Source of the DNA: Cloacibacterium sp. TD35
GTDB taxonomy: Bacteria > Bacteroidota > Bacteroidia > Flavobacteriales > Weeksellaceae
DNA length: 64,000 bases
Assembly (NCBI RefSeq): GCF_028864635.1
Contig: NZ_CP104850.1
Location: 874,001-938,000, forward strand
Direction: 5' to 3'
The first letter of the stretch is position 1, and each line of letters begins with the position of its first letter. Positions 1 to 64,000 of this stretch are shown here, piece after piece. The notes under the pieces were generated by a model. That model saw only the letters and a list, made by a program, of their open reading frames with translations, was not told where the DNA came from and made no database searches. The position numbers and the translations under genes were made by a program.

Positions 1-410
1 TTAAGTTGGGGTTGTTCGTTATGCGTTACCCTAACATTTACCAATTCTGGATATTTTTCCTGTAAAAATTCGCCTAGTTTAATGGCGCAATAAACACTTC
101 TGTGTTGACCGCCTGTACAACCAAAAGCAATTTGCAAATGGTCAAAACCACGAGCGATATAATCATTGATGGTAATGCTTACTAAGTTTTTGATGAGGTC
201 TATAAATTGAGGCATTTCAGTTTTGGTTTCTAAAAAATCCTGAACAGGTTTATCATTACCAGTTTGAGGTTTGTATTCTTCTATTCTTCCTGGATTGAGA
301 ATTCCTCTACAATCGAATACAAAACCGCCACCATTTCCGCTGTTATCTACTGGTATTCCACCTTTTTTATAAGAAAAACTGTAAATGTCTATGTTAAGTT
401 TATTGTCCAT
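1..410 (-). CDS. RapZ C-terminal-domain protein, 3' end cut by window edge
   Basis: This reading frame starts at the ATG at 408-410 and stays open to the left edge, giving 136 visible residues and no stop. It resembles the C-terminal half of the RNase adapter RapZ: a GGGFVFDCRGILNPGR block near residues 26-41, and a CTGGQHRSV block near residue 100 that is a family hallmark. The N-terminal P-loop kinase half of full RapZ is absent. In E. coli this half binds glucosamine-6-phosphate; that role is not shown here. Its first 11 bp overlap the end of the upstream kinase-like gene, so the two are probably co-translated. It is probably nearly complete, since the domain is about 140 residues. Confidence 0.85.
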   Translation of the reverse strand, partial: MDNKLNIDIYSFSYKKGGIPVDNSGNGGGFVFDCRGILNPGRIEEYKPQTGNDKPVQDFLETKTEMPQFIDLIKNLVSITINDYIARGFDHLQIAFGCTGGQHRSVYCAIKLGEFLQEKYPELVNVRVTHNEQPQL

Positions 411-1422
411 CAATTAATTTTTGAATTTTATTTTTAGTTTCTGTTGTGTTCAGTTGTAGAATTAACTTTTTAAGCTCAGGATATTCATTCATTTCGAGTT
501 CCGTTTTGGTGAATTCTACTAAATTCTGAATTCCCTTTTCTAAACTTGTAATAAAATGGGGCTTTCTCTGAATGAGTCCTCTAAAACCATACGCTCCTAA
601 AACTTGAGTGAAACGAATCATTTTACAATATTTCAAAGATTTTTCTAAATTATTTCTTTTTTCTGAAGGATGAAAAGAGAAGTAATATTCTAGCATTTCA
701 TTTTTGAAATTTTCAGAAAAATTGGCCTTGGCTTGGAAAAGAAAAGAAACTACATCGTAAAGAGCCAGCCCTTCCATTGCCGCTTGATAATCGATGAAAA
801 AAACTTCGTCTTTATCATTTACCATAATATTTCTTGCCTGAAAATCTCGTATCATCAATGATTTTGGGGCTAAATTTTCTATTCTTTCTGCAATTTTTTT
901 GAATTCTTTTAATAAAGAAGATTTGTGATAAGGCAACTCTAGAATGTCTATCAAATAATTTTTGAAGTAGTACAAATCATGTATAATTGGCAGTTCGTCA
1001 TACTTTTCGTACTCGAAAGTTTTAGAAAAATCTATTTTGTTTTGGGTTTTTTCTTGAAGTTGGAATAAATGGTCTAAAGTTTTTTTGACCATAGATTTCA
1101 CCCTTTCAGATTCACCTTCTTGCGTAATGATGTCAGACAGTGTTTTGTCTCCTAAAAATTCCTGTATATAAAGTTTTCTTTCTTCGTTGATTTTAAAAAT
1201 CTGAGGCGTGTTCAACTTTAAATCTGAAAAAACCTGTGTGAAATAGAAAAATGCTTCGTTTTCTAGAAGATTTTCATTGTAAGTAATTACGTAAGTTTCA
1301 TTCGAAGATTTTCCTATAAAATTCATTCGCGCAGAGCCACTTTGGGGCAATGCCAAAAATGCGGTCGCCTTTTCGCTTAAAAATTCTTCGAAAAAAAGTT
1401 GTGCTATTTCTTGATTTGTCAT
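400..1422 (-). CDS. APH/ChoK-fold phosphotransferase, possible cell-wall amino-sugar kinase
   Basis: A 340-residue soluble protein with the aminoglycoside-phosphotransferase fold. The catalytic loop reads RDFQARN (residues 192-198, Asp193 and Asn198) and the metal-binding segment is FIDYQ (Asp211). This grade of phosphotransferase includes AmgK, the N-acetylmuramate/GlcNAc anomeric kinase of peptidoglycan recycling, and the neighbouring RapZ-C protein fits an amino-sugar role, but the substrate is inferred. The frame extends upstream to 1491. I chose the ATG at 1420-1422 because a TAnnTTTG box lies 7 nt upstream of it and the extra residues do not look like family sequence. It is divergent from the exosortase gene. 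Confidence 0.8.
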   Translation of the reverse strand: MTNQEIAQLFFEEFLSEKATAFLALPQSGSARMNFIGKSSNETYVITYNENLLENEAFFYFTQVFSDLKLNTPQIFKINEERKLYIQEFLGDKTLSDIITQEGESERVKSMVKKTLDHLFQLQEKTQNKIDFSKTFEYEKYDELPIIHDLYYFKNYLIDILELPYHKSSLLKEFKKIAERIENLAPKSLMIRDFQARNIMVNDKDEVFFIDYQAAMEGLALYDVVSFLFQAKANFSENFKNEMLEYYFSFHPSEKRNNLEKSLKYCKMIRFTQVLGAYGFRGLIQRKPHFITSLEKGIQNLVEFTKTELEMNEYPELKKLILQLNTTETKNKIQKLIDGQ

Positions 1423-1429
1423 TACAAAG

Positions 1430-1437
1430 CAAATATA
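1430..1437 (-). promoter_or_regulatory. -7 promoter box of the phosphotransferase gene
   Basis: The minus strand reads TATATTTG, matching the Bacteroidota -7 consensus TAnnTTTG, and ends 7 nt before the chosen ATG. No good -33 TTTG was found at the usual spacing. It supports the ATG at 1422. Confidence 0.5.
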
Positions 1438-1441
1438 ATAA

Positions 1442-1470
1442 TTTGAAAAGGGATTTTTTGTGTATTTTTG
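1442..1470 (+). promoter_or_regulatory. Promoter of the exosortase F gene
   Basis: TTTG at 1442-1445 and TATTTTTG at 1463-1470 are 17 nt apart, a good match to the Bacteroidota -33/-7 pair. The ATG follows 7 nt after the -7 box. It lies back to back with the phosphotransferase promoter. Confidence 0.6.
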
Positions 1471-1477
1471 TTTTAAT

Positions 1478-2005
1478 ATGAAAGATTTCAAAGAAATATT
1501 GGGGGTTCTTCTAAGGTTTTTAGGGATTTGGTTAGTACTATTTCTCTTATACCAATTGTATTTGAATCAATATTCTAAAGACATCGATGGGTTTACCAAA
1601 GTCATTTCTGATCAAAGTGCCTTTTTCCTCAATTTTACAGGTTATGAAACGGTTACCAAAGATTTCCCTAGCCACGAAACCATTCAGTTTTATATCAATG
1701 GAAAATTGGCAACCAGAATGATAGAAGGCTGTAACGCCATTTCGGTGATGATTATGTTTCTATCTTTTATTTTTGCTTTTTACAAAGGAGTTAAAACTTT
1801 TTATTTTGCGATTGTAGGGATTATGCTTTTGTATGTTTTAAACCTTTTTAGAATTTATATTATCAATATGATTGTGGTAGATTTTCCTTCATTTACCAAG
1901 CCTGCACATGATTATTTCTTTCCTGCAATTATTTATGGTGGCGTAGTTATTTTGTGGTTAATTTGGATTAATAAATTTGTAATTACAGATGAGAAAAATT
2001 CTTAA
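1478..2005 (+). CDS. xrtF: Exosortase family protein XrtF
   Basis: A 175-residue polytopic inner-membrane protein. The exosortase catalytic triad is visible: Cys85 in IEGCNAIS, Arg125 in LNLFRIYI, and His144 in the KPAHDYFFP segment, each at a membrane boundary as in exosortases and archaeosortases. These enzymes are thought to cleave and transfer proteins carrying a C-terminal sorting signal. The flavobacterial XrtF branch is short and travels with one particular small membrane protein, which is the next gene here. An upstream ATG at 1460 is in frame but lies within the promoter, so the ATG at 1478 is preferred. Its targets are unknown and none is visible in the window. Confidence 0.88.
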   Translation: MKDFKEILGVLLRFLGIWLVLFLLYQLYLNQYSKDIDGFTKVISDQSAFFLNFTGYETVTKDFPSHETIQFYINGKLATRMIEGCNAISVMIMFLSFIFAFYKGVKTFYFAIVGIMLLYVLNLFRIYIINMIVVDFPSFTKPAHDYFFPAIIYGGVVILWLIWINKFVITDEKNS

Positions 2006-2423
2006 TTTGCTGCTAGTTTTCGTAGGGGTTTTGGGATTAATTTCTGTGCGTTTTGTAGAAGATAAAATTTTCTATGATCCTTTTTTAGCTTTTTTTAAAG
2101 GAGATTTCAAAGGAGCTGTAATTCCAGATTTTGACTCAGTGAAATTAATTACAAGCCATTTGTTTAGATTTTTGCTAAACTTGTTTTTTTCTGCAGTTGT
2201 CATTCACTTTTTGTTTCTAAATAAAAAATGGACAATTCAGGGTGTTGTTTTAATGACAATTGCCTTTTTATTTTTCTTCCCTATTTACATGTGGTGTCTG
2301 TATTCTAAAATGGAAATAGGCTATCTTTTTACCTTTTCGGTAAGAAGATTCGTGATTCAGCCGATTATTTTACTACTTATTATTCCTATTTTTTATTACA
2401 GAAAAAAGCTTGGAAAAGATTAA
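1989..2423 (+). CDS. Exosortase F system-associated membrane protein
   Basis: A 144-residue hydrophobic protein with an N-terminal membrane segment followed by three more. It overlaps the end of xrtF by 17 bp in another frame, so translation is probably coupled. Its size, topology and position match the small protein always found beside XrtF in flavobacteria. Two conserved-looking parts are a soluble loop near residues 22-50 rich in Phe and Asp, and a SVRRFVIQP stretch near residue 117. Its molecular role is not known; a chaperone, recognition or co-catalytic part in sorting is inference from its invariant pairing. Confidence 0.82.
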   Translation: MRKILNLLLVFVGVLGLISVRFVEDKIFYDPFLAFFKGDFKGAVIPDFDSVKLITSHLFRFLLNLFFSAVVIHFLFLNKKWTIQGVVLMTIAFLFFFPIYMWCLYSKMEIGYLFTFSVRRFVIQPIILLLIIPIFYYRKKLGKD

Positions 2424-3427
2424 GGATTGTTTTCTAAACAATGTTTCGAAAGTTGAGAAACACTTTCAGGAGTCCATTCTATTTTCTTTTTAAAAGTATG
2501 AATTCTTTGAGCGCATTCTAATTGACAAATTTCGCATGAGTGTGGTTTACAATCATCCATATGAAAATTAAACTCTACGTGTCTTTCTGTTTCAGCAGCT
2601 AGAGTTTTGATGATGTTTTCCATTTCTTGGTGAGACTCTCTAAGCGTGTCATACCAAGGAAGCGTAATGTGTGCATCAATGTGTAGACCACTACCGTATT
2701 GTTGAATTTTCATGTTATGAATGTCAATCCACTCTTTTTTTCTGTTTTTAGCAAGAACTTCTACTACAGCTTTTAATAAATCTGGATCTGCTTCATCCAT
2801 AATTCCACTTAGTGATTTTCTTACAATTTTGTACCCTACAATGATGATATAAGAACCAAAAACCAAAGCTACTGCTGCATCTATCCAATAAATTTTAGTG
2901 AAATATACCAAAACTAAACTGACAACTACACCTAAAGTAGTCCAAGTGTCTGATTGAAGGTGTTTCCCAGAGGAAATAAGAACCACTGAATTTTCTCTTT
3001 CTCCTTTTTTGATAGAAAAATATCCCATCAAATAATTGATAATGGCCGTAGCTAAGACAATAAGAATTCCATAATCTAATTTTTTTAAAGTATTGCCATG
3101 AAGCAAACTGTCTACCGCTTCTACAATAATCATAACCCCTGCAAAAATAATCAGCGAACCTTCTACTCCAGAGGTTACAAATTCTACTTTTCCGTGACCA
3201 TAAGGATGGTTTTCGTCTTTAGGTTGAGCGGCTAAATACAAGGAATATAATCCCATGAAAGCCGAAATAATATTCACAATACTTTCCATAGCGTCTGAAA
3301 AAACAGCATCAGAATTGGTGAGATGCCATGCAATCAGTTTTCCTATGAATAAAATGACACCTACTATGGCTACATTTCTCTGGAAAGTAAATTTTTGTTT
3401 GTTTTTATTAATGGTAGCGACTTCCAT
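2420..3427 (-). CDS. Cation diffusion facilitator (CDF) transporter
   Basis: A 335-residue CDF antiporter that would export divalent metal in exchange for protons. The metal-site motifs are visible in the membrane part: SDAVFSDAMES in TM2 and HLQSD in TM5, with the family HPYGHGKVE loop between TM2 and TM3. The cytoplasmic C-terminal domain is about 120 residues and has an unusual Cys/His cluster, CKPHSCEICQLEC near residue 290, which could be an extra metal-sensing site. Metal specificity (Zn, Fe, Mn) cannot be read from sequence. Its stop codon overlaps the convergent exosortase-associated gene by 4 bp. An intrinsic terminator just upstream separates it from asd. Confidence 0.9.
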   Translation of the reverse strand: MEVATINKNKQKFTFQRNVAIVGVILFIGKLIAWHLTNSDAVFSDAMESIVNIISAFMGLYSLYLAAQPKDENHPYGHGKVEFVTSGVEGSLIIFAGVMIIVEAVDSLLHGNTLKKLDYGILIVLATAIINYLMGYFSIKKGERENSVVLISSGKHLQSDTWTTLGVVVSLVLVYFTKIYWIDAAVALVFGSYIIIVGYKIVRKSLSGIMDEADPDLLKAVVEVLAKNRKKEWIDIHNMKIQQYGSGLHIDAHITLPWYDTLRESHQEMENIIKTLAAETERHVEFNFHMDDCKPHSCEICQLECAQRIHTFKKKIEWTPESVSQLSKHCLENNP

Positions 3428-3459
3428 GTATTTAATTTTAAAAGTTTGAAGGTTCTAAC

Positions 3460-3483
3460 AAAAAATCCCGCTTTTCGCGGGAT
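3460..3483 (-). terminator. Intrinsic terminator downstream of asd
   Basis: On the minus strand a 7-bp stem ATCCCGC/GCGGGAT with a 5-nt loop is followed by a run of T. It lies 7 nt past the asd stop codon. Confidence 0.85.
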
Positions 3484-3489
3484 GTTATT

Positions 3490-4497
3490 TTATACTAATT
3501 GGTTTGCAATGAGATACTCTGCAATTTGTACCGCATTGGTTGCGGCACCTTTTCTCAGATTGTCTGCTACAATCCAGCAGTTCAGTGTATTTGGTTGAGA
3601 AAGGTCTCTTCTTATTCTTCCTACGAAAACTTCGTCTTTCCCTTCGGAGTAAAAACACATAGGATAAACTTTATTTTCTACATCATCCTGAAGAACTACT
3701 CCAGGAGTATTGGCTAGAATATTTTTAACTTCTTCTAAATCAAAATCATTTTCAAATTCTATATTTACACTTTCTGAGTGACCGCCTTGTACAGGAATTC
3801 TCACCGCAGTTGCTGTAATTTTAATAGAATCATCTCCCATGATTTTTTTAGGCTCTTTGATGAGTTTAAGTTCTTCTTTGGTGTAATCATCTGCATCAAA
3901 AACATCACATTGTGGCAATGCATTTTTGAAAATTTGGTAAGGATAAACAGCGTTTACTTCTACTGAACCAGGTTTTACAGCATTTGCAATTTCTGCGTTC
4001 AATTGGTCTACAGCAGCTTTTCCTGTTCCTGAAACAGATTGGTAAGTAGAAACGATTACTCTTTTTACTTTGTATTTTAAATGAAGAGGATTAAGAACCA
4101 TCACCATTTGAATGGTAGAGCAATTAGGGTTTGCGATGATTTTATCTTCTTTGGTTAAAACGTGAGCGTTAATTTCTGGAACTACTAATTTTTTGGTAGG
4201 GTCCATTCTCCAAGCAGAAGAATTGTCAATCACGGTGCAACCTACTTCTGCAAATTTAGGAGCGTATTCTAGCGAAGTAGAACCTCCTGCAGAGAAAATA
4301 GCAATTTCAGGTTTCATAGAAATCGCAGTTTCCATAGAAACAATGTCATACTGTTTACTCTTGAAAGTGATTTTCTTTCCTACAGATTTTTCTGATGCTA
4401 CAGGAATTAATTCTGTAATAGGAAGATTTCTTTCTTCCAAAACTTTCAACATAACTTGGCCTACCATTCCGGTGGCGCCGACTACTGCGATTTTCAT
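3490..4497 (-). CDS. asd: Aspartate-semialdehyde dehydrogenase
   Basis: A 335-residue NADP-dependent dehydrogenase that reduces aspartyl phosphate to aspartate semialdehyde, the branch-point step to diaminopimelate/lysine, threonine and methionine. The N-terminal Rossmann motif is VGATGMVG (residues 6-13). The catalytic cysteine is Cys126 in ANPNCST, and His240 in QGGHSE is the expected second catalytic residue. Length is normal for the bacterial family. It stands alone, flanked by its own terminator downstream and a TATCTTTG box about 130 nt upstream. Confidence 0.97.
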   Translation of the reverse strand: MKIAVVGATGMVGQVMLKVLEERNLPITELIPVASEKSVGKKITFKSKQYDIVSMETAISMKPEIAIFSAGGSTSLEYAPKFAEVGCTVIDNSSAWRMDPTKKLVVPEINAHVLTKEDKIIANPNCSTIQMVMVLNPLHLKYKVKRVIVSTYQSVSGTGKAAVDQLNAEIANAVKPGSVEVNAVYPYQIFKNALPQCDVFDADDYTKEELKLIKEPKKIMGDDSIKITATAVRIPVQGGHSESVNIEFENDFDLEEVKNILANTPGVVLQDDVENKVYPMCFYSEGKDEVFVGRIRRDLSQPNTLNCWIVADNLRKGAATNAVQIAEYLIANQLV

Positions 4498-4627
4498 AAT
4501 TGAAATTGTTTTAAATTTTTTTAAAAGTTAAAGGTGTAAAATAATGTTTAAATCTAATATTCAATAAAATTCGTTATAAATAATCCTTTTGAAAATTGTT
4601 TAATGGAAAATTTATCTAAATTTTTTA

Positions 4628-4635
4628 CAAAGATA
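4628..4635 (-). promoter_or_regulatory. Possible -7 box for asd
   Basis: The minus strand reads TATCTTTG, matching TAnnTTTG. It would give asd a 5' leader of about 120 nt, which is AT-rich and has no clear hairpin. No convincing -33 element. Confidence 0.35.
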
Positions 4636-4691
4636 GTAAAAATTATCTTTTGCGATAAAATGATTTAAATCAATTTTACACCTTTCCTTTT

Positions 4692-5129
4692 TTATGCTCC
4701 GAAAACTTTAGCCCAAGGGAATGCATAGCCAAATAATAGTAATGCTAAAACTCCCATGAATACTACTTTTAATGCTAGGGTTTCGTTCTTTTTTAAATAT
4801 TTGTTGATAATGGTCAATAAAATAGCTGCTACCAACATAGAGAATGGGTGCTCTACGTAAGTTATTCTATTGTATGAGTCGCTCATTAATGTTCCGCTAT
4901 CTAATGCTGCTTTTAATCCTGGAGAAAAAACAAGCATAGCAATCCCGATTAAGAATTGTAAGTGAAACAAAATCATGGTAAAAAGGGTAGATTTTTTTAA
5001 TAGTTTGCTAATTTTACCAGAATAGCCGAACATAGCCATCAATAATGCTACGATGAAGACCAATGCTGCTACTAAAATTAAATAACCGAAACCTTTGTGA
5101 GCTTCTCTAATAATGTTAAATGTATCCAT
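4692..5129 (-). CDS. Four-helix membrane protein, cytochrome-b-like
   Basis: A 145-residue integral membrane protein with four predicted helices (about residues 14-34, 46-67, 92-108 and 118-140). Histidines sit near the membrane in REAHKGFGY, ILFHLQFLIG and YVEHPFSML, a layout compatible with bis-His heme b, which is why relatives in flavobacteria are often labelled cytochrome B. No quinone or electron-transfer partner is adjacent, so the function is unproven. It has its own TATATTTG box 15 nt upstream and sits between asd and the TonB receptor as a single-gene unit. Confidence 0.6.
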   Translation of the reverse strand: MDTFNIIREAHKGFGYLILVAALVFIVALLMAMFGYSGKISKLLKKSTLFTMILFHLQFLIGIAMLVFSPGLKAALDSGTLMSDSYNRITYVEHPFSMLVAAILLTIINKYLKKNETLALKVVFMGVLALLLFGYAFPWAKVFGA

Positions 5130-5144
5130 ATTTTTTATTTGTTA

Positions 5145-5152
5145 CAAATATA
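5145..5152 (-). promoter_or_regulatory. -7 box of the cytochrome-b-like gene
   Basis: The minus strand reads TATATTTG, 15 nt before the ATG. It directly abuts the T-tract of the terminator of the upstream receptor gene, so terminator and promoter are packed together. Confidence 0.5.
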
Positions 5153-5180
5153 AAAAATCCCGGCAAATATAGCCGGGATT
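5152..5180 (-). terminator. Intrinsic terminator of the TonB-dependent receptor gene
   Basis: The 9-bp perfect stem AATCCCGGC/GCCGGGATT with a 7-nt loop is followed on the minus strand by a T-run. It lies about 28 nt past the receptor stop codon. Confidence 0.88.
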
Positions 5181-5207
5181 CGTGATTTATAAAATCTAAA
5201 ATTGTTT

Positions 5208-7643
5208 TTAGAATTTGTAAGCGATTGAAGCGTTCCAAGTTCTACCAAATCCGAAATAAACTTGGTTATTCTTGTTAATACCGTTCCAGTTATTAGCTGC
5301 GTTTGCATCAGCAGCGATGTTAGTTCTCATATCAGAGATATAAGTTTCATCTAGTACGTTATTTACGTTTAATCTGAATGATAAACTCTTACCTACATTT
5401 GTTTTAGTAGATAATGTTAATCCTAGGTCAAGAAGTCCGAATGAAGGTAACTTAACTGCTGGAGTGTTTTTGTTAAGGTTGCTTGCTGGATCGAAACCAG
5501 AATATAGGTTGTCAGCATATCTATAAGTAGCATCAAATTTTAAATTTTCTGTTGCTCTTACGTCTGCACCTAAAGCCCAAGTTAATTGTGCCGCATCTCC
5601 TACTTTTAGGTCTTTGATAAGAAGGTTTCCTTCAGCTACTACAGTATTAGTTTCATCATTGATAAATGTAGCTTTTACATCTTTATCATAGTACCAATCT
5701 CCTGCAGAGAACATACCGTTAACAGTGATCCAATCAGTTGGTTTTACATTGAAATCAACTTCTACTCCTCTATGGATTTCTTTAACTCCTAATACGTTTG
5801 CGTAATATGTTACAGTAGAACCAGTTGGTCTATAAGAAACTCTTTTGAAGATATCTCCCCAAGAAGTGTTGTATAAGTTAACGTTTGCATTGAAAACAGA
5901 TGATCTAAATCCGTACCCTAATTCTGCAGAGAATACTTTTTCGTTTTCTAAGTTAGGATTTACTCTGTTTGTGTTATCTAAGAATACTGCACCGAAGAAT
6001 GGTTGTCTTTCATAGTAACCAGTGTTGAAGAACACATTATGGTTTGCATTAAGGTTGTAGTTAAGTCCTGCTTTTACGTTATACCCTAATTTGTTTACCA
6101 TTTCTGTTTTTTGGTTAGCAGGTGCATATAAGAAATAGTCTACTCTTTGGAAACCTTGGTTTGAGATAGAACCTTGAGCAAATGCAGATAAATCACCGTT
6201 GCTATATTCTAATTGACCAAAACCACCTAACCAGTTTACGATACCATCATTGTTATAAGCGATTTTAACTTCATCAGTTTTTCCACCGAAAGGATTCCAG
6301 TTTGGAGATGCATCATAAGCATCTGTAATTTTTCTGTTAGGATTGTTGATGTCTGTATTGTCGATGATGTACTTAGCTCCAAGGAAATCACTCATTACTC
6401 TGTAATGGATACCTTTATAATATCTACCATCTACTCCGACAGTGAAGTTTAAGTTATCGTTAAGTTTGTGGTTTAAGCTAGAAATTGCTCCAATCCAGTT
6501 GTGAGAGTTGATAGAAGATCTTCTTACAAATACAGAGTTAGCAGAGTTTGAGTTTGGAGTTGCAATAGCGGCATTAGCAGCGTAAATTGCATCAAAATCT
6601 ATACTTCCGTCTGCTTTTCTGAATCCGTTTTCAGTTTTGTTGTTTACTCTACCTAGAGTTCCTGTTCCACCACCTCTACCAAATGAAGCATAAACTACAG
6701 TAGATAATTTTGTAGCATCAGAGATTTTATAATCCCAGTTCAAAGACATTACTGGCTTGTGGTAGTAGTTTCTTGTGAAAGAATATTCTTCACCACGTAA
6801 AGTACCCCAGTTTAGATTGTATTTTCTGTTTGGTTCTCCATCTGTACCGTATTTTAAATATTCGTTAATTGTTGGAGAAAAAGATCTTTGGTTGTGCCAT
6901 TGTGGAGCACCTGTGATTGTGAATTGGAAATCATGTTTACCTTTTTGGTATCCAAGTGCCCAATAATAGTTATATCCTTCAAATTCAGTTCCGTCAGCAT
7001 ACATGCTTCCTGCAGTTCTACTCATTAAGAAAGAAGAAGACCATCCTGTATTGCCTTTACCTGTATTGTAAGAAAATAAAAGTTTGTTGTAACCAGAGTT
7101 ACCTAATCCAAACATTACATTTCCTTCTCTTTTTTTGTCTGCTGATCTTGTTAAAACATTGATAGTTCCTCCTACAGACGCGATAGCTAATTTAGAAGAT
7201 CCTAAACCTCTTTGAACTTGCATAGCAGAAGTTACATCTGATAAACCAGCCCAGTTTGACCAATAAACAGCTCCGTTTTCCATGTCGTTAACAGGAACCC
7301 CGTTAATCATAACCGCAGTGTTTCTTTGATCAAAACCTCTAACGTTGATTCTTGAATCACCAAAACCACCACCTGCTTTAGTTGCATACACAGAAGGAGT
7401 GGTGTTTAGAACTTCAGGAAATTCTTGGTTTCCTAGTTTTTCTACAATTACAGTTTCTTTGATAGTAGAAACCGCTACTGGAGTTTTTCTGTCTTTAGCG
7501 ATATCTGCCACCCCAGTTAGAACAACTTGTTCTATGTCTTTAGAGTTGATAGAATCTCTATTTTTTTGCGCAAATGCTACACTAGCAGCACTTAATACAA
7601 TTACCACAGAAAGTCTTGACTTTCCTAAATAGTTGATTTTCAT
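5208..7643 (-). CDS. TonB-dependent outer-membrane receptor
   Basis: An 811-residue outer-membrane beta-barrel transporter. Residues 1-25 are a signal peptide ending AFA-Q. A TonB-box-like stretch (IEQVVLTGVAD) follows, then the plug domain (about residues 50-170; DSRINVRGFDQRN, VMINGVPVNDMENG, GSSKLAIASVGGTINV). The remainder is an aromatic-rich 22-strand-type barrel ending in NASIAYKF with the terminal Phe expected for barrel assembly. It lacks the N-terminal CarboxypepD-like domain of SusC proteins and has no SusD partner, so a siderophore, cobalamin or metal-complex ligand is more likely than a glycan; the ligand is unknown. It is transcribed alone. Confidence 0.93.
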   Translation of the reverse strand: MKINYLGKSRLSVVIVLSAASVAFAQKNRDSINSKDIEQVVLTGVADIAKDRKTPVAVSTIKETVIVEKLGNQEFPEVLNTTPSVYATKAGGGFGDSRINVRGFDQRNTAVMINGVPVNDMENGAVYWSNWAGLSDVTSAMQVQRGLGSSKLAIASVGGTINVLTRSADKKREGNVMFGLGNSGYNKLLFSYNTGKGNTGWSSSFLMSRTAGSMYADGTEFEGYNYYWALGYQKGKHDFQFTITGAPQWHNQRSFSPTINEYLKYGTDGEPNRKYNLNWGTLRGEEYSFTRNYYHKPVMSLNWDYKISDATKLSTVVYASFGRGGGTGTLGRVNNKTENGFRKADGSIDFDAIYAANAAIATPNSNSANSVFVRRSSINSHNWIGAISSLNHKLNDNLNFTVGVDGRYYKGIHYRVMSDFLGAKYIIDNTDINNPNRKITDAYDASPNWNPFGGKTDEVKIAYNNDGIVNWLGGFGQLEYSNGDLSAFAQGSISNQGFQRVDYFLYAPANQKTEMVNKLGYNVKAGLNYNLNANHNVFFNTGYYERQPFFGAVFLDNTNRVNPNLENEKVFSAELGYGFRSSVFNANVNLYNTSWGDIFKRVSYRPTGSTVTYYANVLGVKEIHRGVEVDFNVKPTDWITVNGMFSAGDWYYDKDVKATFINDETNTVVAEGNLLIKDLKVGDAAQLTWALGADVRATENLKFDATYRYADNLYSGFDPASNLNKNTPAVKLPSFGLLDLGLTLSTKTNVGKSLSFRLNVNNVLDETYISDMRTNIAADANAANNWNGINKNNQVYFGFGRTWNASIAYKF

Positions 7644-7699
7644 AAAGTTATATTATTTCGAACATTGTTTTATCGGAGTGCAAAATACATTATTTTTTT

Positions 7700-7715
7700 T
7701 TAACTAAAATTAACA
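7700..7715 (-). repeat. TGTTAA-N6-TTAA element upstream of the receptor gene
   Basis: On the minus strand this reads TGTTAATTTTAGTTAA, an imperfect relative of the TGTTAA-N6-TTAACA inverted repeat found upstream of the two SusC genes at 57 and 62 kb. It lies about 60-70 nt upstream of the start codon. Confidence 0.35.
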
Positions 7716-7784
7716 TAGTGTTAAAATTTAATAAAATTCATAAATTTTTATCCACAATGAAGTTTTTGATTTTCAAATTGATAC

Positions 7785-7810
7785 AAAAAAACACGCTTAT
7801 AGCGTGTTTT
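7785..7810 (-). terminator. Intrinsic terminator downstream of nadC
   Basis: The perfect 10-bp stem AAAACACGCT/AGCGTGTTTT has a 3-nt loop and a T-run on the minus strand. It sits 8 nt past the nadC stop. The symmetric A and T tracts could let it act in both directions. Confidence 0.88.
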
Positions 7811-7818
7811 CATTATTT

Positions 7819-8691
7819 TTAATTTTTTATGGCTTTTAAGCTTAAATCTATATTTTCTGCCGAATGCGTTAGTGCCCCTGCAGAAATATAAGTGACACCC
7901 GTTCTAGCTATTTCATTTAATTGGTCTCTAGAAATTCCTCCTGAAGCTTCGGTTTCGCATTTTCCTGCAATTATTTTCACGGCTTCCGTCATGGTTTTTA
8001 CATCCATATTATCTAGCATAATTCTATCAATTCCTTTTCCTGCGAGCTTTGTAGCTTCTTCTACTTCGGCTAGAGTTCTGGTTTCTACTTCTACCTTAAG
8101 TTTTAATTTATTTTTTTTGAGATACTCTTGTGTCATTTTCACTGCATTGGTTATGCTTCCATTATAATCTATATGATTGTCTTTTAGCATAATCATGTCA
8201 TACAATCCATATCTGTGATTTGTGCCACCACCAATTGCTACTGCCCATTTTTCGCAAATTCTAAAGTTAGGGGTGGTTTTTCTCGTGTCAAGCAGCTTAG
8301 TTTTGGTTCCTAGAAGTCTAGAGTCCCATTCATGAGTTAAAGTAGCAATTCCGCTCATTCTTTGCATACAGTTTAGCACTAATCTTTCGGTAGAAAGGAT
8401 AGAGCGCGCACTTCCTGTAACGATAAAGGCTACATCGCCAACTTTTGCATTTTCTCCATCTTTAATAAAAACCTCTACTTTTAAATCTTTATCAAAAGTT
8501 TTGAAAATAATCTCTGCCAATTCTACTCCTGCTAAAATGCAATCTTCTTTTACCAGAAGTTTTGCACTTTGTACCAATTCTTTAGGAATGGTAGAAAGAG
8601 TAGAGTGGTCACCGCTTTGAATATCTTCTTCTAAAGCAGATTTTATAAATTGTTTTAAGGCTTTATCGGTTACGTAGTGTGGACGTTTCAT
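7819..8691 (-). CDS. nadC: Nicotinate-nucleotide pyrophosphorylase (carboxylating)
   Basis: A 290-residue quinolinate phosphoribosyltransferase, converting quinolinate and PRPP to nicotinate mononucleotide in de novo NAD synthesis. Family segments are visible: EEDIQSGDHST near the N-terminus, LNCMQRMSGIATLT, LLDTRKTTPNFR with the substrate-binding Arg/Lys, and GGGTNHRYGLYDMIMLKDNH. The frame opens at a TTG at 8706, but I chose the ATG at 8691 because MKRP-VTDKAL is the usual start in related species. It follows nadB by a short gap and ends at a strong terminator, so nadB-nadC form an operon. Confidence 0.95.
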   Translation of the reverse strand: MKRPHYVTDKALKQFIKSALEEDIQSGDHSTLSTIPKELVQSAKLLVKEDCILAGVELAEIIFKTFDKDLKVEVFIKDGENAKVGDVAFIVTGSARSILSTERLVLNCMQRMSGIATLTHEWDSRLLGTKTKLLDTRKTTPNFRICEKWAVAIGGGTNHRYGLYDMIMLKDNHIDYNGSITNAVKMTQEYLKKNKLKLKVEVETRTLAEVEEATKLAGKGIDRIMLDNMDVKTMTEAVKIIAGKCETEASGGISRDQLNEIARTGVTYISAGALTHSAENIDLSLKAIKN

Positions 8692-8726
8692 AGATGTAAA
8701 TTTCAAGTTTTTATCTGTGATGAATC

Positions 8727-10301
8727 TTAGGCAAAATCTTTATTGTAAAAAGCACCTTTATTTTCTTTCATAGCCAATGAATGCTTAATAATAAGGTAAG
8801 AAACATTCACCAGATTTCTTAATTCTGATAATTCTGGCGAAATTACTGAATAATTATACAATTCTGTAACCGCTTTATAGATTTCTCTTTGTTTTTTTTG
8901 AGCCAGTTGCAATCTTTCGTTGCTTCTTACAATGCTTACCAAATCGCTCATCATTTCCTGAAGTTGTTTTCTGAGATAGGTAATGAGAACTTTTTCTTCC
9001 ATCACTTTCATACCTTCTTCATTCCATTCTGGTACATTTTCTAAGTCGAAGTAATTAAATTCATCTTTGTGAAGTAATTCTACAGATTTCATGGCAGCAT
9101 TATGACCATAAACCAAGCCTTCCAAAAGTGAATTAGATGCAAGACGATTTGCGCCGTGCAATCCAGAGTTGGTACATTCTCCTACTGCAAAAAGATTTTT
9201 AATTGAAGACTGTCCGTCTTTGTCTACCACAATTCCTCCCATTAAATAATGACTTGCAGGAACCACAGGAATAAGTTGTTTAAATGGGTCAATTCCTTCA
9301 TCCATACATTTTTGATAAATGTTTGGGAAATGTTCCATAAATTTTTCTTTATCCATTTCTCTACAATCGAGGCCTACATATTCATCACCAGAAATTTTCA
9401 TTTCGTTGTCAATGGCTCTAGCCACAATATCGCGCGAAGCTAATTCTTCTCGCTCATCATATTTGTGCATGAATTTTTCGCCATTTTTGGTTCTGAGTTT
9501 AGCACCATCACCTCTCACAGCTTCCGAAATTAAAAACAGCATGCCAGCTCGTTTAGAATACATTGCGGTAGGGTGAAACTGGATGTATTGCATATTAGAA
9601 ACTTTACCACGAGCTCTGTGTACAAAAGCAATTCCGTCTCCTGTGGCAATTTTTGGATTCGTGGTGTTTTTATAAACGTGACCAGCTCCACCAGTTGCTA
9701 CCATAGTTACTTTTGCGGTAATTTTTTTTATTTTTTTATTTTTTTGGTCTAGAACATAAGCTCCATAACAAGAAATATTTTCTAAATCAAAGTTTTTATT
9801 GGGAATATGGTGTTGGGTGATTAAATCGATGACGTAATGATAATCAAGAATTTCTATGTTGGTAGATTTATTGCAATAAGCAAGAAGCGCACGCTCTATT
9901 TCTGCGCCTGTAATATCTTTATGGTGAACAATCCTAAATTCGGTGTGGCCACCTTCTCTTCCGAGTTTAAATTCGCCGTCTTCTTTTTTGTCAAAATTTA
10001 CGCCCCATTCTACAATTTCTCTGAAACGGTCTGGTCCTTCTTTGATGACCATTTCTACCACTTCTCTATTGTTTTCGTAATCTCCAGCGCGCATCGTGTC
10101 ATCTATATGTTTCTGGAAATTATCCGTGTCTAAATCCATTACTACTGCTAAGCCACCTTGAGCATATTTGGTATTAGTTTCGTCTTCCTCAGCTTTGGTG
10201 ACGATGGTGATTTTAGCATCTGGTAATTTTTCAGAAATTTTAATGGCATAAGAAAGTCCCGAAATTCCTGAGCCAATTACCAATACATCTGTTTTTATCA
10301 T
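8727..10301 (-). CDS. nadB: L-aspartate oxidase
   Basis: A 524-residue FAD flavoprotein that oxidises aspartate to iminoaspartate, the first step of de novo NAD synthesis. The N-terminal dinucleotide-binding motif is GSGISGLSYA (residues 9-18). Further fumarate-reductase-family blocks are TKYAQGGLAV, GGAGHVYKNTTNP, QFHPTA and HGANRLASNSLLEGLVYG, and the C-terminal helical domain is present. Iminoaspartate would pass to NadA, which is not in this window. nadC follows 35 nt downstream. Confidence 0.96.
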   Translation of the reverse strand: MIKTDVLVIGSGISGLSYAIKISEKLPDAKITIVTKAEEDETNTKYAQGGLAVVMDLDTDNFQKHIDDTMRAGDYENNREVVEMVIKEGPDRFREIVEWGVNFDKKEDGEFKLGREGGHTEFRIVHHKDITGAEIERALLAYCNKSTNIEILDYHYVIDLITQHHIPNKNFDLENISCYGAYVLDQKNKKIKKITAKVTMVATGGAGHVYKNTTNPKIATGDGIAFVHRARGKVSNMQYIQFHPTAMYSKRAGMLFLISEAVRGDGAKLRTKNGEKFMHKYDEREELASRDIVARAIDNEMKISGDEYVGLDCREMDKEKFMEHFPNIYQKCMDEGIDPFKQLIPVVPASHYLMGGIVVDKDGQSSIKNLFAVGECTNSGLHGANRLASNSLLEGLVYGHNAAMKSVELLHKDEFNYFDLENVPEWNEEGMKVMEEKVLITYLRKQLQEMMSDLVSIVRSNERLQLAQKKQREIYKAVTELYNYSVISPELSELRNLVNVSYLIIKHSLAMKENKGAFYNKDFA

Positions 10302-10417
10302 TTTAAAAATTGAGATTTGAAATTAGAAAGTCTGTAAAACTACATTCCAAATGTAAGGATTTTGAAAAGAATAGGGAGGATTCTGCTAAAGAAATTGACT
10401 ATAATCTTTATTCATAT

Positions 10418-10894
10418 TTAAAACAATCCGCCCTCTTTTTGACTCTCAAAGAAGGTGTCAATTTTTAAATTTGATGATTGAGAAGCTTTTACAGCAAGTT
10501 GGTCGCAGATTTCATTTTCAGGATGACCAGCATGACCTTTTATCCAGTGAAATTCTATTTTATGTTTTCTAAAAAGGGGAACAAATCTTTGCCACAAATC
10601 AGGGTTTTTTACATTTTTAAACCCTTTTTTTATCCATCCAAAAATCCAATTTTGGTTAATGGCATCGGCTACATATTTAGAATCAGTGAAAACATGAACG
10701 TTTTCTTCAGAATTTTTTAACTTTTCAAGTGCTTCAATCACCGCCAGAAGTTCCATTCTATTATTGGTGGTCAAACGAAAGCCTTCTGAAAAAGTTTTTT
10801 GATATTTTTTCTCGGGAACACGCATGAGAATTCCATAGCCACCTTTTCCAGGGTTGCCACTACAAGCGCCGTCTGTGTAAATTTCGATTTTCAT
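10418..10894 (-). CDS. rnhA: Ribonuclease HI
   Basis: A 158-residue RNase H type 1 that cleaves the RNA strand of RNA:DNA hybrids. The four carboxylates are visible: Asp8 in YTDGACSGNPG, the Glu in NNRMELLAV, the Asp in VFTDSKYV and the Asp in NEICDQLA. The basic segment WIFGWIKKGFKNVKNPDLW resembles the substrate-handle region of E. coli RnhA. It lies 57 nt downstream of dnaB on the same strand and may be co-transcribed with it. Confidence 0.96.
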   Translation of the reverse strand: MKIEIYTDGACSGNPGKGGYGILMRVPEKKYQKTFSEGFRLTTNNRMELLAVIEALEKLKNSEENVHVFTDSKYVADAINQNWIFGWIKKGFKNVKNPDLWQRFVPLFRKHKIEFHWIKGHAGHPENEICDQLAVKASQSSNLKIDTFFESQKEGGLF

Positions 10895-10951
10895 GTAAGG
10901 TAAAGTCGTGAAATTGCTAGTAAAAATAAACTTTTACGATTTTACATTTTT

Positions 10952-12517
10952 TTAAAACGGCATTTCACCATCATCGTCGTCATCATTCATAGCAGAACCA
11001 GAAATATTTCCGTTATCTGGTAAGCCAAATGCTGCGCCTGGATCTATGGAAACACGCAATTTATCAAAACCACTTGGTTCATCTTGTTGTGCAAAACCAG
11101 AAGAATGATAGCTTCCGAAAACGTCTAAATCTGAGAATTTTGCTAAACTTCCGTGGAAACTTAACCTTACATCTGCTATAGAACCATTTCTATGCTTAGC
11201 AATAATAAGTTCTGCTTGGTTAGCAGAAGGAGTCTCGTCTTCCCAAGTATCAATTTTATAGTATTCTGGTCTGTAGATGAAAGAAACGATATCGGCATCT
11301 TGCTCAATCGCTCCAGATTCTCTCAAGTCAGATAGTTGAGGTCTCTTATTTGGACGGGTTTCTACGGTTCTGGATAACTGAGAAAGTGCAATAACTGGCA
11401 CGTTTAATTCTTTTGCAATGGCTTTCAGTGAACGAGAAATTGTCGCAATTTCCTGCTCTCTGTTTCCTGCTCCTTTTCCTCCAGAATTTGCGGTCATTAA
11501 CTGTAAATAATCCACCATGATGATTCTTACACCGTGTTGCATTACCAGTCTTCTGCATTTTGCACGGAAATCAAACACCGAAAGTGCAGGCGTTTCGTCT
11601 ATATAAAGCGGAGCATTTTCTAAAGCGGCAACGTTTGAAAATAGTCTTTGCCATTCTTCTTCAGACATTTGTCCTTTTCTCAATTTTTCAGAAGAAATTC
11701 CCGTTTCTGAGGCAATCATCCTCGTGATAAGCTGTACTGATGCCATTTCAAGAGAGAATAGCGCCATCGGAATATTGTGGTCTACAGTGATGTTTCGCGC
11801 CATAGAAAGTAGGAAAGCGGTTTTTCCCATTGCGGGACGCGCCGCGATGATGATTAAGTCAGAACTTTGCCATCCTCCTGTTTCTTTGTCTACATCTCTA
11901 AATCCTGATGGAATACCAGAAAGTCCTTCTTTGTCTTTTAAGGATTTAATTTTATCAATGGCTTCTTTTACCAAGGAATTGGCGGTGTCAAAACCTTTTT
12001 TGATGGTTCCATTGGTAATTTCGAAAAACGATTGTTCTGCTTTGTCTAGCAATTCAAAAACGTCTGTAGATTCTTTGTAAGAGCTGTCGATTACATTCGC
12101 AGAAACATTAATCAAACTTCTGAGAATGAATTTTTCTAGAATTACACGAACGTGATATTCTATGTGAGCGCTCGAAGAAACGCCCATAGTAAGATCAATA
12201 ATGTAATGGTCACCTCCAGCAAAACCTAGTTTTTCTTCTTTTTTGAGCTCTTGGATTACGGTCATTAAATCTACAGGCTCGTTTTTTTCGTACAATTTTA
12301 AAATTGCAGAAAAAATAACTTGATGTCTCGGGTCGTAAAAAACCTCGGGAGTTAATAAATCTATAGAATAATCTAGACCTTTTTTGTCAATCAAAAAAGT
12401 TCCAATAACCAATTTCTCGAATTCAACTGCATTAGGCGGCATTTTGCCTGCTGAAATAGAAAGTTCCTTCGCGAAATTACCATGTGTTAAACTTGATAAT
12501 GTTTCCTTCTGTGCCAT
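10952..12517 (-). CDS. dnaB: Replicative DNA helicase DnaB
   Basis: A 521-residue hexameric replication-fork helicase. The N-terminal primase-interacting domain spans about residues 20-125 and the RecA-like motor spans about 190-460. Walker A is AARPAMGKTAF, Walker B ends in IIMVDYLQLM, and the arginine-rich motif is ETRPNKRPQLSDLRESGAIEQDAD (only parts are needed for recognition). No intein interrupts the motor. The C-terminal tail ends in an acidic DDDDDGEMPF stretch. A TATCTTTG box ends 4 nt before the ATG, so the transcript may be nearly leaderless. Confidence 0.97.
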   Translation of the reverse strand: MAQKETLSSLTHGNFAKELSISAGKMPPNAVEFEKLVIGTFLIDKKGLDYSIDLLTPEVFYDPRHQVIFSAILKLYEKNEPVDLMTVIQELKKEEKLGFAGGDHYIIDLTMGVSSSAHIEYHVRVILEKFILRSLINVSANVIDSSYKESTDVFELLDKAEQSFFEITNGTIKKGFDTANSLVKEAIDKIKSLKDKEGLSGIPSGFRDVDKETGGWQSSDLIIIAARPAMGKTAFLLSMARNITVDHNIPMALFSLEMASVQLITRMIASETGISSEKLRKGQMSEEEWQRLFSNVAALENAPLYIDETPALSVFDFRAKCRRLVMQHGVRIIMVDYLQLMTANSGGKGAGNREQEIATISRSLKAIAKELNVPVIALSQLSRTVETRPNKRPQLSDLRESGAIEQDADIVSFIYRPEYYKIDTWEDETPSANQAELIIAKHRNGSIADVRLSFHGSLAKFSDLDVFGSYHSSGFAQQDEPSGFDKLRVSIDPGAAFGLPDNGNISGSAMNDDDDDGEMPF

Positions 12518-12521
12518 TTCA

Positions 12522-12529
12522 CAAAGATA
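12522..12529 (-). promoter_or_regulatory. -7 box of dnaB, 4 nt from the start codon
   Basis: The minus strand reads TATCTTTG followed by 4 nt and the dnaB ATG. With transcription normally starting a few bases after this box, the message would begin at or beside the start codon. Confidence 0.5.
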
Positions 12530-12681
12530 GAATTTTTAAATTTTTTTTGAGGTTAAATCTGCTTTTTGCGGATAATAATCTGCAAATGCTTTGTTAATGG
12601 AAGATGAGGCGAAATTCCGAATGTTGATAAGTTTTTGACTTATTGATATTTAAACTTTTTTAAAAATAATTCTAGGCTTTT

Positions 12682-13917
12682 TTAATATTCCATTTTTCTC
12701 AATTTTGGAACAAATTTTCCTACAGAAAGTGCAATGAGAACGGTCATGGTTCCGCCAAAAACTACGGATCTTACCACGCCTAAAAGTTTTGCTGCAACAC
12801 CACTTTCAAATTGTCCCATTTCGTTACTAGACATAATGAAGATAGAATTTGCACTCATGACTCTTCCTCTGATGTGATCTGGAGTTTTCAGCTGTACGAT
12901 GGTTCCTCTTATCACGACTGAAATTCCGTCAAAAATTCCGCTCAACATGAGGAATAAGAAAGATAACCAGTAGAGTTTTGACAAGCCGAAACCAATGATG
13001 CATAAACCAAATCCAGCCACTACACCGATTAAAATTTTGCCTTGATTTTTTCTTAAAGGAATAAAAGAAAGCGTTACAATAATCAGCATCGAGCCTATAT
13101 CTGATGCAGCGTTGAGGATCCCGAAACCATCAGCTCCTACTTTTAGAATATCACTTGCGTAAACAGGAACCATGGCAACTGCTCCGCCAAAAAGCACGGC
13201 AAACATATCTAAACAAAGAGCTCCTAGAATTTCTTTCGTTTTATAAATATAAGTGATTCCTTCTTTCATAGAAGCCCAAATTTGTAACTCATTTTTATGG
13301 TATTCTGACTGTTGTTTATTGATAAGAAGGAAAAATAAGGAAGCCAATAAAATTAAAAATAAAATGACTACCAAAGTCCATTTTATAGTGATGAGAGCGA
13401 TGAGAAATCCGCCAATAGCGTGACCAGAAACGGATGCGGTAAGAAAAGTCGCTTGGTTTAAGGTAATGGCGTTAGCTAATTTTTCTTGTCCTACAATTTT
13501 GGGAATCATTACTGGCACAATCGGACCAATGAAAGCCCTACAAATTCCTGTGAAAAATATAATTCCGTAGATGTAATATGTGATTTCGTGACCTGTAAAA
13601 TGAAGGTTAGAAGCATAAAATGCAGGAATCAATAACAAGGCAATAAGCACAAAATATCCCGAAGTGCACAAGAGAAGCATTCTCTTTTTTTCTTTCATAT
13701 CAATAACGTGACCAGCATATAATGCTGTAGAAACAGCAGGAATAACTTCCGAAAGTCCTATCAAACCAATTGAAAAAGGATCTTTGGTGAGCTGATAAAC
13801 CCACCACCCTAATAAGGTGGCGAGCATTCTGAACGCTAGAATTAGAAAAAATCTTCCAGTAAGTAAGTTTCTAAACTCTTTGTTTTTTAGAGTTTTAATG
13901 GGCTCAAGAGAAATCAT
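12682..13917 (-). CDS. MFS transporter, EntS/MFS_3-like exporter
   Basis: A 411-residue major facilitator with about 12 membrane helices. The N-terminus KNKEFRNLLTGRFF, the TM2-3 loop GHVIDMKEKKRM (the family D-x-x-x-R-K/R/M type loop) and the second-half loop KNQGKILIG are typical of the MFS_3 group that includes the enterobactin exporter EntS. Substrate is unknown; siderophore or drug export is possible. A TATATTTG box ends 4 nt upstream of the ATG. It is divergent from the small multidrug-resistance gene, and the two promoters share a 60-bp gap. Confidence 0.85.
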   Translation of the reverse strand: MISLEPIKTLKNKEFRNLLTGRFFLILAFRMLATLLGWWVYQLTKDPFSIGLIGLSEVIPAVSTALYAGHVIDMKEKKRMLLLCTSGYFVLIALLLIPAFYASNLHFTGHEITYYIYGIIFFTGICRAFIGPIVPVMIPKIVGQEKLANAITLNQATFLTASVSGHAIGGFLIALITIKWTLVVILFLILLASLFFLLINKQQSEYHKNELQIWASMKEGITYIYKTKEILGALCLDMFAVLFGGAVAMVPVYASDILKVGADGFGILNAASDIGSMLIIVTLSFIPLRKNQGKILIGVVAGFGLCIIGFGLSKLYWLSFLFLMLSGIFDGISVVIRGTIVQLKTPDHIRGRVMSANSIFIMSSNEMGQFESGVAAKLLGVVRSVVFGGTMTVLIALSVGKFVPKLRKMEY

Positions 13918-13921
13918 TGGG

Positions 13922-13929
13922 CAAATATA
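13922..13929 (-). promoter_or_regulatory. -7 box of the MFS gene, 4 nt from the start codon
   Basis: The minus strand reads TATATTTG and ends 4 nt before the ATG. It pairs with the divergent box at 13965-13972. Confidence 0.5.
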
Positions 13930-13964
13930 AAATAAATAGAAATATTTTTTTAATAGTTAAAGTC

Positions 13965-13972
13965 TATATTTG
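13965..13972 (+). promoter_or_regulatory. -7 box of the SMR gene, 4 nt from the start codon
   Basis: TATATTTG is followed by TGCA and the ATG at 13977. This placement also argues against the longer in-frame start at 13917. Confidence 0.5.
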
Positions 13973-13976
13973 TGCA

Positions 13977-14312
13977 ATGAATTGGTTAATACTCATCATC
14001 GCAGGATTATTCGAAACCGCATTTGCATTTTGCTTAGGAAAAGCACAAGAAACTACAGGCAAAGAAAACCTCTATTGGTGGTCTGGATTTGCAGTTTGCC
14101 TTTTTCTTTCTATGTTTCTCATGTACAAAGCTATTGCTGGCGAAAATGGTTTGCCAATCGGTACAGCTTACGCAGTTTGGACAGGAATTGGAGCAGTAGG
14201 AAGCGTTTTGATGGGAATCTTTTTCTTTAACGAACCAGCCACTTTTTGGCGTATCTTTTTTGTGTCAACTTTAATTATTTCAATCGTAGGACTGAAGTTT
14301 GTAAGTGAGTAA
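13977..14312 (+). CDS. Small multidrug resistance transporter, SugE/Gdx-like
   Basis: A 111-residue protein with four membrane helices, the size of a dual-topology SMR exporter. The essential proton- and substrate-binding glutamate is Glu13 in AGLFETAF. GTAYAVWTGIGAVG in TM3 matches the family dimer-interface motif. The GLFE context is closer to the Gdx (guanidinium exporter, SugE) branch than to EmrE, but the insert KAQETTGKENLYWW between TM1 and TM2 is not typical, so the substrate is uncertain. Its stop codon directly abuts that of the convergent GH3-family gene with no intergenic base. Confidence 0.88.
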   Translation: MNWLILIIAGLFETAFAFCLGKAQETTGKENLYWWSGFAVCLFLSMFLMYKAIAGENGLPIGTAYAVWTGIGAVGSVLMGIFFFNEPATFWRIFFVSTLIISIVGLKFVSE

Positions 14313-15815
14313 TTAGATTTTAAATTTCTTTAAAAAATCGGCAATCTTTCTGTCATTTGCCAAACGTGGAATTTTATTTTGTCCGCCTAGTTTTCCTTCT
14401 GATTTCGCGTATTCTTGGAAAGCATTTTTCTGCAATTTGGTAATTTTTAGCACCTGCAAAATATTTCCAGCAATCAAATCATCATAATACGTGTTTCTTT
14501 TACGCATTTCTGCATCAAGGTTTTGACGGAAACTTTCTAGATTTTCTGGCTCTTTTTCAAATTCTATAAACCATTCATGGTATGGCAATTCTCCATTTTC
14601 AGGATTTACCTGTGGCGCGAGGTGAAACTCAGTAATTTGCGCTGGGAATTTCTCAACTGTTGCCTTCATTGCTTCTTCCACTTCAAAAGCAATCACGTGT
14701 TCGCCAAAAGCTGAGGTGAAATGTTTGGTTCTTCCAGAAACTAAAATTCTGTGCGGATTTTTAGAGATAAATCTTACTACATCACCAATAGAATATGCCC
14801 AAAGTCCCGAGTTTGTAGTTAAAATAAGTGCATAATCTTTATTGAGTTCTACCTCTTTCAATGTCAATCTTGGTGCATCTGGTTTTCCGTATAATTCCAG
14901 TGGAATAAATTCATAGAAAATTCCGTGATTAGATTGAAGTAGAAGTCCTTCTTTTTCATAATCATCTTGAAAAGCAAAAAAACCTTCACTTGCAGGAAAC
15001 GTTTGAATGATATCTACTTTTCCACCCAATAATTCTTCCATTTTCTCACGATAAGGTTCGTAGTTTACACCGCCTGTTACAATGAGCTGAAGATTCGGAA
15101 ATAATTGTTTTATTTTTTTGCCATTTCTTTCGATGAGCTTTTCAAAATACATAATTAACCAAGGCGGAATTCCCGAAATCAGCGTCATGTTCTCTTTTTC
15201 GGTTTCTTCTACAATTTTGTCCACTTTAGTTTCCCAATCTTCTATGCAATTGGTTTCGTAGCTCGGCAATCTGTTTTTTTGCAAATATTTTGGGATGTGA
15301 TGCGCTACAATTCCTGAAAGTCTGCCTGTTTTTATATCGTTAATATCTTCCAGTTCTGGTGAACCTTGCAAGAAAATCATTTTCCCGTTTACAAAATCAG
15401 CATTATTTTTTTGAGCAATATAATGGAAAAGTGCAGATTGTGCAGCTTTTACCTGATAGTCCATTCCTTCTTTGGTCAAAGGAATATATTTCGTTCCAGA
15501 AGTGGTTCCAGAAGTTTTTGCAAAATATTCTGGTTTTTCTGGCCAAAGAATATTTTTGTCGCCGTGTTTTACTTTTTCTACAAAAGGTTTTAGGTCTTCG
15601 TAGTCAGAGATTTTCACATTTTTTTGAAAATCTTCTACCGATTTAATTTCCGAAAAGTTATGCTGAAGTCCGAAAAGTGTTTTTTCGGATTTTTTGACCA
15701 AATCCAGTAACAATTTTTCTTGAAGAACTTCGGCGTTATTTTTGAAGTCTTCCGTTTTGGCAACATGGTTTTTCGCCCAAATTTTGGCGATGTTTTTCTT
15801 TAAGAAATTTATCAT
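14313..15815 (-). CDS. GH3 auxin-responsive-promoter family protein (acyl-adenylate/amide synthetase fold)
   Basis: A 500-residue member of the bacterial branch of the GH3 family, related to plant acyl-acid-amido synthetases of the ANL adenylating superfamily. The ATP phosphate-binding loop is KTSGTTSGTKYIPLT (about residues 110-125). ASEGFFAFQ is the adenine/acyl-site motif and YSIGDVVRF the ribose-contacting motif, followed by the SGRTKHFTSAFGEHV hinge region. It is common in Bacteroidota, where its substrate is unknown. It is a single gene with a TAACTTTG box ending 4 nt before its ATG. Confidence 0.88.
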   Translation of the reverse strand: MINFLKKNIAKIWAKNHVAKTEDFKNNAEVLQEKLLLDLVKKSEKTLFGLQHNFSEIKSVEDFQKNVKISDYEDLKPFVEKVKHGDKNILWPEKPEYFAKTSGTTSGTKYIPLTKEGMDYQVKAAQSALFHYIAQKNNADFVNGKMIFLQGSPELEDINDIKTGRLSGIVAHHIPKYLQKNRLPSYETNCIEDWETKVDKIVEETEKENMTLISGIPPWLIMYFEKLIERNGKKIKQLFPNLQLIVTGGVNYEPYREKMEELLGGKVDIIQTFPASEGFFAFQDDYEKEGLLLQSNHGIFYEFIPLELYGKPDAPRLTLKEVELNKDYALILTTNSGLWAYSIGDVVRFISKNPHRILVSGRTKHFTSAFGEHVIAFEVEEAMKATVEKFPAQITEFHLAPQVNPENGELPYHEWFIEFEKEPENLESFRQNLDAEMRKRNTYYDDLIAGNILQVLKITKLQKNAFQEYAKSEGKLGGQNKIPRLANDRKIADFLKKFKI

Positions 15816-15819
15816 TTGC

Positions 15820-15827
15820 CAAAGTTA
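15820..15827 (-). promoter_or_regulatory. -7 box of the GH3-family gene, 4 nt from the start codon
   Basis: The minus strand reads TAACTTTG and ends 4 nt before the ATG at 15813-15815. It is divergent from the mfd promoter 20 bp away. Confidence 0.45.
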
Positions 15828-15847
15828 AAAATAAGTTTTGAAAAAAC

Positions 15848-15855
15848 TATCTTTG
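15848..15855 (+). promoter_or_regulatory. -7 box of mfd
   Basis: TATCTTTG is followed by GCACC. It would give a leader of about 90 nt before the mfd ATG, containing two possible competing hairpins. Confidence 0.5.
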
Positions 15856-15865
15856 CACCATCAAA

Positions 15866-15922
15866 CGATTTCGGAGCAACCCGAAATCGCTTTCGTCGTT
15901 TTATCAATTTTTGAAAAGCGAT
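15866..15922 (+). promoter_or_regulatory. mfd leader with two mutually exclusive hairpins
   Basis: Stem A is a perfect 9-bp pairing, CGATTTCGG (15866-15874) with CCGAAATCG (15881-15889), around a 6-nt loop. Stem B pairs ATCGCTTT (15886-15893) with AAAGCGAT (15915-15922). Both use bases 15886-15889, so only one can form at a time. No T-run follows stem A directly. A regulatory role is inferred from the geometry only. Confidence 0.35.
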
Positions 15923-15930
15923 GAGAAAAA

Positions 15931-15954
15931 TTACAATTTTACGATATTACAATG
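15931..15954 (+). repeat. 8-bp periodic array abutting the mfd start codon
   Basis: Three 8-bp units, TTACAATT, TTACGATA and TTACAATG, run directly into the mfd ATG, which is the last three bases of unit 3. It matches the other 8-bp arrays of this window in period and in its TTAC core. Confidence 0.5.
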
Positions 15955-18900
15955 CTGAAAAATATTAGTCAAACGCTTATTCCTGATTTTTTAAGAAAGA
16001 ATTTTGGAAAAGAAATTTTTGAAAATTTTGACCAAAGCCAACATATTTCTGTGAAAGGTTTTGCAGGTTCTGTTCCGTCTATTTTGGTGGCAGAATTATT
16101 TCTTACGCAGAAAAGAGATGTTCTTTTTATCATTGAAGATAAAGAATCTTCAAATTATATCACCTCAGAATTAGAGGAAATGATAGGCGAAGAAAACGTT
16201 TTGTATTTCCCTGAAACGCATTTAGAACCTTATCAAGTTGAGAAAACCCAAAATGCAAACATCGTTTTACGAACTGAAGTGCTCAATAGTTTAAATTTTG
16301 ATAAAAAGAAAAAAATTATCGTTGCAACCGCTTCTTCGCTTTCAGAAAAAGTGTTGAAAAAGGAAGATTTCAAAGCGATTTCTCACACGATAAAAGTTGG
16401 CGACCAACTGGATTTTGATTTTACGGAAGAATTATTGAATCAGTTCAATTTTAATTATACAGATTTCGTTTCGGAACCTGGAGAATTTTCGGTTCGTGGC
16501 GGAATTTTAGACGTTTTTTCTTATGCTTACGAAAAGCCTTTCAGAATTACTTTTTTCGGAAATGAAGTAGAAAGCATTAAGGAATTTGACATCGAAACTC
16601 AACTTTCCACAGGAAAAGTTAATGAATTTGAATTGGTTTCTAATATGAATTTTGCAGTTTCAGGAAGCAAGGTTTCTCTATTGGATTTATTGCCAAAAGA
16701 TAGTTTCATTGTCACTAAAAACGCTTACTTAACGATAAAAAAACTCAAAGATTTCTACGAAAAAGCAGAGCAGAAATTTGAAACGCTAAGCAAAGAAATC
16801 AAGCATCAAAAACCAGAAATTCTTTTCGTTTCTGATGATGTTTTTCTAAGAGATTTAGAAAAATTTAAAGTCATCGATTTTACATCTCAACAACTTAACG
16901 ATTTTACGACTTTACAACTCAATCAAACCGCACAACCTACCTTCCATAAAAATTTCGAACTTCTTGCCGAAGATTTAAAAGAAAAAAAAGAAGAAGGTTA
17001 TGAAACATGGATTTCTTTTTCAGGGGAAAAACAAAAGGAAAGGTTAGAAAATATTTTTGAGGAACTGAATCACGATTTACCGTTTAAATCTTTCAAATCT
17101 GAGCTTCATGAAGGCTTTGTAGATTATGAACTGAAAGTTTCGGTGTATACAGATCATCAGATTTTTGACCGTTATCAAAGATATAAAGCCAAAAATTCTT
17201 TTGCCAAATCTGAGCAATTAACCCTAAAAGATTTAATGTCTTTGAAAGTGGGAGATTACATTACGCACATTGACCACGGAATCGGGAAATTTATGGGATT
17301 GGTGAAAGTTACCAATGACGGAAAAACACAAGAATGTTTCAAATTGACGTATAAAAACAACGATTTGCTCTACGTTTCTATCCATTCGCTTCATAAAATT
17401 TCAAAATATAACGGACCAGATGGTAGAGAAATCGTTCTCAATAAACTTGGTTCTCCAACTTGGAAAACTTTAAAGCAAAAAACCAAGGCAAAAGTTAAGC
17501 AAATTGCATTTGATCTCATCAAATTATATGCACAAAGAAAGACAGCAAAAGGTTTTTCGTTCTCGCCAGATTCTTATTTGCAGAATGAATTAGAAGCAAG
17601 TTTCATCTACGAAGACACTCCAGATCAGGAAAAAGCTACGCAAGATGTAAAGAATGACATGGAAAATGATGGCGTAATGGACAGATTGATTTGTGGAGAT
17701 GTAGGTTTCGGAAAAACGGAAGTGGCAATTCGTGCGGCGTTCAAAGCGGCAACCGATGGAAAGCAAGTCGCGGTTTTAGTTCCTACCACCATTTTGGCGT
17801 TTCAGCATTACAGAAGTTTCAAAGAAAGGTTGAAAGATTTTCCTGTAAGTATTTCTTATTTGAACCGCTTCCGTTCTACAAAACAAAAAAATGAAACCAA
17901 AGAAGGTCTCAAAAATGGTAAAATTGATATCGTCATCGGAACGCATCAATTGGTTGGCAAAGATATAGAATTCAAAGATTTAGGGTTATTGATTATTGAC
18001 GAGGAACATAAATTCGGGGTAAATGTAAAAGATAAACTCAAAACGCTAAAAGCCAATATTGATACCTTGACTTTAACGGCAACACCCATTCCGAGAACTT
18101 TGCAATTTTCTTTGATGGCGGCAAGAGATTTATCGGTGATTAAAACGCCACCACAAAATCGACAACCAGTTGATACACAGATTATTGGATTTTATGAAGA
18201 AATTCTTCGTGATGCGATTTCTTACGAAATTCAAAGAGACGGACAGGTTTATTTCATCAATAATAGAATTGAAAATCTGAAAGATATTGCAGGTTTAATT
18301 CAGCGTTTGGTTCCAGATGCGAGAGTCATTACAGGTCACGGGCAAATGGACGGAAAAGAATTGGAAGCCAGAATTCTCGATTTTATGGAAGGGAAATATG
18401 ATGTTTTGGTTTCTACCACGATTGTAGAATCTGGAGTTGACGTTCCGAATGCGAACACGATTTTTATAAATGATGCGCAGAAATTTGGGATGGCAGATTT
18501 GCACCAAATGCGTGGAAGAGTGGGGCGAAGCAACCGAAAAGCGTTTTGTTATCTGATTACGCCACCCTTTGATATGATGACTTCGGATGCTAGAAAACGT
18601 TTGGAAGCAATTGAACAATTCTCTGATTTGGGAAGTGGTTTTCAAATTGCGATGAAAGATTTAGAAATCAGAGGAGCTGGAGATTTATTGGGAGCCGAAC
18701 AAAGTGGTTTTATTAATGAAATGGGCTTTGAAATGTATCAAAAATTGATGCAAGAAGCCTTGGAAGAATTGCAAAACGAAGATGATTTCCAAGATTTATT
18801 TGAGAATGAAGAAGACCGTAAAAAATTATTCAAATCTCAGAAAGAAGTCAACATTGATACAGATTTTGAGTTGATGTTGCCAGATTCTTATGTGAATTCT

Positions 18901-19305
18901 ACGGAAGAAAGATTGTCATTATACCAAAAATTGGCAGAAATCCCAACCAAAGAAGAATTGCAAAAATTTGAAAATGAATTGGTAGATAGATTCGGAAATC
19001 TTCCGAAAGAAGCGATTAATTTATTGAAATCGGTAGAATTAAAATGGCTTGCTGCGGAAATTGGTTTTGATAAAATCGTCATGAAAAACGGAATTTTCTT
19101 AGGTTATTTCCCAGATAATCCTCAAGATAAATTCTACCAAAGCGAAAAATTCAGAAATATTATCGCTTACCTTTCTCAAAATCCACGAGAAGCACAACTC
19201 AAGGAAAAATCAGGCAAAGAAGGCAATCAGCTCATGATGAGAAAAGATGGTGTGAAAAATGTAGATGAGGTGAATGTTCTTTTAAATAGAATTTTGTCAC
19301 ATTAA
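15952..19305 (+). CDS. mfd: Transcription-repair coupling factor Mfd
   Basis: An 1117-residue DNA translocase that removes stalled RNA polymerase and recruits UvrA. The UvrB-like N-terminal domains (about 1-300) include FSVRGGILDVF. The CarD-like RNA-polymerase-interaction domain is near 430-500 (GDYITHIDHGIGKF), then the RecA-like motor with GDVGFGKTE (Walker A), DEEHKFGV (box II), LTATPIPRT and QMRGRVGRS (motif VI). The C-terminal D7 domain starts near residue 980. Oddly, residues 309-324 (DFTSQQLNDFTTLQLN) are encoded by six 8-bp repeat units inserted in frame between structured domains. Confidence 0.97.
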   Translation: MLKNISQTLIPDFLRKNFGKEIFENFDQSQHISVKGFAGSVPSILVAELFLTQKRDVLFIIEDKESSNYITSELEEMIGEENVLYFPETHLEPYQVEKTQNANIVLRTEVLNSLNFDKKKKIIVATASSLSEKVLKKEDFKAISHTIKVGDQLDFDFTEELLNQFNFNYTDFVSEPGEFSVRGGILDVFSYAYEKPFRITFFGNEVESIKEFDIETQLSTGKVNEFELVSNMNFAVSGSKVSLLDLLPKDSFIVTKNAYLTIKKLKDFYEKAEQKFETLSKEIKHQKPEILFVSDDVFLRDLEKFKVIDFTSQQLNDFTTLQLNQTAQPTFHKNFELLAEDLKEKKEEGYETWISFSGEKQKERLENIFEELNHDLPFKSFKSELHEGFVDYELKVSVYTDHQIFDRYQRYKAKNSFAKSEQLTLKDLMSLKVGDYITHIDHGIGKFMGLVKVTNDGKTQECFKLTYKNNDLLYVSIHSLHKISKYNGPDGREIVLNKLGSPTWKTLKQKTKAKVKQIAFDLIKLYAQRKTAKGFSFSPDSYLQNELEASFIYEDTPDQEKATQDVKNDMENDGVMDRLICGDVGFGKTEVAIRAAFKAATDGKQVAVLVPTTILAFQHYRSFKERLKDFPVSISYLNRFRSTKQKNETKEGLKNGKIDIVIGTHQLVGKDIEFKDLGLLIIDEEHKFGVNVKDKLKTLKANIDTLTLTATPIPRTLQFSLMAARDLSVIKTPPQNRQPVDTQIIGFYEEILRDAISYEIQRDGQVYFINNRIENLKDIAGLIQRLVPDARVITGHGQMDGKELEARILDFMEGKYDVLVSTTIVESGVDVPNANTIFINDAQKFGMADLHQMRGRVGRSNRKAFCYLITPPFDMMTSDARKRLEAIEQFSDLGSGFQIAMKDLEIRGAGDLLGAEQSGFINEMGFEMYQKLMQEALEELQNEDDFQDLFENEEDRKKLFKSQKEVNIDTDFELMLPDSYVNSTEERLSLYQKLAEIPTKEELQKFENELVDRFGNLPKEAINLLKSVELKWLAAEIGFDKIVMKNGIFLGYFPDNPQDKFYQSEKFRNIIAYLSQNPREAQLKEKSGKEGNQLMMRKDGVKNVDEVNVLLNRILSH
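16876..16923 (+). repeat. 8-bp periodic array inside mfd
   Basis: Six consecutive 8-bp units: GATTTTAC, ATCTCAAC, AACTTAAC, GATTTTAC, GACTTTAC, AACTCAAT. They total 48 bp, so the reading frame is kept. The reverse complement contains GTAAAATC and GTAAAGTC, which recur in the intergenic array at 19929. Confidence 0.7.
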
Positions 19306-19358
19306 AAATTAAAAAATTAAATTTGCGCTTAACAAGCATTAATTAATATCAAAAAAAC

Positions 19359-19922
19359 GTGAAATACTTAATCGTAGGTTTAGGAAACAAAGGCGAAGAA
19401 TACGCAGAAACGCGTCATAATATTGGTTTTAAAGTAGCCGAAAAAATTGCACAAACTTTAGAAGCTCCTTTTAAATCGGCCAATTTTGGTTGGGTTTCTG
19501 AAGGAAAATACAAAGGCAGAAAAGTTTTTGTACTCAAGCCAGATACCTACATGAATCTTTCTGGGAATGCCGTAAGATTTTGGATGCAAAAAGAAAATAT
19601 TCCTTTAGAAAATGTATTGGTGATTACGGATGATTTGGCGCTTCCTTTTGGAACGTTGAGGTTGAGAAAAAAAGGTTCTGATGCTGGTCATAACGGGTTA
19701 AAAAACATTCAAGAAGTTTTACAAACTCAAGATTACGCAAGATTGCGTTTCGGTATTTCTGCAGATTTTTCTGAAGGAAAACAAGTAGATTATGTTCTTG
19801 GTAAATGGAATGAAGAAGAACTCAAAACTTTACAAGATAGAATAGATATTTTTGCAAAAGCGTGTCTATCATTCGTTTTCGCAGGAATGAATAATACAAT
19901 GAATACTTTTAATGGAAAGTAG
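19359..19922 (+). CDS. pth: Peptidyl-tRNA hydrolase
   Basis: A 187-residue bacterial Pth1, freeing tRNA from peptidyl-tRNA that drops off ribosomes. The catalytic His20 is in ETRHNIGF, Asn66 is in PDTYMNLSGN, Asp91/92 in ITDDLALPFG and the GHNGLKNI segment follows. The start codon is GTG at 19359. It lies 53 nt after mfd on the same strand and is probably co-transcribed. After the stop there is no classical terminator, only an 8-bp periodic array. Confidence 0.96.
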   Translation: MKYLIVGLGNKGEEYAETRHNIGFKVAEKIAQTLEAPFKSANFGWVSEGKYKGRKVFVLKPDTYMNLSGNAVRFWMQKENIPLENVLVITDDLALPFGTLRLRKKGSDAGHNGLKNIQEVLQTQDYARLRFGISADFSEGKQVDYVLGKWNEEELKTLQDRIDIFAKACLSFVFAGMNNTMNTFNGK

Positions 19923-19928
19923 ATTTTT

Positions 19929-19984
19929 GTAAAATCGTTGATTTGTAAAGTTGTTTTACTTTAAAAGTTTTATGACTTTACAAT
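19929..19984. repeat. 8-bp periodic array between pth and the GNAT-like gene
   Basis: Seven 8-bp frames fill almost the entire gap between two convergent genes: GTAAAATC, GTTGATTT, GTAAAGTT, GTTTTACT, TTAAAAGT, TTTATGAC, TTTACAAT. The first and last units are close reverse complements of mfd array units, and the array could fold on itself. Confidence 0.6.
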
Positions 19985-19985
19985 T

Positions 19986-21110
19986 TCAAAGTTTCTTTCT
20001 AAAAATACAATACTCTTTATATAGGTTAAAACCTTCCAATTTCTCAATTTCGCCACGCATTTTCAGGTTGTCTTTCATAATGAGATGAGAATCCACCGTT
20101 TTGAATCCTAATTTCAATGCAGAACCGAAAAGCATGGTTGCTAAAACTGCATCCAGACCTTTGTTTTGATAATTGGGATGAATCGCGCCCAATAAAAGTT
20201 GAAGCCTTTTTGAAGTCTTCATTGCCCATAAAATTCTTGCCCAACCAAAAGGTAAAATTCTTCCTTTAGAATTTTTTATCGCTTCGCTTAAGTCTGCCAT
20301 TGCAATTACAAAAGCCAGCACTTCGCCGTTTTCATTGGTAATCATCTTGATGAGTTTTGGATTGAGAAGTGGTAAAAAACGTTCGGCAAATTCAGTCATT
20401 TCGTCTTCGGTGAGTTTCGTGAAGCCATAGATTTCAGTGTAGGTTTTGTTGATGAGGTCAAAAACAGGTTTTACATAAGGATTTACCGATTTTGTTGAGG
20501 TGAATTCTACCGTTTTTATCTTTAAATTTCTAGAAACTCTTTCATTGAAATTTTTATATCTGTTCAGAATTTGTGCAGTAATCGGAACGTCATATTGTAC
20601 TAAATCTACAAAGTTTTCGTACTGGTTTTCCTTGATGAAATCTACCATAAAAGGAAAACTGTGATTGGTGACAAGCATTGCTTTTTCTTCGAAACCTTTG
20701 GTAAGAAAACCTTGAGGTTCTTTGTCTGAAAAAGCCATTGGTCCGATGATTTCTGTGCAGTTTTTAGATTTTGCCCAAGTTTCTACCGCAGTAATTAAAG
20801 CATTGAAAACTTCTTTATTTTCAAAACATTCAAAAAAAGAAAATCTGGCATCATTTTTCCCGTGAAATTTATTGTAATCGGTAGGAATTACGCCCATAAT
20901 TCTACCAACAGCTTTTCCGTTTTCGTATGCAAGGAAAAGTACCGCTTCATTGTGTTTAAAGAGTGAATTTTTGTCTTTGTCAAAGAATTTTTCATCATCC
21001 ATATACAAAGGATGAAGCCAATTTTTATGGTTTTTATGAATTTTTTCGGGAAGATAAATAAAAGATTTTAAGTCTTCTCTGGTCTTGACTTCTTTAATTG
21101 AAACGGACAT
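19986..21110 (-). CDS. GNAT-like acyltransferase, function unknown
   Basis: A 374-residue soluble protein common in flavobacteria. The N-terminal part (about 1-180) has YENGKAVGRIMGVIP and ARFSFFECFENKEV, and the C-terminal part has GAIHPNYQNKGLDAVLATML, a pattern close to the GNAT acetyl-CoA loop (R/Q-x-x-G-x-G/A). This suggests two GNAT-like lobes and a family of large predicted N-acyltransferases with unknown substrates. It overlaps the end of the upstream PAP2 gene by 17 bp in another frame, so the pair is translationally coupled. No catalytic residue can be assigned with confidence. Confidence 0.6.
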   Translation of the reverse strand: MSVSIKEVKTREDLKSFIYLPEKIHKNHKNWLHPLYMDDEKFFDKDKNSLFKHNEAVLFLAYENGKAVGRIMGVIPTDYNKFHGKNDARFSFFECFENKEVFNALITAVETWAKSKNCTEIIGPMAFSDKEPQGFLTKGFEEKAMLVTNHSFPFMVDFIKENQYENFVDLVQYDVPITAQILNRYKNFNERVSRNLKIKTVEFTSTKSVNPYVKPVFDLINKTYTEIYGFTKLTEDEMTEFAERFLPLLNPKLIKMITNENGEVLAFVIAMADLSEAIKNSKGRILPFGWARILWAMKTSKRLQLLLGAIHPNYQNKGLDAVLATMLFGSALKLGFKTVDSHLIMKDNLKMRGEIEKLEGFNLYKEYCIFRKKL

Positions 21111-21972
21111 CCAATGTATGGTTTAAAAATTTGTAGAATTTAAAGGTAAGAAAAAATACAATCGGCGCAGAAATAAATCCAGCAATTACATCTACAAAAT
21201 AATGAGCCTTAATGTAAACCGTAGAAAACATCAATAGGACAACAAATGGAATGAAATATTTTACTGATTTCTTGAAATTTTGATAAAGCCAAAAAATAAC
21301 TATCCAAGAAATTCCTACATGTGAACTGGGGAAAGCTGCGGTGGGAACTTCACCGTTTTTCTGTATGAGTTTGACCATATTTCCAAAGAATCCTTTGGCT
21401 TCAAGTGTGTTTTCTGGAAACGGAAAATAAAACTGCGGACCTTCTGCTGGAATCAATATAAAAGTGAAATAATACAGTAAAAATGAAGTGATTAAAACAA
21501 AACTAAACTCTTCAATTTTTTCTGGAATTTTCAGAAAAATAATTAAAAATGCAGCTAGTGGTAATAGGTAGTAAGAAAAATATCCAAAGTAAAATAATTC
21601 GCTGAAAAACCAAGAGTCAAAAGTTTCAGAAAATATTAATGAAGGCTGAAAGCCAAATGTTTTTTGGTCTAAATATGATAAAAAATTATCAATTTTTGGA
21701 AAAATTAAAGTATTTAAAATCGCAGTTTCTTTGTATAAAAAAGTCATCAAAGCATAAATTGTAACTCCTTCTACTAAGAAAAAAATATGGGAAGAAATTT
21801 TATTTTTCAAAATGAAAAATGCCAAGAATATGATTAAAAATAAAAACCGAACTCCAAAAAAATTGAGGTCTAGAAAAAGGCTAGGCTGTGTAAAAAGTAC
21901 CACTAATTCTATTCCGCAGAAATAGAAAAGAACGGATAGCCATATTTTAGAAATGTTTTTCACGCCATGCAA
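21094..21972 (-). CDS. PAP2-superfamily membrane phosphatase/phosphotransferase (Aur1/Ipt1-like)
   Basis: A 292-residue inner-membrane protein with about seven helices. The PAP2 active-site motifs are AAFPSSHVGIS (motif 2 with its His) and IKAHYFVDVIAG (motif 3 His and Asp). The GPQFYFPFPENTLEAKG segment resembles the Aur1/inositol-phosphotransferase branch rather than soluble acid phosphatases, so a lipid phosphate or head-group transfer reaction is likely. The frame starts at TTG (21972); a GTG at 21963 is an alternative and no in-frame ATG is near. Its end overlaps the GNAT-like gene. Confidence 0.85.
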   Translation of the reverse strand: MHGVKNISKIWLSVLFYFCGIELVVLFTQPSLFLDLNFFGVRFLFLIIFLAFFILKNKISSHIFFLVEGVTIYALMTFLYKETAILNTLIFPKIDNFLSYLDQKTFGFQPSLIFSETFDSWFFSELFYFGYFSYYLLPLAAFLIIFLKIPEKIEEFSFVLITSFLLYYFTFILIPAEGPQFYFPFPENTLEAKGFFGNMVKLIQKNGEVPTAAFPSSHVGISWIVIFWLYQNFKKSVKYFIPFVVLLMFSTVYIKAHYFVDVIAGFISAPIVFFLTFKFYKFLNHTLDVRFN

Positions 21973-21986
21973 TATTTAATCAAAAT

Positions 21987-22014
21987 TAAAAAAAAAGCCC
22001 CTAATTAAGGGGCT
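21987..22014 (-). terminator. Intrinsic terminator downstream of the first carbonic anhydrase
   Basis: A 7-bp stem AGCCCCT/AGGGGCT with a 5-nt loop is followed on the minus strand by at least nine T. It separates the carbonic anhydrase from the PAP2 gene. Confidence 0.88.
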
Positions 22015-22091
22015 ATAGCGAGAAAGTGTTAATTAAAAATCAAAGTTATATGAAGATATTCTCGCTTGTGTTATTCTATTTGTCGCAAAAA

Positions 22092-22727
22092 CTAGAGCCA
22101 TGTTACAACTCCGGTTTCCACATCGTAGTTGGCACCTACAATTTTTATTTTTCCTTCTTTCTCTAAATTTCTTAAAGTAGAACTTTGATGACGAATGTCT
22201 TCTATGGTTTTTTGGATGTTACAAAGCGTCAAACGGTCTAATAAATCTTCATTTTTAGAAGAGCGTTCTTCACCTTCTTTAATGATTTCGTGGATACAAG
22301 ATTCGAAATGATAGATGAGGTGATTAAGATTGTCCATTCCCATATTTTCAATTATTGGAGCATCTAGTCCACCTTTTAGAGCGCCACATTTGGTGTGTCC
22401 TAAAACGACTACCAATTTAGAACCTGCCACATTACAAGCAAATTCCATAGAGCCTAAAATATCTTGATTGGCGAAATTTCCTGCAATTCTGATACTGAAA
22501 ATATCTCCTAAACCTTGATCGAAAATGAGTTCTGCAGAAGTTCTACTGTCGATACAGCTTAAAACGGTAGCAAAGGGCCATTGGCCTTCTCTAGTATCGT
22601 TTACTTGCTCTAGAAGGTTTCTGTTTACTTTAAGATTGTTTACAAATCTTTGGTTTCCTTCTTTTAAAAATTGAAGTGCTTTTTCTGGATTAATGGTTGC
22701 TTGAGTTTCTGAAGTATGTGCTTTCAT
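22092..22727 (-). CDS. Beta-class carbonic anhydrase
   Basis: A 211-residue zinc enzyme interconverting CO2 and bicarbonate. The zinc ligands and catalytic dyad of the beta class are visible: Cys58, Asp60 and Arg62 in SCIDSR, and His111 and Cys114 in GHTKCG. There is no signal peptide, so it is cytoplasmic. It follows the SulP transporter by 99 nt, with a strong hairpin between them, and a second beta-carbonic anhydrase lies on the other side of SulP, suggesting joint handling of bicarbonate. Confidence 0.95.
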   Translation of the reverse strand: MKAHTSETQATINPEKALQFLKEGNQRFVNNLKVNRNLLEQVNDTREGQWPFATVLSCIDSRTSAELIFDQGLGDIFSIRIAGNFANQDILGSMEFACNVAGSKLVVVLGHTKCGALKGGLDAPIIENMGMDNLNHLIYHFESCIHEIIKEGEERSSKNEDLLDRLTLCNIQKTIEDIRHQSSTLRNLEKEGKIKIVGANYDVETGVVTWL

Positions 22728-22745
22728 AATTTTTTCTAATTTTTT

Positions 22746-22785
22746 AAAAACCTTTTCGGAACGCTGAAGGTTGGTTCCGAAAAGG
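22746..22785 (-). terminator. Perfect 12-bp hairpin between SulP and carbonic anhydrase genes
   Basis: CCTTTTCGGAAC (22751-22762) and GTTCCGAAAAGG (22774-22785) pair perfectly around an 11-nt loop, and on the minus strand five T follow. It fits an intrinsic terminator that could partly separate SulP from the downstream gene. Confidence 0.7.
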
Positions 22786-22826
22786 AAACAATGTTAATTT
22801 AATATGTATGAAGTTATGATATTTTT

Positions 22827-24416
22827 TTAAATAACCCTTCTGTGTGAAATAGTAATATGTGAATGTTGGTCGTTTTCATATTCTTTGTAAGAAGTTTTGA
22901 AACCTTCTAAAACTACTTCTATATCTTCTTCTCTGGCTCTTACATTAGCAAAATCAGAGATTAAGTCGATAATATCATCAGAGACATAAGAAGTTTTTTT
23001 AGCATTAATAATCACTCTAGAGTTGGGTTTAATATTTTTAAGCGTTTTTTTGATGGCTGCTTTGTTTAAGAAAGAAACTTCTTCTGCCAAATCAATGGTT
23101 ATTTCATCAGCGCTTTCTAATTCTTCTCTACTTAAATAATAGGCCCGTTTCATATTTCCGAGCAACAAGAAAAGAATACTGATGGCTAAACCAATTCCTA
23201 CCCCTTTTAATAAATCTAATGCCACCACCGCAATAATAGTAGCGATGAAAGGGATAAATTGATATTTTCCTTTGCTCCAGAAATGGCTAAGTTTTGCAGG
23301 ACTTGCTAATTTATAACCTACCATTAATAAAACTGCTGCTAAAGTCGCCAAAGGAATTTTGTTCAATAAAAATGGAATAGATAAAACAGATACTAACAAT
23401 AAAATACCATGAACAATAGCCGAAATTTTACTTGTTGCACCAGCATTAGCATTTGCAGAAGTTCTTACTACCACCGAAGTCATAGGTAAACCTCCAATAA
23501 AAGAAGAAACTAAGTTGCCAATACCTTGTGCTTTCAATTCTAAGTTAGTATCTGTTATTCTTTTGTGTACGTCCATTCTATCTGCAGCTTCTATACATAA
23601 TAATGTTTCTATGGAAGCTACTACTGCGATAGTTGCACCAATAATCCAAACTTGCGGATTCAGAAATCCTGAGAAATCAGGAAAAGTGATTAAGTTTTTA
23701 AAATCTTCTACCGATTGCGGAACCGGAAGTGTAACCAAATGTTCTCTAGAAATTTCTAGCGCGCTTCCTCTGAAAACTTCATTGAACAAAATCCCAACAA
23801 TTACCGCTACTAAAGCTCCTGGTAAAAGTTTTATTTTTTTGAGAAAGTTTACTTTTTTCCATGTAATAAGAATAGCCAATGAAATAATCGTTACCAAAAA
23901 GGCTCCAGGTGTAATGGCATTAAAAAGGTTGGTGAAATATTCTCCCAAGTTAAAACCATCAAAAATTTGTTGATTGCCTTCAAAATCTTTGTCGTATCCT
24001 AAAGCGTGTGGAATTTGTTTTAAAATGATAATAACACCAATTCCGGCTAACATTCCTTCGATAACGTTATTGGGGAAATAGTTAGAAATACTTCCTGCTC
24101 TTAGAAAACCAAGTGCTAATTGTATAAAACCTGCAATTAAACCTGCAGTTAAAAATAATTCGAAGCTTCCTAAATCGGTTATTGCTCCTAATACGATGGC
24201 TGCTAAACCTGCAGCTGGTCCAGAAACAGAAATGTGTGAATTACTGATGAATCCTATCACGATACCACCCACAATTCCTGCTAAAATTCCAGAAAGTGGT
24301 GGTGCACCAGATGCTAATGCAATACCTAAACAGAGTGGTAATGCTACGAGAAATACTACAATTCCCGAAGGAATATTTTCTTTTATTCCGCCGAATAAAG
24401 TGTTTGTTTTTTTCAT
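22827..24416 (-). CDS. SulP-family inorganic anion transporter (probable bicarbonate transporter)
   Basis: A 529-residue SLC26/SulP carrier with about 12-14 membrane helices and a C-terminal STAS domain (about residues 430-525). The family motif near TM1-3 is visible (SGIVVFLVALPLCLGIALASG, ISVSGPAAGLAAIV). The two flanking carbonic anhydrases argue for bicarbonate as substrate, as in BicA-type SulP proteins, rather than sulfate; that is inference. A perfect ATTACTT/AAGTAAT inverted repeat lies 30 bp upstream of the start. Confidence 0.9.
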   Translation of the reverse strand: MKKTNTLFGGIKENIPSGIVVFLVALPLCLGIALASGAPPLSGILAGIVGGIVIGFISNSHISVSGPAAGLAAIVLGAITDLGSFELFLTAGLIAGFIQLALGFLRAGSISNYFPNNVIEGMLAGIGVIIILKQIPHALGYDKDFEGNQQIFDGFNLGEYFTNLFNAITPGAFLVTIISLAILITWKKVNFLKKIKLLPGALVAVIVGILFNEVFRGSALEISREHLVTLPVPQSVEDFKNLITFPDFSGFLNPQVWIIGATIAVVASIETLLCIEAADRMDVHKRITDTNLELKAQGIGNLVSSFIGGLPMTSVVVRTSANANAGATSKISAIVHGILLLVSVLSIPFLLNKIPLATLAAVLLMVGYKLASPAKLSHFWSKGKYQFIPFIATIIAVVALDLLKGVGIGLAISILFLLLGNMKRAYYLSREELESADEITIDLAEEVSFLNKAAIKKTLKNIKPNSRVIINAKKTSYVSDDIIDLISDFANVRAREEDIEVVLEGFKTSYKEYENDQHSHITISHRRVI

Positions 24417-24446
24417 TGTATGAATATCGATATGTATTTACAATCA

Positions 24447-24466
24447 ATTACTTAGATGTAAGTAAT
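24447..24466. promoter_or_regulatory. Inverted repeat upstream of the SulP gene, possible operator
   Basis: ATTACTT (24447-24453) and AAGTAAT (24460-24466) form a perfect inverted repeat around 6 nt, 31 bp upstream of the SulP ATG. No TAnnTTTG box was found here. A regulator binding site is possible. Confidence 0.35.
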
Positions 24467-24514
24467 CAATTCTAATGTTTGAAAATTTAATTTGTTAAAA
24501 AGCGTCAAGGAACA

Positions 24515-24538
24515 GCCCATTTTTTTTGAAAAAAGGGC
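24515..24538 (-). terminator. Hairpin downstream of the small exported protein gene
   Basis: GCCC (24515-24518) and GGGC (24535-24538) flank paired T and A tracts with one bulge. It lies 27 nt past the stop of the 97-residue gene. No T-run follows directly, so it is a weak terminator candidate. Confidence 0.4.
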
Positions 24539-24564
24539 ATAATTTTCCTATGAAATTTTAGAAA

Positions 24565-24858
24565 TTAAACTTCCGGAGGCGGAGAAAAAATCGATTTAAA
24601 AGGACTTAGATGAATAGAATCGTCCTTAAGGATGTATTTGCTGATTTTTTTATCAGAAAAGAAAACGCCAATAAAATCTTTAGAATTATAAGGTTTTGGC
24701 GGAAACTTTTCATTGTAATTGGCGAGATTATTTTTAACCTCTTCTTCTGAAATATTATTATTGAGCGTAGGAATTTCCCAATCAAAAATCACAGCGATAC
24801 TTGGTAAAGCTGTAAAATTGATGAAAACTGCCAGAACAAAAATGCTCAAATACTTCAT
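24565..24858 (-). CDS. Small exported protein of unknown function
   Basis: A 97-residue protein that I do not recognise. Residues 1-22 look like a signal peptide (MKYLSIFVLAVFINFTALPS), with no lipobox cysteine. The mature part is short and polar, with KFPPKPYNSKDF in the middle and a proline-rich end, SPPPEV. It lies 13 nt after the second carbonic anhydrase on the same strand and before the SulP gene, so it is part of the inorganic-carbon cluster by position. The signal peptide implies a periplasmic or membrane-anchored product. Confidence 0.65.
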   Translation of the reverse strand: MKYLSIFVLAVFINFTALPSIAVIFDWEIPTLNNNISEEEVKNNLANYNEKFPPKPYNSKDFIGVFFSDKKISKYILKDDSIHLSPFKSIFSPPPEV

Positions 24859-24871
24859 ATCGTAAACTTTC

Positions 24872-25549
24872 TTAGAAGTTTTTATTATTTTTTCTGCTCA
24901 TCACCCAATCAGAATTGGTTAGGTCATAAACTTTTTGAATATTTTTCAATATTTCTTCGAAATCTATATTTAAGTCAATTAATTTCCCTGTTTTGAGGTC
25001 GAAAACCCAACCGTGAACTATAGGATATTGGTCTAAAATATATCTTTCTTGTACGCAAGCCATTTTAATAACGTTGATGCATTGCTCTTGAACATTCAGT
25101 TCAATCAATCTATCATAGCGTAATTGCTCGTCTTTTATCGCGTCTAATTCTTCTTGGTGCAATCTGTAAACATCTCTGATGGTTCTTAGCCAAGGATTCA
25201 TTAATCCAAAATCTTGAGGCGTCATCGCTGCTTTTACACCACCGCAACCATAATGGCCACAAACAATAATGTGTTTTACCTTTAAATGTTGTACTGCATA
25301 TTGAATGACAGCAGTAGAACTCATATCAAGGGTATTCACTAAATTGGCAATATTTCTATGCACAAAAACTTCGCCGGGTTTCATGCCCATTAATTCTTCT
25401 GCGGTTGCACGACTGTCGCTGCAACCTATGTAAAGATATTCTGGACTTTGACCTTCTGCTAATTTTTTAAAAAAATCAGCATCTTGACCGAGTTTTTCTT
25501 CAACCCATTTTCTATTATTTTCGAAAATAGTTTCGTAGCTTTTACCCAT
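24872..25549 (-). CDS. Beta-class carbonic anhydrase, second copy
   Basis: A 225-residue beta-carbonic anhydrase of the E. coli Can type. Zinc and catalytic residues are Cys43, Asp45 and Arg47 in GCSDSR, and His99 and Cys102 in CGHYGCGG. It is only distantly similar to the copy at 22 kb (which has GHTKCG and a longer N-terminus), so the two are not a recent duplication. It leads a small-protein/SulP group on the minus strand and has its own TACATTTG box 13 nt upstream. Confidence 0.96.
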   Translation of the reverse strand: MGKSYETIFENNRKWVEEKLGQDADFFKKLAEGQSPEYLYIGCSDSRATAEELMGMKPGEVFVHRNIANLVNTLDMSSTAVIQYAVQHLKVKHIIVCGHYGCGGVKAAMTPQDFGLMNPWLRTIRDVYRLHQEELDAIKDEQLRYDRLIELNVQEQCINVIKMACVQERYILDQYPIVHGWVFDLKTGKLIDLNIDFEEILKNIQKVYDLTNSDWVMSRKNNKNF

Positions 25550-25562
25550 AATTTTTCATTTA

Positions 25563-25570
25563 CAAATGTA
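25563..25570 (-). promoter_or_regulatory. -7 box of the second carbonic anhydrase gene
   Basis: The minus strand reads TACATTTG, matching TAnnTTTG, 13 nt before the ATG. Confidence 0.5.
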
Positions 25571-25674
25571 GAATAAAAAATTTCTAAATACATCTAAATT
25601 CCGATAGATAGCATCAATTTTTATTCCAAAATAAGGACTTTAAGACTTTTTAACAGTCTAATTCTCGTGCAAAT

Positions 25675-26226
25675 TTATACTTTATGATTGATATAATCTT
25701 CAGTAGCATTAAGTTTTGATATAATTTGAGCAGGATTTCCTACTACTACAGAATTGTCGGGAACATCTGTGTTGAGATAAACATTTGGAGCGATTAAGAC
25801 ATTATTCCCAACTTTTATTTTTCCAACGATGACAGCATTTGTGCCAATCCAAACTTCGTTTCCAATTTCTGGAACGCCTACATGTTTTCCACGATTGGCT
25901 TGTGCGATAGTTACGCCATGCATAATATTACAGTTCTTGCCAATTTTCACTTTTGGATTAATTACCACAGTTCCCCAATGTCCTAGATAAAAACCTTCCC
26001 CAATTTGAGTTTCTGGATAAATTTGAAAACCGTATTTAATCTGATGGTGGCGCAAAACGAATCTCCAAAAAATCCCTAAAACCGATTTCTTGTAGTGTTG
26101 TTGGCATTTTCTCAAAAGATAAACGTAATGCAAATTAGGATTGATGCATTTTGCCCAAATTTCACCTGTTGAAAGCCATTTTCCGCTTTCTCTGTAAAAA
26201 TCTTTTTGGATGATTGAGTAATTCAT
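25675..26226 (-). CDS. Hexapeptide-repeat acyltransferase (serine acetyltransferase-like)
   Basis: A 183-residue left-handed beta-helix acetyltransferase. Isoleucine-rich hexapeptides run from about residue 75 to 175 (TQIGEGFYLGHWGTVVINP, KIGKNCNIMHGVT, VGNNVLIAPNVY), with the catalytic His in HWGTVV or NIMHGVT. The N-terminal 70 residues are helical, as in CysE-like proteins, but its place at the end of the polysaccharide locus suggests O- or N-acetylation of a sugar. It is the last gene of the locus on the minus strand and is followed by CA genes of another unit. Confidence 0.85.
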   Translation of the reverse strand: MNYSIIQKDFYRESGKWLSTGEIWAKCINPNLHYVYLLRKCQQHYKKSVLGIFWRFVLRHHQIKYGFQIYPETQIGEGFYLGHWGTVVINPKVKIGKNCNIMHGVTIAQANRGKHVGVPEIGNEVWIGTNAVIVGKIKVGNNVLIAPNVYLNTDVPDNSVVVGNPAQIISKLNATEDYINHKV

Positions 26227-26232
26227 TTTTTA

Positions 26233-26295
26233 GTTTCGAGTTTCGGGATACGAGTTCCGTGGTAAATTTCGTAACTCGAAACTCGTATCTCGTAT
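26233..26295. repeat. 7-bp periodic array, nine units
   Basis: Nine strict 7-bp units: GTTTCGA, GTTTCGG, GATACGA, GTTCCGT, GGTAAAT, TTCGTAA, CTCGAAA, CTCGTAT, CTCGTAT. The left and right halves are roughly reverse complements, so the array could fold into a hairpin. It fills the gap between two genes and its last base is the first of the glycosyltransferase stop codon. Confidence 0.75.
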
Positions 26296-27464
26296 CAAAT
26301 ATAATCAATAATTTCCATAATTTTATTTACAGAATTTTCTAGGTTGAAAGGCATTTTATACTCTTTCAAGTTTTCTTGATATTGTTCAAAAAAATCAGGT
26401 TCAGTCAATGCTTTTTTCATGCCCTCGTAAATTCCTTCTTCAGAATTTTCTACGATGAGGCCAAGATTTCCATTTTCTAACATTTCTTGAACTCCCGAAA
26501 CATCAGTTGCAATTATATTTTTTTTCAAGGTGATGGCTTCAAATAAAACGGTAGGGAAACCTTCGTATCTAGAACTCAATATGTAAAAATCTGCTGCTTT
26601 AATAGAAGGGTAAGGATTATCTGTAAAGCCCAACATTTCTGCAGTTTCGTTAACACCTAATTCCGTTTTTAAATTCTTAATGTTTTCAAAATCATATCCA
26701 TCACCAATGATTTGAATCCGATGTTTAAACCCTTCATCAAGCAATTTTTTATGGACTTTCAACAATCTATCAAACCCTTTTTGTGGAAAAACGGTTCCAA
26801 CAGAAACAAAGGTTGGTTGCTGTTTGTCAGTTGTCGTTTGTTGGTCTTGATTCTTGATTCTTGGATCTTGGCTCTTTAATAAGATTTCTTCAGTATCCAA
26901 AGGATTATAAATCCTCACAATTTTTGATTTTTCGACTTCGTTTTGGACTAAACTTTCAAAATCTTTTTGGATGTGTTCAGAAATCACCATGATTTTATCA
27001 AAGCCAAAAAACTTGCGAATTTCTTGGTCTGTGTAATTGTGAAATTTAGTTTTTCTTAAGTCATTGTGAATCCAAACAATTTTTTTAGAAGATTTGATAG
27101 GAGAATCCAGAATGTCATCTCTCATTCCGTGAATTGCAGCAAATTCTACATCATATTTCTTATTTTTAAGAACCGTGGAGTAGAGAATTTTCGGAAATTT
27201 CTTCAATAATTTTTGATACAAAACACGATACGCTTTCTTCGGAATATCCTGAATTCTGTTGGTGGTAATCATTTCACCTTTGTTCAGATAAAGTACACTA
27301 ATCCAATCAGGAACTTCTGCAAGATATTTCCCAGAGTATAAATTCAGCAGTAAATCGATTTCATACTTATCTTTTGGAAGATTTTTAAGAAAAGTCACGA
27401 GAACTTTTTCTGCGCCACCGTGACGTAGAGAACCAATTCTGATGAGGATTTTTTTCTTTTCCAA
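26295..27464 (-). CDS. Glycosyltransferase family 4, with an in-frame heptad-repeat insert
   Basis: A 389-residue GT-B fold transferase. The N-terminal domain has RHGGAEKVLV near residue 14. The C-terminal domain carries the nucleotide-sugar EX7E motif in SRYEGFPTVLFEAI (about residue 308). Residues 198-218 (SQDPRIKNQDQQTTTDKQQ and PT) are encoded by nine 7-bp repeats in the linker just before the C-terminal Rossmann domain. It starts with TTG, the only in-frame option, abutting the upstream gene. Donor and acceptor are unknown. Confidence 0.9.
   Translation of the reverse strand: MEKKKILIRIGSLRHGGAEKVLVTFLKNLPKDKYEIDLLLNLYSGKYLAEVPDWISVLYLNKGEMITTNRIQDIPKKAYRVLYQKLLKKFPKILYSTVLKNKKYDVEFAAIHGMRDDILDSPIKSSKKIVWIHNDLRKTKFHNYTDQEIRKFFGFDKIMVISEHIQKDFESLVQNEVEKSKIVRIYNPLDTEEILLKSQDPRIKNQDQQTTTDKQQPTFVSVGTVFPQKGFDRLLKVHKKLLDEGFKHRIQIIGDGYDFENIKNLKTELGVNETAEMLGFTDNPYPSIKAADFYILSSRYEGFPTVLFEAITLKKNIIATDVSGVQEMLENGNLGLIVENSEEGIYEGMKKALTEPDFFEQYQENLKEYKMPFNLENSVNKIMEIIDYI
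26811..26873 (-). repeat. 7-bp periodic array inside a glycosyltransferase gene
   Basis: Nine 7-bp units on the plus strand: GGTTGGT, TGCTGTT, TGTCAGT, TGTCGTT, TGTTGGT, CTTGATT, CTTGATT, CTTGGAT, CTTGGCT. They make 63 bp, exactly codons 198-218, so the frame is preserved. The encoded stretch is rich in Gln, Thr, Lys and Asp. Confidence 0.75.
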
Positions 27465-27465
27465 A

Positions 27466-28380
27466 TTATTTTAATTTTTTATAAATTATTGAAAAAGGGA
27501 GTGTTAGAATTCCTAAAACTTTAATCACAGGATTTTTAATCTCATTAAAAAGGGTAGGAATTTTTCTTCCACTTTTTAAAGCATAGGTTTGGTAGCCAAT
27601 TAAGTTTCTGAGCAATGCTTTTGGATAAAAAAACAATTGATTTCCGTATGAATTGAGAAATGAAAGATGACCTTCTGTCAATCCAAAAAAATTTTTTCCG
27701 CTCCATCTTGTATTAGAAACAGAAGCTTCATCGTCATCATCTTTTAGGTAAAATCGCACTATTTTATTCGCAAATCTGGTCTTAATTCCTCTAGCGTCAT
27801 ACTCATTGAAAATCACACTTTGTGGAATGTAACCTTTGCCTTCATAATGACTAAAATCTTTATCAGAAACTTCTCTTTGATAGGTTTTGGTAATAAAAAT
27901 CCCGAATTTATCTCCTCTAACTTTGTATTTGTAGCGCATCTCGAAAATGCTTCCATCAAAACCTTCGTTTGGATATTTATCACCAACAATTTTACCGTTT
28001 TCATCCGCCGAAAGTCCCATCACAGAAATATAATCGTCTTGATTTTCTATTTTTTCAACTTCTGAAATTAAATTTTCCAAAGCGTCTTCTGGATAAGCGT
28101 CATCAGAATCCACCACCATAAAATAAGGTGTTTTCACCATTTTTACGCCTTCTAAAACAGTTAGAAATTTATGGCGGTTTTTATCTTTTTTATAAATAAT
28201 TTCAAAAAAAGGATTCATCAGTTGGAAATTTTCTACCACTGTGGAAGTATTATCCGTGGAACCATCATCTAAAACAATCCAAAGAAAATCTTTGAAACTC
28301 TGATTGAGAAGAGATTCAAAAACCTTTGGAAGCGTTTTTGCCCGATTGTAAGTAGGCGTGATAATGGTAATTTTTTTCAT
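27466..28380 (-). CDS. Glycosyltransferase family 2
   Basis: A 304-residue GT-A transferase. The N-terminal fold reads ITIITPTYNRAKTLPKV, the nucleotide-binding Asp lies in VLDDGSTDNT and the metal-binding DXD is VDSDDAYPEDA (about residue 92). It adds one sugar to a growing surface glycan; the sugar is not predictable. Its start codon lies 2 bp from a 7-bp repeat array and its stop is directly before the next transferase, so the two are in one transcript. Confidence 0.92.
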   Translation of the reverse strand: MKKITIITPTYNRAKTLPKVFESLLNQSFKDFLWIVLDDGSTDNTSTVVENFQLMNPFFEIIYKKDKNRHKFLTVLEGVKMVKTPYFMVVDSDDAYPEDALENLISEVEKIENQDDYISVMGLSADENGKIVGDKYPNEGFDGSIFEMRYKYKVRGDKFGIFITKTYQREVSDKDFSHYEGKGYIPQSVIFNEYDARGIKTRFANKIVRFYLKDDDDEASVSNTRWSGKNFFGLTEGHLSFLNSYGNQLFFYPKALLRNLIGYQTYALKSGRKIPTLFNEIKNPVIKVLGILTLPFSIIYKKLK

Positions 28381-28382
28381 TG

Positions 28383-28440
28383 GAGATACGAGATACGAGA
28401 TACGAGATACGAGGTTTTACTCGAAACTCGAAACTCGCAT
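28383..28440. repeat. 7-bp periodic array, gagatac and ctcgaaa units
   Basis: Four perfect GAGATAC units and one GAGGTTT (28383-28417), a 2-bp spacer, then CTCGAAA, CTCGAAA and CTCGCAT (28420-28440). Both unit types also occur, mostly as reverse complements, in the array at 26233. It occupies nearly all of the 64-bp gap between two glycosyltransferase genes. Confidence 0.8.
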
Positions 28441-28444
28441 CAAT

Positions 28445-29611
28445 TTATTTTATTAATTTTTTATATTGTTGTTCAAAAACTTCGGTGACTTGTTGATAGA
28501 TTTTCTTTTCATCAAATTTTTTATCGGCAGACTGAGTTCCTTCTATAATTTTTTTGACCAATTCTGGTTCGGTAAGAAACCTTTTCATGGCTTCGAAAAT
28601 TTCATTTTCATCAAAGTTAACTAAAATTCCGTCTTTTCCATCATCTATCATTTCTGGAATCCCGCCCACGTTGGTAGAAATAATCGGTTTGTGCAATCCC
28701 ATTACTTCGCCAATCGTTAAAGGATAACTTTCAGATTTTGAAGGAAGTACAAAATAATCAGCCGCTTTTACATATGGCCAAGGATTTTTTTGAGAATCTA
28801 GAAGCAGAAAGGTTTTTTCTACACCTAATTCTTTTGCTTGATTTTTCAAATTTTCCATCTCGTTTCCGCCACCAATTACAGCGATGGAATGTATCAAATT
28901 TTCGTCTAAAAGTCTGCGATGGACTTTCATCAGTTCTGCATAACCTTTTCTATGGTGTAGTCTTCCAATAGAAATAAAAGTTGGTCTTATCTCGAAATCT
29001 GCTTGAAATTCTTCTGCTTTTTTTCTTACTTCTGGAAGTTTTATTACATTGTAAATCACAGAACTTTTCGGATAAGAAACGCCGTACAAATCTTCTATCA
29101 CTTGTCTGGTTTGCGCAGCTCCAAAAATCATCCAGTCGAATTTTTTCATCAGATTGATGCGTTTCATGACTCTGTTTTGGTCTGTGTCATAACTTACATC
29201 TGTATGAAACCAGCCGATTTTTCTAGTTTTTTTGTTGGGAGAATTCAGCACCATTTCAAATTCTGAATAACCTGGCGAAACTTCTATGTCAAAGTCATCC
29301 TTTACTTTTAAAGCATATAAAACGGAAGGAAATTTGTCATAAATTTCTAGTTTCAGCCTTCTTAATCCGAGTTGAATTTTTTGGATAAAAGGATTTTTCG
29401 ACATTTGTTCACGGCCTTTTTCTACCACGATGAGTTTAATGTCTTTCGGAATTTCTGTAACCAATTCGCCTTGATACAAATTGAGCATCAAGGTAAAATC
29501 AAATTTATCCTTGGGTAAATTTCTCAATAAATCGAGGATCACTCTAGGAACTCCGCCCATTTCTAATGAGCGAAGCCTAAAAAGAACTTTTATTTTTTTT
29601 TGATTCTCCAT
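28445..29611 (-). CDS. Glycosyltransferase family 4
   Basis: A 388-residue GT-B transferase closely similar in layout to the one at 26-27 kb: N-terminal RLRSLEMGGVPRVILDLL, linker, then PTFISIGRLHHRKGYAEL and the EX7E motif SKSESYPLTIGEVM (about residue 296). It has no repeat insert in the linker, where its paralogue has 21 extra-like residues. The start ATG overlaps the stop of the next-upstream gene by 1 bp, so it belongs to the same operon. Confidence 0.92.
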   Translation of the reverse strand: MENQKKIKVLFRLRSLEMGGVPRVILDLLRNLPKDKFDFTLMLNLYQGELVTEIPKDIKLIVVEKGREQMSKNPFIQKIQLGLRRLKLEIYDKFPSVLYALKVKDDFDIEVSPGYSEFEMVLNSPNKKTRKIGWFHTDVSYDTDQNRVMKRINLMKKFDWMIFGAAQTRQVIEDLYGVSYPKSSVIYNVIKLPEVRKKAEEFQADFEIRPTFISIGRLHHRKGYAELMKVHRRLLDENLIHSIAVIGGGNEMENLKNQAKELGVEKTFLLLDSQKNPWPYVKAADYFVLPSKSESYPLTIGEVMGLHKPIISTNVGGIPEMIDDGKDGILVNFDENEIFEAMKRFLTEPELVKKIIEGTQSADKKFDEKKIYQQVTEVFEQQYKKLIK

Positions 29612-30630
29612 TATTCTACTTCGCAGCCTAAATTTTTGTACTGATTTTTAAATTTTAGCACCCAATTTCTAAATGCTGTTTTATCTATTTTTTCATCTAA
29701 AAATTTCTCAAAATATTCTAAAGAGAAGTCTTTAGGAAAATTTTGCATTTCATCAAAACTACCATTGAGCCAAGCCTGATTAATGAGATTATTAAAGTAA
29801 TTCACATCAAAATCATCACCGTATTTATGGTAAGAATTGGTTGCCGAGGATTGGAAAGTGGTTTTCAGTGCTTCTTTTTCTAATTTTGCAATAAAATTAG
29901 GATTGTCTTGATGTTTTCGGTAGTAATTAGAAGCATTTCTGAGTTGTTGTTTTTCGTCTACTTTTCCTCTGGCGTTTTTCCAAATGTGTAGCCAATATTC
30001 TTTTTGCCAAAATCCCATCAAAATAGAATTGAGCGCCCAATATTTTTGTTTTGTGGTATTATCTACGATTCCTAATTTGTAAAGCATGGTGAAAAACTTG
30101 AATTTATTATAAAAGAATAAATCGTTAAAAAATTCTGGAAAAAGAAGTAAGTTTTTCGGTTCCACTCGAAGAATTTCTTCTGTTATTTCTGAAATTTCTA
30201 TAAATTCATCATCCTTTTTGTTGCCTAGCCAACCTAACTTTAGCAGTGAAATTTGATTTTTTTCACAAGCTTCTTGTAAGTCATTTACGTTTATTTTGTG
30301 GGTAAACCAAACATCATCTTCTATCATGATAAAGTATTCCGAAGCGTTTTTTGCAGCTCTGTACCATAAATTGGTAGGAATAGTGAAGCCGTCAATTTCC
30401 TTTCCAGATTGTAAGTTTTCTGCAATTGCTGCAACTTTATTTTGATAATTTTCAGATTTTATGATTTCTATTTTTGGGTGCTTTTCTTTGATTTTAGAAA
30501 GATAGGTTTCTGGTGTTCCATCATCAAGCACTTTTACGCAAAAATCCCCTTCTACAAAGCTTTCTATGCTTTGCAAACAGCGATCTAAGTAAAACGGGCG
30601 GTTAAAAGATTTGATGAAGATATTTACCAT
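29611..30630 (-). CDS. Predicted glycosyltransferase, GT-A-like
   Basis: A 339-residue protein with N-terminal IKSFNRPFYLDRCLQSIESF and CVKVLDDGTPETYL, a GT2-like nucleotide-binding start, and an acidic motif IEDDVWFTHK (about residue 104) as a metal site. The C-terminal half (about 230-339) is helical and I do not recognise it. It is a diverged GT-A member of the polysaccharide operon, with donor unknown. It overlaps its upstream neighbour by 7 bp and its downstream neighbour by 1 bp. Confidence 0.75.
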   Translation of the reverse strand: MVNIFIKSFNRPFYLDRCLQSIESFVEGDFCVKVLDDGTPETYLSKIKEKHPKIEIIKSENYQNKVAAIAENLQSGKEIDGFTIPTNLWYRAAKNASEYFIMIEDDVWFTHKINVNDLQEACEKNQISLLKLGWLGNKKDDEFIEISEITEEILRVEPKNLLLFPEFFNDLFFYNKFKFFTMLYKLGIVDNTTKQKYWALNSILMGFWQKEYWLHIWKNARGKVDEKQQLRNASNYYRKHQDNPNFIAKLEKEALKTTFQSSATNSYHKYGDDFDVNYFNNLINQAWLNGSFDEMQNFPKDFSLEYFEKFLDEKIDKTAFRNWVLKFKNQYKNLGCEVE

Positions 30631-31427
30631 GAAATTTTTCTCATTAATTTTTTGAAAAATGTATTTTGTTTGGAGAAGATAAAATGTTGAATATTTTTAA
30701 TCTCGGAAGCATTTTTCCCATATATTTTTTTTATTCCTCTTCTTACTAAAGCCTTTTGAATAACTATATTCCAAGTTTGGTTTTTGAGTTCTACTTTTGC
30801 TTGGTCATGTGATAATCCTTTTTTATGAATTCTGTAGTAATAAAGAGGCTTTTCAATGAAATAGAAATTGCCAACTTCATAAAGTTTTAAAATGTAATCG
30901 ATGTCTTCAGCAACTTTATAATCTGGATTTATTCCTTCAGTTTTGAGGTAAGATTCTTTCTTAAAAGTGAAGAAATGTGCAACTTCAAATTGTATGTTAA
31001 AAAATAATGGGTTATTATTTTTTATTTTTTTTGTGTTTTTGAAAACCTTCTGCACATTTAGATTTTCATCACAAAAATAAAGTTGAGAATATGCAGCAAC
31101 ACATTTATTTTCATGTGCTTTTACTGAAATTTCTATAGCATTTTCAGTAAGTGCATCATCTGGATCTACGAAACCACAAATTTCACCAGATGCTTCTTCT
31201 ACACATCTTTTTTTGGTGAAGCCAACTCCTTTGTTTTCTGAATTTTGAAAAAATTTCACTCTAGAATCACCATCACAATAGTTTTGTATTTTTTCAAAAG
31301 AATCATCAGTAGAGCAATCGTCTACCACTATGATTTCAAAATCTTGATAGGTTTGTTTTTTCAAACTATCATAGCATTGTTTGAAATAATGAGCATTGTT
31401 GTAATGAGCTATGAGAATTGAGAACAT
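30624..31427 (-). CDS. Glycosyltransferase family 2
   Basis: A 267-residue GT-A transferase: FSILIAHYNNAHYFKQC at the start, nucleotide-binding VVDDCSTDDS (about residue 36), and metal motif VDPDDALTENA (about residue 92). The C-terminus has the ED-x-D-type segment KVAEDIDYILKL expected for the catalytic base. It is similar in design to the GT2 at 45 kb. It overlaps the following gene by 7 bp. Confidence 0.92.
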   Translation of the reverse strand: MFSILIAHYNNAHYFKQCYDSLKKQTYQDFEIIVVDDCSTDDSFEKIQNYCDGDSRVKFFQNSENKGVGFTKKRCVEEASGEICGFVDPDDALTENAIEISVKAHENKCVAAYSQLYFCDENLNVQKVFKNTKKIKNNNPLFFNIQFEVAHFFTFKKESYLKTEGINPDYKVAEDIDYILKLYEVGNFYFIEKPLYYYRIHKKGLSHDQAKVELKNQTWNIVIQKALVRRGIKKIYGKNASEIKNIQHFIFSKQNTFFKKLMRKISW

Positions 31428-31435
31428 AGGCTATC

Positions 31436-32548
31436 TTAAGTTAATTTTTCTATACACTTTCTTACTGTTTCTACATGTTTTCTCATGGAGAAGTTTTCAG
31501 AAATAAACTTACGCCCTTCTTTTCCCATTTCTTTTATTTTTTCAGGATTGTCTAGTAAATAAATCATTTTTTCTGCCATACTTTCCCAGTCGTTTTCTTC
31601 AACTAAAAATCCAGTTTTTTCATTAATAACAGTATCAATAATTCCTCCATGTTTCGTGGATACAATTGGTAGACCAGAAGCCGAGGCTTCAATAATTGCA
31701 ACGGGTGTTCCCTCCGCATCGCCTTCTTCGGTGGTTATTGAATGTTGAACAAAAATGGTACTTCTAGCAAATAAATCTGTTTGTTGAGTTTGTGATATCC
31801 ACCCTAAAAATTCGACAGAATTTTTAATATTAAGTATTTCAATTAAATTTACCATTTCATTATATAATACTCCGTCACCTGCAAAAAAAAGTTTAGCATC
31901 TGGGTGTTTTTGAAGTACAACATTGAACGCTTTTATTGTTGATAAGGGAGATTTCATTTTGACAAATCTTCCAACGGCCACAAAAACTTTAGAAGAATAA
32001 TTAGGCATAATCTCGAAAAATTCATCTCTTGCTCCAAGAGGAGAATATACAATTTGTTCATCTTTATAACCTAATTTTTTAAGTTTAGGAATCATATTTT
32101 TTGCAACAGGAACCACAATGCTGTTGTAATTCGCTAATTTAGCATAACTTTCTGAGTATTGATTGTATTCTTTAGTGTTATTTATGTCATGACCTAAAAC
32201 ATTACAAACAATAGGAATGTTAAGTTCTTCGCAAGCTTTTTTGATTGAAGAGCCAGTGTAAAAAAACTCTGCTAAAACACAATCTATATTTTCCTTTTTC
32301 AAAATTTTTTTAAATCTGTTTTTTATTAATTTATCAATCTTTTTTTGATTTTTAAAAGAAATTAATGTGAAAAAATAACGAATAATTTTTTGATGAAATT
32401 TAGATGTACCTTTATAAAAATAAGGTAAAAACCCTCCAAATAAAGTTATTTTTTCAAAGGGTAGCAATTCTTCATAATTCTTACTGAATGTGCCCATTGG
32501 TTTAAATCTGTGAGAAGTTGCTATTGCTATTTTAATTTTTTTAGTCAT
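31436..32548 (-). CDS. Glycosyltransferase family 4
   Basis: A 370-residue GT-B transferase. The C-terminal domain opens with VFVAVGRFVKMKSPLSTIKAF and includes the long acidic motif TEEGDAEGTPVAIIEASASG (EX7E). The TEEGDAEG-PVAIIE pattern is typical of colanic-acid-type WcaL-like transferases, but the substrate is not established. It begins AT-richer than the genes to its right and may have come with a different segment. It ends 8 nt before the GT2 at 31.4 kb. Confidence 0.9.
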   Translation of the reverse strand: MTKKIKIAIATSHRFKPMGTFSKNYEELLPFEKITLFGGFLPYFYKGTSKFHQKIIRYFFTLISFKNQKKIDKLIKNRFKKILKKENIDCVLAEFFYTGSSIKKACEELNIPIVCNVLGHDINNTKEYNQYSESYAKLANYNSIVVPVAKNMIPKLKKLGYKDEQIVYSPLGARDEFFEIMPNYSSKVFVAVGRFVKMKSPLSTIKAFNVVLQKHPDAKLFFAGDGVLYNEMVNLIEILNIKNSVEFLGWISQTQQTDLFARSTIFVQHSITTEEGDAEGTPVAIIEASASGLPIVSTKHGGIIDTVINEKTGFLVEENDWESMAEKMIYLLDNPEKIKEMGKEGRKFISENFSMRKHVETVRKCIEKLT

Positions 32549-32646
32549 TATATGGTTTAATTTTTTAAGAAAAAACTTATAAATCTTAGAATGGCATTAA
32601 TATTCTATAATTGAAATAGTGTTACCATAAGGTTTACATTTGTTTT

Positions 32647-33201
32647 TCACATTGGTTTTATTACCAATTCTTGTTTATTAATCACGATAGAATTAGCAGG
32701 AATATCTTTGTGAATTACACAGCCCGCTCCAAGAATTACATTGTCGCCTATTGTTACTCCTTTTAAAATGATGCAATTAGCACCAGTCCAAACGTTGTTT
32801 CCGAGTTTTACAGGAGCGGTATTAAATTCTGTTTTAGATACAGAGAAAGGTTCGGTAGTATATTGATGATTATGGTCGAAAATTTTCATTCCCTCCCCCA
32901 AAATACAATTTTCGCCAATTTCTATTTTTTCATAGCACGCAATGGTAGCTCTTGTAATATAGGTGTTTTTGCCGATGATGAACTTACCATTTTTCTTGAG
33001 AGCAATATTATTGGATTCATTGATGGTTACTCCTTCTTCTATGGTAATTTCTGCGTTTTCAGAAATGTAGATATAATTGTTAGTGCCTAATTTAAAAGAA
33101 GAATGAACGCTACTTTTTTTGTTTTTAAAGAATTTTTTTCTCTGGTCTTCAGAAATTAATTTTTTTTGGAGATTATAGAGTTTAATCAGTAAAGATTTCA
33201 T
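32647..33201 (-). CDS. Hexapeptide-repeat acyltransferase
   Basis: A 184-residue left-handed beta-helix acetyltransferase of the maltose/galactoside/NodL-type fold. Hexapeptides run from about residue 45 ([17 protein letters not shown]) to the end ([38 protein letters not shown]). [13 protein letters not shown] (about residue 110) has the active-site His. It probably O-acetylates a sugar of the surface glycan. A TAAATTTG box lies 20 nt upstream, divergent from the plus-strand GT2. Confidence 0.88.
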
Positions 33202-33221
33202 TTTTCATCGGTTTTCTATTA

Positions 33222-33229
33222 CAAATTTA
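33222..33229 (-). promoter_or_regulatory. -7 box of the acyltransferase gene
   Basis: The minus strand reads TAAATTTG, 20 nt before the ATG, so the minus-strand genes below can be transcribed from an internal start. Confidence 0.45.
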
Positions 33230-33241
33230 TCAAAATAATTC

Positions 33242-33249
33242 TATTTTTG
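33242..33249 (+). promoter_or_regulatory. -7 box of the plus-strand GT2 gene
   Basis: TATTTTTG followed by C, 34 nt upstream of the ATG at 33284. It is divergent from the box at 33222. Confidence 0.45.
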
Positions 33250-33283
33250 CTTATTAACAAATGTTTTAAACTAAGTCCCATCC

Positions 33284-34282
33284 ATGAATCTTCCTTTAGT
33301 TACCATTTCTATACCCATTTATCAATGCGAAAATTATATTATTAATTGCTTGAAATCGGTAGTGAGCCAAACGTATCAGAATTTAGAAATACTTTTGGTG
33401 GATGATTTAGGAAATGATGACAGTATGCTTTTAGTAGAAGATTTTGTTCAGAAAAATCTTCATTTAAATTTCAAAATTTTAAAAAATAAGAAAAATTCTG
33501 GGCTTTCAGTCGTGAGAAATGTAGGAATTGATAACGCTCAAGGAAAATATATTTTCTTTCTAGATTCTGATGACGAAATTACGCCAGATTGCATCTCGAA
33601 AATGGTGGAAATTGCAGAACGTGAACAAGTACAAATGGTTTGCGGAAATGTAAAAACCATAAAATTAGACACAGGAGAAGAAACCGATGCTTTCAAACTA
33701 GCAATTACTGAGAAAAAAATAGAAGGAAATAAACAGATTTTTGACTTTTTTATTCAAGGTAAATTTCCTGTTCCGTCTTGGAATAAGCTAATCCTTATGG
33801 ATTTTTTGAAGCAAAATCAATTGTATTTTACACCCGGACTTTTTGCGCAAGATTCACTCCAAAGTTTTGAAACAGCCTTGGTTTTAGAATCGGTTTGTTT
33901 TCTGCAAGATTACACGTATATCTACTATCTTCATCAAGATTCTGTGATTCATAATCGAAAGAAAAAACATTTTGATAACTGGATTACGATTTCACAAATT
34001 TTTGAAAAGCATTATCAAAAAGAGAAAAATCCTGAGCGTAAAAAACAAATTTTAGCGTATATCATCGATTATAAAGATTTGACGCTTCTCATGAATTGGA
34101 AGGCGCAGAAAAATGAGAAACTCTGGAAGTACAGTTATGATGCCTACAAAAAAATCGCTTCTCTAGCTTTTGCAGATTATTGGAGTTCTGACTTTTCTAA
34201 GGATACTAAAAAGAAGAACTTTTTACAAAATCTACCGACAGATTTAGGGTATAAAATTTTCAGAAAAAGATTTGGGAATTAG
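33284..34282 (+). CDS. Glycosyltransferase family 2, inverted within the locus
   Basis: A 332-residue GT-A transferase: VTISIPIYQCENYIINCLKS, nucleotide-binding LVDDLGNDDS and metal-binding LDSDDEITPDC (about residue 90). The C-terminal about 110 residues are a helical acceptor-binding region ending KIFRKRFGN. It is transcribed opposite to its neighbours. Its stop codon TAG overlaps the stop of the convergent epimerase-like gene by 4 bp, so no terminator fits between them. Confidence 0.9.
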   Translation: MNLPLVTISIPIYQCENYIINCLKSVVSQTYQNLEILLVDDLGNDDSMLLVEDFVQKNLHLNFKILKNKKNSGLSVVRNVGIDNAQGKYIFFLDSDDEITPDCISKMVEIAEREQVQMVCGNVKTIKLDTGEETDAFKLAITEKKIEGNKQIFDFFIQGKFPVPSWNKLILMDFLKQNQLYFTPGLFAQDSLQSFETALVLESVCFLQDYTYIYYLHQDSVIHNRKKKHFDNWITISQIFEKHYQKEKNPERKKQILAYIIDYKDLTLLMNWKAQKNEKLWKYSYDAYKKIASLAFADYWSSDFSKDTKKKNFLQNLPTDLGYKIFRKRFGN

Positions 34283-34956
34283 TAATACCTTTCTAAAATT
34301 CTCAGCAGATAATTTTCCTTGTTGGTCAGCTGATGTTTGATGAAATATTGCTCTACTTCTGGAATAGAGATTTTATACGTTTGTCCGCTTTTGTGTAGTT
34401 CTGTTTTGGCATTTTTAGAGAAGAATTTTTCTAAAATTTCTAAAATTTCTGAAGTTGAGAAATTTTCCAAATAAGCTACATTAATGATTTGGTTTAATCT
34501 TCCTTGGTCAATTAATTCTAACGTAATATTTTTAATGTCATCTGCGTCAATAAGGTTTCTGGTGGCCAAAGTATGTACATTGATGATTTTTTCTTCTTTC
34601 ACAGAATTTACTAAATAATTCATCAAAAGGTTTGGGTTTCCACCTTTGCCAACTGCGTTACTCACGCGGAGAATTAAATATTTATGTGCCAAATCTTCTA
34701 CCAATCGCTCCATTTTTAGTTTATGATTTACGTAGAGACTTCCATTTTTAGAGGAATCATAAATACTACAGGTAGAAAAGTAAATGAAAATTTTTTCAGG
34801 ATTTTCTGTTAGGTGTCTTCTAAGAAGGTTTTCTTCTCGCAGAAATGCAGATTTTTCGGTTTCTAGAGAGTTAGAAACGCCACTTGCAAAGAAAACTACA
34901 TTTTCTCTGTCATCGTTTTTAAATAAATTCGCAATGAGTCCGTTTCCTACAATCAT
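34279..34956 (-). CDS. NAD-dependent epimerase/dehydratase-like protein (extended SDR, short)
   Basis: A 225-residue Rossmann protein. MIVGNGLIANLF is a degenerate glycine motif, and YFSTCSIYDSS and YVNHKLKMERLV hold a possible Ser and Tyr-x-x-x-Lys (Y-VNHK) catalytic set. At 225 residues it is about 80 shorter than usual sugar epimerases and lacks much of the substrate domain. It may act as a dTDP- or GDP-sugar reductase or epimerase for the glycan. It overlaps the following capsule transferase gene by 4 bp. Confidence 0.65.
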   Translation of the reverse strand: MIVGNGLIANLFKNDDRENVVFFASGVSNSLETEKSAFLREENLLRRHLTENPEKIFIYFSTCSIYDSSKNGSLYVNHKLKMERLVEDLAHKYLILRVSNAVGKGGNPNLLMNYLVNSVKEEKIINVHTLATRNLIDADDIKNITLELIDQGRLNQIINVAYLENFSTSEILEILEKFFSKNAKTELHKSGQTYKISIPEVEQYFIKHQLTNKENYLLRILERYY

Positions 34957-35756
34957 TTGATTTTTAGTTTTTTAAGAATTTGATTTTTTACATATTTCAC
35001 TAAATAAGAAAGCGGAATTTGATTTAAAATTTGGTCAATTTCCATTTTTTGATGATTGTACACTACGTTTTTTACATTGGCTTTTCCATCTGGAATTTCA
35101 GAGAAAAGTTTCATCAAACCATACGTATTGACTAGATTTTTATAGGTGTTTTTTTCTTCGCTCCATGCTCCATGCCAAGAACCAGAAAAATGATGTGCAA
35201 TGTAATTCTTCGGTAAATCAAGCGAAAAATAAGTGGAAGGATAAAGTTTTACTCCGAATTTCAATTCCTGAAAAACGTCTTTTTCAGCATCAGCTCCATA
35301 TTTTTTGACCAATAAATCAGAGAAAATTTGGGTATTCGGAATTTCCTCGAATGTATTTTTATCTAAATAATATTGTAGAATGTCTTTTGCCAATTTATGA
35401 TTTTTTTCTACTCCCCAAAATGCAGAATAAGGAATTCCCTTCATTTCAAAGCCACAAATAGCTTGATTTTCTAAAAATTCATTGAGCGGAAGTTTCAGTT
35501 CCATGTCCGTATCTAAATAAAAACCACCATGTTCGAAGAGGATTTTAGCTCTTGCAAAATCTGAAACGTAAGCCCATTTTTTATTTTCGTAGGCTTTTTG
35601 GGAGAATTCGCATTGATTTACATCAAAGTTATCTTCTGTCCATTCTATGATTTCAAAATCAGGTTGGATTTTTTGCCAACTTTCTATACAATGCTTTACA
35701 AGAGGAGACTTTTCACCTCTTCCAAACCAGAAATAATGTATTTTTTTAGGAATCAT
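34953..35756 (-). CDS. GT32-like glycosyltransferase (DXD sugar transferase)
   Basis: A 267-residue transferase of the Gly_transf_sug/OCH1-like family. The conserved start IPKKIHYFWFG and ESWQKIQPDFEIIEW, then SDFARAKILFEHGGFYLDTDMEL with the DXD metal site (about residue 92), and HHFSGSWHG near the end are all family hallmarks. Members attach mannose, galactose or similar sugars to capsules. It sits head to tail, with 4-bp overlaps at both ends, in a run of three genes. Confidence 0.92.
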   Translation of the reverse strand: MIPKKIHYFWFGRGEKSPLVKHCIESWQKIQPDFEIIEWTEDNFDVNQCEFSQKAYENKKWAYVSDFARAKILFEHGGFYLDTDMELKLPLNEFLENQAICGFEMKGIPYSAFWGVEKNHKLAKDILQYYLDKNTFEEIPNTQIFSDLLVKKYGADAEKDVFQELKFGVKLYPSTYFSLDLPKNYIAHHFSGSWHGAWSEEKNTYKNLVNTYGLMKLFSEIPDGKANVKNVVYNHQKMEIDQILNQIPLSYLVKYVKNQILKKLKIK

Positions 35757-36793
35757 TTTGTGTTTTTTGAAAATAAATTTTTATAAGTCAATGCTCTCTT
35801 TTCAATTAAGTGCCATGAAATATATCCTAAAACAAAGGTAATTAATAAACTGAAAACAATATGCTCTAGTAAACTGAGATTAAAAAAATAAAGTAACGTT
35901 TGCTGAATAGGAAAACCATAAATGTAAATTCCGTAAGATGTGTCACCAATTTTAGAACCAATTTTATTGATATATGGAGTAGAATAATTCCCAAAAAACA
36001 AAATTAATGGTGGTAAAAATAAATATTTTAAAATGTAAAATTGATTTAAAAATAAACTGATTGTCAGGATGATAATACATGTAAAGATGAGAAAATTTTT
36101 AAATTTAATTTTACTAAAATCTACATAAGAAAAAATAGAACCTGCTAAGAAAAAACAAGCCAAATCATAAAAATGAGTAGAACTTAGTAATAAACTAGAA
36201 AATAAAGTATGTAGAAAATTTTGCTTAAAATTAGCAAGCAATAAAAAACAAATGAATAAAAAGCTAATTATGAATAATCTATTTTTTTTACTGAAAATAA
36301 TTAATAATGAGATAATGATGTACATGGTAAATTCATATGGTAAAGACCATAAACTACCATTGATTCCTTGAGTATGATTTCCTGCGAAAACACCTTTTAT
36401 GGAATCTTGAAAAGGATATAAAAGAAAATTTTTAGGAAGATAAGTCAAGTATTCTGTGTTTTTTAACAAAGGAATGTGGTAATCATAAGTTAAAGGGATA
36501 ATTATTAAAACTACAAATGTTAACATTGCTAATAAGCCGGGAAAAAGTCTTAAAATTCTTTTCCAATAGTAATCTATAAGATTTTTGCTTCTTTCTAAGC
36601 TCTGGAAAATAAGATAGCCACTAATGATAAAAAAACATTTTACTGATAGTGGTCCAACTCCTATTTGCTCATTAGACCAATCATATAGAAATTCTTTAGT
36701 TCCTAACATGTGAAATGAATGAGAATAAACTACTAAGCAAGAAAAGAGTAGTCTTAAAAAATCAAAATTATTTTCGCGGTAAATTTTGCTCAT
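35753..36793 (-). CDS. Acyltransferase family 3 (integral membrane)
   Basis: A 346-residue membrane O-acyltransferase with about ten helices. The family start is NNFDFLRLLFSCLVVYSHSFH with the conserved Asp-x-x-Arg and His, then SVKCFFIISGYLI. It would acetylate or acylate a sugar of the surface glycan using cytoplasmic donor. It is AT-richer than the housekeeping genes. It overlaps the GT32 gene by 4 bp and follows the GT2 gene by 9 bp. Confidence 0.9.
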   Translation of the reverse strand: MSKIYRENNFDFLRLLFSCLVVYSHSFHMLGTKEFLYDWSNEQIGVGPLSVKCFFIISGYLIFQSLERSKNLIDYYWKRILRLFPGLLAMLTFVVLIIIPLTYDYHIPLLKNTEYLTYLPKNFLLYPFQDSIKGVFAGNHTQGINGSLWSLPYEFTMYIIISLLIIFSKKNRLFIISFLFICFLLLANFKQNFLHTLFSSLLLSSTHFYDLACFFLAGSIFSYVDFSKIKFKNFLIFTCIIILTISLFLNQFYILKYLFLPPLILFFGNYSTPYINKIGSKIGDTSYGIYIYGFPIQQTLLYFFNLSLLEHIVFSLLITFVLGYISWHLIEKRALTYKNLFSKNTK

Positions 36794-36802
36794 TATTTGA
36801 AT

Positions 36803-37804
36803 TTAAGCATTCAATTTTAATCTCATATTTTTAAAAACATCAAAAAGATGAATTTTTCTATTTCTGAGCAATGAATAATCTATTTTCCTGAATTTTAAAT
36901 CACTTTGTAAAAATTGAAGTGCAGCATTAGAAAGTTTTGAAATTTCTTTCAATTGAGATAATCTTTCTTCCTTGGAGACATCGTTTTTATACATTCTATC
37001 TAGAATATTAATTCGGAAATGCTTTTCAACTTCAGCGATTATTTTTTTCTTATCGGTTTCAGAAATTTGATAATTTTTAAGAGCGAAATCAAAGAATTTT
37101 GTTTTGAACTCAAAACGTGTAAGTTCTCTATCGAAAGGTCTTTTTTGGTTAGAAATAGAACCTGGATTATAGATGTAATGATAATTTGCCTTATCAATGA
37201 ATTTCATTTTTTTGATGTAAACGAAATATTCAAAATTCCATTTTTCATCATCTGCTAATTTTATGGCAGGATCGAATTGCAGATTATTTTCTTTGATGAT
37301 TTTAGCAGAATAAATTTTATTCCAAGGATAACCACCAGGAACGTAATGTGCGTTTTCGTGAAATAATTTCCCGAAATCTTCTTTTAAGACAAAAGATTTA
37401 TTCTGAAATCCAAAAAAATGTGTTTCAGACTTCTCGTTATTATCACGATTACAATCTTGTATAATGAGCGTTTCGTAATCTTCTATGTGATCTACAAAAT
37501 CTTTGAGATAATCTTTTTCTACCCAGTCATCAGAATCTACAAAAACATAAAAATCCCCAGTTGCGAGTTCCATTCCTTTATTTCTAGCTCTACAAACGCC
37601 GCCGTTTTCCAGATGAAGAACTGTAATTCTAGGGTCTTTTTCTTTAAACTCATCACAAATTTTTCCGCAATTGTCTGGTGACCCATCATTTACTAAAATC
37701 AGTTCAAAATCAGTAAAACTTTGGCCAAGAAGAGAAGAAATACATTTTTCTAAGTATTTTTCTACATTGTAAATGGGAACAATTACAGAAATTTTAGGAT
37801 TCAT
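36803..37804 (-). CDS. Glycosyltransferase family 2
   Basis: A 333-residue GT-A transferase: KISVIVPIYNVEKYLEKCI, nucleotide-binding LVNDGSPDNCG and metal-binding VDSDDWVEKDYL (about residue 89). The catalytic ED-like segment is KLADDEKWNFEYF. The C-terminal 100 residues are helical. It resembles capsule-type EpsJ-like enzymes. A TACATTTG box 19 nt upstream makes it the first gene of a run down to 34.3 kb; it is divergent from glf. Confidence 0.92.
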   Translation of the reverse strand: MNPKISVIVPIYNVEKYLEKCISSLLGQSFTDFELILVNDGSPDNCGKICDEFKEKDPRITVLHLENGGVCRARNKGMELATGDFYVFVDSDDWVEKDYLKDFVDHIEDYETLIIQDCNRDNNEKSETHFFGFQNKSFVLKEDFGKLFHENAHYVPGGYPWNKIYSAKIIKENNLQFDPAIKLADDEKWNFEYFVYIKKMKFIDKANYHYIYNPGSISNQKRPFDRELTRFEFKTKFFDFALKNYQISETDKKKIIAEVEKHFRINILDRMYKNDVSKEERLSQLKEISKLSNAALQFLQSDLKFRKIDYSLLRNRKIHLFDVFKNMRLKLNA

Positions 37805-37823
37805 AGGTAAATTTTAGCAAAAA

Positions 37824-37831
37824 CAAATGTA
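37824..37831 (-). promoter_or_regulatory. -7 box of the GT2 gene next to glf
   Basis: The minus strand reads TACATTTG, 19 nt upstream of the ATG. The glf gene diverges 43 bp away. Confidence 0.45.
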
Positions 37832-37873
37832 AAGATTTAAAAAATAATATCTTTACAAAAATTTTGAGAAAGT

Positions 37874-38979
<1,106 letters not shown>

Positions 38980-38983
<4 letters not shown>

Positions 38984-40062
38984 CCTAAATATTCTATTTT
39001 TTGATAATCACCAATTCTGAAAATATATTTCACCCAGTTTTTGATGCTGTATTTTTCCAAAATTTCTGGAGGTAGTTTTTGATAAGGAACAGAGATGAAA
39101 TGCTTAATTTGGTCTTGATATTCATCTATCTTGTTAAAGTCTACGATTAAAATATTTTCTGGTCGGTAGAAATCATAGTTTTTCACCGTTTCATTGTCTG
39201 TGATGAGTTTTACTTCGTAGTACATACATTCGAAGAAGCGAAAAGATAACCCAATGTGATGTTTTTTTCTAATATCTATTACAATTCTAGAAGACTTGGT
39301 TTTCTCCATCGCTTCTTGATAAGAAACGTAATCGTAGATGTATTCTATCTTTGGGTTTTTCAGTTTTTCTTCTTCATTTAAGAGGAAATTTTTCTCCAAA
39401 TGAATTTTAACTTCGGTTTTTCCAGTGAAGTTTTTTAGTAATTTTTCTAGCAATACATCACGTCTTTGTTCAGGTAATTTACCGCCAAGAGCGCCTATGT
39501 AATATAAATCAAGTTTTTTAATAATGTAATTTTCTCTGTTTTTATCAAAAACATAATAATTGGTCAAAAAATCCATTTTCAGCTCTGGGAATTTCTTGAT
39601 ATCGTTTTGGTCAAAAGAATAAAGATACGTGAAATATTTTCTACTTTTATGTAGACTTTCTAAGAAAAAAGGTCTTATTCCGTCCCAAATGTAACCAGCA
39701 GTTATTTGGCCTAATTCAGATGCCTTTTTGATAAATTTTGGTGTAAATTCATCAGGTTTTATGATGAGAACAAAATCAAATTTTTGATTTTTAAATGCTT
39801 TTAATTTCTCTAAGTTGAAACGATTGTAATGCTTTTTTTCGGCTACATAAATGTAGGTTTTATCTATCTTTACAATTCTGTGATAAATATTTTTCAGTTT
39901 ATCAGCCCAATTTTTATTATGAAATTTTGGTGGATTTTCTATCTCTAAAAACGCAACTTCTAGACCTAATTTTTTCAGATTTTCAATCATAGGGAGATGT
40001 AAACCTTCGGAAAATCTTCTCCAAGGCTGATAAATCACCAATATTTTTTTTAGTTTCAACAT
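38980..40062 (-). CDS. CgeB-like glycosyltransferase (paralogue A)
   Basis: A 360-residue predicted GT-B enzyme of the CgeB/Glyco_trans_1_2 type. The N-terminal domain has WRRFSEGLHLPM and YIWDGIRPFF; the C-terminal one has YIGALGGKLPEQRRDVLLE and SFRFFECMYYEVKLITDN, where Glu of FEC is the likely catalytic glutamate region. It and the next gene are paralogues and overlap by one base (TAATG), so the second probably derives from duplication. Donor is unknown; given glf, a galactofuranose donor is possible. Confidence 0.7.
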
Positions 40063-41087
40063 TAAGATTCAAAAGCATTTATTAGCCAATTGTCAAATCT
40101 ATAGGGAGCTAGTTCTTCCTCTGAATAGGGTGTATATTTTTCTTTGATAAATTCAGGGATTTTTTCTAAATCATCTTGGTTTTCAATAAGTAAAAAATTC
40201 TCTTTTCTATAAAGTGGGAATTGTAGAATTTTTTTATTAGTTGTGATAAGTTTGGTCTCATAGTACATAGATTCATACACGCGAAAAGAAAATTCTTCAT
40301 GATAACTAGGACTGAGGTCTAAACTAACTTTAGATTTTGCCATCATTTTTAGATAATGGGTATAAGGTTTTCTTATTTTGCTATACTGAATCCAGTTTTT
40401 ATTTTTTATTTCAGAATTTTCTGTGTTAACATTGATGACTAATTGAAAATCCAAATTAAGATTTTGGGATAAAAAGTATGGAATCATCTGATCTATTAAG
40501 ATATCTCTTCTCTCTGTAGTGATATGGCCAATGTATGAAACAAGATTTTCTTTTTTTAACCCCTTAAAAGAAGGTATTTCGTAAAAAAAATTAGAGCCTT
40601 TTATGCCATTAATTTGGGGATATTTCACTAAATCTGTTTCCTCAAAAACTAGGATTTTCTTTAGAAATTTTTTGGTTTTAATGAGCTCAGAATATTTGTA
40701 ATCATTCATTGCATCCCACATGTAACCTATGTTATATTTTGTTTTTTTTTGAAGCGTTTTAAAAAATGCAATATCGAATGTGTCAGGTCTGATGATCAAG
40801 CAATAATCAAAACACTTATGATGTTTAAGAAATTTTTTTAGTTCGGAGACGTAGTGTTTCTTATGAGCTCTGTATTTTAAAGTATAGCTAAAATTTTTAT
40901 TTCTAAGTACAATTCTTTGGAAAATATTCTCTATACGCTCAAATAAAGAACTTCCATAAACATGCTCCTTAGGTGTAGAGAATTGCAATAGTGTGGCATT
41001 TATTTCTTTAGAATGTAAAAAATTAATACATTCTTTTGGTAATACGCATAAATCTATGATTAAAATTCTATCTTGTTTCTTAATCAT
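40062..41087 (-). CDS. CgeB-like glycosyltransferase (paralogue B)
   Basis: A 341-residue protein paralogous to the gene below it. It shares YMWDAMNDYK (compare YIWDGIRPFF), YIGHITTERRDILIDQM (compare YIGALGGKLPEQRRDVL) and SFRVYESMYYETKLITTNK (compare SFRFFECMYYEVKLITDN). The two genes overlap by one base with TAATG, and its start overlaps the preceding GT2 stop by 4 bp. Sequence has diverged widely, so the duplication is old and each probably has its own acceptor. Confidence 0.7.
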   Translation of the reverse strand: MIKKQDRILIIDLCVLPKECINFLHSKEINATLLQFSTPKEHVYGSSLFERIENIFQRIVLRNKNFSYTLKYRAHKKHYVSELKKFLKHHKCFDYCLIIRPDTFDIAFFKTLQKKTKYNIGYMWDAMNDYKYSELIKTKKFLKKILVFEETDLVKYPQINGIKGSNFFYEIPSFKGLKKENLVSYIGHITTERRDILIDQMIPYFLSQNLNLDFQLVINVNTENSEIKNKNWIQYSKIRKPYTHYLKMMAKSKVSLDLSPSYHEEFSFRVYESMYYETKLITTNKKILQFPLYRKENFLLIENQDDLEKIPEFIKEKYTPYSEEELAPYRFDNWLINAFES

Positions 41088-41920
41088 CTCTTCTGTTTAA
41101 TATATTTTATAAAATTATCATAAGGCTTAAGAATAAATTCTAAAAATTTTAATTTTTTAGAGTTCACAAGTTTATTGTATTTCTTTAGGGTCCTCTCTTG
41201 TAATAGGAACAGTTCATTAAAATTCCCTAAATGTTCTAAAAAAAAATCTGTATGTTTTTTAGAAATGTAATTAAACATTTTATTAATTCTCTCACTCTTT
41301 AGATTGGTAAGCATAGAGTTTTCTTTTACTCTATAATAAAAAAGAGTCTGATGGAGTTTTTTTACTGTATTAGTTTTTTTATTTTTAAGTAGAGAAATCC
41401 AAAATTCATAATCCTCTAAACCATAAATCATGTTTATATCATACCCACCTACTTTTTTCCAATCTTCTTTTTTGTAAAAAGCACTACAAAAAATACAGTT
41501 TTTTTTGGCTAAATTTTCTAAACTGAATTCCGGGAGGTGCCATTTCCCAGTTTCATTACCAAAAAGCTCAGCCTCACAATAAATAACAGTGTAATCTTTT
41601 CCAAATTCTTTTTCTGCTAATTCTAGATATTGGTTACCTATTTTATCATCTGCATCTAGAGGAAGAATCCATTCTCCTTTTGCCATTTCTATCCCTGCGT
41701 TTCTAGCAGAAGAGAGTCCTCCGTTTTCTTTGTATAGGTATTTAAAACGAGTATCTTTTTCTGTCCATTTTTTTGCAACTTCTTCCGTATGATCTGGGCT
41801 GCCATCATTTACAATGATACACTCCCAATTTCGGTAGGTTTGGTCGAGTACAGATTGCAGACATTCGTCTAAATACTGCGCTTGATTGTAACAAGGAACG
41901 ATTACAGAAATTAAAGGCAT
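41084..41920 (-). CDS. Glycosyltransferase family 2
   Basis: A 278-residue GT-A transferase: PLISVIVPCYNQAQYLDEC, nucleotide-binding IVNDGSPDHT, metal-binding LDADDKIGNQYL, and IYGLEDYEFWISLL near residue 190. I chose the ATG at 41920 since MPLISVIVPCYN is the usual start; an ATG at 41935 and a TTG at 41938 are in frame. It precedes the CgeB-like pair with a 4-bp overlap, so the three are one unit. Downstream of the DUF6266 terminator there is no obvious promoter. Confidence 0.9.
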   Translation of the reverse strand: MPLISVIVPCYNQAQYLDECLQSVLDQTYRNWECIIVNDGSPDHTEEVAKKWTEKDTRFKYLYKENGGLSSARNAGIEMAKGEWILPLDADDKIGNQYLELAEKEFGKDYTVIYCEAELFGNETGKWHLPEFSLENLAKKNCIFCSAFYKKEDWKKVGGYDINMIYGLEDYEFWISLLKNKKTNTVKKLHQTLFYYRVKENSMLTNLKSERINKMFNYISKKHTDFFLEHLGNFNELFLLQERTLKKYNKLVNSKKLKFLEFILKPYDNFIKYIKQKR

Positions 41921-42004
41921 TGTTTTAAATTTCATCAAAAATAACCATTTTATTTAAATTAGTGGATATAGGAGTAGCTGCTCTTTGGTTTTCTACTCAA
42001 AATT

Positions 42005-42048
42005 AAAACAAAAACAACTCCCTAAGCAAAAGCCTAAAGAGTTGTTTT
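42005..42048 (-). terminator. Terminator of the DUF6266-like gene
   Basis: AAAACAACTC (42011-42020) pairs with GAGTTGTTTT (42039-42048), with further internal pairing of CTAAG and CTTAG-type bases, followed by a T-rich tract on the minus strand. It lies 22 nt past the gene's stop. Confidence 0.75.
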
Positions 42049-42069
42049 GTACACCACACCTTTTACCGA

Positions 42070-42705
42070 TTAGAGAGCAATGTTCCCTAGATAAACCGAG
42101 TTGCTGGCTGTTTTAGAAGCTGAGTCATATAAGAATGCATAGACTTCTACATCATACCCTATGAAATTCTGTGGTAGCGTAACAGTGGCAGTAAGCCCAT
42201 CTCTGGTCGCTATGTTTTCGAATACATAAAAGGTATTTACCTCCTCGCTATAGCACACCACATTTACGGTGTCTTCTGCTTTGGCATTACCGAAAATGGT
42301 ATTGTCTTCCCATTGCAGAGCAATATTTGTATCTGCGTGTGTAGAGGTAAGGTTCTGGAACCCAAAAAGTGTTCCTTTGGCTACCAATACTCTAGAGTAC
42401 AGAATTTGTGCTACCTCGTTGGTCACTTCTACCGCATTGGTAATGTGGTAAGAAGTAGCCATGTTGTACTTGCTTTTTACTCCAGTATCATTTCCAAAGT
42501 AAGTACTTAGGGTGGTTCTTAGCGGGTTGAGGAATTCGCTTACCGCTTTGAATTTTAATCGCTGAAGTTTTTGTAATTCAGAAGGCGCTTTTGCTGCTGA
42601 TTTTGGTAAAGCTCTCATAATGCTTTCACCTCTCCATGTGGAACCGATTACCGTTCCTACTTTGCCTTGGAATCCTCCGAGGATTCCTGTTTTGATTTTT
42701 CCCAC
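42070..42705 (-). CDS. DUF6266-like protein, function unknown
   Basis: A 211-residue protein with no signal peptide and no membrane segment. The N-terminus (GKIKTGILGGFQGKVGTVIG, then STWRGESIMRALPK) matches flavobacterial DUF6266 proteins, a family with no assigned function. The C-terminal half is beta-rich with aromatic repeats (FYVFENI, EVYAFLYDS). The start codon is GTG. It has its own promoter and terminator and sits, unlike any neighbour, inside a sugar-transferase cluster, so its presence may reflect an inserted cassette. Confidence 0.6.
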   Translation of the reverse strand: MGKIKTGILGGFQGKVGTVIGSTWRGESIMRALPKSAAKAPSELQKLQRLKFKAVSEFLNPLRTTLSTYFGNDTGVKSKYNMATSYHITNAVEVTNEVAQILYSRVLVAKGTLFGFQNLTSTHADTNIALQWEDNTIFGNAKAEDTVNVVCYSEEVNTFYVFENIATRDGLTATVTLPQNFIGYDVEVYAFLYDSASKTASNSVYLGNIAL

Positions 42706-42754
42706 TGTTATTTATTTTTAGGGGTTGTACAAAAAAATTAGAGTCACTTGTATT

Positions 42755-42768
42755 AGCTCTGCAGCGCT
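42755..42768. promoter_or_regulatory. Imperfect palindrome in the DUF6266 promoter region, possible operator
   Basis: AGCTCTGCAGCGCT reads as an imperfect palindrome (six of seven pairs match around a CTGCAG core). It lies a few bases downstream of the expected transcription start of the DUF6266 gene, a usual place for a repressor site. Confidence 0.35.
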
Positions 42769-42778
42769 ATTACGAGTA

Positions 42779-42809
42779 CAAATATATATCGCAAAACATT
42801 GTAAATCAA
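42779..42809 (-). promoter_or_regulatory. Promoter of the DUF6266-like gene
   Basis: The minus strand has TTG (42809-42807) and, 20 nt on, TATATTTG (42786-42779). The start codon is about 74 nt downstream, leaving an AT-rich leader. Confidence 0.55.
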
Positions 42810-42813
42810 CTAT

Positions 42814-42858
42814 TTGTCTGCTTTTGTCGGGTATTGTCGGGGTTTAGCAAGTATTGTC
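42814..42858. repeat. TTGTC boxes spaced 10, 10 and 20 bp
   Basis: TTGTC begins at 42814, 42824, 42834 and 42854, so each starts on the same face of the helix. Confidence 0.5.
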
Positions 42859-42972
42859 TTTTAGTGGCGTTTTGGCTGGAGTGAGAAAAATGATTTTTCG
42901 GAAAGATTTCCTAAAAATTGAAAAATAGACAGGATAGAAATTGGGATTTTCTACCCCTCAAAATAGGGTTTT

Positions 42973-43005
42973 GTTCGAATCACGTTCGAATCAGGTTCGA
43001 GTCTG
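42973..43005. repeat. Three 11-bp tandem repeats
   Basis: GTTCGAATCAC, GTTCGAATCAG and GTTCGAGTCTG are adjacent. The first two differ only at the last base. A fourth, CTTCGGAAAAC, follows with loss of match. Confidence 0.65.
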
Positions 43006-43038
43006 CTTCGGAAAACGGGTACTTTTTCCGAACAAAAC

Positions 43039-43060
43039 TGCACTTTGACTGCACTTTGAT
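43039..43060. repeat. Two 11-bp tandem repeats
   Basis: TGCACTTTGAC and TGCACTTTGAT are adjacent and differ only at the last base. Confidence 0.6.
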
Positions 43061-43358
43061 TCAAGGGAAACTCTAAGGAGATTCTAGTGAAGAAATATCA
43101 CTTTTCTCCATTGGTTATTTCATTATTCGCAAAATTATATACAATTATTTATATGTAATTTTATTTTTCATGTACATGTGGATAACTTTTTTTAAAAAAA
43201 ATACATTTTTTATAACTTTTTACTAAAAACTATTTTGAGATTAAAAAATTAATTTCTAATTTTGAAATACACTTTTGGTCTATCCCTCTGATTTACAAAG
43301 AAAAAAAGGGGTGAACCAAAGCTAATAACTTATCTATATTTTTATAAAATTCTTATTT

Positions 43359-43919
43359 ATGACGTATTTAATTAGCGGACAAGAATTACAAAAAGCCCTA
43401 GAGGTAATCGCAGAAGTAGTAAACCCTTTAAAAAAAGCAGAATCTGTTCTAGACAGACCATCTGATGAAGATTTATTGTTTTATGACAATGTCTCAATGA
43501 TGGAAAAGCTAATGGTCTCTGAAAGAACCTTGCAACGCCGCAGAAAAAATGGCGAAATAAGATTTATTCGCTTTGGTGGTAAGATTTACTATCCTAAAAA
43601 CTTTATGGTATTGCCTGCACATGAACCCGAAGTTCCTGAAGGTGAAAAAGACAATATAATCCCGCTTAATGAACATATCAGGCGACGTACTACGCCAAGA
43701 CCGAGAAGCAGAATAATAGATGTAGACCGATTGGCCAAAAGACTGACCTATTTCCCGAGGGGCGAAAATAAACATCGTCCTAAAGAATTAAAAAAATACA
43801 TCCAACACCTTAAGGTCAAACGAAAGCTGCACCACGCCACCCTACAACTTTGGCCAAAGAAAATAAAACTAGTTGGCTTGCCCAATATAAAAAGCAACAT
43901 TATTCCCCTAAAATTTTAA
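43359..43919 (+). CDS. HTH DNA-binding protein, excisionase-like
   Basis: A 186-residue protein. Residues about 45-85 (MMEKLMVSERTLQRRRKNG, FGGKIYYPKNFM) are a helix-turn-helix with a short wing, as in MerR-type or excisionase-type small DNA-binding proteins. The C-terminal 100 residues are very basic (RRRTTPRPRSR, KHRPKELKKYI, KVKRKLHHA) and would also bind nucleic acid. It is the only regulator-like gene in the glycan locus and reads away from the DUF6266 gene over a region of phased repeats. Its target is inferred, not known. Confidence 0.7.
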   Translation: MTYLISGQELQKALEVIAEVVNPLKKAESVLDRPSDEDLLFYDNVSMMEKLMVSERTLQRRRKNGEIRFIRFGGKIYYPKNFMVLPAHEPEVPEGEKDNIIPLNEHIRRRTTPRPRSRIIDVDRLAKRLTYFPRGENKHRPKELKKYIQHLKVKRKLHHATLQLWPKKIKLVGLPNIKSNIIPLKF

Positions 43920-43921
43920 AT

Positions 43922-43951
43922 AAAAAGCTCCCCAATTATGGGGAGTTTTTT
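43922..43951 (+). terminator. Terminator of the HTH gene, bidirectional
   Basis: The stem CTCCCC/GGGGAG has a 6-nt loop and is followed by T on the plus strand, with an A-tract before it, so it can serve both this gene and the convergent glycosyltransferase. Confidence 0.8.
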
Positions 43952-43957
43952 ATTTAA

Positions 43958-45088
43958 CTAATTATGAATGACTCGTCTTATTTCTTGTTGAAATTTATTC
44001 ATGTTATAATTTTCAATTGCGTGATGATAAGCTTTGTCTGAAAGTTGTTTGAGTAAAGCTTTATCTGAGAATAATTGGGTAATTAATTTTACAAATTTAT
44101 TTACAATTTCTTCTTCACTATTATTCTCTACAATAAACCCAGTTTTATTATTTAATACATGTTCAGAAATACTCCCTACATCTGTGGATATACAAACTAC
44201 CCCATTTGCCATAGCTTCTTTTATAACTACCGGAAATCCTTCTCTATAAGATGTAATCAGTAAAACATCTGATATTTCATAGATTTGTTTGAGTTCATTT
44301 GGGTTAATAATATTTTTCTGATAAAATTCATCTATTCCTTCAATGTTCATTTCTTTATGCCCATAAATCTTTACATTGGCAATTTCGCTTACTTTTTTTG
44401 CAATTTCTACTACAAGATGTACTCTTTTTTCCTTAGCAATTCTTCCACAAAAAATAATTTCTAGTTTTTCTTTATTAAAGTTTTTAATAGGTTTTGACTC
44501 AGGAGTATCTACTGCTATGTTTATAATTTTTATCCGTTCAAGATACTCATCTGATATCCCTTTTTCTTTATATAAATTGATAAAATCGTTTTTTGTTTTT
44601 TGATTAATTACTATTCTCTTGTCTAAAAAAGGAATTTTTTTTAGGCTGTAAACTTCTGCACCACCAGGGTCTGGTAATGAAAAAGCATGAAGTAGATCTA
44701 TTTTTTTTACTTTTAGGGGTAGATGATCTAGAATGTCATAGAAATAAGTATTGTTACACCCAAATATTGTTATTTTATTGCTGTTCTTTATGTTACTTAA
44801 TATTTTTAGAATAATAATTCTATAATAATAGTTATGCTTAAAATTATGATAATGAAAAACTTTAGCATGTTTTTCAAATTCTTCTAAAAAATGCATATTG
44901 TAGGATTTGTTAGTAAAAATTACTAGATTATCCTTTTTAGGAAAAGATTTCACGATGTCTAGGTGCACTTTTTCAGCCCCTCCTGTGTGAAAAACTGGAA
45001 AAATAAAAATGTTTTTTTTGTGATAAATTTTAAGAAATAATTCAAAAACATTTTTAAGTCTTACTATTTTAGATATTATTTGTGTCAT
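43958..45088 (-). CDS. Glycosyltransferase family 4
   Basis: A 376-residue GT-B transferase. The N-terminal domain has FHTGGAEKVHLDIV; the C-terminal domain begins EIIFCGRIAKEKRVHLVVEI and has the EX7E motif TSYREGFPVVIKEAMANG (about residue 280). It is much richer in A and T than the neighbouring rfb genes, as are the GT2 after it and the fragments near 46 kb, which suggests this stretch arrived separately. It overlaps the next gene's stop by 4 bp. Confidence 0.9.
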   Translation of the reverse strand: MTQIISKIVRLKNVFELFLKIYHKKNIFIFPVFHTGGAEKVHLDIVKSFPKKDNLVIFTNKSYNMHFLEEFEKHAKVFHYHNFKHNYYYRIIILKILSNIKNSNKITIFGCNNTYFYDILDHLPLKVKKIDLLHAFSLPDPGGAEVYSLKKIPFLDKRIVINQKTKNDFINLYKEKGISDEYLERIKIINIAVDTPESKPIKNFNKEKLEIIFCGRIAKEKRVHLVVEIAKKVSEIANVKIYGHKEMNIEGIDEFYQKNIINPNELKQIYEISDVLLITSYREGFPVVIKEAMANGVVCISTDVGSISEHVLNNKTGFIVENNSEEEIVNKFVKLITQLFSDKALLKQLSDKAYHHAIENYNMNKFQQEIRRVIHN

Positions 45089-45927
45089 AGACCAGAATTT
45101 TTAAGTAACCCTAAAAATTTACCAAGCTTTATCCACTTTGAATTATTTAATTTGTTTATTATGATTTCTAGTTTATTGTTCTTATTTAAACAAAAGTTTT
45201 CATAAAATAAATTTTCTATGTTAATATTTCTTCTTTCAGCAGCTTTTATTACTGCAACCCAATGCCAAAAAAAATATTTTTCTGAATTAGAAAAACTTGA
45301 CGCACCTCCTAGATGTCTTCTATACTTGTAAAGTGTTTTGTTAATATGAAATGAGGGTGCAATTTCCACCATTTTTAGATAAATATCTTGATCTTCGGCT
45401 CTTTTATTGTTCTCGTCAATGCCTGTAGTTTTTTTATAAATTGAATTTTTAAAGCAAGCGAAATGGCCTATACTCCAATCTAAATTAAAAAAATTATTAT
45501 TAAATGAAACTTTTTTTCCATAGTGAACATCAATAGGATTTAAATTTTCATCACATATAAAATAGTTTGAAAAAACAAGTCCAATTTTAGGATTTTGATT
45601 AAAAGCATTTATGGATTCTTCTAATGCATCACATGTTAAAGCATCATCCGGATCTAACCTTGCAAAAATTGGAGCTTCTGATAGTTCAATGCCTCTAATT
45701 AATGATTTTTGGTAGCCTATATTTTTTTCATTTTTAAAAAACCTGAAACGTGAATCTTCTGCGATTAAACTTTTTATAATTTCAACAGAATTATCTGTAG
45801 AACAATCATCTATAACTATGGCTTCCCAATTTTGTTCTGTCTGATTAATTAGGCTATTAAAGCAATCTGTAAAAAAATGACCGTTATTGTAATTGGCTAT
45901 AAGTATTGTTATTTTCGGTGTGTTCAT
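45085..45927 (-). CDS. Glycosyltransferase family 2
   Basis: A 280-residue GT-A transferase: PKITILIANYNNGHFFTDC, nucleotide-binding VIDDCSTDNS, metal-binding LDPDDALTCDA and NKRAEDQDIYLKM as the catalytic-base segment. It resembles the GT2 at 30.6 kb in motif layout. It begins 3 bp from the end of a truncated fucosyltransferase remnant. Its start overlaps nothing, and no -7 box was found, so it depends on upstream transcription. Confidence 0.92.
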   Translation of the reverse strand: MNTPKITILIANYNNGHFFTDCFNSLINQTEQNWEAIVIDDCSTDNSVEIIKSLIAEDSRFRFFKNEKNIGYQKSLIRGIELSEAPIFARLDPDDALTCDALEESINAFNQNPKIGLVFSNYFICDENLNPIDVHYGKKVSFNNNFFNLDWSIGHFACFKNSIYKKTTGIDENNKRAEDQDIYLKMVEIAPSFHINKTLYKYRRHLGGASSFSNSEKYFFWHWVAVIKAAERRNINIENLFYENFCLNKNNKLEIIINKLNNSKWIKLGKFLGLLKNSGL

Positions 45928-45930
45928 ATT

Positions 45931-46200
45931 TTATATTTTTATCCAATGAGAAGGTACAAAATCATCGATGTTAAATTGAGCTACTTCGGGATTAAACCAT
46001 TTTTTGGGTGCAATATTAATACTGTCTTTATAGGTAGAAAGCCAAGCTCCCCACCAACTAAAACTACTGTTGGCAATAATGTGATGCTTGCAATAACTCA
46101 TCAAAGCCATGTCTTTCCAAGCATTTTTTGAGTTTCCTTTTACGATGGTAAAGTTCTCTAAATTTCCATATTGTTTTATCGCAAAATCTTCGTCATCAAT
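45931..46200 (-). pseudogene. C-terminal fragment of a GT11 alpha-1,2-fucosyltransferase-like gene
   Basis: A 90-codon open frame, stopped upstream by two adjacent stop codons. It contains WKDMALMSYCKHHIIANSSF and SWWGAWL, the C-terminal motif of GT11 fucosyltransferases, then KDSINIAPKKWFNPE and a normal stop. The N-terminal two thirds, with the GDP-fucose site, are missing. It has no start codon and so is taken as a decayed gene end. Confidence 0.75.
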
Positions 46201-46361
46201 TTATCAAGTAAGAAAATGTTATTTTGAAAAAAAGGCATAAATGAAGCGTCTATCTTTACATTAGGGTTAGAAATTAACGATTCCCAATATTTTATTTTTT
46301 TTCTTTTATCCAGTTTATCAAGAAAAAAATCTATTATTTCCCACATTTTCTTTTTTATCAT
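46176..46361 (-). pseudogene. Short ORF, possibly the start of a broken acyltransferase gene
   Basis: A 61-codon ORF (MIKKKMWEIIDFFLD...) that overlaps the fucosyltransferase fragment by 25 bp in another frame. LISNPNVKIDASFMPF is faintly like the first hexapeptide turns of an acyltransferase, but nothing is convincing. It is best read as part of the same rearranged remnant, with a junction near 46200. I would not claim it encodes a protein. Confidence 0.3.
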
Positions 46362-46594
46362 TTTAAATCTATATCAATTTGGTTTATAATTTAAAATATT
46401 TGTAAATTAAACTAATTTGTACTTTATAAACAAATCAACCTATTGAATAATATATCTTTGTTGGTTAAATTTTTATAATGGTTGATTTAAGGAGCTAAGC
46501 TTTTATTATTTTATAAATTCTGATTAATCTTTTAAAAACATTTTTTATACTTTCTTTATCAATTTTAGAAGGGTATTAAAATTAGAAAGTTTTG

Positions 46595-47905
46595 TTATTT
46601 ATAATCGATGTTAAAAGATTGAAATTCTGTAGCTGAATAGCCATGTTGCATACCTTGTGGAAAATAATTCCATTTTCTTTCATTATTGATAAAATATTCT
46701 TCTTGAGCTTTTAGTACATTTATAGTCATCAACTCTTGTAGGTAAATACTCTTTTTTAAATTAGATAAAAGAGCATACAAATCAATATAATAATTGCCAT
46801 CCCTTAAAATCAATTCATCATATGAAAATATAATTTTAGTATTTTTTTTTGCTTTTGCAATAATTTCTTGTCTTTGAAATTGATTTCCAGTACATGTAAC
46901 TCCTTCACCATAAGAGTTTTTTATTTCAATATTAAACTCAATAGGTTCATCTGTTTCGCTGTTGTTTTTTATTTCAATTTCAATTGAAAAAGGCTTACCT
47001 TGTTCTAATTTGTTTGTAACTACATTATTTTGCTTAAAACAAAAAGTATTTAATACTAATCCTGTATTTTCAATTTTTTTTGAAAATTTATTTATTTCAA
47101 TTTCGGAGTAGTTACTCTCGAGATAATTTTTTATTACTTCTGTACTCGGGCCTTGTTCAAGAATGTAGCCATTTTTGAGTGAAATAGCATTTTGACAGAG
47201 TCTAGACACTGCTCTCATATCGTGACTTACAAATAATACGGTTCTTCCTTCTCCTTTGGAGACATCACCCATTTTGCCAAGGCATTTTTTCTGAAATTCC
47301 GCATCGCCTACCGCAAGTACTTCATCTACAATGAGGATTTCAGATTCCAGATGTGCGGCTACTGCAAATGCCAAGCGTACATACATCCCAGAAGAATATC
47401 GTTTTACAGGTGTGTCTACATATCTTTCTACGCCAGAGAAATCTACAATTTCATCAAACTTTCGGGTAATTTCTTTTCGGGTCATCCCTAGAATAGCGCC
47501 ATTCAGGTAAATGTTTTCTCTACCCGTCATCTCTGGGTGAAAACCTGTGCCTACTTCTAGCAAAGAGGCTATTCTGCCTTTGGTATAAATGGTTCCAGTG
47601 GTAGGTTTGGTTACTCGGCTCAAAATTTTAAGCAGGGTAGATTTACCAGCTCCATTTCTGCCAATGATTCCCACAGCATCGCCTTGTTCTATTTCAAAAT
47701 TAATATCTCGCAGAGACCAAACGTAATCGCTGTCTCCCTTGGTGCTTCTATCATTGGTTTCCCCTATTTTGAGATAAGGGTCTTCTAAGCCTCTTATTTT
47801 ATGCCAAAAACGATTCAGGTCATGAGAAATAGTTCCTGTGCCTACCTGCCCAAGACGATATTGCTTAGAAATGTTTTCAGCTTTTATGACGATGTTTTTA
47901 TTCAA
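46595..47905 (-). CDS. wzt: Polysaccharide ABC transporter ATP-binding protein Wzt-like, with C-terminal domain
   Basis: A 436-residue ATPase of the O-antigen/capsule exporter. Walker A is GRNGAGKST (82-90); the signature is YSSGMYVRLAFAVAA; Walker B is LIVDEVLAVGD. The Bacteroidota-type N-terminal insert SHDLNRFWHKIRG is present. Residues about 255-436 are a beta-rich extension like the Wzt C-terminal domain, which in E. coli O9a reads the chain-end modification before export. It starts with TTG, with no good ATG nearby. Together with the next gene (Wzm) it forms the transporter. Confidence 0.93.
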   Translation of the reverse strand: MNKNIVIKAENISKQYRLGQVGTGTISHDLNRFWHKIRGLEDPYLKIGETNDRSTKGDSDYVWSLRDINFEIEQGDAVGIIGRNGAGKSTLLKILSRVTKPTTGTIYTKGRIASLLEVGTGFHPEMTGRENIYLNGAILGMTRKEITRKFDEIVDFSGVERYVDTPVKRYSSGMYVRLAFAVAAHLESEILIVDEVLAVGDAEFQKKCLGKMGDVSKGEGRTVLFVSHDMRAVSRLCQNAISLKNGYILEQGPSTEVIKNYLESNYSEIEINKFSKKIENTGLVLNTFCFKQNNVVTNKLEQGKPFSIEIEIKNNSETDEPIEFNIEIKNSYGEGVTCTGNQFQRQEIIAKAKKNTKIIFSYDELILRDGNYYIDLYALLSNLKKSIYLQELMTINVLKAQEEYFINNERKWNYFPQGMQHGYSATEFQSFNIDYK

Positions 47906-47916
47906 TTTTTGTGAGG

Positions 47917-48066
47917 GTTATGGGGTTATGAGGTTATAAAGTTATGAGGTTATGAGGTTATAAAGTTATGAGTGATTTGTAATTAGTATTTGGTATTTGG
48001 TATTTCTTAATACTTTTTTTTATTCTTTTACTTCATTATCAAATTTTCAAATTATCACATTATCAC
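47917..48066. repeat. Three tandem periodic arrays between wzt and wzm
   Basis: 47917-47972 is seven 8-bp units (GTTATGGG, GTTATGAG, GTTATAAA, GTTATGAG twice, GTTATAAA, GTTATGAG). 47986-48006 is three 7-bp units (GTATTTG, GTATTTG, GTATTTC). 48035-48066 is four 8-bp units (ATTATCAA, ATTTTCAA, ATTATCAC twice). Together they fill most of the 170-bp gap between two genes that are usually adjacent. Confidence 0.8.
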
Positions 48067-48075
48067 ATCACTTTT

Positions 48076-48924
48076 TTACACAGTGTCCATGAATCCTTTT
48101 TCTACTTTGTTAAAAATAACGGTGCCTACCGCGAGTAAAATTAGGATAATAACGGTACTGTACAACAACATAATAGGATGGAATTCTCCCACACCCATCC
48201 ATGCGTATTTGAATCCTTCGAAAATGCCCGTTAGCGGATTGTATTTAGCATAAGGCTGAATTTTAGCAGATAACATAGAGGTGGGGTAGATAACTGGTGT
48301 AGCGTACATATACAAGCTAATCCCAAAAGACAAAAGCATGCTGAGGTCTCTGTATTTGGTAGTTAATGAAGAAAAAATCATTCCTACTCCCAATGCAAAA
48401 AGAGACATCAGTAGAATAAACACTGGGGTAAATAATACCCAAAGGTTAGGGGTTACTTCACCTAAATACCAATAGTATAAAAATACGACCAGAAAGAGTA
48501 AAAACTGTACCCCAAATTTCATGAGGTTAGAAATAACGATGGTGATAGGCATGACCAATCTAGGGAAATACACTTTCCCAAAAATACCTGCATTGCCCAC
48601 AAAAACATTAGAGGTTCCGCCGAGTGAACTCGAAAAATAATTCCATAAGGTTACCCCAGCTAAATAAAATAAAATTTTAGGGGCACCATCTGTAGAGAGA
48701 TTGGCGATATTACCAAAAACGATAAGGTAGACAACCGTAGTGAATATCGGGTTAATGAAAAACCAAAGAGGCCCTAGTATAGTTTGCTTAAAGCTAGATA
48801 CAAAATCTCTTTTTACAAACATATAGACCAAATCTCGGTAGTCCCAAACCTCTTTTAAATTTAGTTTAAATAAAGAATGCTCGGAGCTAATGATATTAGT
48901 CCATTCTGTGTTTTTATTTTCCAT
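48076..48924 (-). CDS. wzm: Polysaccharide ABC transporter permease Wzm-like
   Basis: A 282-residue ABC-2 permease with six membrane helices that exports the finished glycan with Wzt. The family start is DYRDLVYMFVKRDFVSSFKQTILGPLWFFI-type: the KRDFVSSFKQTILGPLW segment and ATPVIYPTSML are visible. The frame opens at a TTG at 48948, but I chose the ATG at 48924, which gives the usual MENKN- start. A TATTTTTG box lies 39 nt upstream of it. The 170-bp spacer after it is made of repeats. Confidence 0.93.
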   Translation of the reverse strand: MENKNTEWTNIISSEHSLFKLNLKEVWDYRDLVYMFVKRDFVSSFKQTILGPLWFFINPIFTTVVYLIVFGNIANLSTDGAPKILFYLAGVTLWNYFSSSLGGTSNVFVGNAGIFGKVYFPRLVMPITIVISNLMKFGVQFLLFLVVFLYYWYLGEVTPNLWVLFTPVFILLMSLFALGVGMIFSSLTTKYRDLSMLLSFGISLYMYATPVIYPTSMLSAKIQPYAKYNPLTGIFEGFKYAWMGVGEFHPIMLLYSTVIILILLAVGTVIFNKVEKGFMDTV

Positions 48925-48963
48925 TTGTGTTTTAATAATATGCACCAAAAAGAAGTTTAATTA

Positions 48964-48971
48964 CAAAAATA
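48964..48971 (-). promoter_or_regulatory. -7 box upstream of wzm
   Basis: The minus strand reads TATTTTTG, 39 nt before the chosen ATG. It could give wzm-wzt a promoter apart from the rfb genes. Confidence 0.4.
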
Positions 48972-49040
48972 TAGAAAATCTTCCTAATGGTTGTAAAAAA
49001 ATAGATGGACCTATTTCTACCTTATAATCAGGTAGTTTTT

Positions 49041-49898
49041 TTACAATAATTTTTTTAGATAATCGCCATAACCACTTTTGCCATATTTTTCGGCAGATTT
49101 TAGCAGTTGTTCTTTATTGATAAAGCCCTTCTTGTAGGCTATTTCTTCTATACAGGAAATTTTGAAGCCTTGTCTTTTTTCTAGAACTTTTACAAATTCT
49201 GAAGCTTCGTGTAGCGAGTCAAAGGTTCCGGTGTCTAGCCAAGCGGTTCCACGAGACATTACGCCCACTTCTAATTCTCCTTTTTCTAGATAAATTCTAT
49301 TAACGTCTGTAATTTCTAATTCTCCTCTTGGTGAAGGTTTCAGATTTTTGGCAATTTCTACCACAGTGTTATCATAGAAATATAAACCAGGAACCGCGTA
49401 ATTGGATTTCGGGTGTTGAGGTTTTTCTTCAATGGAAACTGCTTTGTAATTTTCATCAAATTCTACTACGCCATACCTTTCTGGGTCAGAAACTTGATAA
49501 GCGAAAACGCAACCTCCTTTTACGTCTGTTTTGCTTTCCAAAAGTTGAGGTAACCCACTTCCGTAGAAAATATTATCTCCCAAAACTAAGGCAACAGAAT
49601 CGTTACCAATAAATTCTTCTCCCAGAATAAAAGCTTGTGCTAAACCATCTGGAGAAGGCTGAACTTTATATTCAAACTTACAGCCAATAGAAGAACCATC
49701 TCCCAATAATTTTTTGAAACTTTCTTGATCTTGAGGCGTGGTGATAATTAAAATCTCACGAATCCCTGCCAAAAGCAATACAGAAAGCGGATAATAAATC
49801 ATAGGTTTGTCATAAACAGGCATGAGTTGCTTGCTTACGGCAATGGTAAGTGGATACAATCTAGTTCCTGAACCTCCTGCTAATATTATTCCTTTCAT
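49041..49898 (-). CDS. rfbA: Glucose-1-phosphate thymidylyltransferase
   Basis: A 285-residue nucleotidyltransferase forming dTDP-glucose from dTTP and glucose-1-phosphate. The signature is [11 protein letters not shown] (residues 8-18), with [21 protein letters not shown] and [20 protein letters not shown]. Length matches RmlA1. The dTDP-glucose goes to RfbB next door; rfbC and rfbD are absent from this window. rfbB stops 1 nt before its ATG, so the genes are co-transcribed. Confidence 0.97.
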
Positions 49899-49899
49899 T

Positions 49900-50979
49900 T
49901 TAAGAATATTGTTTTTCGTAATATTTTTGATAATCTCCAGAAGTCACATTATTTAACCATTCTTCGTTTTCTAAAAACCAATCAATGGTTTTTGCCAAAC
50001 CTTCTTCGAAAGTTACACTTGGTTTCCAGCCTAAATCTTTGTTCAATTTTGTAGCATCAATAGCATAACGCTTATCATGACCTGGTCTGTCTTTTACGAA
50101 TGTAATCAGTTTTTCACTATAACCTGCTGGTTTTCCCAATTTTGCATCCATTTGTTTGATGAGTTCTTTAATCAAATCTATGTTTTGCCATTCATTCCAA
50201 CCACCAATATTATATGTTTCTCCCGTTTTTGCTTCATGGAAGATTTGGTGAATTGCTTTAGCGTGATCTACTACATATAGCCAGTCTCTGGTGTATTTTC
50301 CATCGCCATAAATAGGCAAAGGTTTCTCATTGATGATATTGTGAATACAAAGCGGAATCAGTTTTTCTGGGAAATGATTCGGCCCGTAATTATTAGAACA
50401 ATTAGAAATCACGAAAGGTAATCCGTAGGTGTTTCCGTAAGATCGCACGAAATGGTCTGAAGCTGCTTTGCTTGCAGAATACGGAGATTTCGGGTCATAA
50501 GGTGTTTCTTCGGTAAAGAATCCTGTTTCGCCAAGAGCACCATAAACCTCGTCTGTGGAAACGTGGTAGAAAAGATTTTCTCTTTTGCCTTCAGGGAAAT
50601 TTCCGTGAGTATGTTCTGGATTTAGCGTCCAAAATTCTTTACATAAATTCAGAAGATTTGCTGTTCCAAAAACATTGGTGTTGATAAATGCATTTGGGTC
50701 TGTAATGCTTCTGTCTACGTGAGATTCTGCAGCCAAATGAATAACTGCATCAGGCTGATATTTTTCAAAAATTGGTCTTAGTTCTTCAGGTTTTGTAATA
50801 TCTGCTTTCTCGAAAAAATAATTGGGTTTGTTTTCTATATCCTTTAAATTTTCGAGGTTCCCAGCATACGTTAAAGCATCTAGGTTAATGATATTGCATT
50901 CTGGATTGTTTTTTACAAATTCACGTACTACGTGCGAACCAATAAATCCCGCTCCTCCTGTTATGATGATGTTTTTCAT
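49900..50979 (-). CDS. rfbB: dTDP-glucose 4,6-dehydratase
   Basis: A 359-residue extended SDR that forms dTDP-4-keto-6-deoxyglucose. The NAD motif is [11 protein letters not shown] (residues 7-17), the active-site DEVYG and [10 protein letters not shown] (Tyr-x-x-x-Lys) are present, and [31 protein letters not shown] and DWLYVVDH match the family. The product feeds dTDP-6-deoxy sugars such as rhamnose, quinovosamine or fucosamine, but which one cannot be told since later enzymes are absent here. Confidence 0.97.
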
Positions 50980-50981
50980 GA

Positions 50982-52292
50982 TTATTTTATAGTTTTTCTT
51001 CCAATGGATTTATAAAAGAAGCCAGTGTTTTCTACTTGCTCCATAGAGAACATATTTCTACCGTCAAAAATGACTTTGTTTTTTAATTTAGAAGCCATTA
51101 ATTCAAAATTAGGGTTTTTGAATTCGCTCCATTCAGTAGCAATTAAAAGACAATCTGCGCCTTCTAGAGCACTGTACATGTCTTTGGCGTATTCTATTTT
51201 GTCTCCTAAAATATTTTTTACATTTTCTTCTGCTATGGCATCATAAGCTACCACTTGAGCACCTTTTTCTAATAAAAGTTCTATATTGTCTAATGAAGAA
51301 GCTTCTCTGATATCGTCTGTATTAGCTTTGAAAGCTAATCCCCACATGGCAATCTTTTTACCTTCTAGGTTTCCACCGAAATATTTTTCGATTTCGTCTA
51401 CTAAGATTACTTTTTGTTTTTTATTGATGTATTCAGTAGCTTCTAGAATTTTAAAATCAAAATTTTCTTCTTTTCCTGATTTTATTAATGCTTTTACGTC
51501 TTTCGGGAAACAGCTTCCTCCGTAGCCTATTCCAGGGAAAAGGAATCTGTGACCAATTCTGTCATCACTACCCATTCCAAGACGTACTTTGTCTACATCT
51601 GCGCCCACTTTTTCGCAATAATTTGCAATTTCGTTCATGAAAGTAATTTTCACGGCCAAGAAAGAGTTGGCGGCATATTTGGTTAATTCCGAAGATTTTT
51701 CATCCATGAAAATAATAGGAATGCCTGTATTGGTAAATGGCTGATAGATTTTTGCCATAATATCTTTTGCCTTTTCCGAAGAGCTTCCTACCACTACTCT
51801 AGAAGGGTTCATAGAGTCTTCTACGGCAAAACCTTCACGTAAAAATTCTGGGTTAGAAACTACGTCAAAAGGGATTTGTGTTTTTGCAGAGATTACCTCT
51901 CTTACCTTGTCTGCTGTGCCTACAGGTACAGTAGATTTGTTTACAATGACTTTGTAATTGGTCATCATTTCACCAATTTGGTTGGCTACACTGATGACGT
52001 ATGATAAATCAGCACTACCATCTTCTCCTGGCGGAGTAGGTAAGGCTAAATAAATCACATCAGACTTGTCTAATGCTTCTTTAATGTTGGTAGTAAAGAA
52101 TAATCTCTCTGCCTGTATGTTTCTAAGGAACATTTCCTCTAAGCCAGGTTCGTAGATTGGGACGATGCCCTGTTTCATTCTTTCTACTTTATTTTCATCA
52201 ATATCTACACAATATACTGTGTTACCAAGTTCGGCGAGGGTGGTGCCGGTTACTAGGCCTACATATCCGGTTCCTACTATTGAAATATTCAA
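50982..52292 (-). CDS. ugd: UDP-glucose 6-dehydrogenase-type UDP-sugar dehydrogenase
   Basis: A 436-residue NAD-dependent dehydrogenase that oxidises UDP-glucose to UDP-glucuronate or a related nucleotide sugar. The N-terminal Rossmann motif is VGTGYVGLVTG (residues 6-16), the catalytic Cys is in GYGGSCFPKDVKAL (about residue 260), and AMWGLAFKANTDDIREAS is the C-terminal family motif. Start is TTG; no ATG is in frame nearby. It is first on the minus strand, 2 nt before rfbB, with a TAACTTTG box 23 nt upstream. It implies a uronic acid in the glycan. Confidence 0.93.
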   Translation of the reverse strand: MNISIVGTGYVGLVTGTTLAELGNTVYCVDIDENKVERMKQGIVPIYEPGLEEMFLRNIQAERLFFTTNIKEALDKSDVIYLALPTPPGEDGSADLSYVISVANQIGEMMTNYKVIVNKSTVPVGTADKVREVISAKTQIPFDVVSNPEFLREGFAVEDSMNPSRVVVGSSSEKAKDIMAKIYQPFTNTGIPIIFMDEKSSELTKYAANSFLAVKITFMNEIANYCEKVGADVDKVRLGMGSDDRIGHRFLFPGIGYGGSCFPKDVKALIKSGKEENFDFKILEATEYINKKQKVILVDEIEKYFGGNLEGKKIAMWGLAFKANTDDIREASSLDNIELLLEKGAQVVAYDAIAEENVKNILGDKIEYAKDMYSALEGADCLLIATEWSEFKNPNFELMASKLKNKVIFDGRNMFSMEQVENTGFFYKSIGRKTIK

Positions 52293-52315
52293 AGCTTTAT
52301 GATTTTAAATTTATG

Positions 52316-52323
52316 CAAAGTTA
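52316..52323 (-). promoter_or_regulatory. -7 box of the ugd-rfbB-rfbA operon
   Basis: The minus strand reads TAACTTTG, 23 nt before the TTG start, placing the main promoter of the polysaccharide genes at the divergent rimP border. Confidence 0.5.
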
Positions 52324-52375
52324 GTGATTTTTTGAGTTCTCGGGGAAATTCTTAATCTTTTGAAAACCAACAATC

Positions 52376-52407
52376 TTTGCGAAATTCAAAATTATTATGT
52401 ATATTTG
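52376..52407 (+). promoter_or_regulatory. Promoter of the rimP-nusA-infB operon
   Basis: TTTG (52376-52379) and TATATTTG (52400-52407) are 20 nt apart, as expected for a Bacteroidota promoter. It would start an RNA with a leader of about 70 nt before the rimP ATG. Confidence 0.6.
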
Positions 52408-52433
52408 CATCGGATTTACGGAAAAGAAATGAG

Positions 52434-52458
52434 AAGGCTTCGAAAGAAAGCCTTTTTT
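52434..52458 (+). terminator. Terminator-like hairpin in the rimP leader, possible attenuator
   Basis: AAGGCTT (52434-52440) pairs with AAGCCTT (52448-52454) around a 7-nt loop, followed by four more T. It lies between promoter and start codon, so it may end some transcripts early. Confidence 0.55.
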
Positions 52459-52482
52459 CGTAGCGTAACCTCAAATGTGATT

Positions 52483-52950
52483 ATGGATTTTAGAGCAAAA
52501 GTAGAGCAACTCGTTCATGAGTTTTTAGAAACTAGAAAAGACCTATATCTCGTTGATTTAAAGATTTCTGCAGGAGATGATATTACGGTAATTTTAGATG
52601 GCGATGAAGGTTTAAGTCTTCAGGATTGTCTAGATGCAAGTAGAGCAATAGAATTTAACCTCGATAGAGAAGAGCATGATTTTTCTTTGCAAGTCATGAG
52701 CCCTGGATTAAGCGAGCCGTTGAAACTTCCTCGTCAGTTTAAGAAAAATATAGGCAGAGAGATAGAAGTACTTCTGAATTCTGATGAAAAAATACAAGGT
52801 GAAGTAGTAGCGGTAGATGATGAAAAAGTAACTCTGGTATTGAGATACAGAAGGCCTAAATTAGTAGGGAAAGGGAAAGAAGATGTAGTAGAGAATAAAG
52901 AAATTCCTTACATTGAGATAAAAAAGGCTCTTGTAGTCATTAAATTTTAG
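52483..52950 (+). CDS. rimP: Ribosome maturation factor RimP
   Basis: A 155-residue protein for maturation of the 30S ribosomal subunit. The N-terminal domain has DLKISAGDDITVILDGDEGLSL and the conserved SPGLSEPLKLPRQFKKNIG, and the C-terminal one is an SH3-like barrel (GEVVAVDDEKVTLVL). The frame extends to 52360, but the first 41 residues include the leader hairpin and are not family sequence, so the ATG at 52483 is used. It is followed by nusA and infB, the widespread bacterial order. Confidence 0.94.
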   Translation: MDFRAKVEQLVHEFLETRKDLYLVDLKISAGDDITVILDGDEGLSLQDCLDASRAIEFNLDREEHDFSLQVMSPGLSEPLKLPRQFKKNIGREIEVLLNSDEKIQGEVVAVDDEKVTLVLRYRRPKLVGKGKEDVVENKEIPYIEIKKALVVIKF

Positions 52951-53007
52951 TCTTTTTAGGGCTAAAACTGGTTTAAATAACATTAAAATTAATATAAAAA
53001 AATTAAA

Positions 53008-54243
53008 ATGGACAATTTAGCGTTGATTGAATCCTTTGGTGATTTTAAAGACGAAAAAGGGATTAGTAAGATTGATTTAATGGCCATCATTGAAGATTCA
53101 TTGAAAACTCTTTTGAGAAAAAGATATGATTCTGATGACCATTTTGACGTAATTGTAAACCCTGATAAAGGAGATTTTCAGATATTTCTAAATAAAACAA
53201 TTGTGGAAGATGAAATGTCAGAAGATGATGATTTAGAAATAGAAATTTCAGAAGCGAAAAAAATAGACCCTACTTTCGAAGTAGGTGAAGAATATACTCA
53301 AGAAATTCCTGTAGCACAACTGGGAAGAAGAAATATATTAACTCTTAAGCAAATTCTAGCAACTAAATTGCAAGAGCATAACAATGCAATGCTTTATGAG
53401 CAGTTTAAAGATAGAATTGGTGAATTGGCCATCGGTGAAGTACATCATATTCGTCACAAACATGTAATTTTGCTAGATGACGAAGGGAATGAATATATTT
53501 TACCAAAAGAAAACCAAATTCCTTCTGACTTTTTCAGAAAAGGAGATAATGTAAGAGCGATAATAGAGACCGTAGATTTCAAAGGTTCTAAGCCTCAAAT
53601 TATCGTTTCTAGAACTGCTCCTAAATTCTTAGAAAAGTTATTAGAACTTGAGATTCCAGAAATTCAAGATGGTACTATTATTTTGAAAAAAGTAGTGAGA
53701 ATTCCTGGTGAAAAAGCGAAAATCGCGGTAGATGCTTATGATGATAGAATAGACCCAGTTGGAGCTTGCGTTGGGGTAAAAGGTTCTAGAATTCATGGCG
53801 TAGTAAGAGAATTGAGAAATGAAAATATAGACGTAATTCAATGGTCTAAAAATTCAGAAATTCTTGTGAAGAGAGCACTTGGTAATGTAACGATTAATAA
53901 AGTAGAAATCAATGAAGATGAAAACTACGCACTCGTTTACACGCCAGTAGAAGAAATTTCTAAAGTAATCGGTAAACAAGGTCAAAACATTAGATTGGCA
54001 TCTTGGTTATCTGGTTTTGAAATAGATGTTTACAGAGAAAAACAAGCAGATGATGATGTGGAATTAACAGAATTTGACGATGAAATCGAAGCTTGGATTA
54101 TTGCTGAGTTTAAGAAAGTAGGTTTAGAAACAGCGAAAAGTGTTTTAGATAAAGATACAGAAGCACTAGTAAACATGACCGACTTAGAGGAAGAAACGAT
54201 AGAAGAAGTAAAAAGAATTCTAAAAGCAGAATTCGAAGATTAA
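53008..54243 (+). CDS. nusA: Transcription elongation/termination factor NusA
   Basis: A 411-residue RNA-polymerase-binding factor. The N-terminal domain (about 1-125; SLKTLLRKRYD) is followed by an S1 domain (about 130-200; GEVHHIRHKHVIL) and two KH domains (about 205-350; VDPVGACVGVKGSRIHGVV-like and KVIGKQGQNIRLAS). The C-terminal part is short, as is usual in this phylum, and no acidic repeats are visible. It regulates pausing and antitermination. It lies 57 nt after rimP. Confidence 0.96.
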   Translation: MDNLALIESFGDFKDEKGISKIDLMAIIEDSLKTLLRKRYDSDDHFDVIVNPDKGDFQIFLNKTIVEDEMSEDDDLEIEISEAKKIDPTFEVGEEYTQEIPVAQLGRRNILTLKQILATKLQEHNNAMLYEQFKDRIGELAIGEVHHIRHKHVILLDDEGNEYILPKENQIPSDFFRKGDNVRAIIETVDFKGSKPQIIVSRTAPKFLEKLLELEIPEIQDGTIILKKVVRIPGEKAKIAVDAYDDRIDPVGACVGVKGSRIHGVVRELRNENIDVIQWSKNSEILVKRALGNVTINKVEINEDENYALVYTPVEEISKVIGKQGQNIRLASWLSGFEIDVYREKQADDDVELTEFDDEIEAWIIAEFKKVGLETAKSVLDKDTEALVNMTDLEEETIEEVKRILKAEFED

Positions 54244-54303
54244 TATCTTTAATTTTATAACAAAAATAATTTGGCTTAATAGCCTAAAAGCAATTTACAA
54301 TCA

Positions 54304-57177
54304 ATGCCAAAAATTAGATTAAATAAAGCGGTAAAGGAATTTAATATCTCGATGTCTAGATTAGTAGAGTTTCTACAATCAAGAGGCTTCGAAGTAGAAA
54401 GCAATCCAAACGCTCAATTAGAAGAAGCGGCATATGCAGCATTAGAAGCGGAGTTTGCTAGAGATAGCGAACAGCGTAAAGCTTCTCATGAGGTAGTGAT
54501 TTCTAAAGTTCCGGAAGAAAAATTAGAAATTGAACCTAAAAAACCAGAAGTAATCAAAGCGAAAGCTCCATCTATCGGTGAGGCTAGAGTTTTGGGTAAA
54601 ATAGAATTAGAAAAACCTAAGGACGAAGTTCCTGCAGTAGAGCCTGTAGTTGCTCCAGAGGAACCGAAAAAGGAAGAAATTCAAAAAGAAGAGCCTAAAA
54701 AAGAAGAGCCTGTAGAGCTTAAAGTTTTGGATAAAATTGATTTAAGTAAAATAGAATCTAATAAACCAAAACCTTCTCCTAAAAAAGAAGAAAAACCAAA
54801 ACAAGAGGCTCCAAAATTTGAGAAAAAGGAACTCCCGAAGCCAGAAGTGAAAAAAGAGCAACCAAAAGCTCCAGTAAAAGAAGAAACCACTTCTGTGAAA
54901 TTTGATGAGCCTGAAAAAATTAAAACAGTTTATCAAAAATTAGATGGACCAAAAATTGTCTCTACAGAAAAAATAGACCTTTCTCAGTTCCAAACTAGAC
55001 CTTCTAAACCAGACCCAAATAAGAAGAAACAGCGAAAAAGGATTAACAATGGTCCAGCTCCTTCACAAGGTCAAAACCAACAAGGTCAAGGTGGTGGTAA
55101 CAATAACCAACAGGGAGGCGATAAAAAACCTTTTAACAGAGATAACAACAATCGTCCGAACCAAGGTGGCGGAAATAACAACCAAGGGGGTGCAAACAGA
55201 AACAGACCTCATAGCCCTAATTATAAAGGAGGTGCTAATAAAGGCAGAGAAAAAGTGATGCCTGTAGAACTTTCTGATGAACAAATTAAAAACCAAATCA
55301 AAGAAACTTTAGAAAAACTAACGAATAAAGGAGGTAAATCTAAGGGTTCTAAATATAGAAAAGAAAAGAGAACCTACCGTAGAGAGCAGGATGAATTACA
55401 GCAAGAACTAGAAGCAGCAGACAGAACACTTCGTGTTACTGAATTTATCACTGTTTCAGAGTTGGCATCTTTAATGGATGTAAGTGCTACAGAAGTAATT
55501 TCTGCATGTTTCTCTTTAGGTGTAATGGTTACCATGAACCAAAGATTAGAAGCAGACACTCTTACTTTGGTGGCTGATGAATTTGGTTACAAAATAGAAT
55601 TTGCAGATGCAGATTTAGAAGCAGAATCTGAAGAAGAAGTACAAGATACTGAAGAAGATTTATTACCTAGAGCTCCTATTGTAACCGTAATGGGACACGT
55701 AGACCACGGTAAAACTTCATTATTAGACTACATAAGAAAAACCAATGTAATTGCTGGTGAATCTGGAGGTATTACACAGCACATCGGTGCGTATAACGTG
55801 AAATTAGAAAACGGCCAAAGAATTACTTTCTTAGATACACCAGGTCACGAAGCGTTTACCGCGATGAGAGCAAGAGGTGCACAAGTTACTGATATTGTAA
55901 TTATTGTAGTAGCAGCAGATGATGATGTAATGCCACAAACCAAAGAAGCAATTGCTCACGCACAAGCGGCTGGGGTTCCTATGATCATTGCCATCAATAA
56001 AGTAGATAAACCGAATGCAAATCCTGATAACATTCGTCAACAACTTTCAGGAATGAATATCTTAGTAGAAGAATGGGGAGGAAATGTACAAGCACAAGAA
56101 ATTTCTGCAAAATTTGGTAATAATGTAGACTTGTTATTAGAAAAAGTATTGCTTCAAGCAGAAATGTTAGAGTTAAAAGCTAATCCTAATAAAAATGCTA
56201 GTGGTGCAATTATAGAAGCATCTTTAGACAAAGGAAGAGGTTATGTTTCTACCGTATTGGTACAAGCTGGTACGCTTAGAATAGGAGATTATGTAGTAGC
56301 TGGTAAAAACCATGGTAAGATTAAAGCCATGCTTGATGAAAGAGGAAGACAGCTTACTGAAGCGGGTCCTTCTATTCCTGTAACGATTCTAGGTTTAGAT
56401 GGTGCTCCAACTGCTGGTGATAAATTTAAAGTTTACGAAGACGAAAGAGAAGCGAAATCTATTGCGAACAAACGTGAACAATTACAGAGAGAACAAACCA
56501 TCAGAACTAAAAAACATCTTACTTTAGATGAATTAGGAAGAAGAATTGCTCTAGGAGATTTCAAAGAATTGAACATTATCCTAAAAGGAGACGTGGATGG
56601 TTCTGTAGAAGCACTTTCTGATCAGTTACAAAGACTTTCTACTGCTGAAATCAGCGTGAATATTATTCACAAAGGTGTGGGGCAAATCACAGAGTCAGAC
56701 GTTTTATTGGCTGCAGCATCAGATGCTATTATGATAGGATTTAATGTAAGAGCTGGTGCTAATGCAAAAGAATTGGCAGACAGAGAAGAAATAGAAATCA
56801 GAACATATTCTATTATTTATGCAGCTATAGACGATGTAAAAGAAGCGATGGAAGGTATGCTTTCTCCAGAAATCAGAGAACAAGTAATAGGAAATGTAGA
56901 AATTAGAGAAACATTCAAGATTTCTAAAGTGGGTACTATTGCAGGTTGTATGGTTCTAAACGGAAAAGTAACCCGTAATTCTAAAATTAGGCTTCTACGC
57001 GATGGAATTGTGAAATTCGATGGCGAGCTAGAATCTCTAAAACGTTTCAAAGACGATGTGAAAGAAGTAACCAAGGGCTATGAGTGTGGTCTTAATATCA
57101 AAGGCTATAATGATATAGAAGTAGGTGATATCTTAGAAGTTTATGAAGAAATAGAAGTAAAGAAAAAACTTAAATAG
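54304..57177 (+). CDS. infB: Translation initiation factor IF-2
   Basis: A 957-residue GTPase that brings initiator tRNA to the ribosome. The IF2_N domain is at the start ([15 protein letters not shown]). Residues about 70-240 are a Lys/Glu/Pro-rich spacer and 250-320 a Gly/Asn/Gln-rich stretch. G-domain motifs are GHVDHGKTS (G1), DTPGHEAF (G3) and NKVDKP (G4), followed by domains II, III and the fMet-tRNA-binding C-terminus. A second N-terminal helix-type domain ([15 protein letters not shown]) precedes the G-domain. A strong terminator follows. Confidence 0.97.
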
Positions 57178-57193
57178 TTTATTTACAATAACC

Positions 57194-57220
57194 AATCCCG
57201 AGTAACATCGGGATTTTTTT
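57194..57220 (+). terminator. Intrinsic terminator of the rimP-nusA-infB operon
   Basis: The 8-bp stem AATCCCGA/TCGGGATT with a 6-nt loop is followed by a T-run. Confidence 0.9.
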
Positions 57221-57419
57221 TGCTTAATTTTTTATTTATAATTATTCTAAATAACAATTATTTTTTTTGCTGATTTTTTAAAAAACATGATAATAATCAG
57301 TCTTTGATAATTAAAAATTTAAGATTATACATTTATTAATATCTAGATTTAAATGTTGTTTATATTTTAAATAAAAATAATTTGTGTTATTGAAAATTTA
57401 ACAAATTTAGCATTTGGCC

Positions 57420-57470
57420 ATGTTAAAATTAATTAACATTTTTGTCGCAATAATATTAAATATTGTTAAT
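57420..57470 (+). promoter_or_regulatory. Conserved SusC leader, first copy
   Basis: This 51-nt stretch before the SusC start has the inverted repeat TGTTAA-N6-TTAACA (from 57421) followed by TTTTTGTC. A near-identical 52-nt copy lies before the second SusC gene. An ATG inside it is in frame here but out of frame in the other copy. Confidence 0.55.
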
Positions 57471-60359
57471 ATGAATGGAAAATTAAAAGTTTTAAGTGCT
57501 GGAGTACTTTTTTTTATAGGTGGACAGTTTGTTCAGGCTCAACAAAAAAAAGACGAGGCAAAAGAAAAAGAAATTGAAGAGGTGGTGATGGTAGGATATG
57601 GTACACAAAAGAAAACCGATGTAACATCTTCTGTCTCTACTGTAAAAGGTGATGCAATTGCTAACCTTAATACTCCAACTTTCGAGGCTCAGTTAGCGGG
57701 TCGTTCGTCTGGGGTACAAGTTGTAAATAACTCTGGTGAAATTGGTAGAGCTCCTGCAGTTAGAATTAGAGGTATTAACTCTATTACTTCTGGAACTGCT
57801 CCACTTTATGTAGTAGATGGAGTTCCTATCTTCTCTGGTGATACAGGAGGTGGTAATACTGCTGCAAACGCATTAGCTGATATTAACCCTGCGGATATTG
57901 AAACCATGACCGTTTTAAAAGATGGTGCAGCTACTGCAATTTATGGTTCTAGAGCAGCAAATGGGGTGATTTTAATTACAACTAAGAAAGGAAAATCTGG
58001 TAGATTTTCTGTAACGTACAATAATCAATTCAGTATTGCAAATGTTGTTAAGAAATTTGATTTATTAGAAACTCCTGATTTTATTACGATTTCAAATGAA
58101 AAAGCAGCAGCTGTAAATTCAATTTGGGCAAAAGGTGCAGATTTCAATACAGACTGGCAAGGTGCGGTTCTTAGAACAGGAACTCAATCAGACCATTTTC
58201 TATCTATGACAGGTGGTTTAGGTAATGGTAATTACTACGCTTCTTTTGGTTATACTAATCAAGAAGGGGTTATTAAACCAAACGGTATGGAGAGAATTTC
58301 TGTAAGAATGAATGCCGATCAAAAAGTTACCAATTGGTTGAAATTAACCTCTAGTTTATCTTATTCAGAAACTCAATACAAGGGTTTAAATAATGGTTAT
58401 AACTCAATTTCTGGTGCTATGTTTAGTGCGGTAAGACAATTACCAAATACACCAATTTATGACGCAACTAAACCTACTGGGTATAACATCTTTACACAGG
58501 GTACTACAAGTATGGTAGGTCAATGGGACAACTACATTCCTATTACAAGTGCTTTAACCAACATTGCTTATATTGTAAACAATAATAAATATCAATCTGA
58601 TTTAACAAGATTTATAGGAAGCTTAGCAGCAGATGTAAAATTAGCAGAATGGGCAAACTATAAATTGCAAGTAAGTAAAGATAGATCTGTAACAACTGGT
58701 TTCTTATATTGGAACAGAGTTCATGGAGATGGATTTTCAAGAGGAGGTTATATTGATAACAATTATTTAAATCTTGATAGATGGAATATCCAAAACATTT
58801 TAGATTTGAAAAAATCATTTTTGGATCATAACTTTAATTTGGTTTTGGTTAATGAATATCAAAAACAGAGAAGTACCTCATTCTTTGGAGATGGGCAAGG
58901 GCTTTCTACTGACTTTTTTGGTCAGATTAATTTGATTTCTGGTTCATATACTACACAATATTCTGGTGGAGGTGCCTCTGAGAATGGTTTAATTTCATAT
59001 GCTGCTAGATTGAGCTATAACTATGCTAATAAATATTTCGTTCAAGGGACAATCAGAAGAGATGGATTATCAGCATTGCCAACAGCTAATAAATGGGGTA
59101 ACTTCCCAGGGCTTTCATTAGGATGGACGGTTTCCAATGAAAATTTCTTAAAAGGAAACAAAGCGTTATCTGAATTGAAACTTAGAGCTTCTTATGGAAA
59201 AGTAGGTAACACAGATATCGGTAACTATCCTTATTTAGGCTTATATAGTAGCTATAAATATGCTGACTATACAGGGATTGGTTATTCTCAAGCAGGAAAT
59301 GACCAGTTGAAGTGGGAGACAAACGTGAAGAAAAACGTAGGTGCAGATTTTGGTTTTATGAATAATAAAATTACTTTGAGTGTAGATTATTTCATCAACC
59401 AAAATGACGGTTTAATTTTGAACGTTCCTGTATCGCCTTCGTTAGGAGTTCCAAATAACTCTATCAATAAGAACATTGGTAGTATGGAGAATAAAGGTTT
59501 TGAATTCTCTTTGGGAGCAGATCTTGTTAAAAATGAAAACTTTAGCTGGAATGTAACAGGTAATCTTACTTTAATGGATAATAAAGTATTGTCTCTTGTA
59601 GATGGCAATGATATCATTGGTTCACAAAATGGGCAGACTTCATATTTAATTAGAGTAGGAGAATCACTAAGATCTTTATATGGATTTAAGTATTGGGGAG
59701 TAAATATGGCAAACGGAAACCCAGTTTACTATAAAGCTGATGGAAGTTTAGTACAAGGAAATATAGCGAATAGTACTTACTATGGTTTTGATCCTTCAAA
59801 CCCTACTGCGCTTGGAGCTGCGTCATCTTTAAGTAATGCTGATAGACAAATTTTAGGAAATACTTTGCCTACTTATTTTGGAGCTTTGAACTCAACTATG
59901 AAATTTAAAAATTTCGATTTTGGTGTAATGGCTAGATTTAGTGGAGGTAATAAAATTTTCAACGTAACGAGAAGAGAATTGCTAAACCAAGATTTTTATA
60001 ACAACGGTACAGAAATTCTTGGAAGATGGCAAAGTGTAAGCAACCCTGGAGATGGGTGGACTCCTAGACTTTATGGAACTAAAGGAAGCTTTATAAATTT
60101 AGAAGGAGTTGCTAACTCTAGATTTGTTGAAAAAGGAGACTTTATTAAGGTAGATAATATTACTTTAGGATATACTTTTGACAAATCAGTGATCGAAAAA
60201 GTAAGCTTATCTAAGTTTAGAGTATACGCAGTGCTACAAAATGCAATCATGTTTACAAAATATACAGGGATAGATCCTGAAATGGAAAGTACCGGTATGG
60301 ATTACAATTCTGTGCCTAGACAAATGACATTTTCAATGGGTATTAACGCAACTTTCTAA
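57471..60359 (+). CDS. SusC/RagA-type TonB-dependent outer-membrane transporter
   Basis: A 962-residue outer-membrane transporter. After the signal peptide (ending FVQAQ, about residue 24) comes EEVVMVGYGTQKKTDVTSSVS, the start of the SusC plug, then AVRIRGINSITSG, PLYVVDGVP and GAATAIYGSRAANGVILITTKKG. The barrel ends MTFSMGINATF. An N-terminal CarboxypepD-like domain is absent. With the adjacent SusD it imports an oligomer, glycan or peptide; the substrate is unknown. The longer frame from 57414 is rejected on leader evidence. Confidence 0.94.
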   Translation: MNGKLKVLSAGVLFFIGGQFVQAQQKKDEAKEKEIEEVVMVGYGTQKKTDVTSSVSTVKGDAIANLNTPTFEAQLAGRSSGVQVVNNSGEIGRAPAVRIRGINSITSGTAPLYVVDGVPIFSGDTGGGNTAANALADINPADIETMTVLKDGAATAIYGSRAANGVILITTKKGKSGRFSVTYNNQFSIANVVKKFDLLETPDFITISNEKAAAVNSIWAKGADFNTDWQGAVLRTGTQSDHFLSMTGGLGNGNYYASFGYTNQEGVIKPNGMERISVRMNADQKVTNWLKLTSSLSYSETQYKGLNNGYNSISGAMFSAVRQLPNTPIYDATKPTGYNIFTQGTTSMVGQWDNYIPITSALTNIAYIVNNNKYQSDLTRFIGSLAADVKLAEWANYKLQVSKDRSVTTGFLYWNRVHGDGFSRGGYIDNNYLNLDRWNIQNILDLKKSFLDHNFNLVLVNEYQKQRSTSFFGDGQGLSTDFFGQINLISGSYTTQYSGGGASENGLISYAARLSYNYANKYFVQGTIRRDGLSALPTANKWGNFPGLSLGWTVSNENFLKGNKALSELKLRASYGKVGNTDIGNYPYLGLYSSYKYADYTGIGYSQAGNDQLKWETNVKKNVGADFGFMNNKITLSVDYFINQNDGLILNVPVSPSLGVPNNSINKNIGSMENKGFEFSLGADLVKNENFSWNVTGNLTLMDNKVLSLVDGNDIIGSQNGQTSYLIRVGESLRSLYGFKYWGVNMANGNPVYYKADGSLVQGNIANSTYYGFDPSNPTALGAASSLSNADRQILGNTLPTYFGALNSTMKFKNFDFGVMARFSGGNKIFNVTRRELLNQDFYNNGTEILGRWQSVSNPGDGWTPRLYGTKGSFINLEGVANSRFVEKGDFIKVDNITLGYTFDKSVIEKVSLSKFRVYAVLQNAIMFTKYTGIDPEMESTGMDYNSVPRQMTFSMGINATF

Positions 60360-60371
60360 AAATTAAAAACA

Positions 60372-61967
60372 ATGAAATTAATAAAGTATAATAAATTAAG
60401 AACATATTTCTTCGGAGCATTATTGTCTTCTTTGTCATTAGTGTCGTGTACAGAAGAAAATATTATTGAATTAGAACCGTACAATCAACTGAGTGAAAAC
60501 TCTGCTTTTGATACCAAAGAAAACATTTTGTTGTCTGTAAACGGTATGTATCAAGCAGCGCAGGTAGGATTGTATAATAATGGTGGCACCTCACAATCAG
60601 GTAGAGGGTATCCTTTTGGGGCAGCTTACTTTCAGCAAAATGATATGAGAGGTGAGGATATGGTAAATACAGCATCATTTTATGCGATTACCTATACTAA
60701 TACTTGGGATCCTTCAGGAGCATTGAATACTGTTTATTACTGGATAGATACTTATAGATTGGTTAACAGGGCTAATCTTGTAATCGAAGGAGTAACAAAA
60801 GCAATAGAAAAAGGAGTAATTTCTGATGCAGAAGGAAAAGATATAATCGGTCAAGCGCTTTTCTTCAGAGCTTTTAGCCATTATGAATTGTTAAATTTCT
60901 TTGCTCGTCCATATAAATTTACTTCAGGGGCAAGTCACTCCGGAGTCCCATATAGATTGAAGCCAAGTAATTCAGTAGCTACTATAGAAGAAAATTCAAA
61001 ATTAGGAAGAGGAACAGTTGCAGAAAACTATACTCAGTTGCTTTCAGATCTAGATACAGCAGAAAATTATTTATTATCTAAGACTACTAAGTCTGCAAAA
61101 AATGCAATCGTGTATGTTTCAAAAGAGGCAGCAATAGCATTAAAAACTAGAGTATATTTAAGCAAAGGTGATTATCCTAAAGTTATCGCAGAGGCAGATA
61201 AGCTTAATGGGAAATATTCTCTAACGTCTGACCCTAATGCACCATTTGCTAACAATTACGGAAATACAGAAAGTATTTTCTCTTTAGAAAATTCAGCTAC
61301 TAATAACCCAAGTGTTAATGGTGCTTTAGCTTCACAGTATAATGGTAGAGCATTAATTGCAATTAGCCCAGTTATTTGGAACCAGTCTATGTGGTTAGCT
61401 ACAGATAAAAGAAGAGGATCTAATCTTGTTAGAACACTGTTAAATGCACAAAATCAACCTATCTGTTACCTTTCTAATAAGTATAAAGATACAAGTACCT
61501 TGTCAGATGCTTCACCGCTGTTAAGATATGCTGAAGTGTTGTTAAATAGAGCAGAGGCAAAAGCTAGATTAGATGATCCTACTTATTTGGCAGATTTAAA
61601 TGCTGTGAGAAACAGATCATTAGCAAATCCTGCTACTGAGCAATATACGGCATTTGCAACAAAGGCTGATGCAGTAAATGCGGTTCTTATGGAAAGAAGA
61701 ATAGAGTTTTTAGCAGAAGGTCTAAGATGGAATACTATTCACAGATTACAGCATGATGATATTGCCCCTATGAATGGAGTACCTCAGAAATATAAAAATG
61801 GAGCGAATCCAGTATTTGCAGACTATAAAATTGGAACACCTTATGTATTCAAGACTGGAGATGTAACAGCATTACCATACTCTGATTACAGATATTTATG
61901 GCCTATCCCGACCTTAGAGACCAGTGCAAACCCTACACTAGCGGCTCAGCAAAACCCAGGTTGGTAG
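60372..61967 (+). CDS. SusD/RagB-type outer-membrane lipoprotein
   Basis: A 531-residue surface lipoprotein. The N-terminus has a lipobox (SLSLVSCTEEN, Cys near residue 26). TPR-type helices and family segments GQALFFRAFSHYELLNFF, LLRYAEVLLNRAEAKAR and ERRIEFLAEGLRW are clear, ending PTLAAQQNPGW. It binds ligand and closes as a lid over the SusC barrel encoded 12 nt upstream. No glycosidase or sensor is adjacent, so a protein or other substrate is as likely as a glycan. Confidence 0.95.
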   Translation: MKLIKYNKLRTYFFGALLSSLSLVSCTEENIIELEPYNQLSENSAFDTKENILLSVNGMYQAAQVGLYNNGGTSQSGRGYPFGAAYFQQNDMRGEDMVNTASFYAITYTNTWDPSGALNTVYYWIDTYRLVNRANLVIEGVTKAIEKGVISDAEGKDIIGQALFFRAFSHYELLNFFARPYKFTSGASHSGVPYRLKPSNSVATIEENSKLGRGTVAENYTQLLSDLDTAENYLLSKTTKSAKNAIVYVSKEAAIALKTRVYLSKGDYPKVIAEADKLNGKYSLTSDPNAPFANNYGNTESIFSLENSATNNPSVNGALASQYNGRALIAISPVIWNQSMWLATDKRRGSNLVRTLLNAQNQPICYLSNKYKDTSTLSDASPLLRYAEVLLNRAEAKARLDDPTYLADLNAVRNRSLANPATEQYTAFATKADAVNAVLMERRIEFLAEGLRWNTIHRLQHDDIAPMNGVPQKYKNGANPVFADYKIGTPYVFKTGDVTALPYSDYRYLWPIPTLETSANPTLAAQQNPGW

Positions 61968-61990
61968 TAATTCATACAAATTATTTTTAT

Positions 61991-62017
61991 AACCACTCTC
62001 TAGAGAGTGGTTTTTTT
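61991..62017 (+). terminator. Intrinsic terminator of the SusC-SusD pair
   Basis: The 9-bp stem AACCACTCT/AGAGTGGTT with the 4-nt loop CTAG is followed by T. Confidence 0.9.
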
Positions 62018-62217
62018 GTGCTGAGAAAATTATTTATATTGATTCTAAATAAAATAAAACTTTTTATAATATTTAGAGTAAATTAACAGTTAGCAAATAA
62101 TTTAATTCAAAAAAGAATGAATAAATTATTTATTAGTGAACATTTTGTTAAAAAATCTAAAAAATCTGTAACAATAATAGAAATATTAAAAAAAATCTAG
62201 CAAATAAAAATTTGGTT

Positions 62218-62269
62218 ATGTTAAAATTTATTAACATTTTTGTCAATCAATATATTAAATTTTGTTAAT
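62218..62269 (+). promoter_or_regulatory. Conserved SusC leader, second copy
   Basis: It differs from the copy at 57420 by a few substitutions and one inserted base. It keeps TGTTAA-N6-TTAACA, TTTTTGTC, ATATTAAAT and TTGTTAATATGAATG. Upstream, both share a TTTGG a few bases before the ATGTTAAAATT. Confidence 0.55.
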
Positions 62270-64000
62270 ATGAATGTAAAAATTAAAGCGCTAACAGCGG
62301 GTGTACTTTTTTTTATAGGAGGAGCTACTGTTATGGCACAAAAAAAGAGTGATTCAATTAAAGATGAGAAAGTTATTGATGAAGTAGTAATCGTTGGGTT
62401 TGGTCAAAAAAAATCTGTTAAGGAAGTTACCGGTGCGGTTTCAAGTATTAAATCTGATGCTATTCAACAATTACCTGTTGCATCAATTGATAAGATGTTG
62501 CAAGGAAGAGTAACTGGTGTAATGACAGGTAATGCTTCTGGGCAGCCAGGAGGTATGGCTAGTGTTAGAGTAAGAGGTATTTCTTCAATCAATGGAGTTG
62601 TATCACCTATCTATATTCTAGATGGTGTGAGAGTAGCTAATGGAGACCTTACTACTGGTAACACTACCGCTAACATTTTGGCTAACTTAAACCCTGATGA
62701 TGTTGAAAGTGTTACTATTTTAAAAGATGCAGTTTCTACAGCAGTATACGGTGCTGATGCTGGTGCTGGGGTTGTAGTAATTAATACCAAATCAGGTAAA
62801 AAAGGTAAACCTAAATTTAACCTATCATTTAACTATGGTTTTAATGATAAAGCTGTAAAACAACACGAAAGATTCAAAACATCTGACTGGTTAACATATA
62901 TGGCAGATTCATATAACAACAGATATGGAACTACATATACAGGAGATACATTTGGGCCAGCTTTAGGTGTAGATAAAAACATTGATAGCGACTGGTCAGA
63001 TGCTAGCCAGAAATTAGGATATCAGCAAAATGCAGATTTCAGTATGTCTGGAGGTAATGATAGAATGACATATTATACTTCTGCTAACTACTTTAATCAA
63101 GAGAGTATTGTAAGAAATTCTTATTTTAATAGATTAGCTTTCACCAATAAAATTGCTTATCAAGCTACTGATAAATTTAAATTGACTACTGATATTCAGT
63201 TTTCATTCTCTAAATTAAGTACATTGAGTGATGGTGGTGCTTTCGCTAACCCAATTTTAGCTCAATATTTCAATAGACCTACAGACCCATTGAGAAATGC
63301 TGATGGATCTTGGTATTGGATTGCTTCTACAGGTAGACTTTCAAACGGTATGTTTAACCCAGGTGCTGTATTAGACATGAATTACAGTAAAGCTGGAACT
63401 TTCAGAACTTATGCTAATTTAGGTTTAGAATATAAAATTCTTAAGAATTTAACTTACAAGTTCGTTTTCTCTCCTGAATACATCCAAATTGAAGAAGATA
63501 GATACTGGAATCCATTACATGGTGATGGTAGAAACTATGGTGGTTACCAAAGAACTTCAAACAACAGATATTTTAACTTCAACGTTCAGAATATCTTAGA
63601 CTATAGTTATAAAGTAGGTTCACATAACTTCGGAGCTTCATTAATCCAAGAAGCATATAAAACAGATAACAAATTCTTATCAGCTACAGGTATTACTGTA
63701 GGAACACCTACATTAGAGACTTTATCTAATTTCGTAGTGCCATTTGGTTATGCTGGTTCTTCTGGTGTTTCTTCTAGATATGGTTACGCTGCAACTGGTC
63801 ACTATGATTATGATAGATTACTATTATTAGATGCTTCATATAGAAGAGACGTATTGTCTCAGTTTATGCCTGAAAATAAAGCAGGTAATTTCTGGTCAGT
63901 AGGTTTAGGTGTAGACTTAGCTAGATTAGATTTTGTGAAAAACATCAATGCTATTTCAATGTTCAAATTAAGAACATCTTATGGTAAATTAGGTAACCAA
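62270..64000 (+). CDS. SusC/RagA-type TonB-dependent transporter, 3' end cut by window edge
   Basis: 577 residues are visible. The signal peptide (GVLFFIGGATVMAQ) is nearly the same as in the SusC at 57 kb. Then follow IDEVVIVGFGQKKSVKEVTGAVSS, SVRVRGISSINGV, PIYILDGVRVANG and YGADAGAGVVVINTKSGKKG, which are family motifs, but the rest of the barrel is distinct, so a different ligand is probable. The frame runs off the right edge; a SusD partner is expected beyond it. Confidence 0.93.
   Translation, partial: MNVKIKALTAGVLFFIGGATVMAQKKSDSIKDEKVIDEVVIVGFGQKKSVKEVTGAVSSIKSDAIQQLPVASIDKMLQGRVTGVMTGNASGQPGGMASVRVRGISSINGVVSPIYILDGVRVANGDLTTGNTTANILANLNPDDVESVTILKDAVSTAVYGADAGAGVVVINTKSGKKGKPKFNLSFNYGFNDKAVKQHERFKTSDWLTYMADSYNNRYGTTYTGDTFGPALGVDKNIDSDWSDASQKLGYQQNADFSMSGGNDRMTYYTSANYFNQESIVRNSYFNRLAFTNKIAYQATDKFKLTTDIQFSFSKLSTLSDGGAFANPILAQYFNRPTDPLRNADGSWYWIASTGRLSNGMFNPGAVLDMNYSKAGTFRTYANLGLEYKILKNLTYKFVFSPEYIQIEEDRYWNPLHGDGRNYGGYQRTSNNRYFNFNVQNILDYSYKVGSHNFGASLIQEAYKTDNKFLSATGITVGTPTLETLSNFVVPFGYAGSSGVSSRYGYAATGHYDYDRLLLLDASYRRDVLSQFMPENKAGNFWSVGLGVDLARLDFVKNINAISMFKLRTSYGKLGNQ

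Follow-up and report, generated by a model that had tools for sequence, protein, structure and literature searches.

The octamer array at positions 19929-19984 occupies the spacer downstream of pth in Cloacibacterium sp. TD35, whose genome of 2.595 Mb forms one contig. It is one of several short-unit arrays in the 64-kb stretch of DNA analyzed here, referred to as the window throughout:

19929..19984, no strand assigned: octamer inverted-array element between pth and the convergent downstream gene (19986-21110, minus strand).
15930..15953, plus strand: octamer array ATTACAAT-TTTACGAT-ATTACAAT in the mfd leader, a single arm running into the mfd ATG at 15952.
16876..16923, plus strand: octamer array inside mfd, in a variable linker (DFTSQQLNDFTTLQLN), a single arm.
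10900..10945, no strand assigned: octamer inverted-array element between dnaB and rnhA (both minus strand, names taken from the translated ORFs), fold z -1.84.
26227..26295, no strand assigned: ORF-less heptamer element with a GATACGA/GTTTCGA arm and an ACTCGAA/ACTCGTA arm, RNA fold -22.5 kcal/mol, z -3.59.
28381..28445, no strand assigned: ORF-less heptamer element with an arm of 4 x GAGATAC and an arm of 3 x ACTCGAA-type units, fold z -3.77.
47906..48076, no strand assigned: octamer arrays GGTTATGA/AGTTATAA and CATTATCA/AATTTTCA in one spacer.
26811..26876, minus strand: about nine heptad units of two families inside a glycosyltransferase gene.

The 5' arm of the pth element reads directly as GTAAAATC (19929-19936), GTTGATTT (19937-19944), and GTAAAGTT (19945-19952), and is followed by an AT-rich centre (19953-19973) and the inverted unit GACTTTAC (19974-19981), which forms the 3' arm. 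The degenerate octamers of this element and of related arrays have the consensus RAYTTTAC, and the RNA fold predicted for 19929-19984 has an energy of -16.8 kcal/mol (z -3.93). The sequence-only reading had proposed that the 8-bp arrays in the pth spacer, in mfd, and in the mfd leader have a unit in common, which is confirmed by direct reading and by enrichment relative to controls. With up to two mismatches, RAYTTTACRAYTTTAC has 12 matches in the window versus 2.7 expected, a number that 0 of 100 shuffles reach. The pattern RAYTTTRC x3 has 19 matches in the TD35 genome with up to three mismatches, versus 4 for the backward control, and 87 versus 1 across seven Cloacibacterium genomes when at most one mismatch is allowed. 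What the same reading had missed are the inverted pairing at 19929-19984, the copy at 10900-10945, and the conserved codons in the mfd array.

The units of the mfd array are GATTTTAC (16876), ATCTCAAC (16884), AACTTAAC (16892), GATTTTAC (16900), GACTTTAC (16908), and AACTCAAT (16916). Because the first GATTTTAC encodes conserved codons (IDF), the array is only partly foreign. A clean insertion is not supported; the linker length resembles that of Chryseobacterium. The same Mfd linker holds a different insert of ~25 aa (..KNKIDSSASLRSAQNDK..) in G001 and G003 (L116/L117; G and L numbers are our handles for genomes and loci), which looks like another dispersed repeat, and CAACCGA heptads in the Cloacibacterium MAG Go_UH_bin_117 (L038). 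A second Mfd linker of this MAG carries GAGCCGA/AGAATCA heptads and then GACTTTAC octamers, and the presence of several arrays in its linkers suggests that flexible coding linkers are entered by arrays repeatedly. For the mfd-leader array no hairpin of its own is predicted, and G004 has ACAACTTTACAACTCAACGATTTTACGCC at this position. Neither is a stable hairpin predicted for 47906-48076, the G001 counterpart of which has other unit numbers. The G003 counterpart of 28381-28445 has 5 x GAGATAC, and the heptads at 26811-26876 read AGAGCCA, AGATCCA, AGAATCA, AGAATCA, AGACCAA, CAAACGA, CAACTGA, CAAACAG, and CAACCAA.

The genomes were covered by pattern searches and targeted stretches, plus a single sample of 200 kb for each of four of them, and sites were compared by reading. 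Of the seven Cloacibacterium congeners, six have an array element downstream of pth. Octamer pairs with differing unit numbers are found in G000, G001, G002, and G005, a heptamer pair from another unit family in G003 and G006, and an ordinary terminator-like hairpin in G004; terminator-like hairpins also lie downstream of pth in many Chryseobacterium loci. These hairpins at the equivalent position, together with the predicted fold of the window element, are what one would expect if the elements were host terminators or hairpins stabilizing mRNA 3' ends, whose arms consist of slipped units by chance. An intrinsic terminator, however, has a G+C-rich stem followed by a T-run, whereas the stem here is AT-rich and no T-run follows 19981. 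Moreover, similar elements are found within coding sequence and between genes that share a direction and are apparently co-transcribed, their unit families are common to unrelated loci, and, as described below, an IVP ORF can lie between the arms. We therefore regard the terminator explanation as unlikely.

The arrays fall into several unit families built on one plan. At most RAYTTTAC sites in the TD35 genome, minus-strand units are followed by an AT-rich centre and then by plus-strand units, all within short spacers, and the same inverted plan is common to the families ACTCGAA/GATACGA, AAATCTA, TTTATAAC/CTCATAAC, ATTATCAC, and CAACYRW. The last of these is enriched in the genus, with 12-50 matches per genome versus 2-11 for the control. 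In the spacers of the four 200-kb samples, period 7 was observed 26 times (5.7 expected) and period 8 was observed 17 times (7.0 expected), and periods 9-12 were also above shuffles. Unit number varies between species at sites other than pth as well.

The earlier suggestion of a family of spreading, STRR-like repeats holds in part: one unit recurs at many loci, in either direction and within spacers, a leader, and coding DNA, the arrays turn over from species to species, and some sites are empty in relatives. The family is thus dispersed in a manner comparable to the cyanobacterial STRRs. Vertical conservation at the same loci without sharing of units would have spoken against this suggestion, but units are common between loci, and even at pth, where most congeners are occupied, unit numbers have changed and two species have the heptamer family. 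The suggestion is incomplete in that it overlooked the inverted-pair (stem-loop) layout, the fact that several families follow one plan, and the fact that this plan is also that of the IVP genes.

We tested whether such arrays accompany genes for a four-helix-bundle protein, the 23S rRNA intervening-sequence protein (IVP, S23; family PF05635). Genes of this family are present in all seven Cloacibacterium congeners, with four in the TD35 genome and 3-13 in the others. A TD35 IVP scores 131.5 bits against PF05635 (curated cut-off 33.8) and matches PDB entry 2gsc with an E value of 1.9e-18. At all 29 Cloacibacterium PF05635 genes inspected, which are the best-scoring ones, a unit array is seen by eye just before the ATG and an inverted counterpart just past the stop codon. 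The units are mostly 7 bp long, in some cases 8 or 9 bp, and differ by locus while being common to both arms. An arm score of at least 16 is reached by 26 of these 29 loci versus 16 of 167 control short ORFs. For own partners the mean match score of the arms is 21.7, compared to 11.0 when partners are swapped, and the rank exceptions are mostly orthologous loci.

The architecture extends throughout the phylum. PF05635 is present in 193 of 247 sampled Bacteroidota genomes, and for 30 Bacteroidota loci the arm match is 17.3 with the own partner and 10.2 with swapped partners (18/30 at or above 16). Autocorrelation of the flanks in this sample is 0.41/0.38 for period 7 and 0.34/0.31 for period 8, compared to 0.24-0.30 for other periods. 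Duplex energies between 5' and 3' windows of 100 nt are -37.6 for own partners, -21.9 for swapped partners, and -26.9 further out, against a high background. Arms at the same site also tend to match within a species: the scores for the own partner and for the partner from another species are 17.2 and 9.6 at HACD/thiolase, 22.3 and 15.0 at nuoC/D, and 18.7 and 13.2 at the paaJ-like site, and the own partner is the better match at most sites tested. In two within-genus Cloacibacterium sets, same-site arms match their own partner no better than each other's. At 53 of 56 Bacteroidota loci, the IVP gene and its upstream neighbor share a strand, and at most Bacteroidota IVP loci the 5' arm has G>C and the 3' arm C>G, a skew that would limit pairing inside one arm. 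While the arms change quickly, the IVP itself is under purifying selection, with dN/dS values of 0.02-0.18 in nine pairs. Two IVP genes of G006 (G006:C15:91163-91480 and G006:C11:258657-258971) have a premature TAA, which suggests that decay of ORF-bearing elements is under way. The idea that units of a length not divisible by three supply stop codons in all frames of the 5' arm was rejected, there being no excess over shuffles (2.62 vs 2.63).

These data bear on the explanation that the arrays are plain STRR-type tandem repeats, that is, direct arrays that spread or expand by slippage and have no link to a protein. Degenerate 7/8-bp units in several families, their presence on both strands, the changes in unit number between species, and the single arms at 15930 and 16876 would all fit such repeats. 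On the other hand, intergenic arrays are mostly inverted pairs, and PF05635 genes are bracketed by the same unit families, with each arm matched to its partner, making this explanation improbable.

No IVP gene is present in the 64-kb window, and in none of the genomes read does an IVP-bearing element occupy the position of a window site. The connection between the two forms instead comes from junctions elsewhere, and RAYTTTAC, CAACYRW, and ACTCGAA arrays are found both with and without an IVP ORF. At the recJ/nadD junction, TAGGGAT arms flank an IVP ORF in G002 and G006, and G001, G003, G004, and G005 have an ORF-less ACTCGAA hairpin; the TD35 genome has a chimera without an ORF, in which the left arm is of the ACTCGAA kind and the right arm is identical to the IVP-element kind. 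The HSMT/metH junction has an IVP with CAACYRW arms in G002 and ORF-less octamers in five species, neither form being found there in TD35. HACD/thiolase has a spacer of ~20 bp in G000 and G004 and unrelated IVP elements in G001 and G005, and it is also occupied in two further Bacteroidota genomes. Since forms alternate at junctions and the unit families are the same, the window arrays are most simply the ORF-less form. No preference of ORF-less elements for co-directional junctions was seen.

Two further observations concern HACD/thiolase. In several genera (L260, L277, L192, and L208), IVP elements with different arms occupy this junction, which would be either a recurrent target or the site of an old insertion with rebuilt arms. 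In G003, G006, and G002 (L247, L249, and L250), the spacer is filled by a different repeat (CCACGAAGTGGCGAAAT..).

Reading three junctions at which some genomes lack the element or carry a different form revealed no target-site duplication, with spacers that have diverged, and transposition is therefore not proven. The dispersed intergenic hairpins, and the Y1 transposase genes found in six of seven congeners, might suggest REP/MITE-like elements moved in trans by a Y1 (RAYT) or other transposase. However, the TD35 genome has 0 Y1_Tnp matches, arm sequences and arm ends vary by locus with no fixed terminal tag or conserved end, and no target-site duplication was seen at the empty and occupied sites read, leaving this explanation highly improbable. 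A Y1/RAYT transposase was thus rejected as the mover in TD35, as was a reverse transcriptase: PF00078 has 0 matches in this genome and 1 in G002 only, which also sets the elements apart from diversity-generating retroelements.

Array-bracketed IVP genes were found in the four phyla sampled. A tblastn search of plasmids with the IVP gave matches mostly in cyanobacteria, and inverted short-unit arrays are seen in most IVP flanks read from plasmids of cyanobacteria, Azospirillum, and Gemmatirosa, for example, GGGAGTA..TACTCCC in Nostoc edaphicum, AAAAGCT..AAAGCCA in Pseudanabaena, and GGGTGTA..TACACCC in Calothrix; one plasmid locus read (L291) has no arms. On three cyanobacterial plasmids (L290, L294, and L299), IVP genes with short-unit arrays lie at junctions of CRISPR-Cas clusters (cas6/cas4 and cas10/cmr3).

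Taken together, we propose that the arrays are probably the arms of small stem-loop elements related to rRNA intervening sequences (IVSs) and located at the junctions of protein-coding genes. The full form comprises, in this order, a 5' arm (G>C) made of degenerate tandem units of 7/8 bp and lying just past the upstream stop codon, an IVP/S23 (PF05635) ORF, and, directly ahead of the following gene, an inverted 3' arm (C>G). The window copies are best read as ORF-less forms of such IVS-like elements, residing in mRNA rather than rRNA, with a short AT-rich loop, in addition to single arms entering coding sequence. The proposal takes as observed the architecture common to the family, the potential of an element's own arms to pair, unit turnover, alternation of forms, and purifying selection on the IVP. 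By analogy with the 23S IVS, the mRNA arms may pair and the stem be cut by RNase III, in which case an insertion would split the transcript with little harm. Slippage would change unit number and copying between arms would preserve complementarity, which is the simplest proposal for arms that are locus-specific yet matched. The IVP, putatively a distant relative of the reverse transcriptase accessory protein Avd (its match to bAvd is weak and below the cut-off), might help to copy or insert elements at new junctions, and the ORF-less copies may be products of deletion or recombination, moved in trans or by recombination. If the proposal holds, transcripts should be split at operon junctions that are conserved (fad, nuo, metH, and recJ/nadD).

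Published work treats the S23/IVP protein separately from the heptad repeats of Beggiatoa, cyanobacteria, and Xanthomonas, and neither has an agreed explanation. The only earlier link between IVP and heptads that we found in the open-access literature is that of the Coxiella heptads; one published behind a subscription may have escaped us. In the 23S IVS of Coxiella, which RNase III excises, two to three GACAGAT heptads precede the S23p start, their copy number varies between strains, and an RNase III site lies at the first heptad repeat (PMC4990558). The present elements resemble the 23S IVSs with an S23p ORF (Coxiella and Leptospira) in having an inverted-repeat stem around a PF05635 ORF, as the IVP-bearing relatives do and the window copies do without the ORF, and they resemble the Coxiella IVS in having heptads of variable copy number directly before the ORF (PMC4990558). 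Unlike the 23S IVSs, they are numerous in a genome and are found at the ends of protein-coding genes or between them; the 7/8-bp units of their arms vary from locus to locus, and forms lacking the ORF are common. All copies inspected are at protein-gene junctions or in coding linkers, and none is in a 16S or 23S rRNA helix; from this location, the elements may work like IVSs but are not rRNA IVSs.

With the cyanobacterial STRRs, such as GGGGA(C/T)T in Nostoc, the elements have in common degenerate short tandem units of several families, mostly intergenic and dispersed, here with periods of both 7 and 8 bp, and arrays of the STRR type flank IVP genes on cyanobacterial plasmids. STRRs are described as direct arrays, and only a few inverted pairs were found in the case of the GGGGA(C/T)T repeats of Nostoc 7120 (PMC4692102), whereas the window family is mainly 8-bp and inverted. 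The TAACTGA heptads of Beggiatoaceae likewise differ in having one fixed unit in direct orientation; they lie immediately ahead of start codons, occur in Cyanobacteria and Bacteroidetes as well, and were proposed to be regulator binding sites (PMC4679880). The GGGAATC heptads of Xanthomonas resemble the present elements in forming inverted pairs, 70 in Xcc and 75 in Xac, and were read as G-quadruplex repeats in a paper in which the term S23 is absent (PMC4692102). An S23-type protein (XCC0516, PDB 2gsc) exists in Xanthomonas. IVP genes within arrays, and ORF-less copies alternating with them in sister species, offer a common frame for both puzzles, in which heptad repeats and rRNA IVSs look to be tied to one element type. 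More tentatively, and with somewhat less than even confidence, we suggest that STRR-type heptad/octad repeats and rRNA IVSs form one widespread class, a stem-loop with tandem-unit arms that colonizes transcripts at junctions, in which the IVP would act on the arms to maintain or spread the element, and the arms would take shape anew at every site, with no fixed terminus to be copied from.
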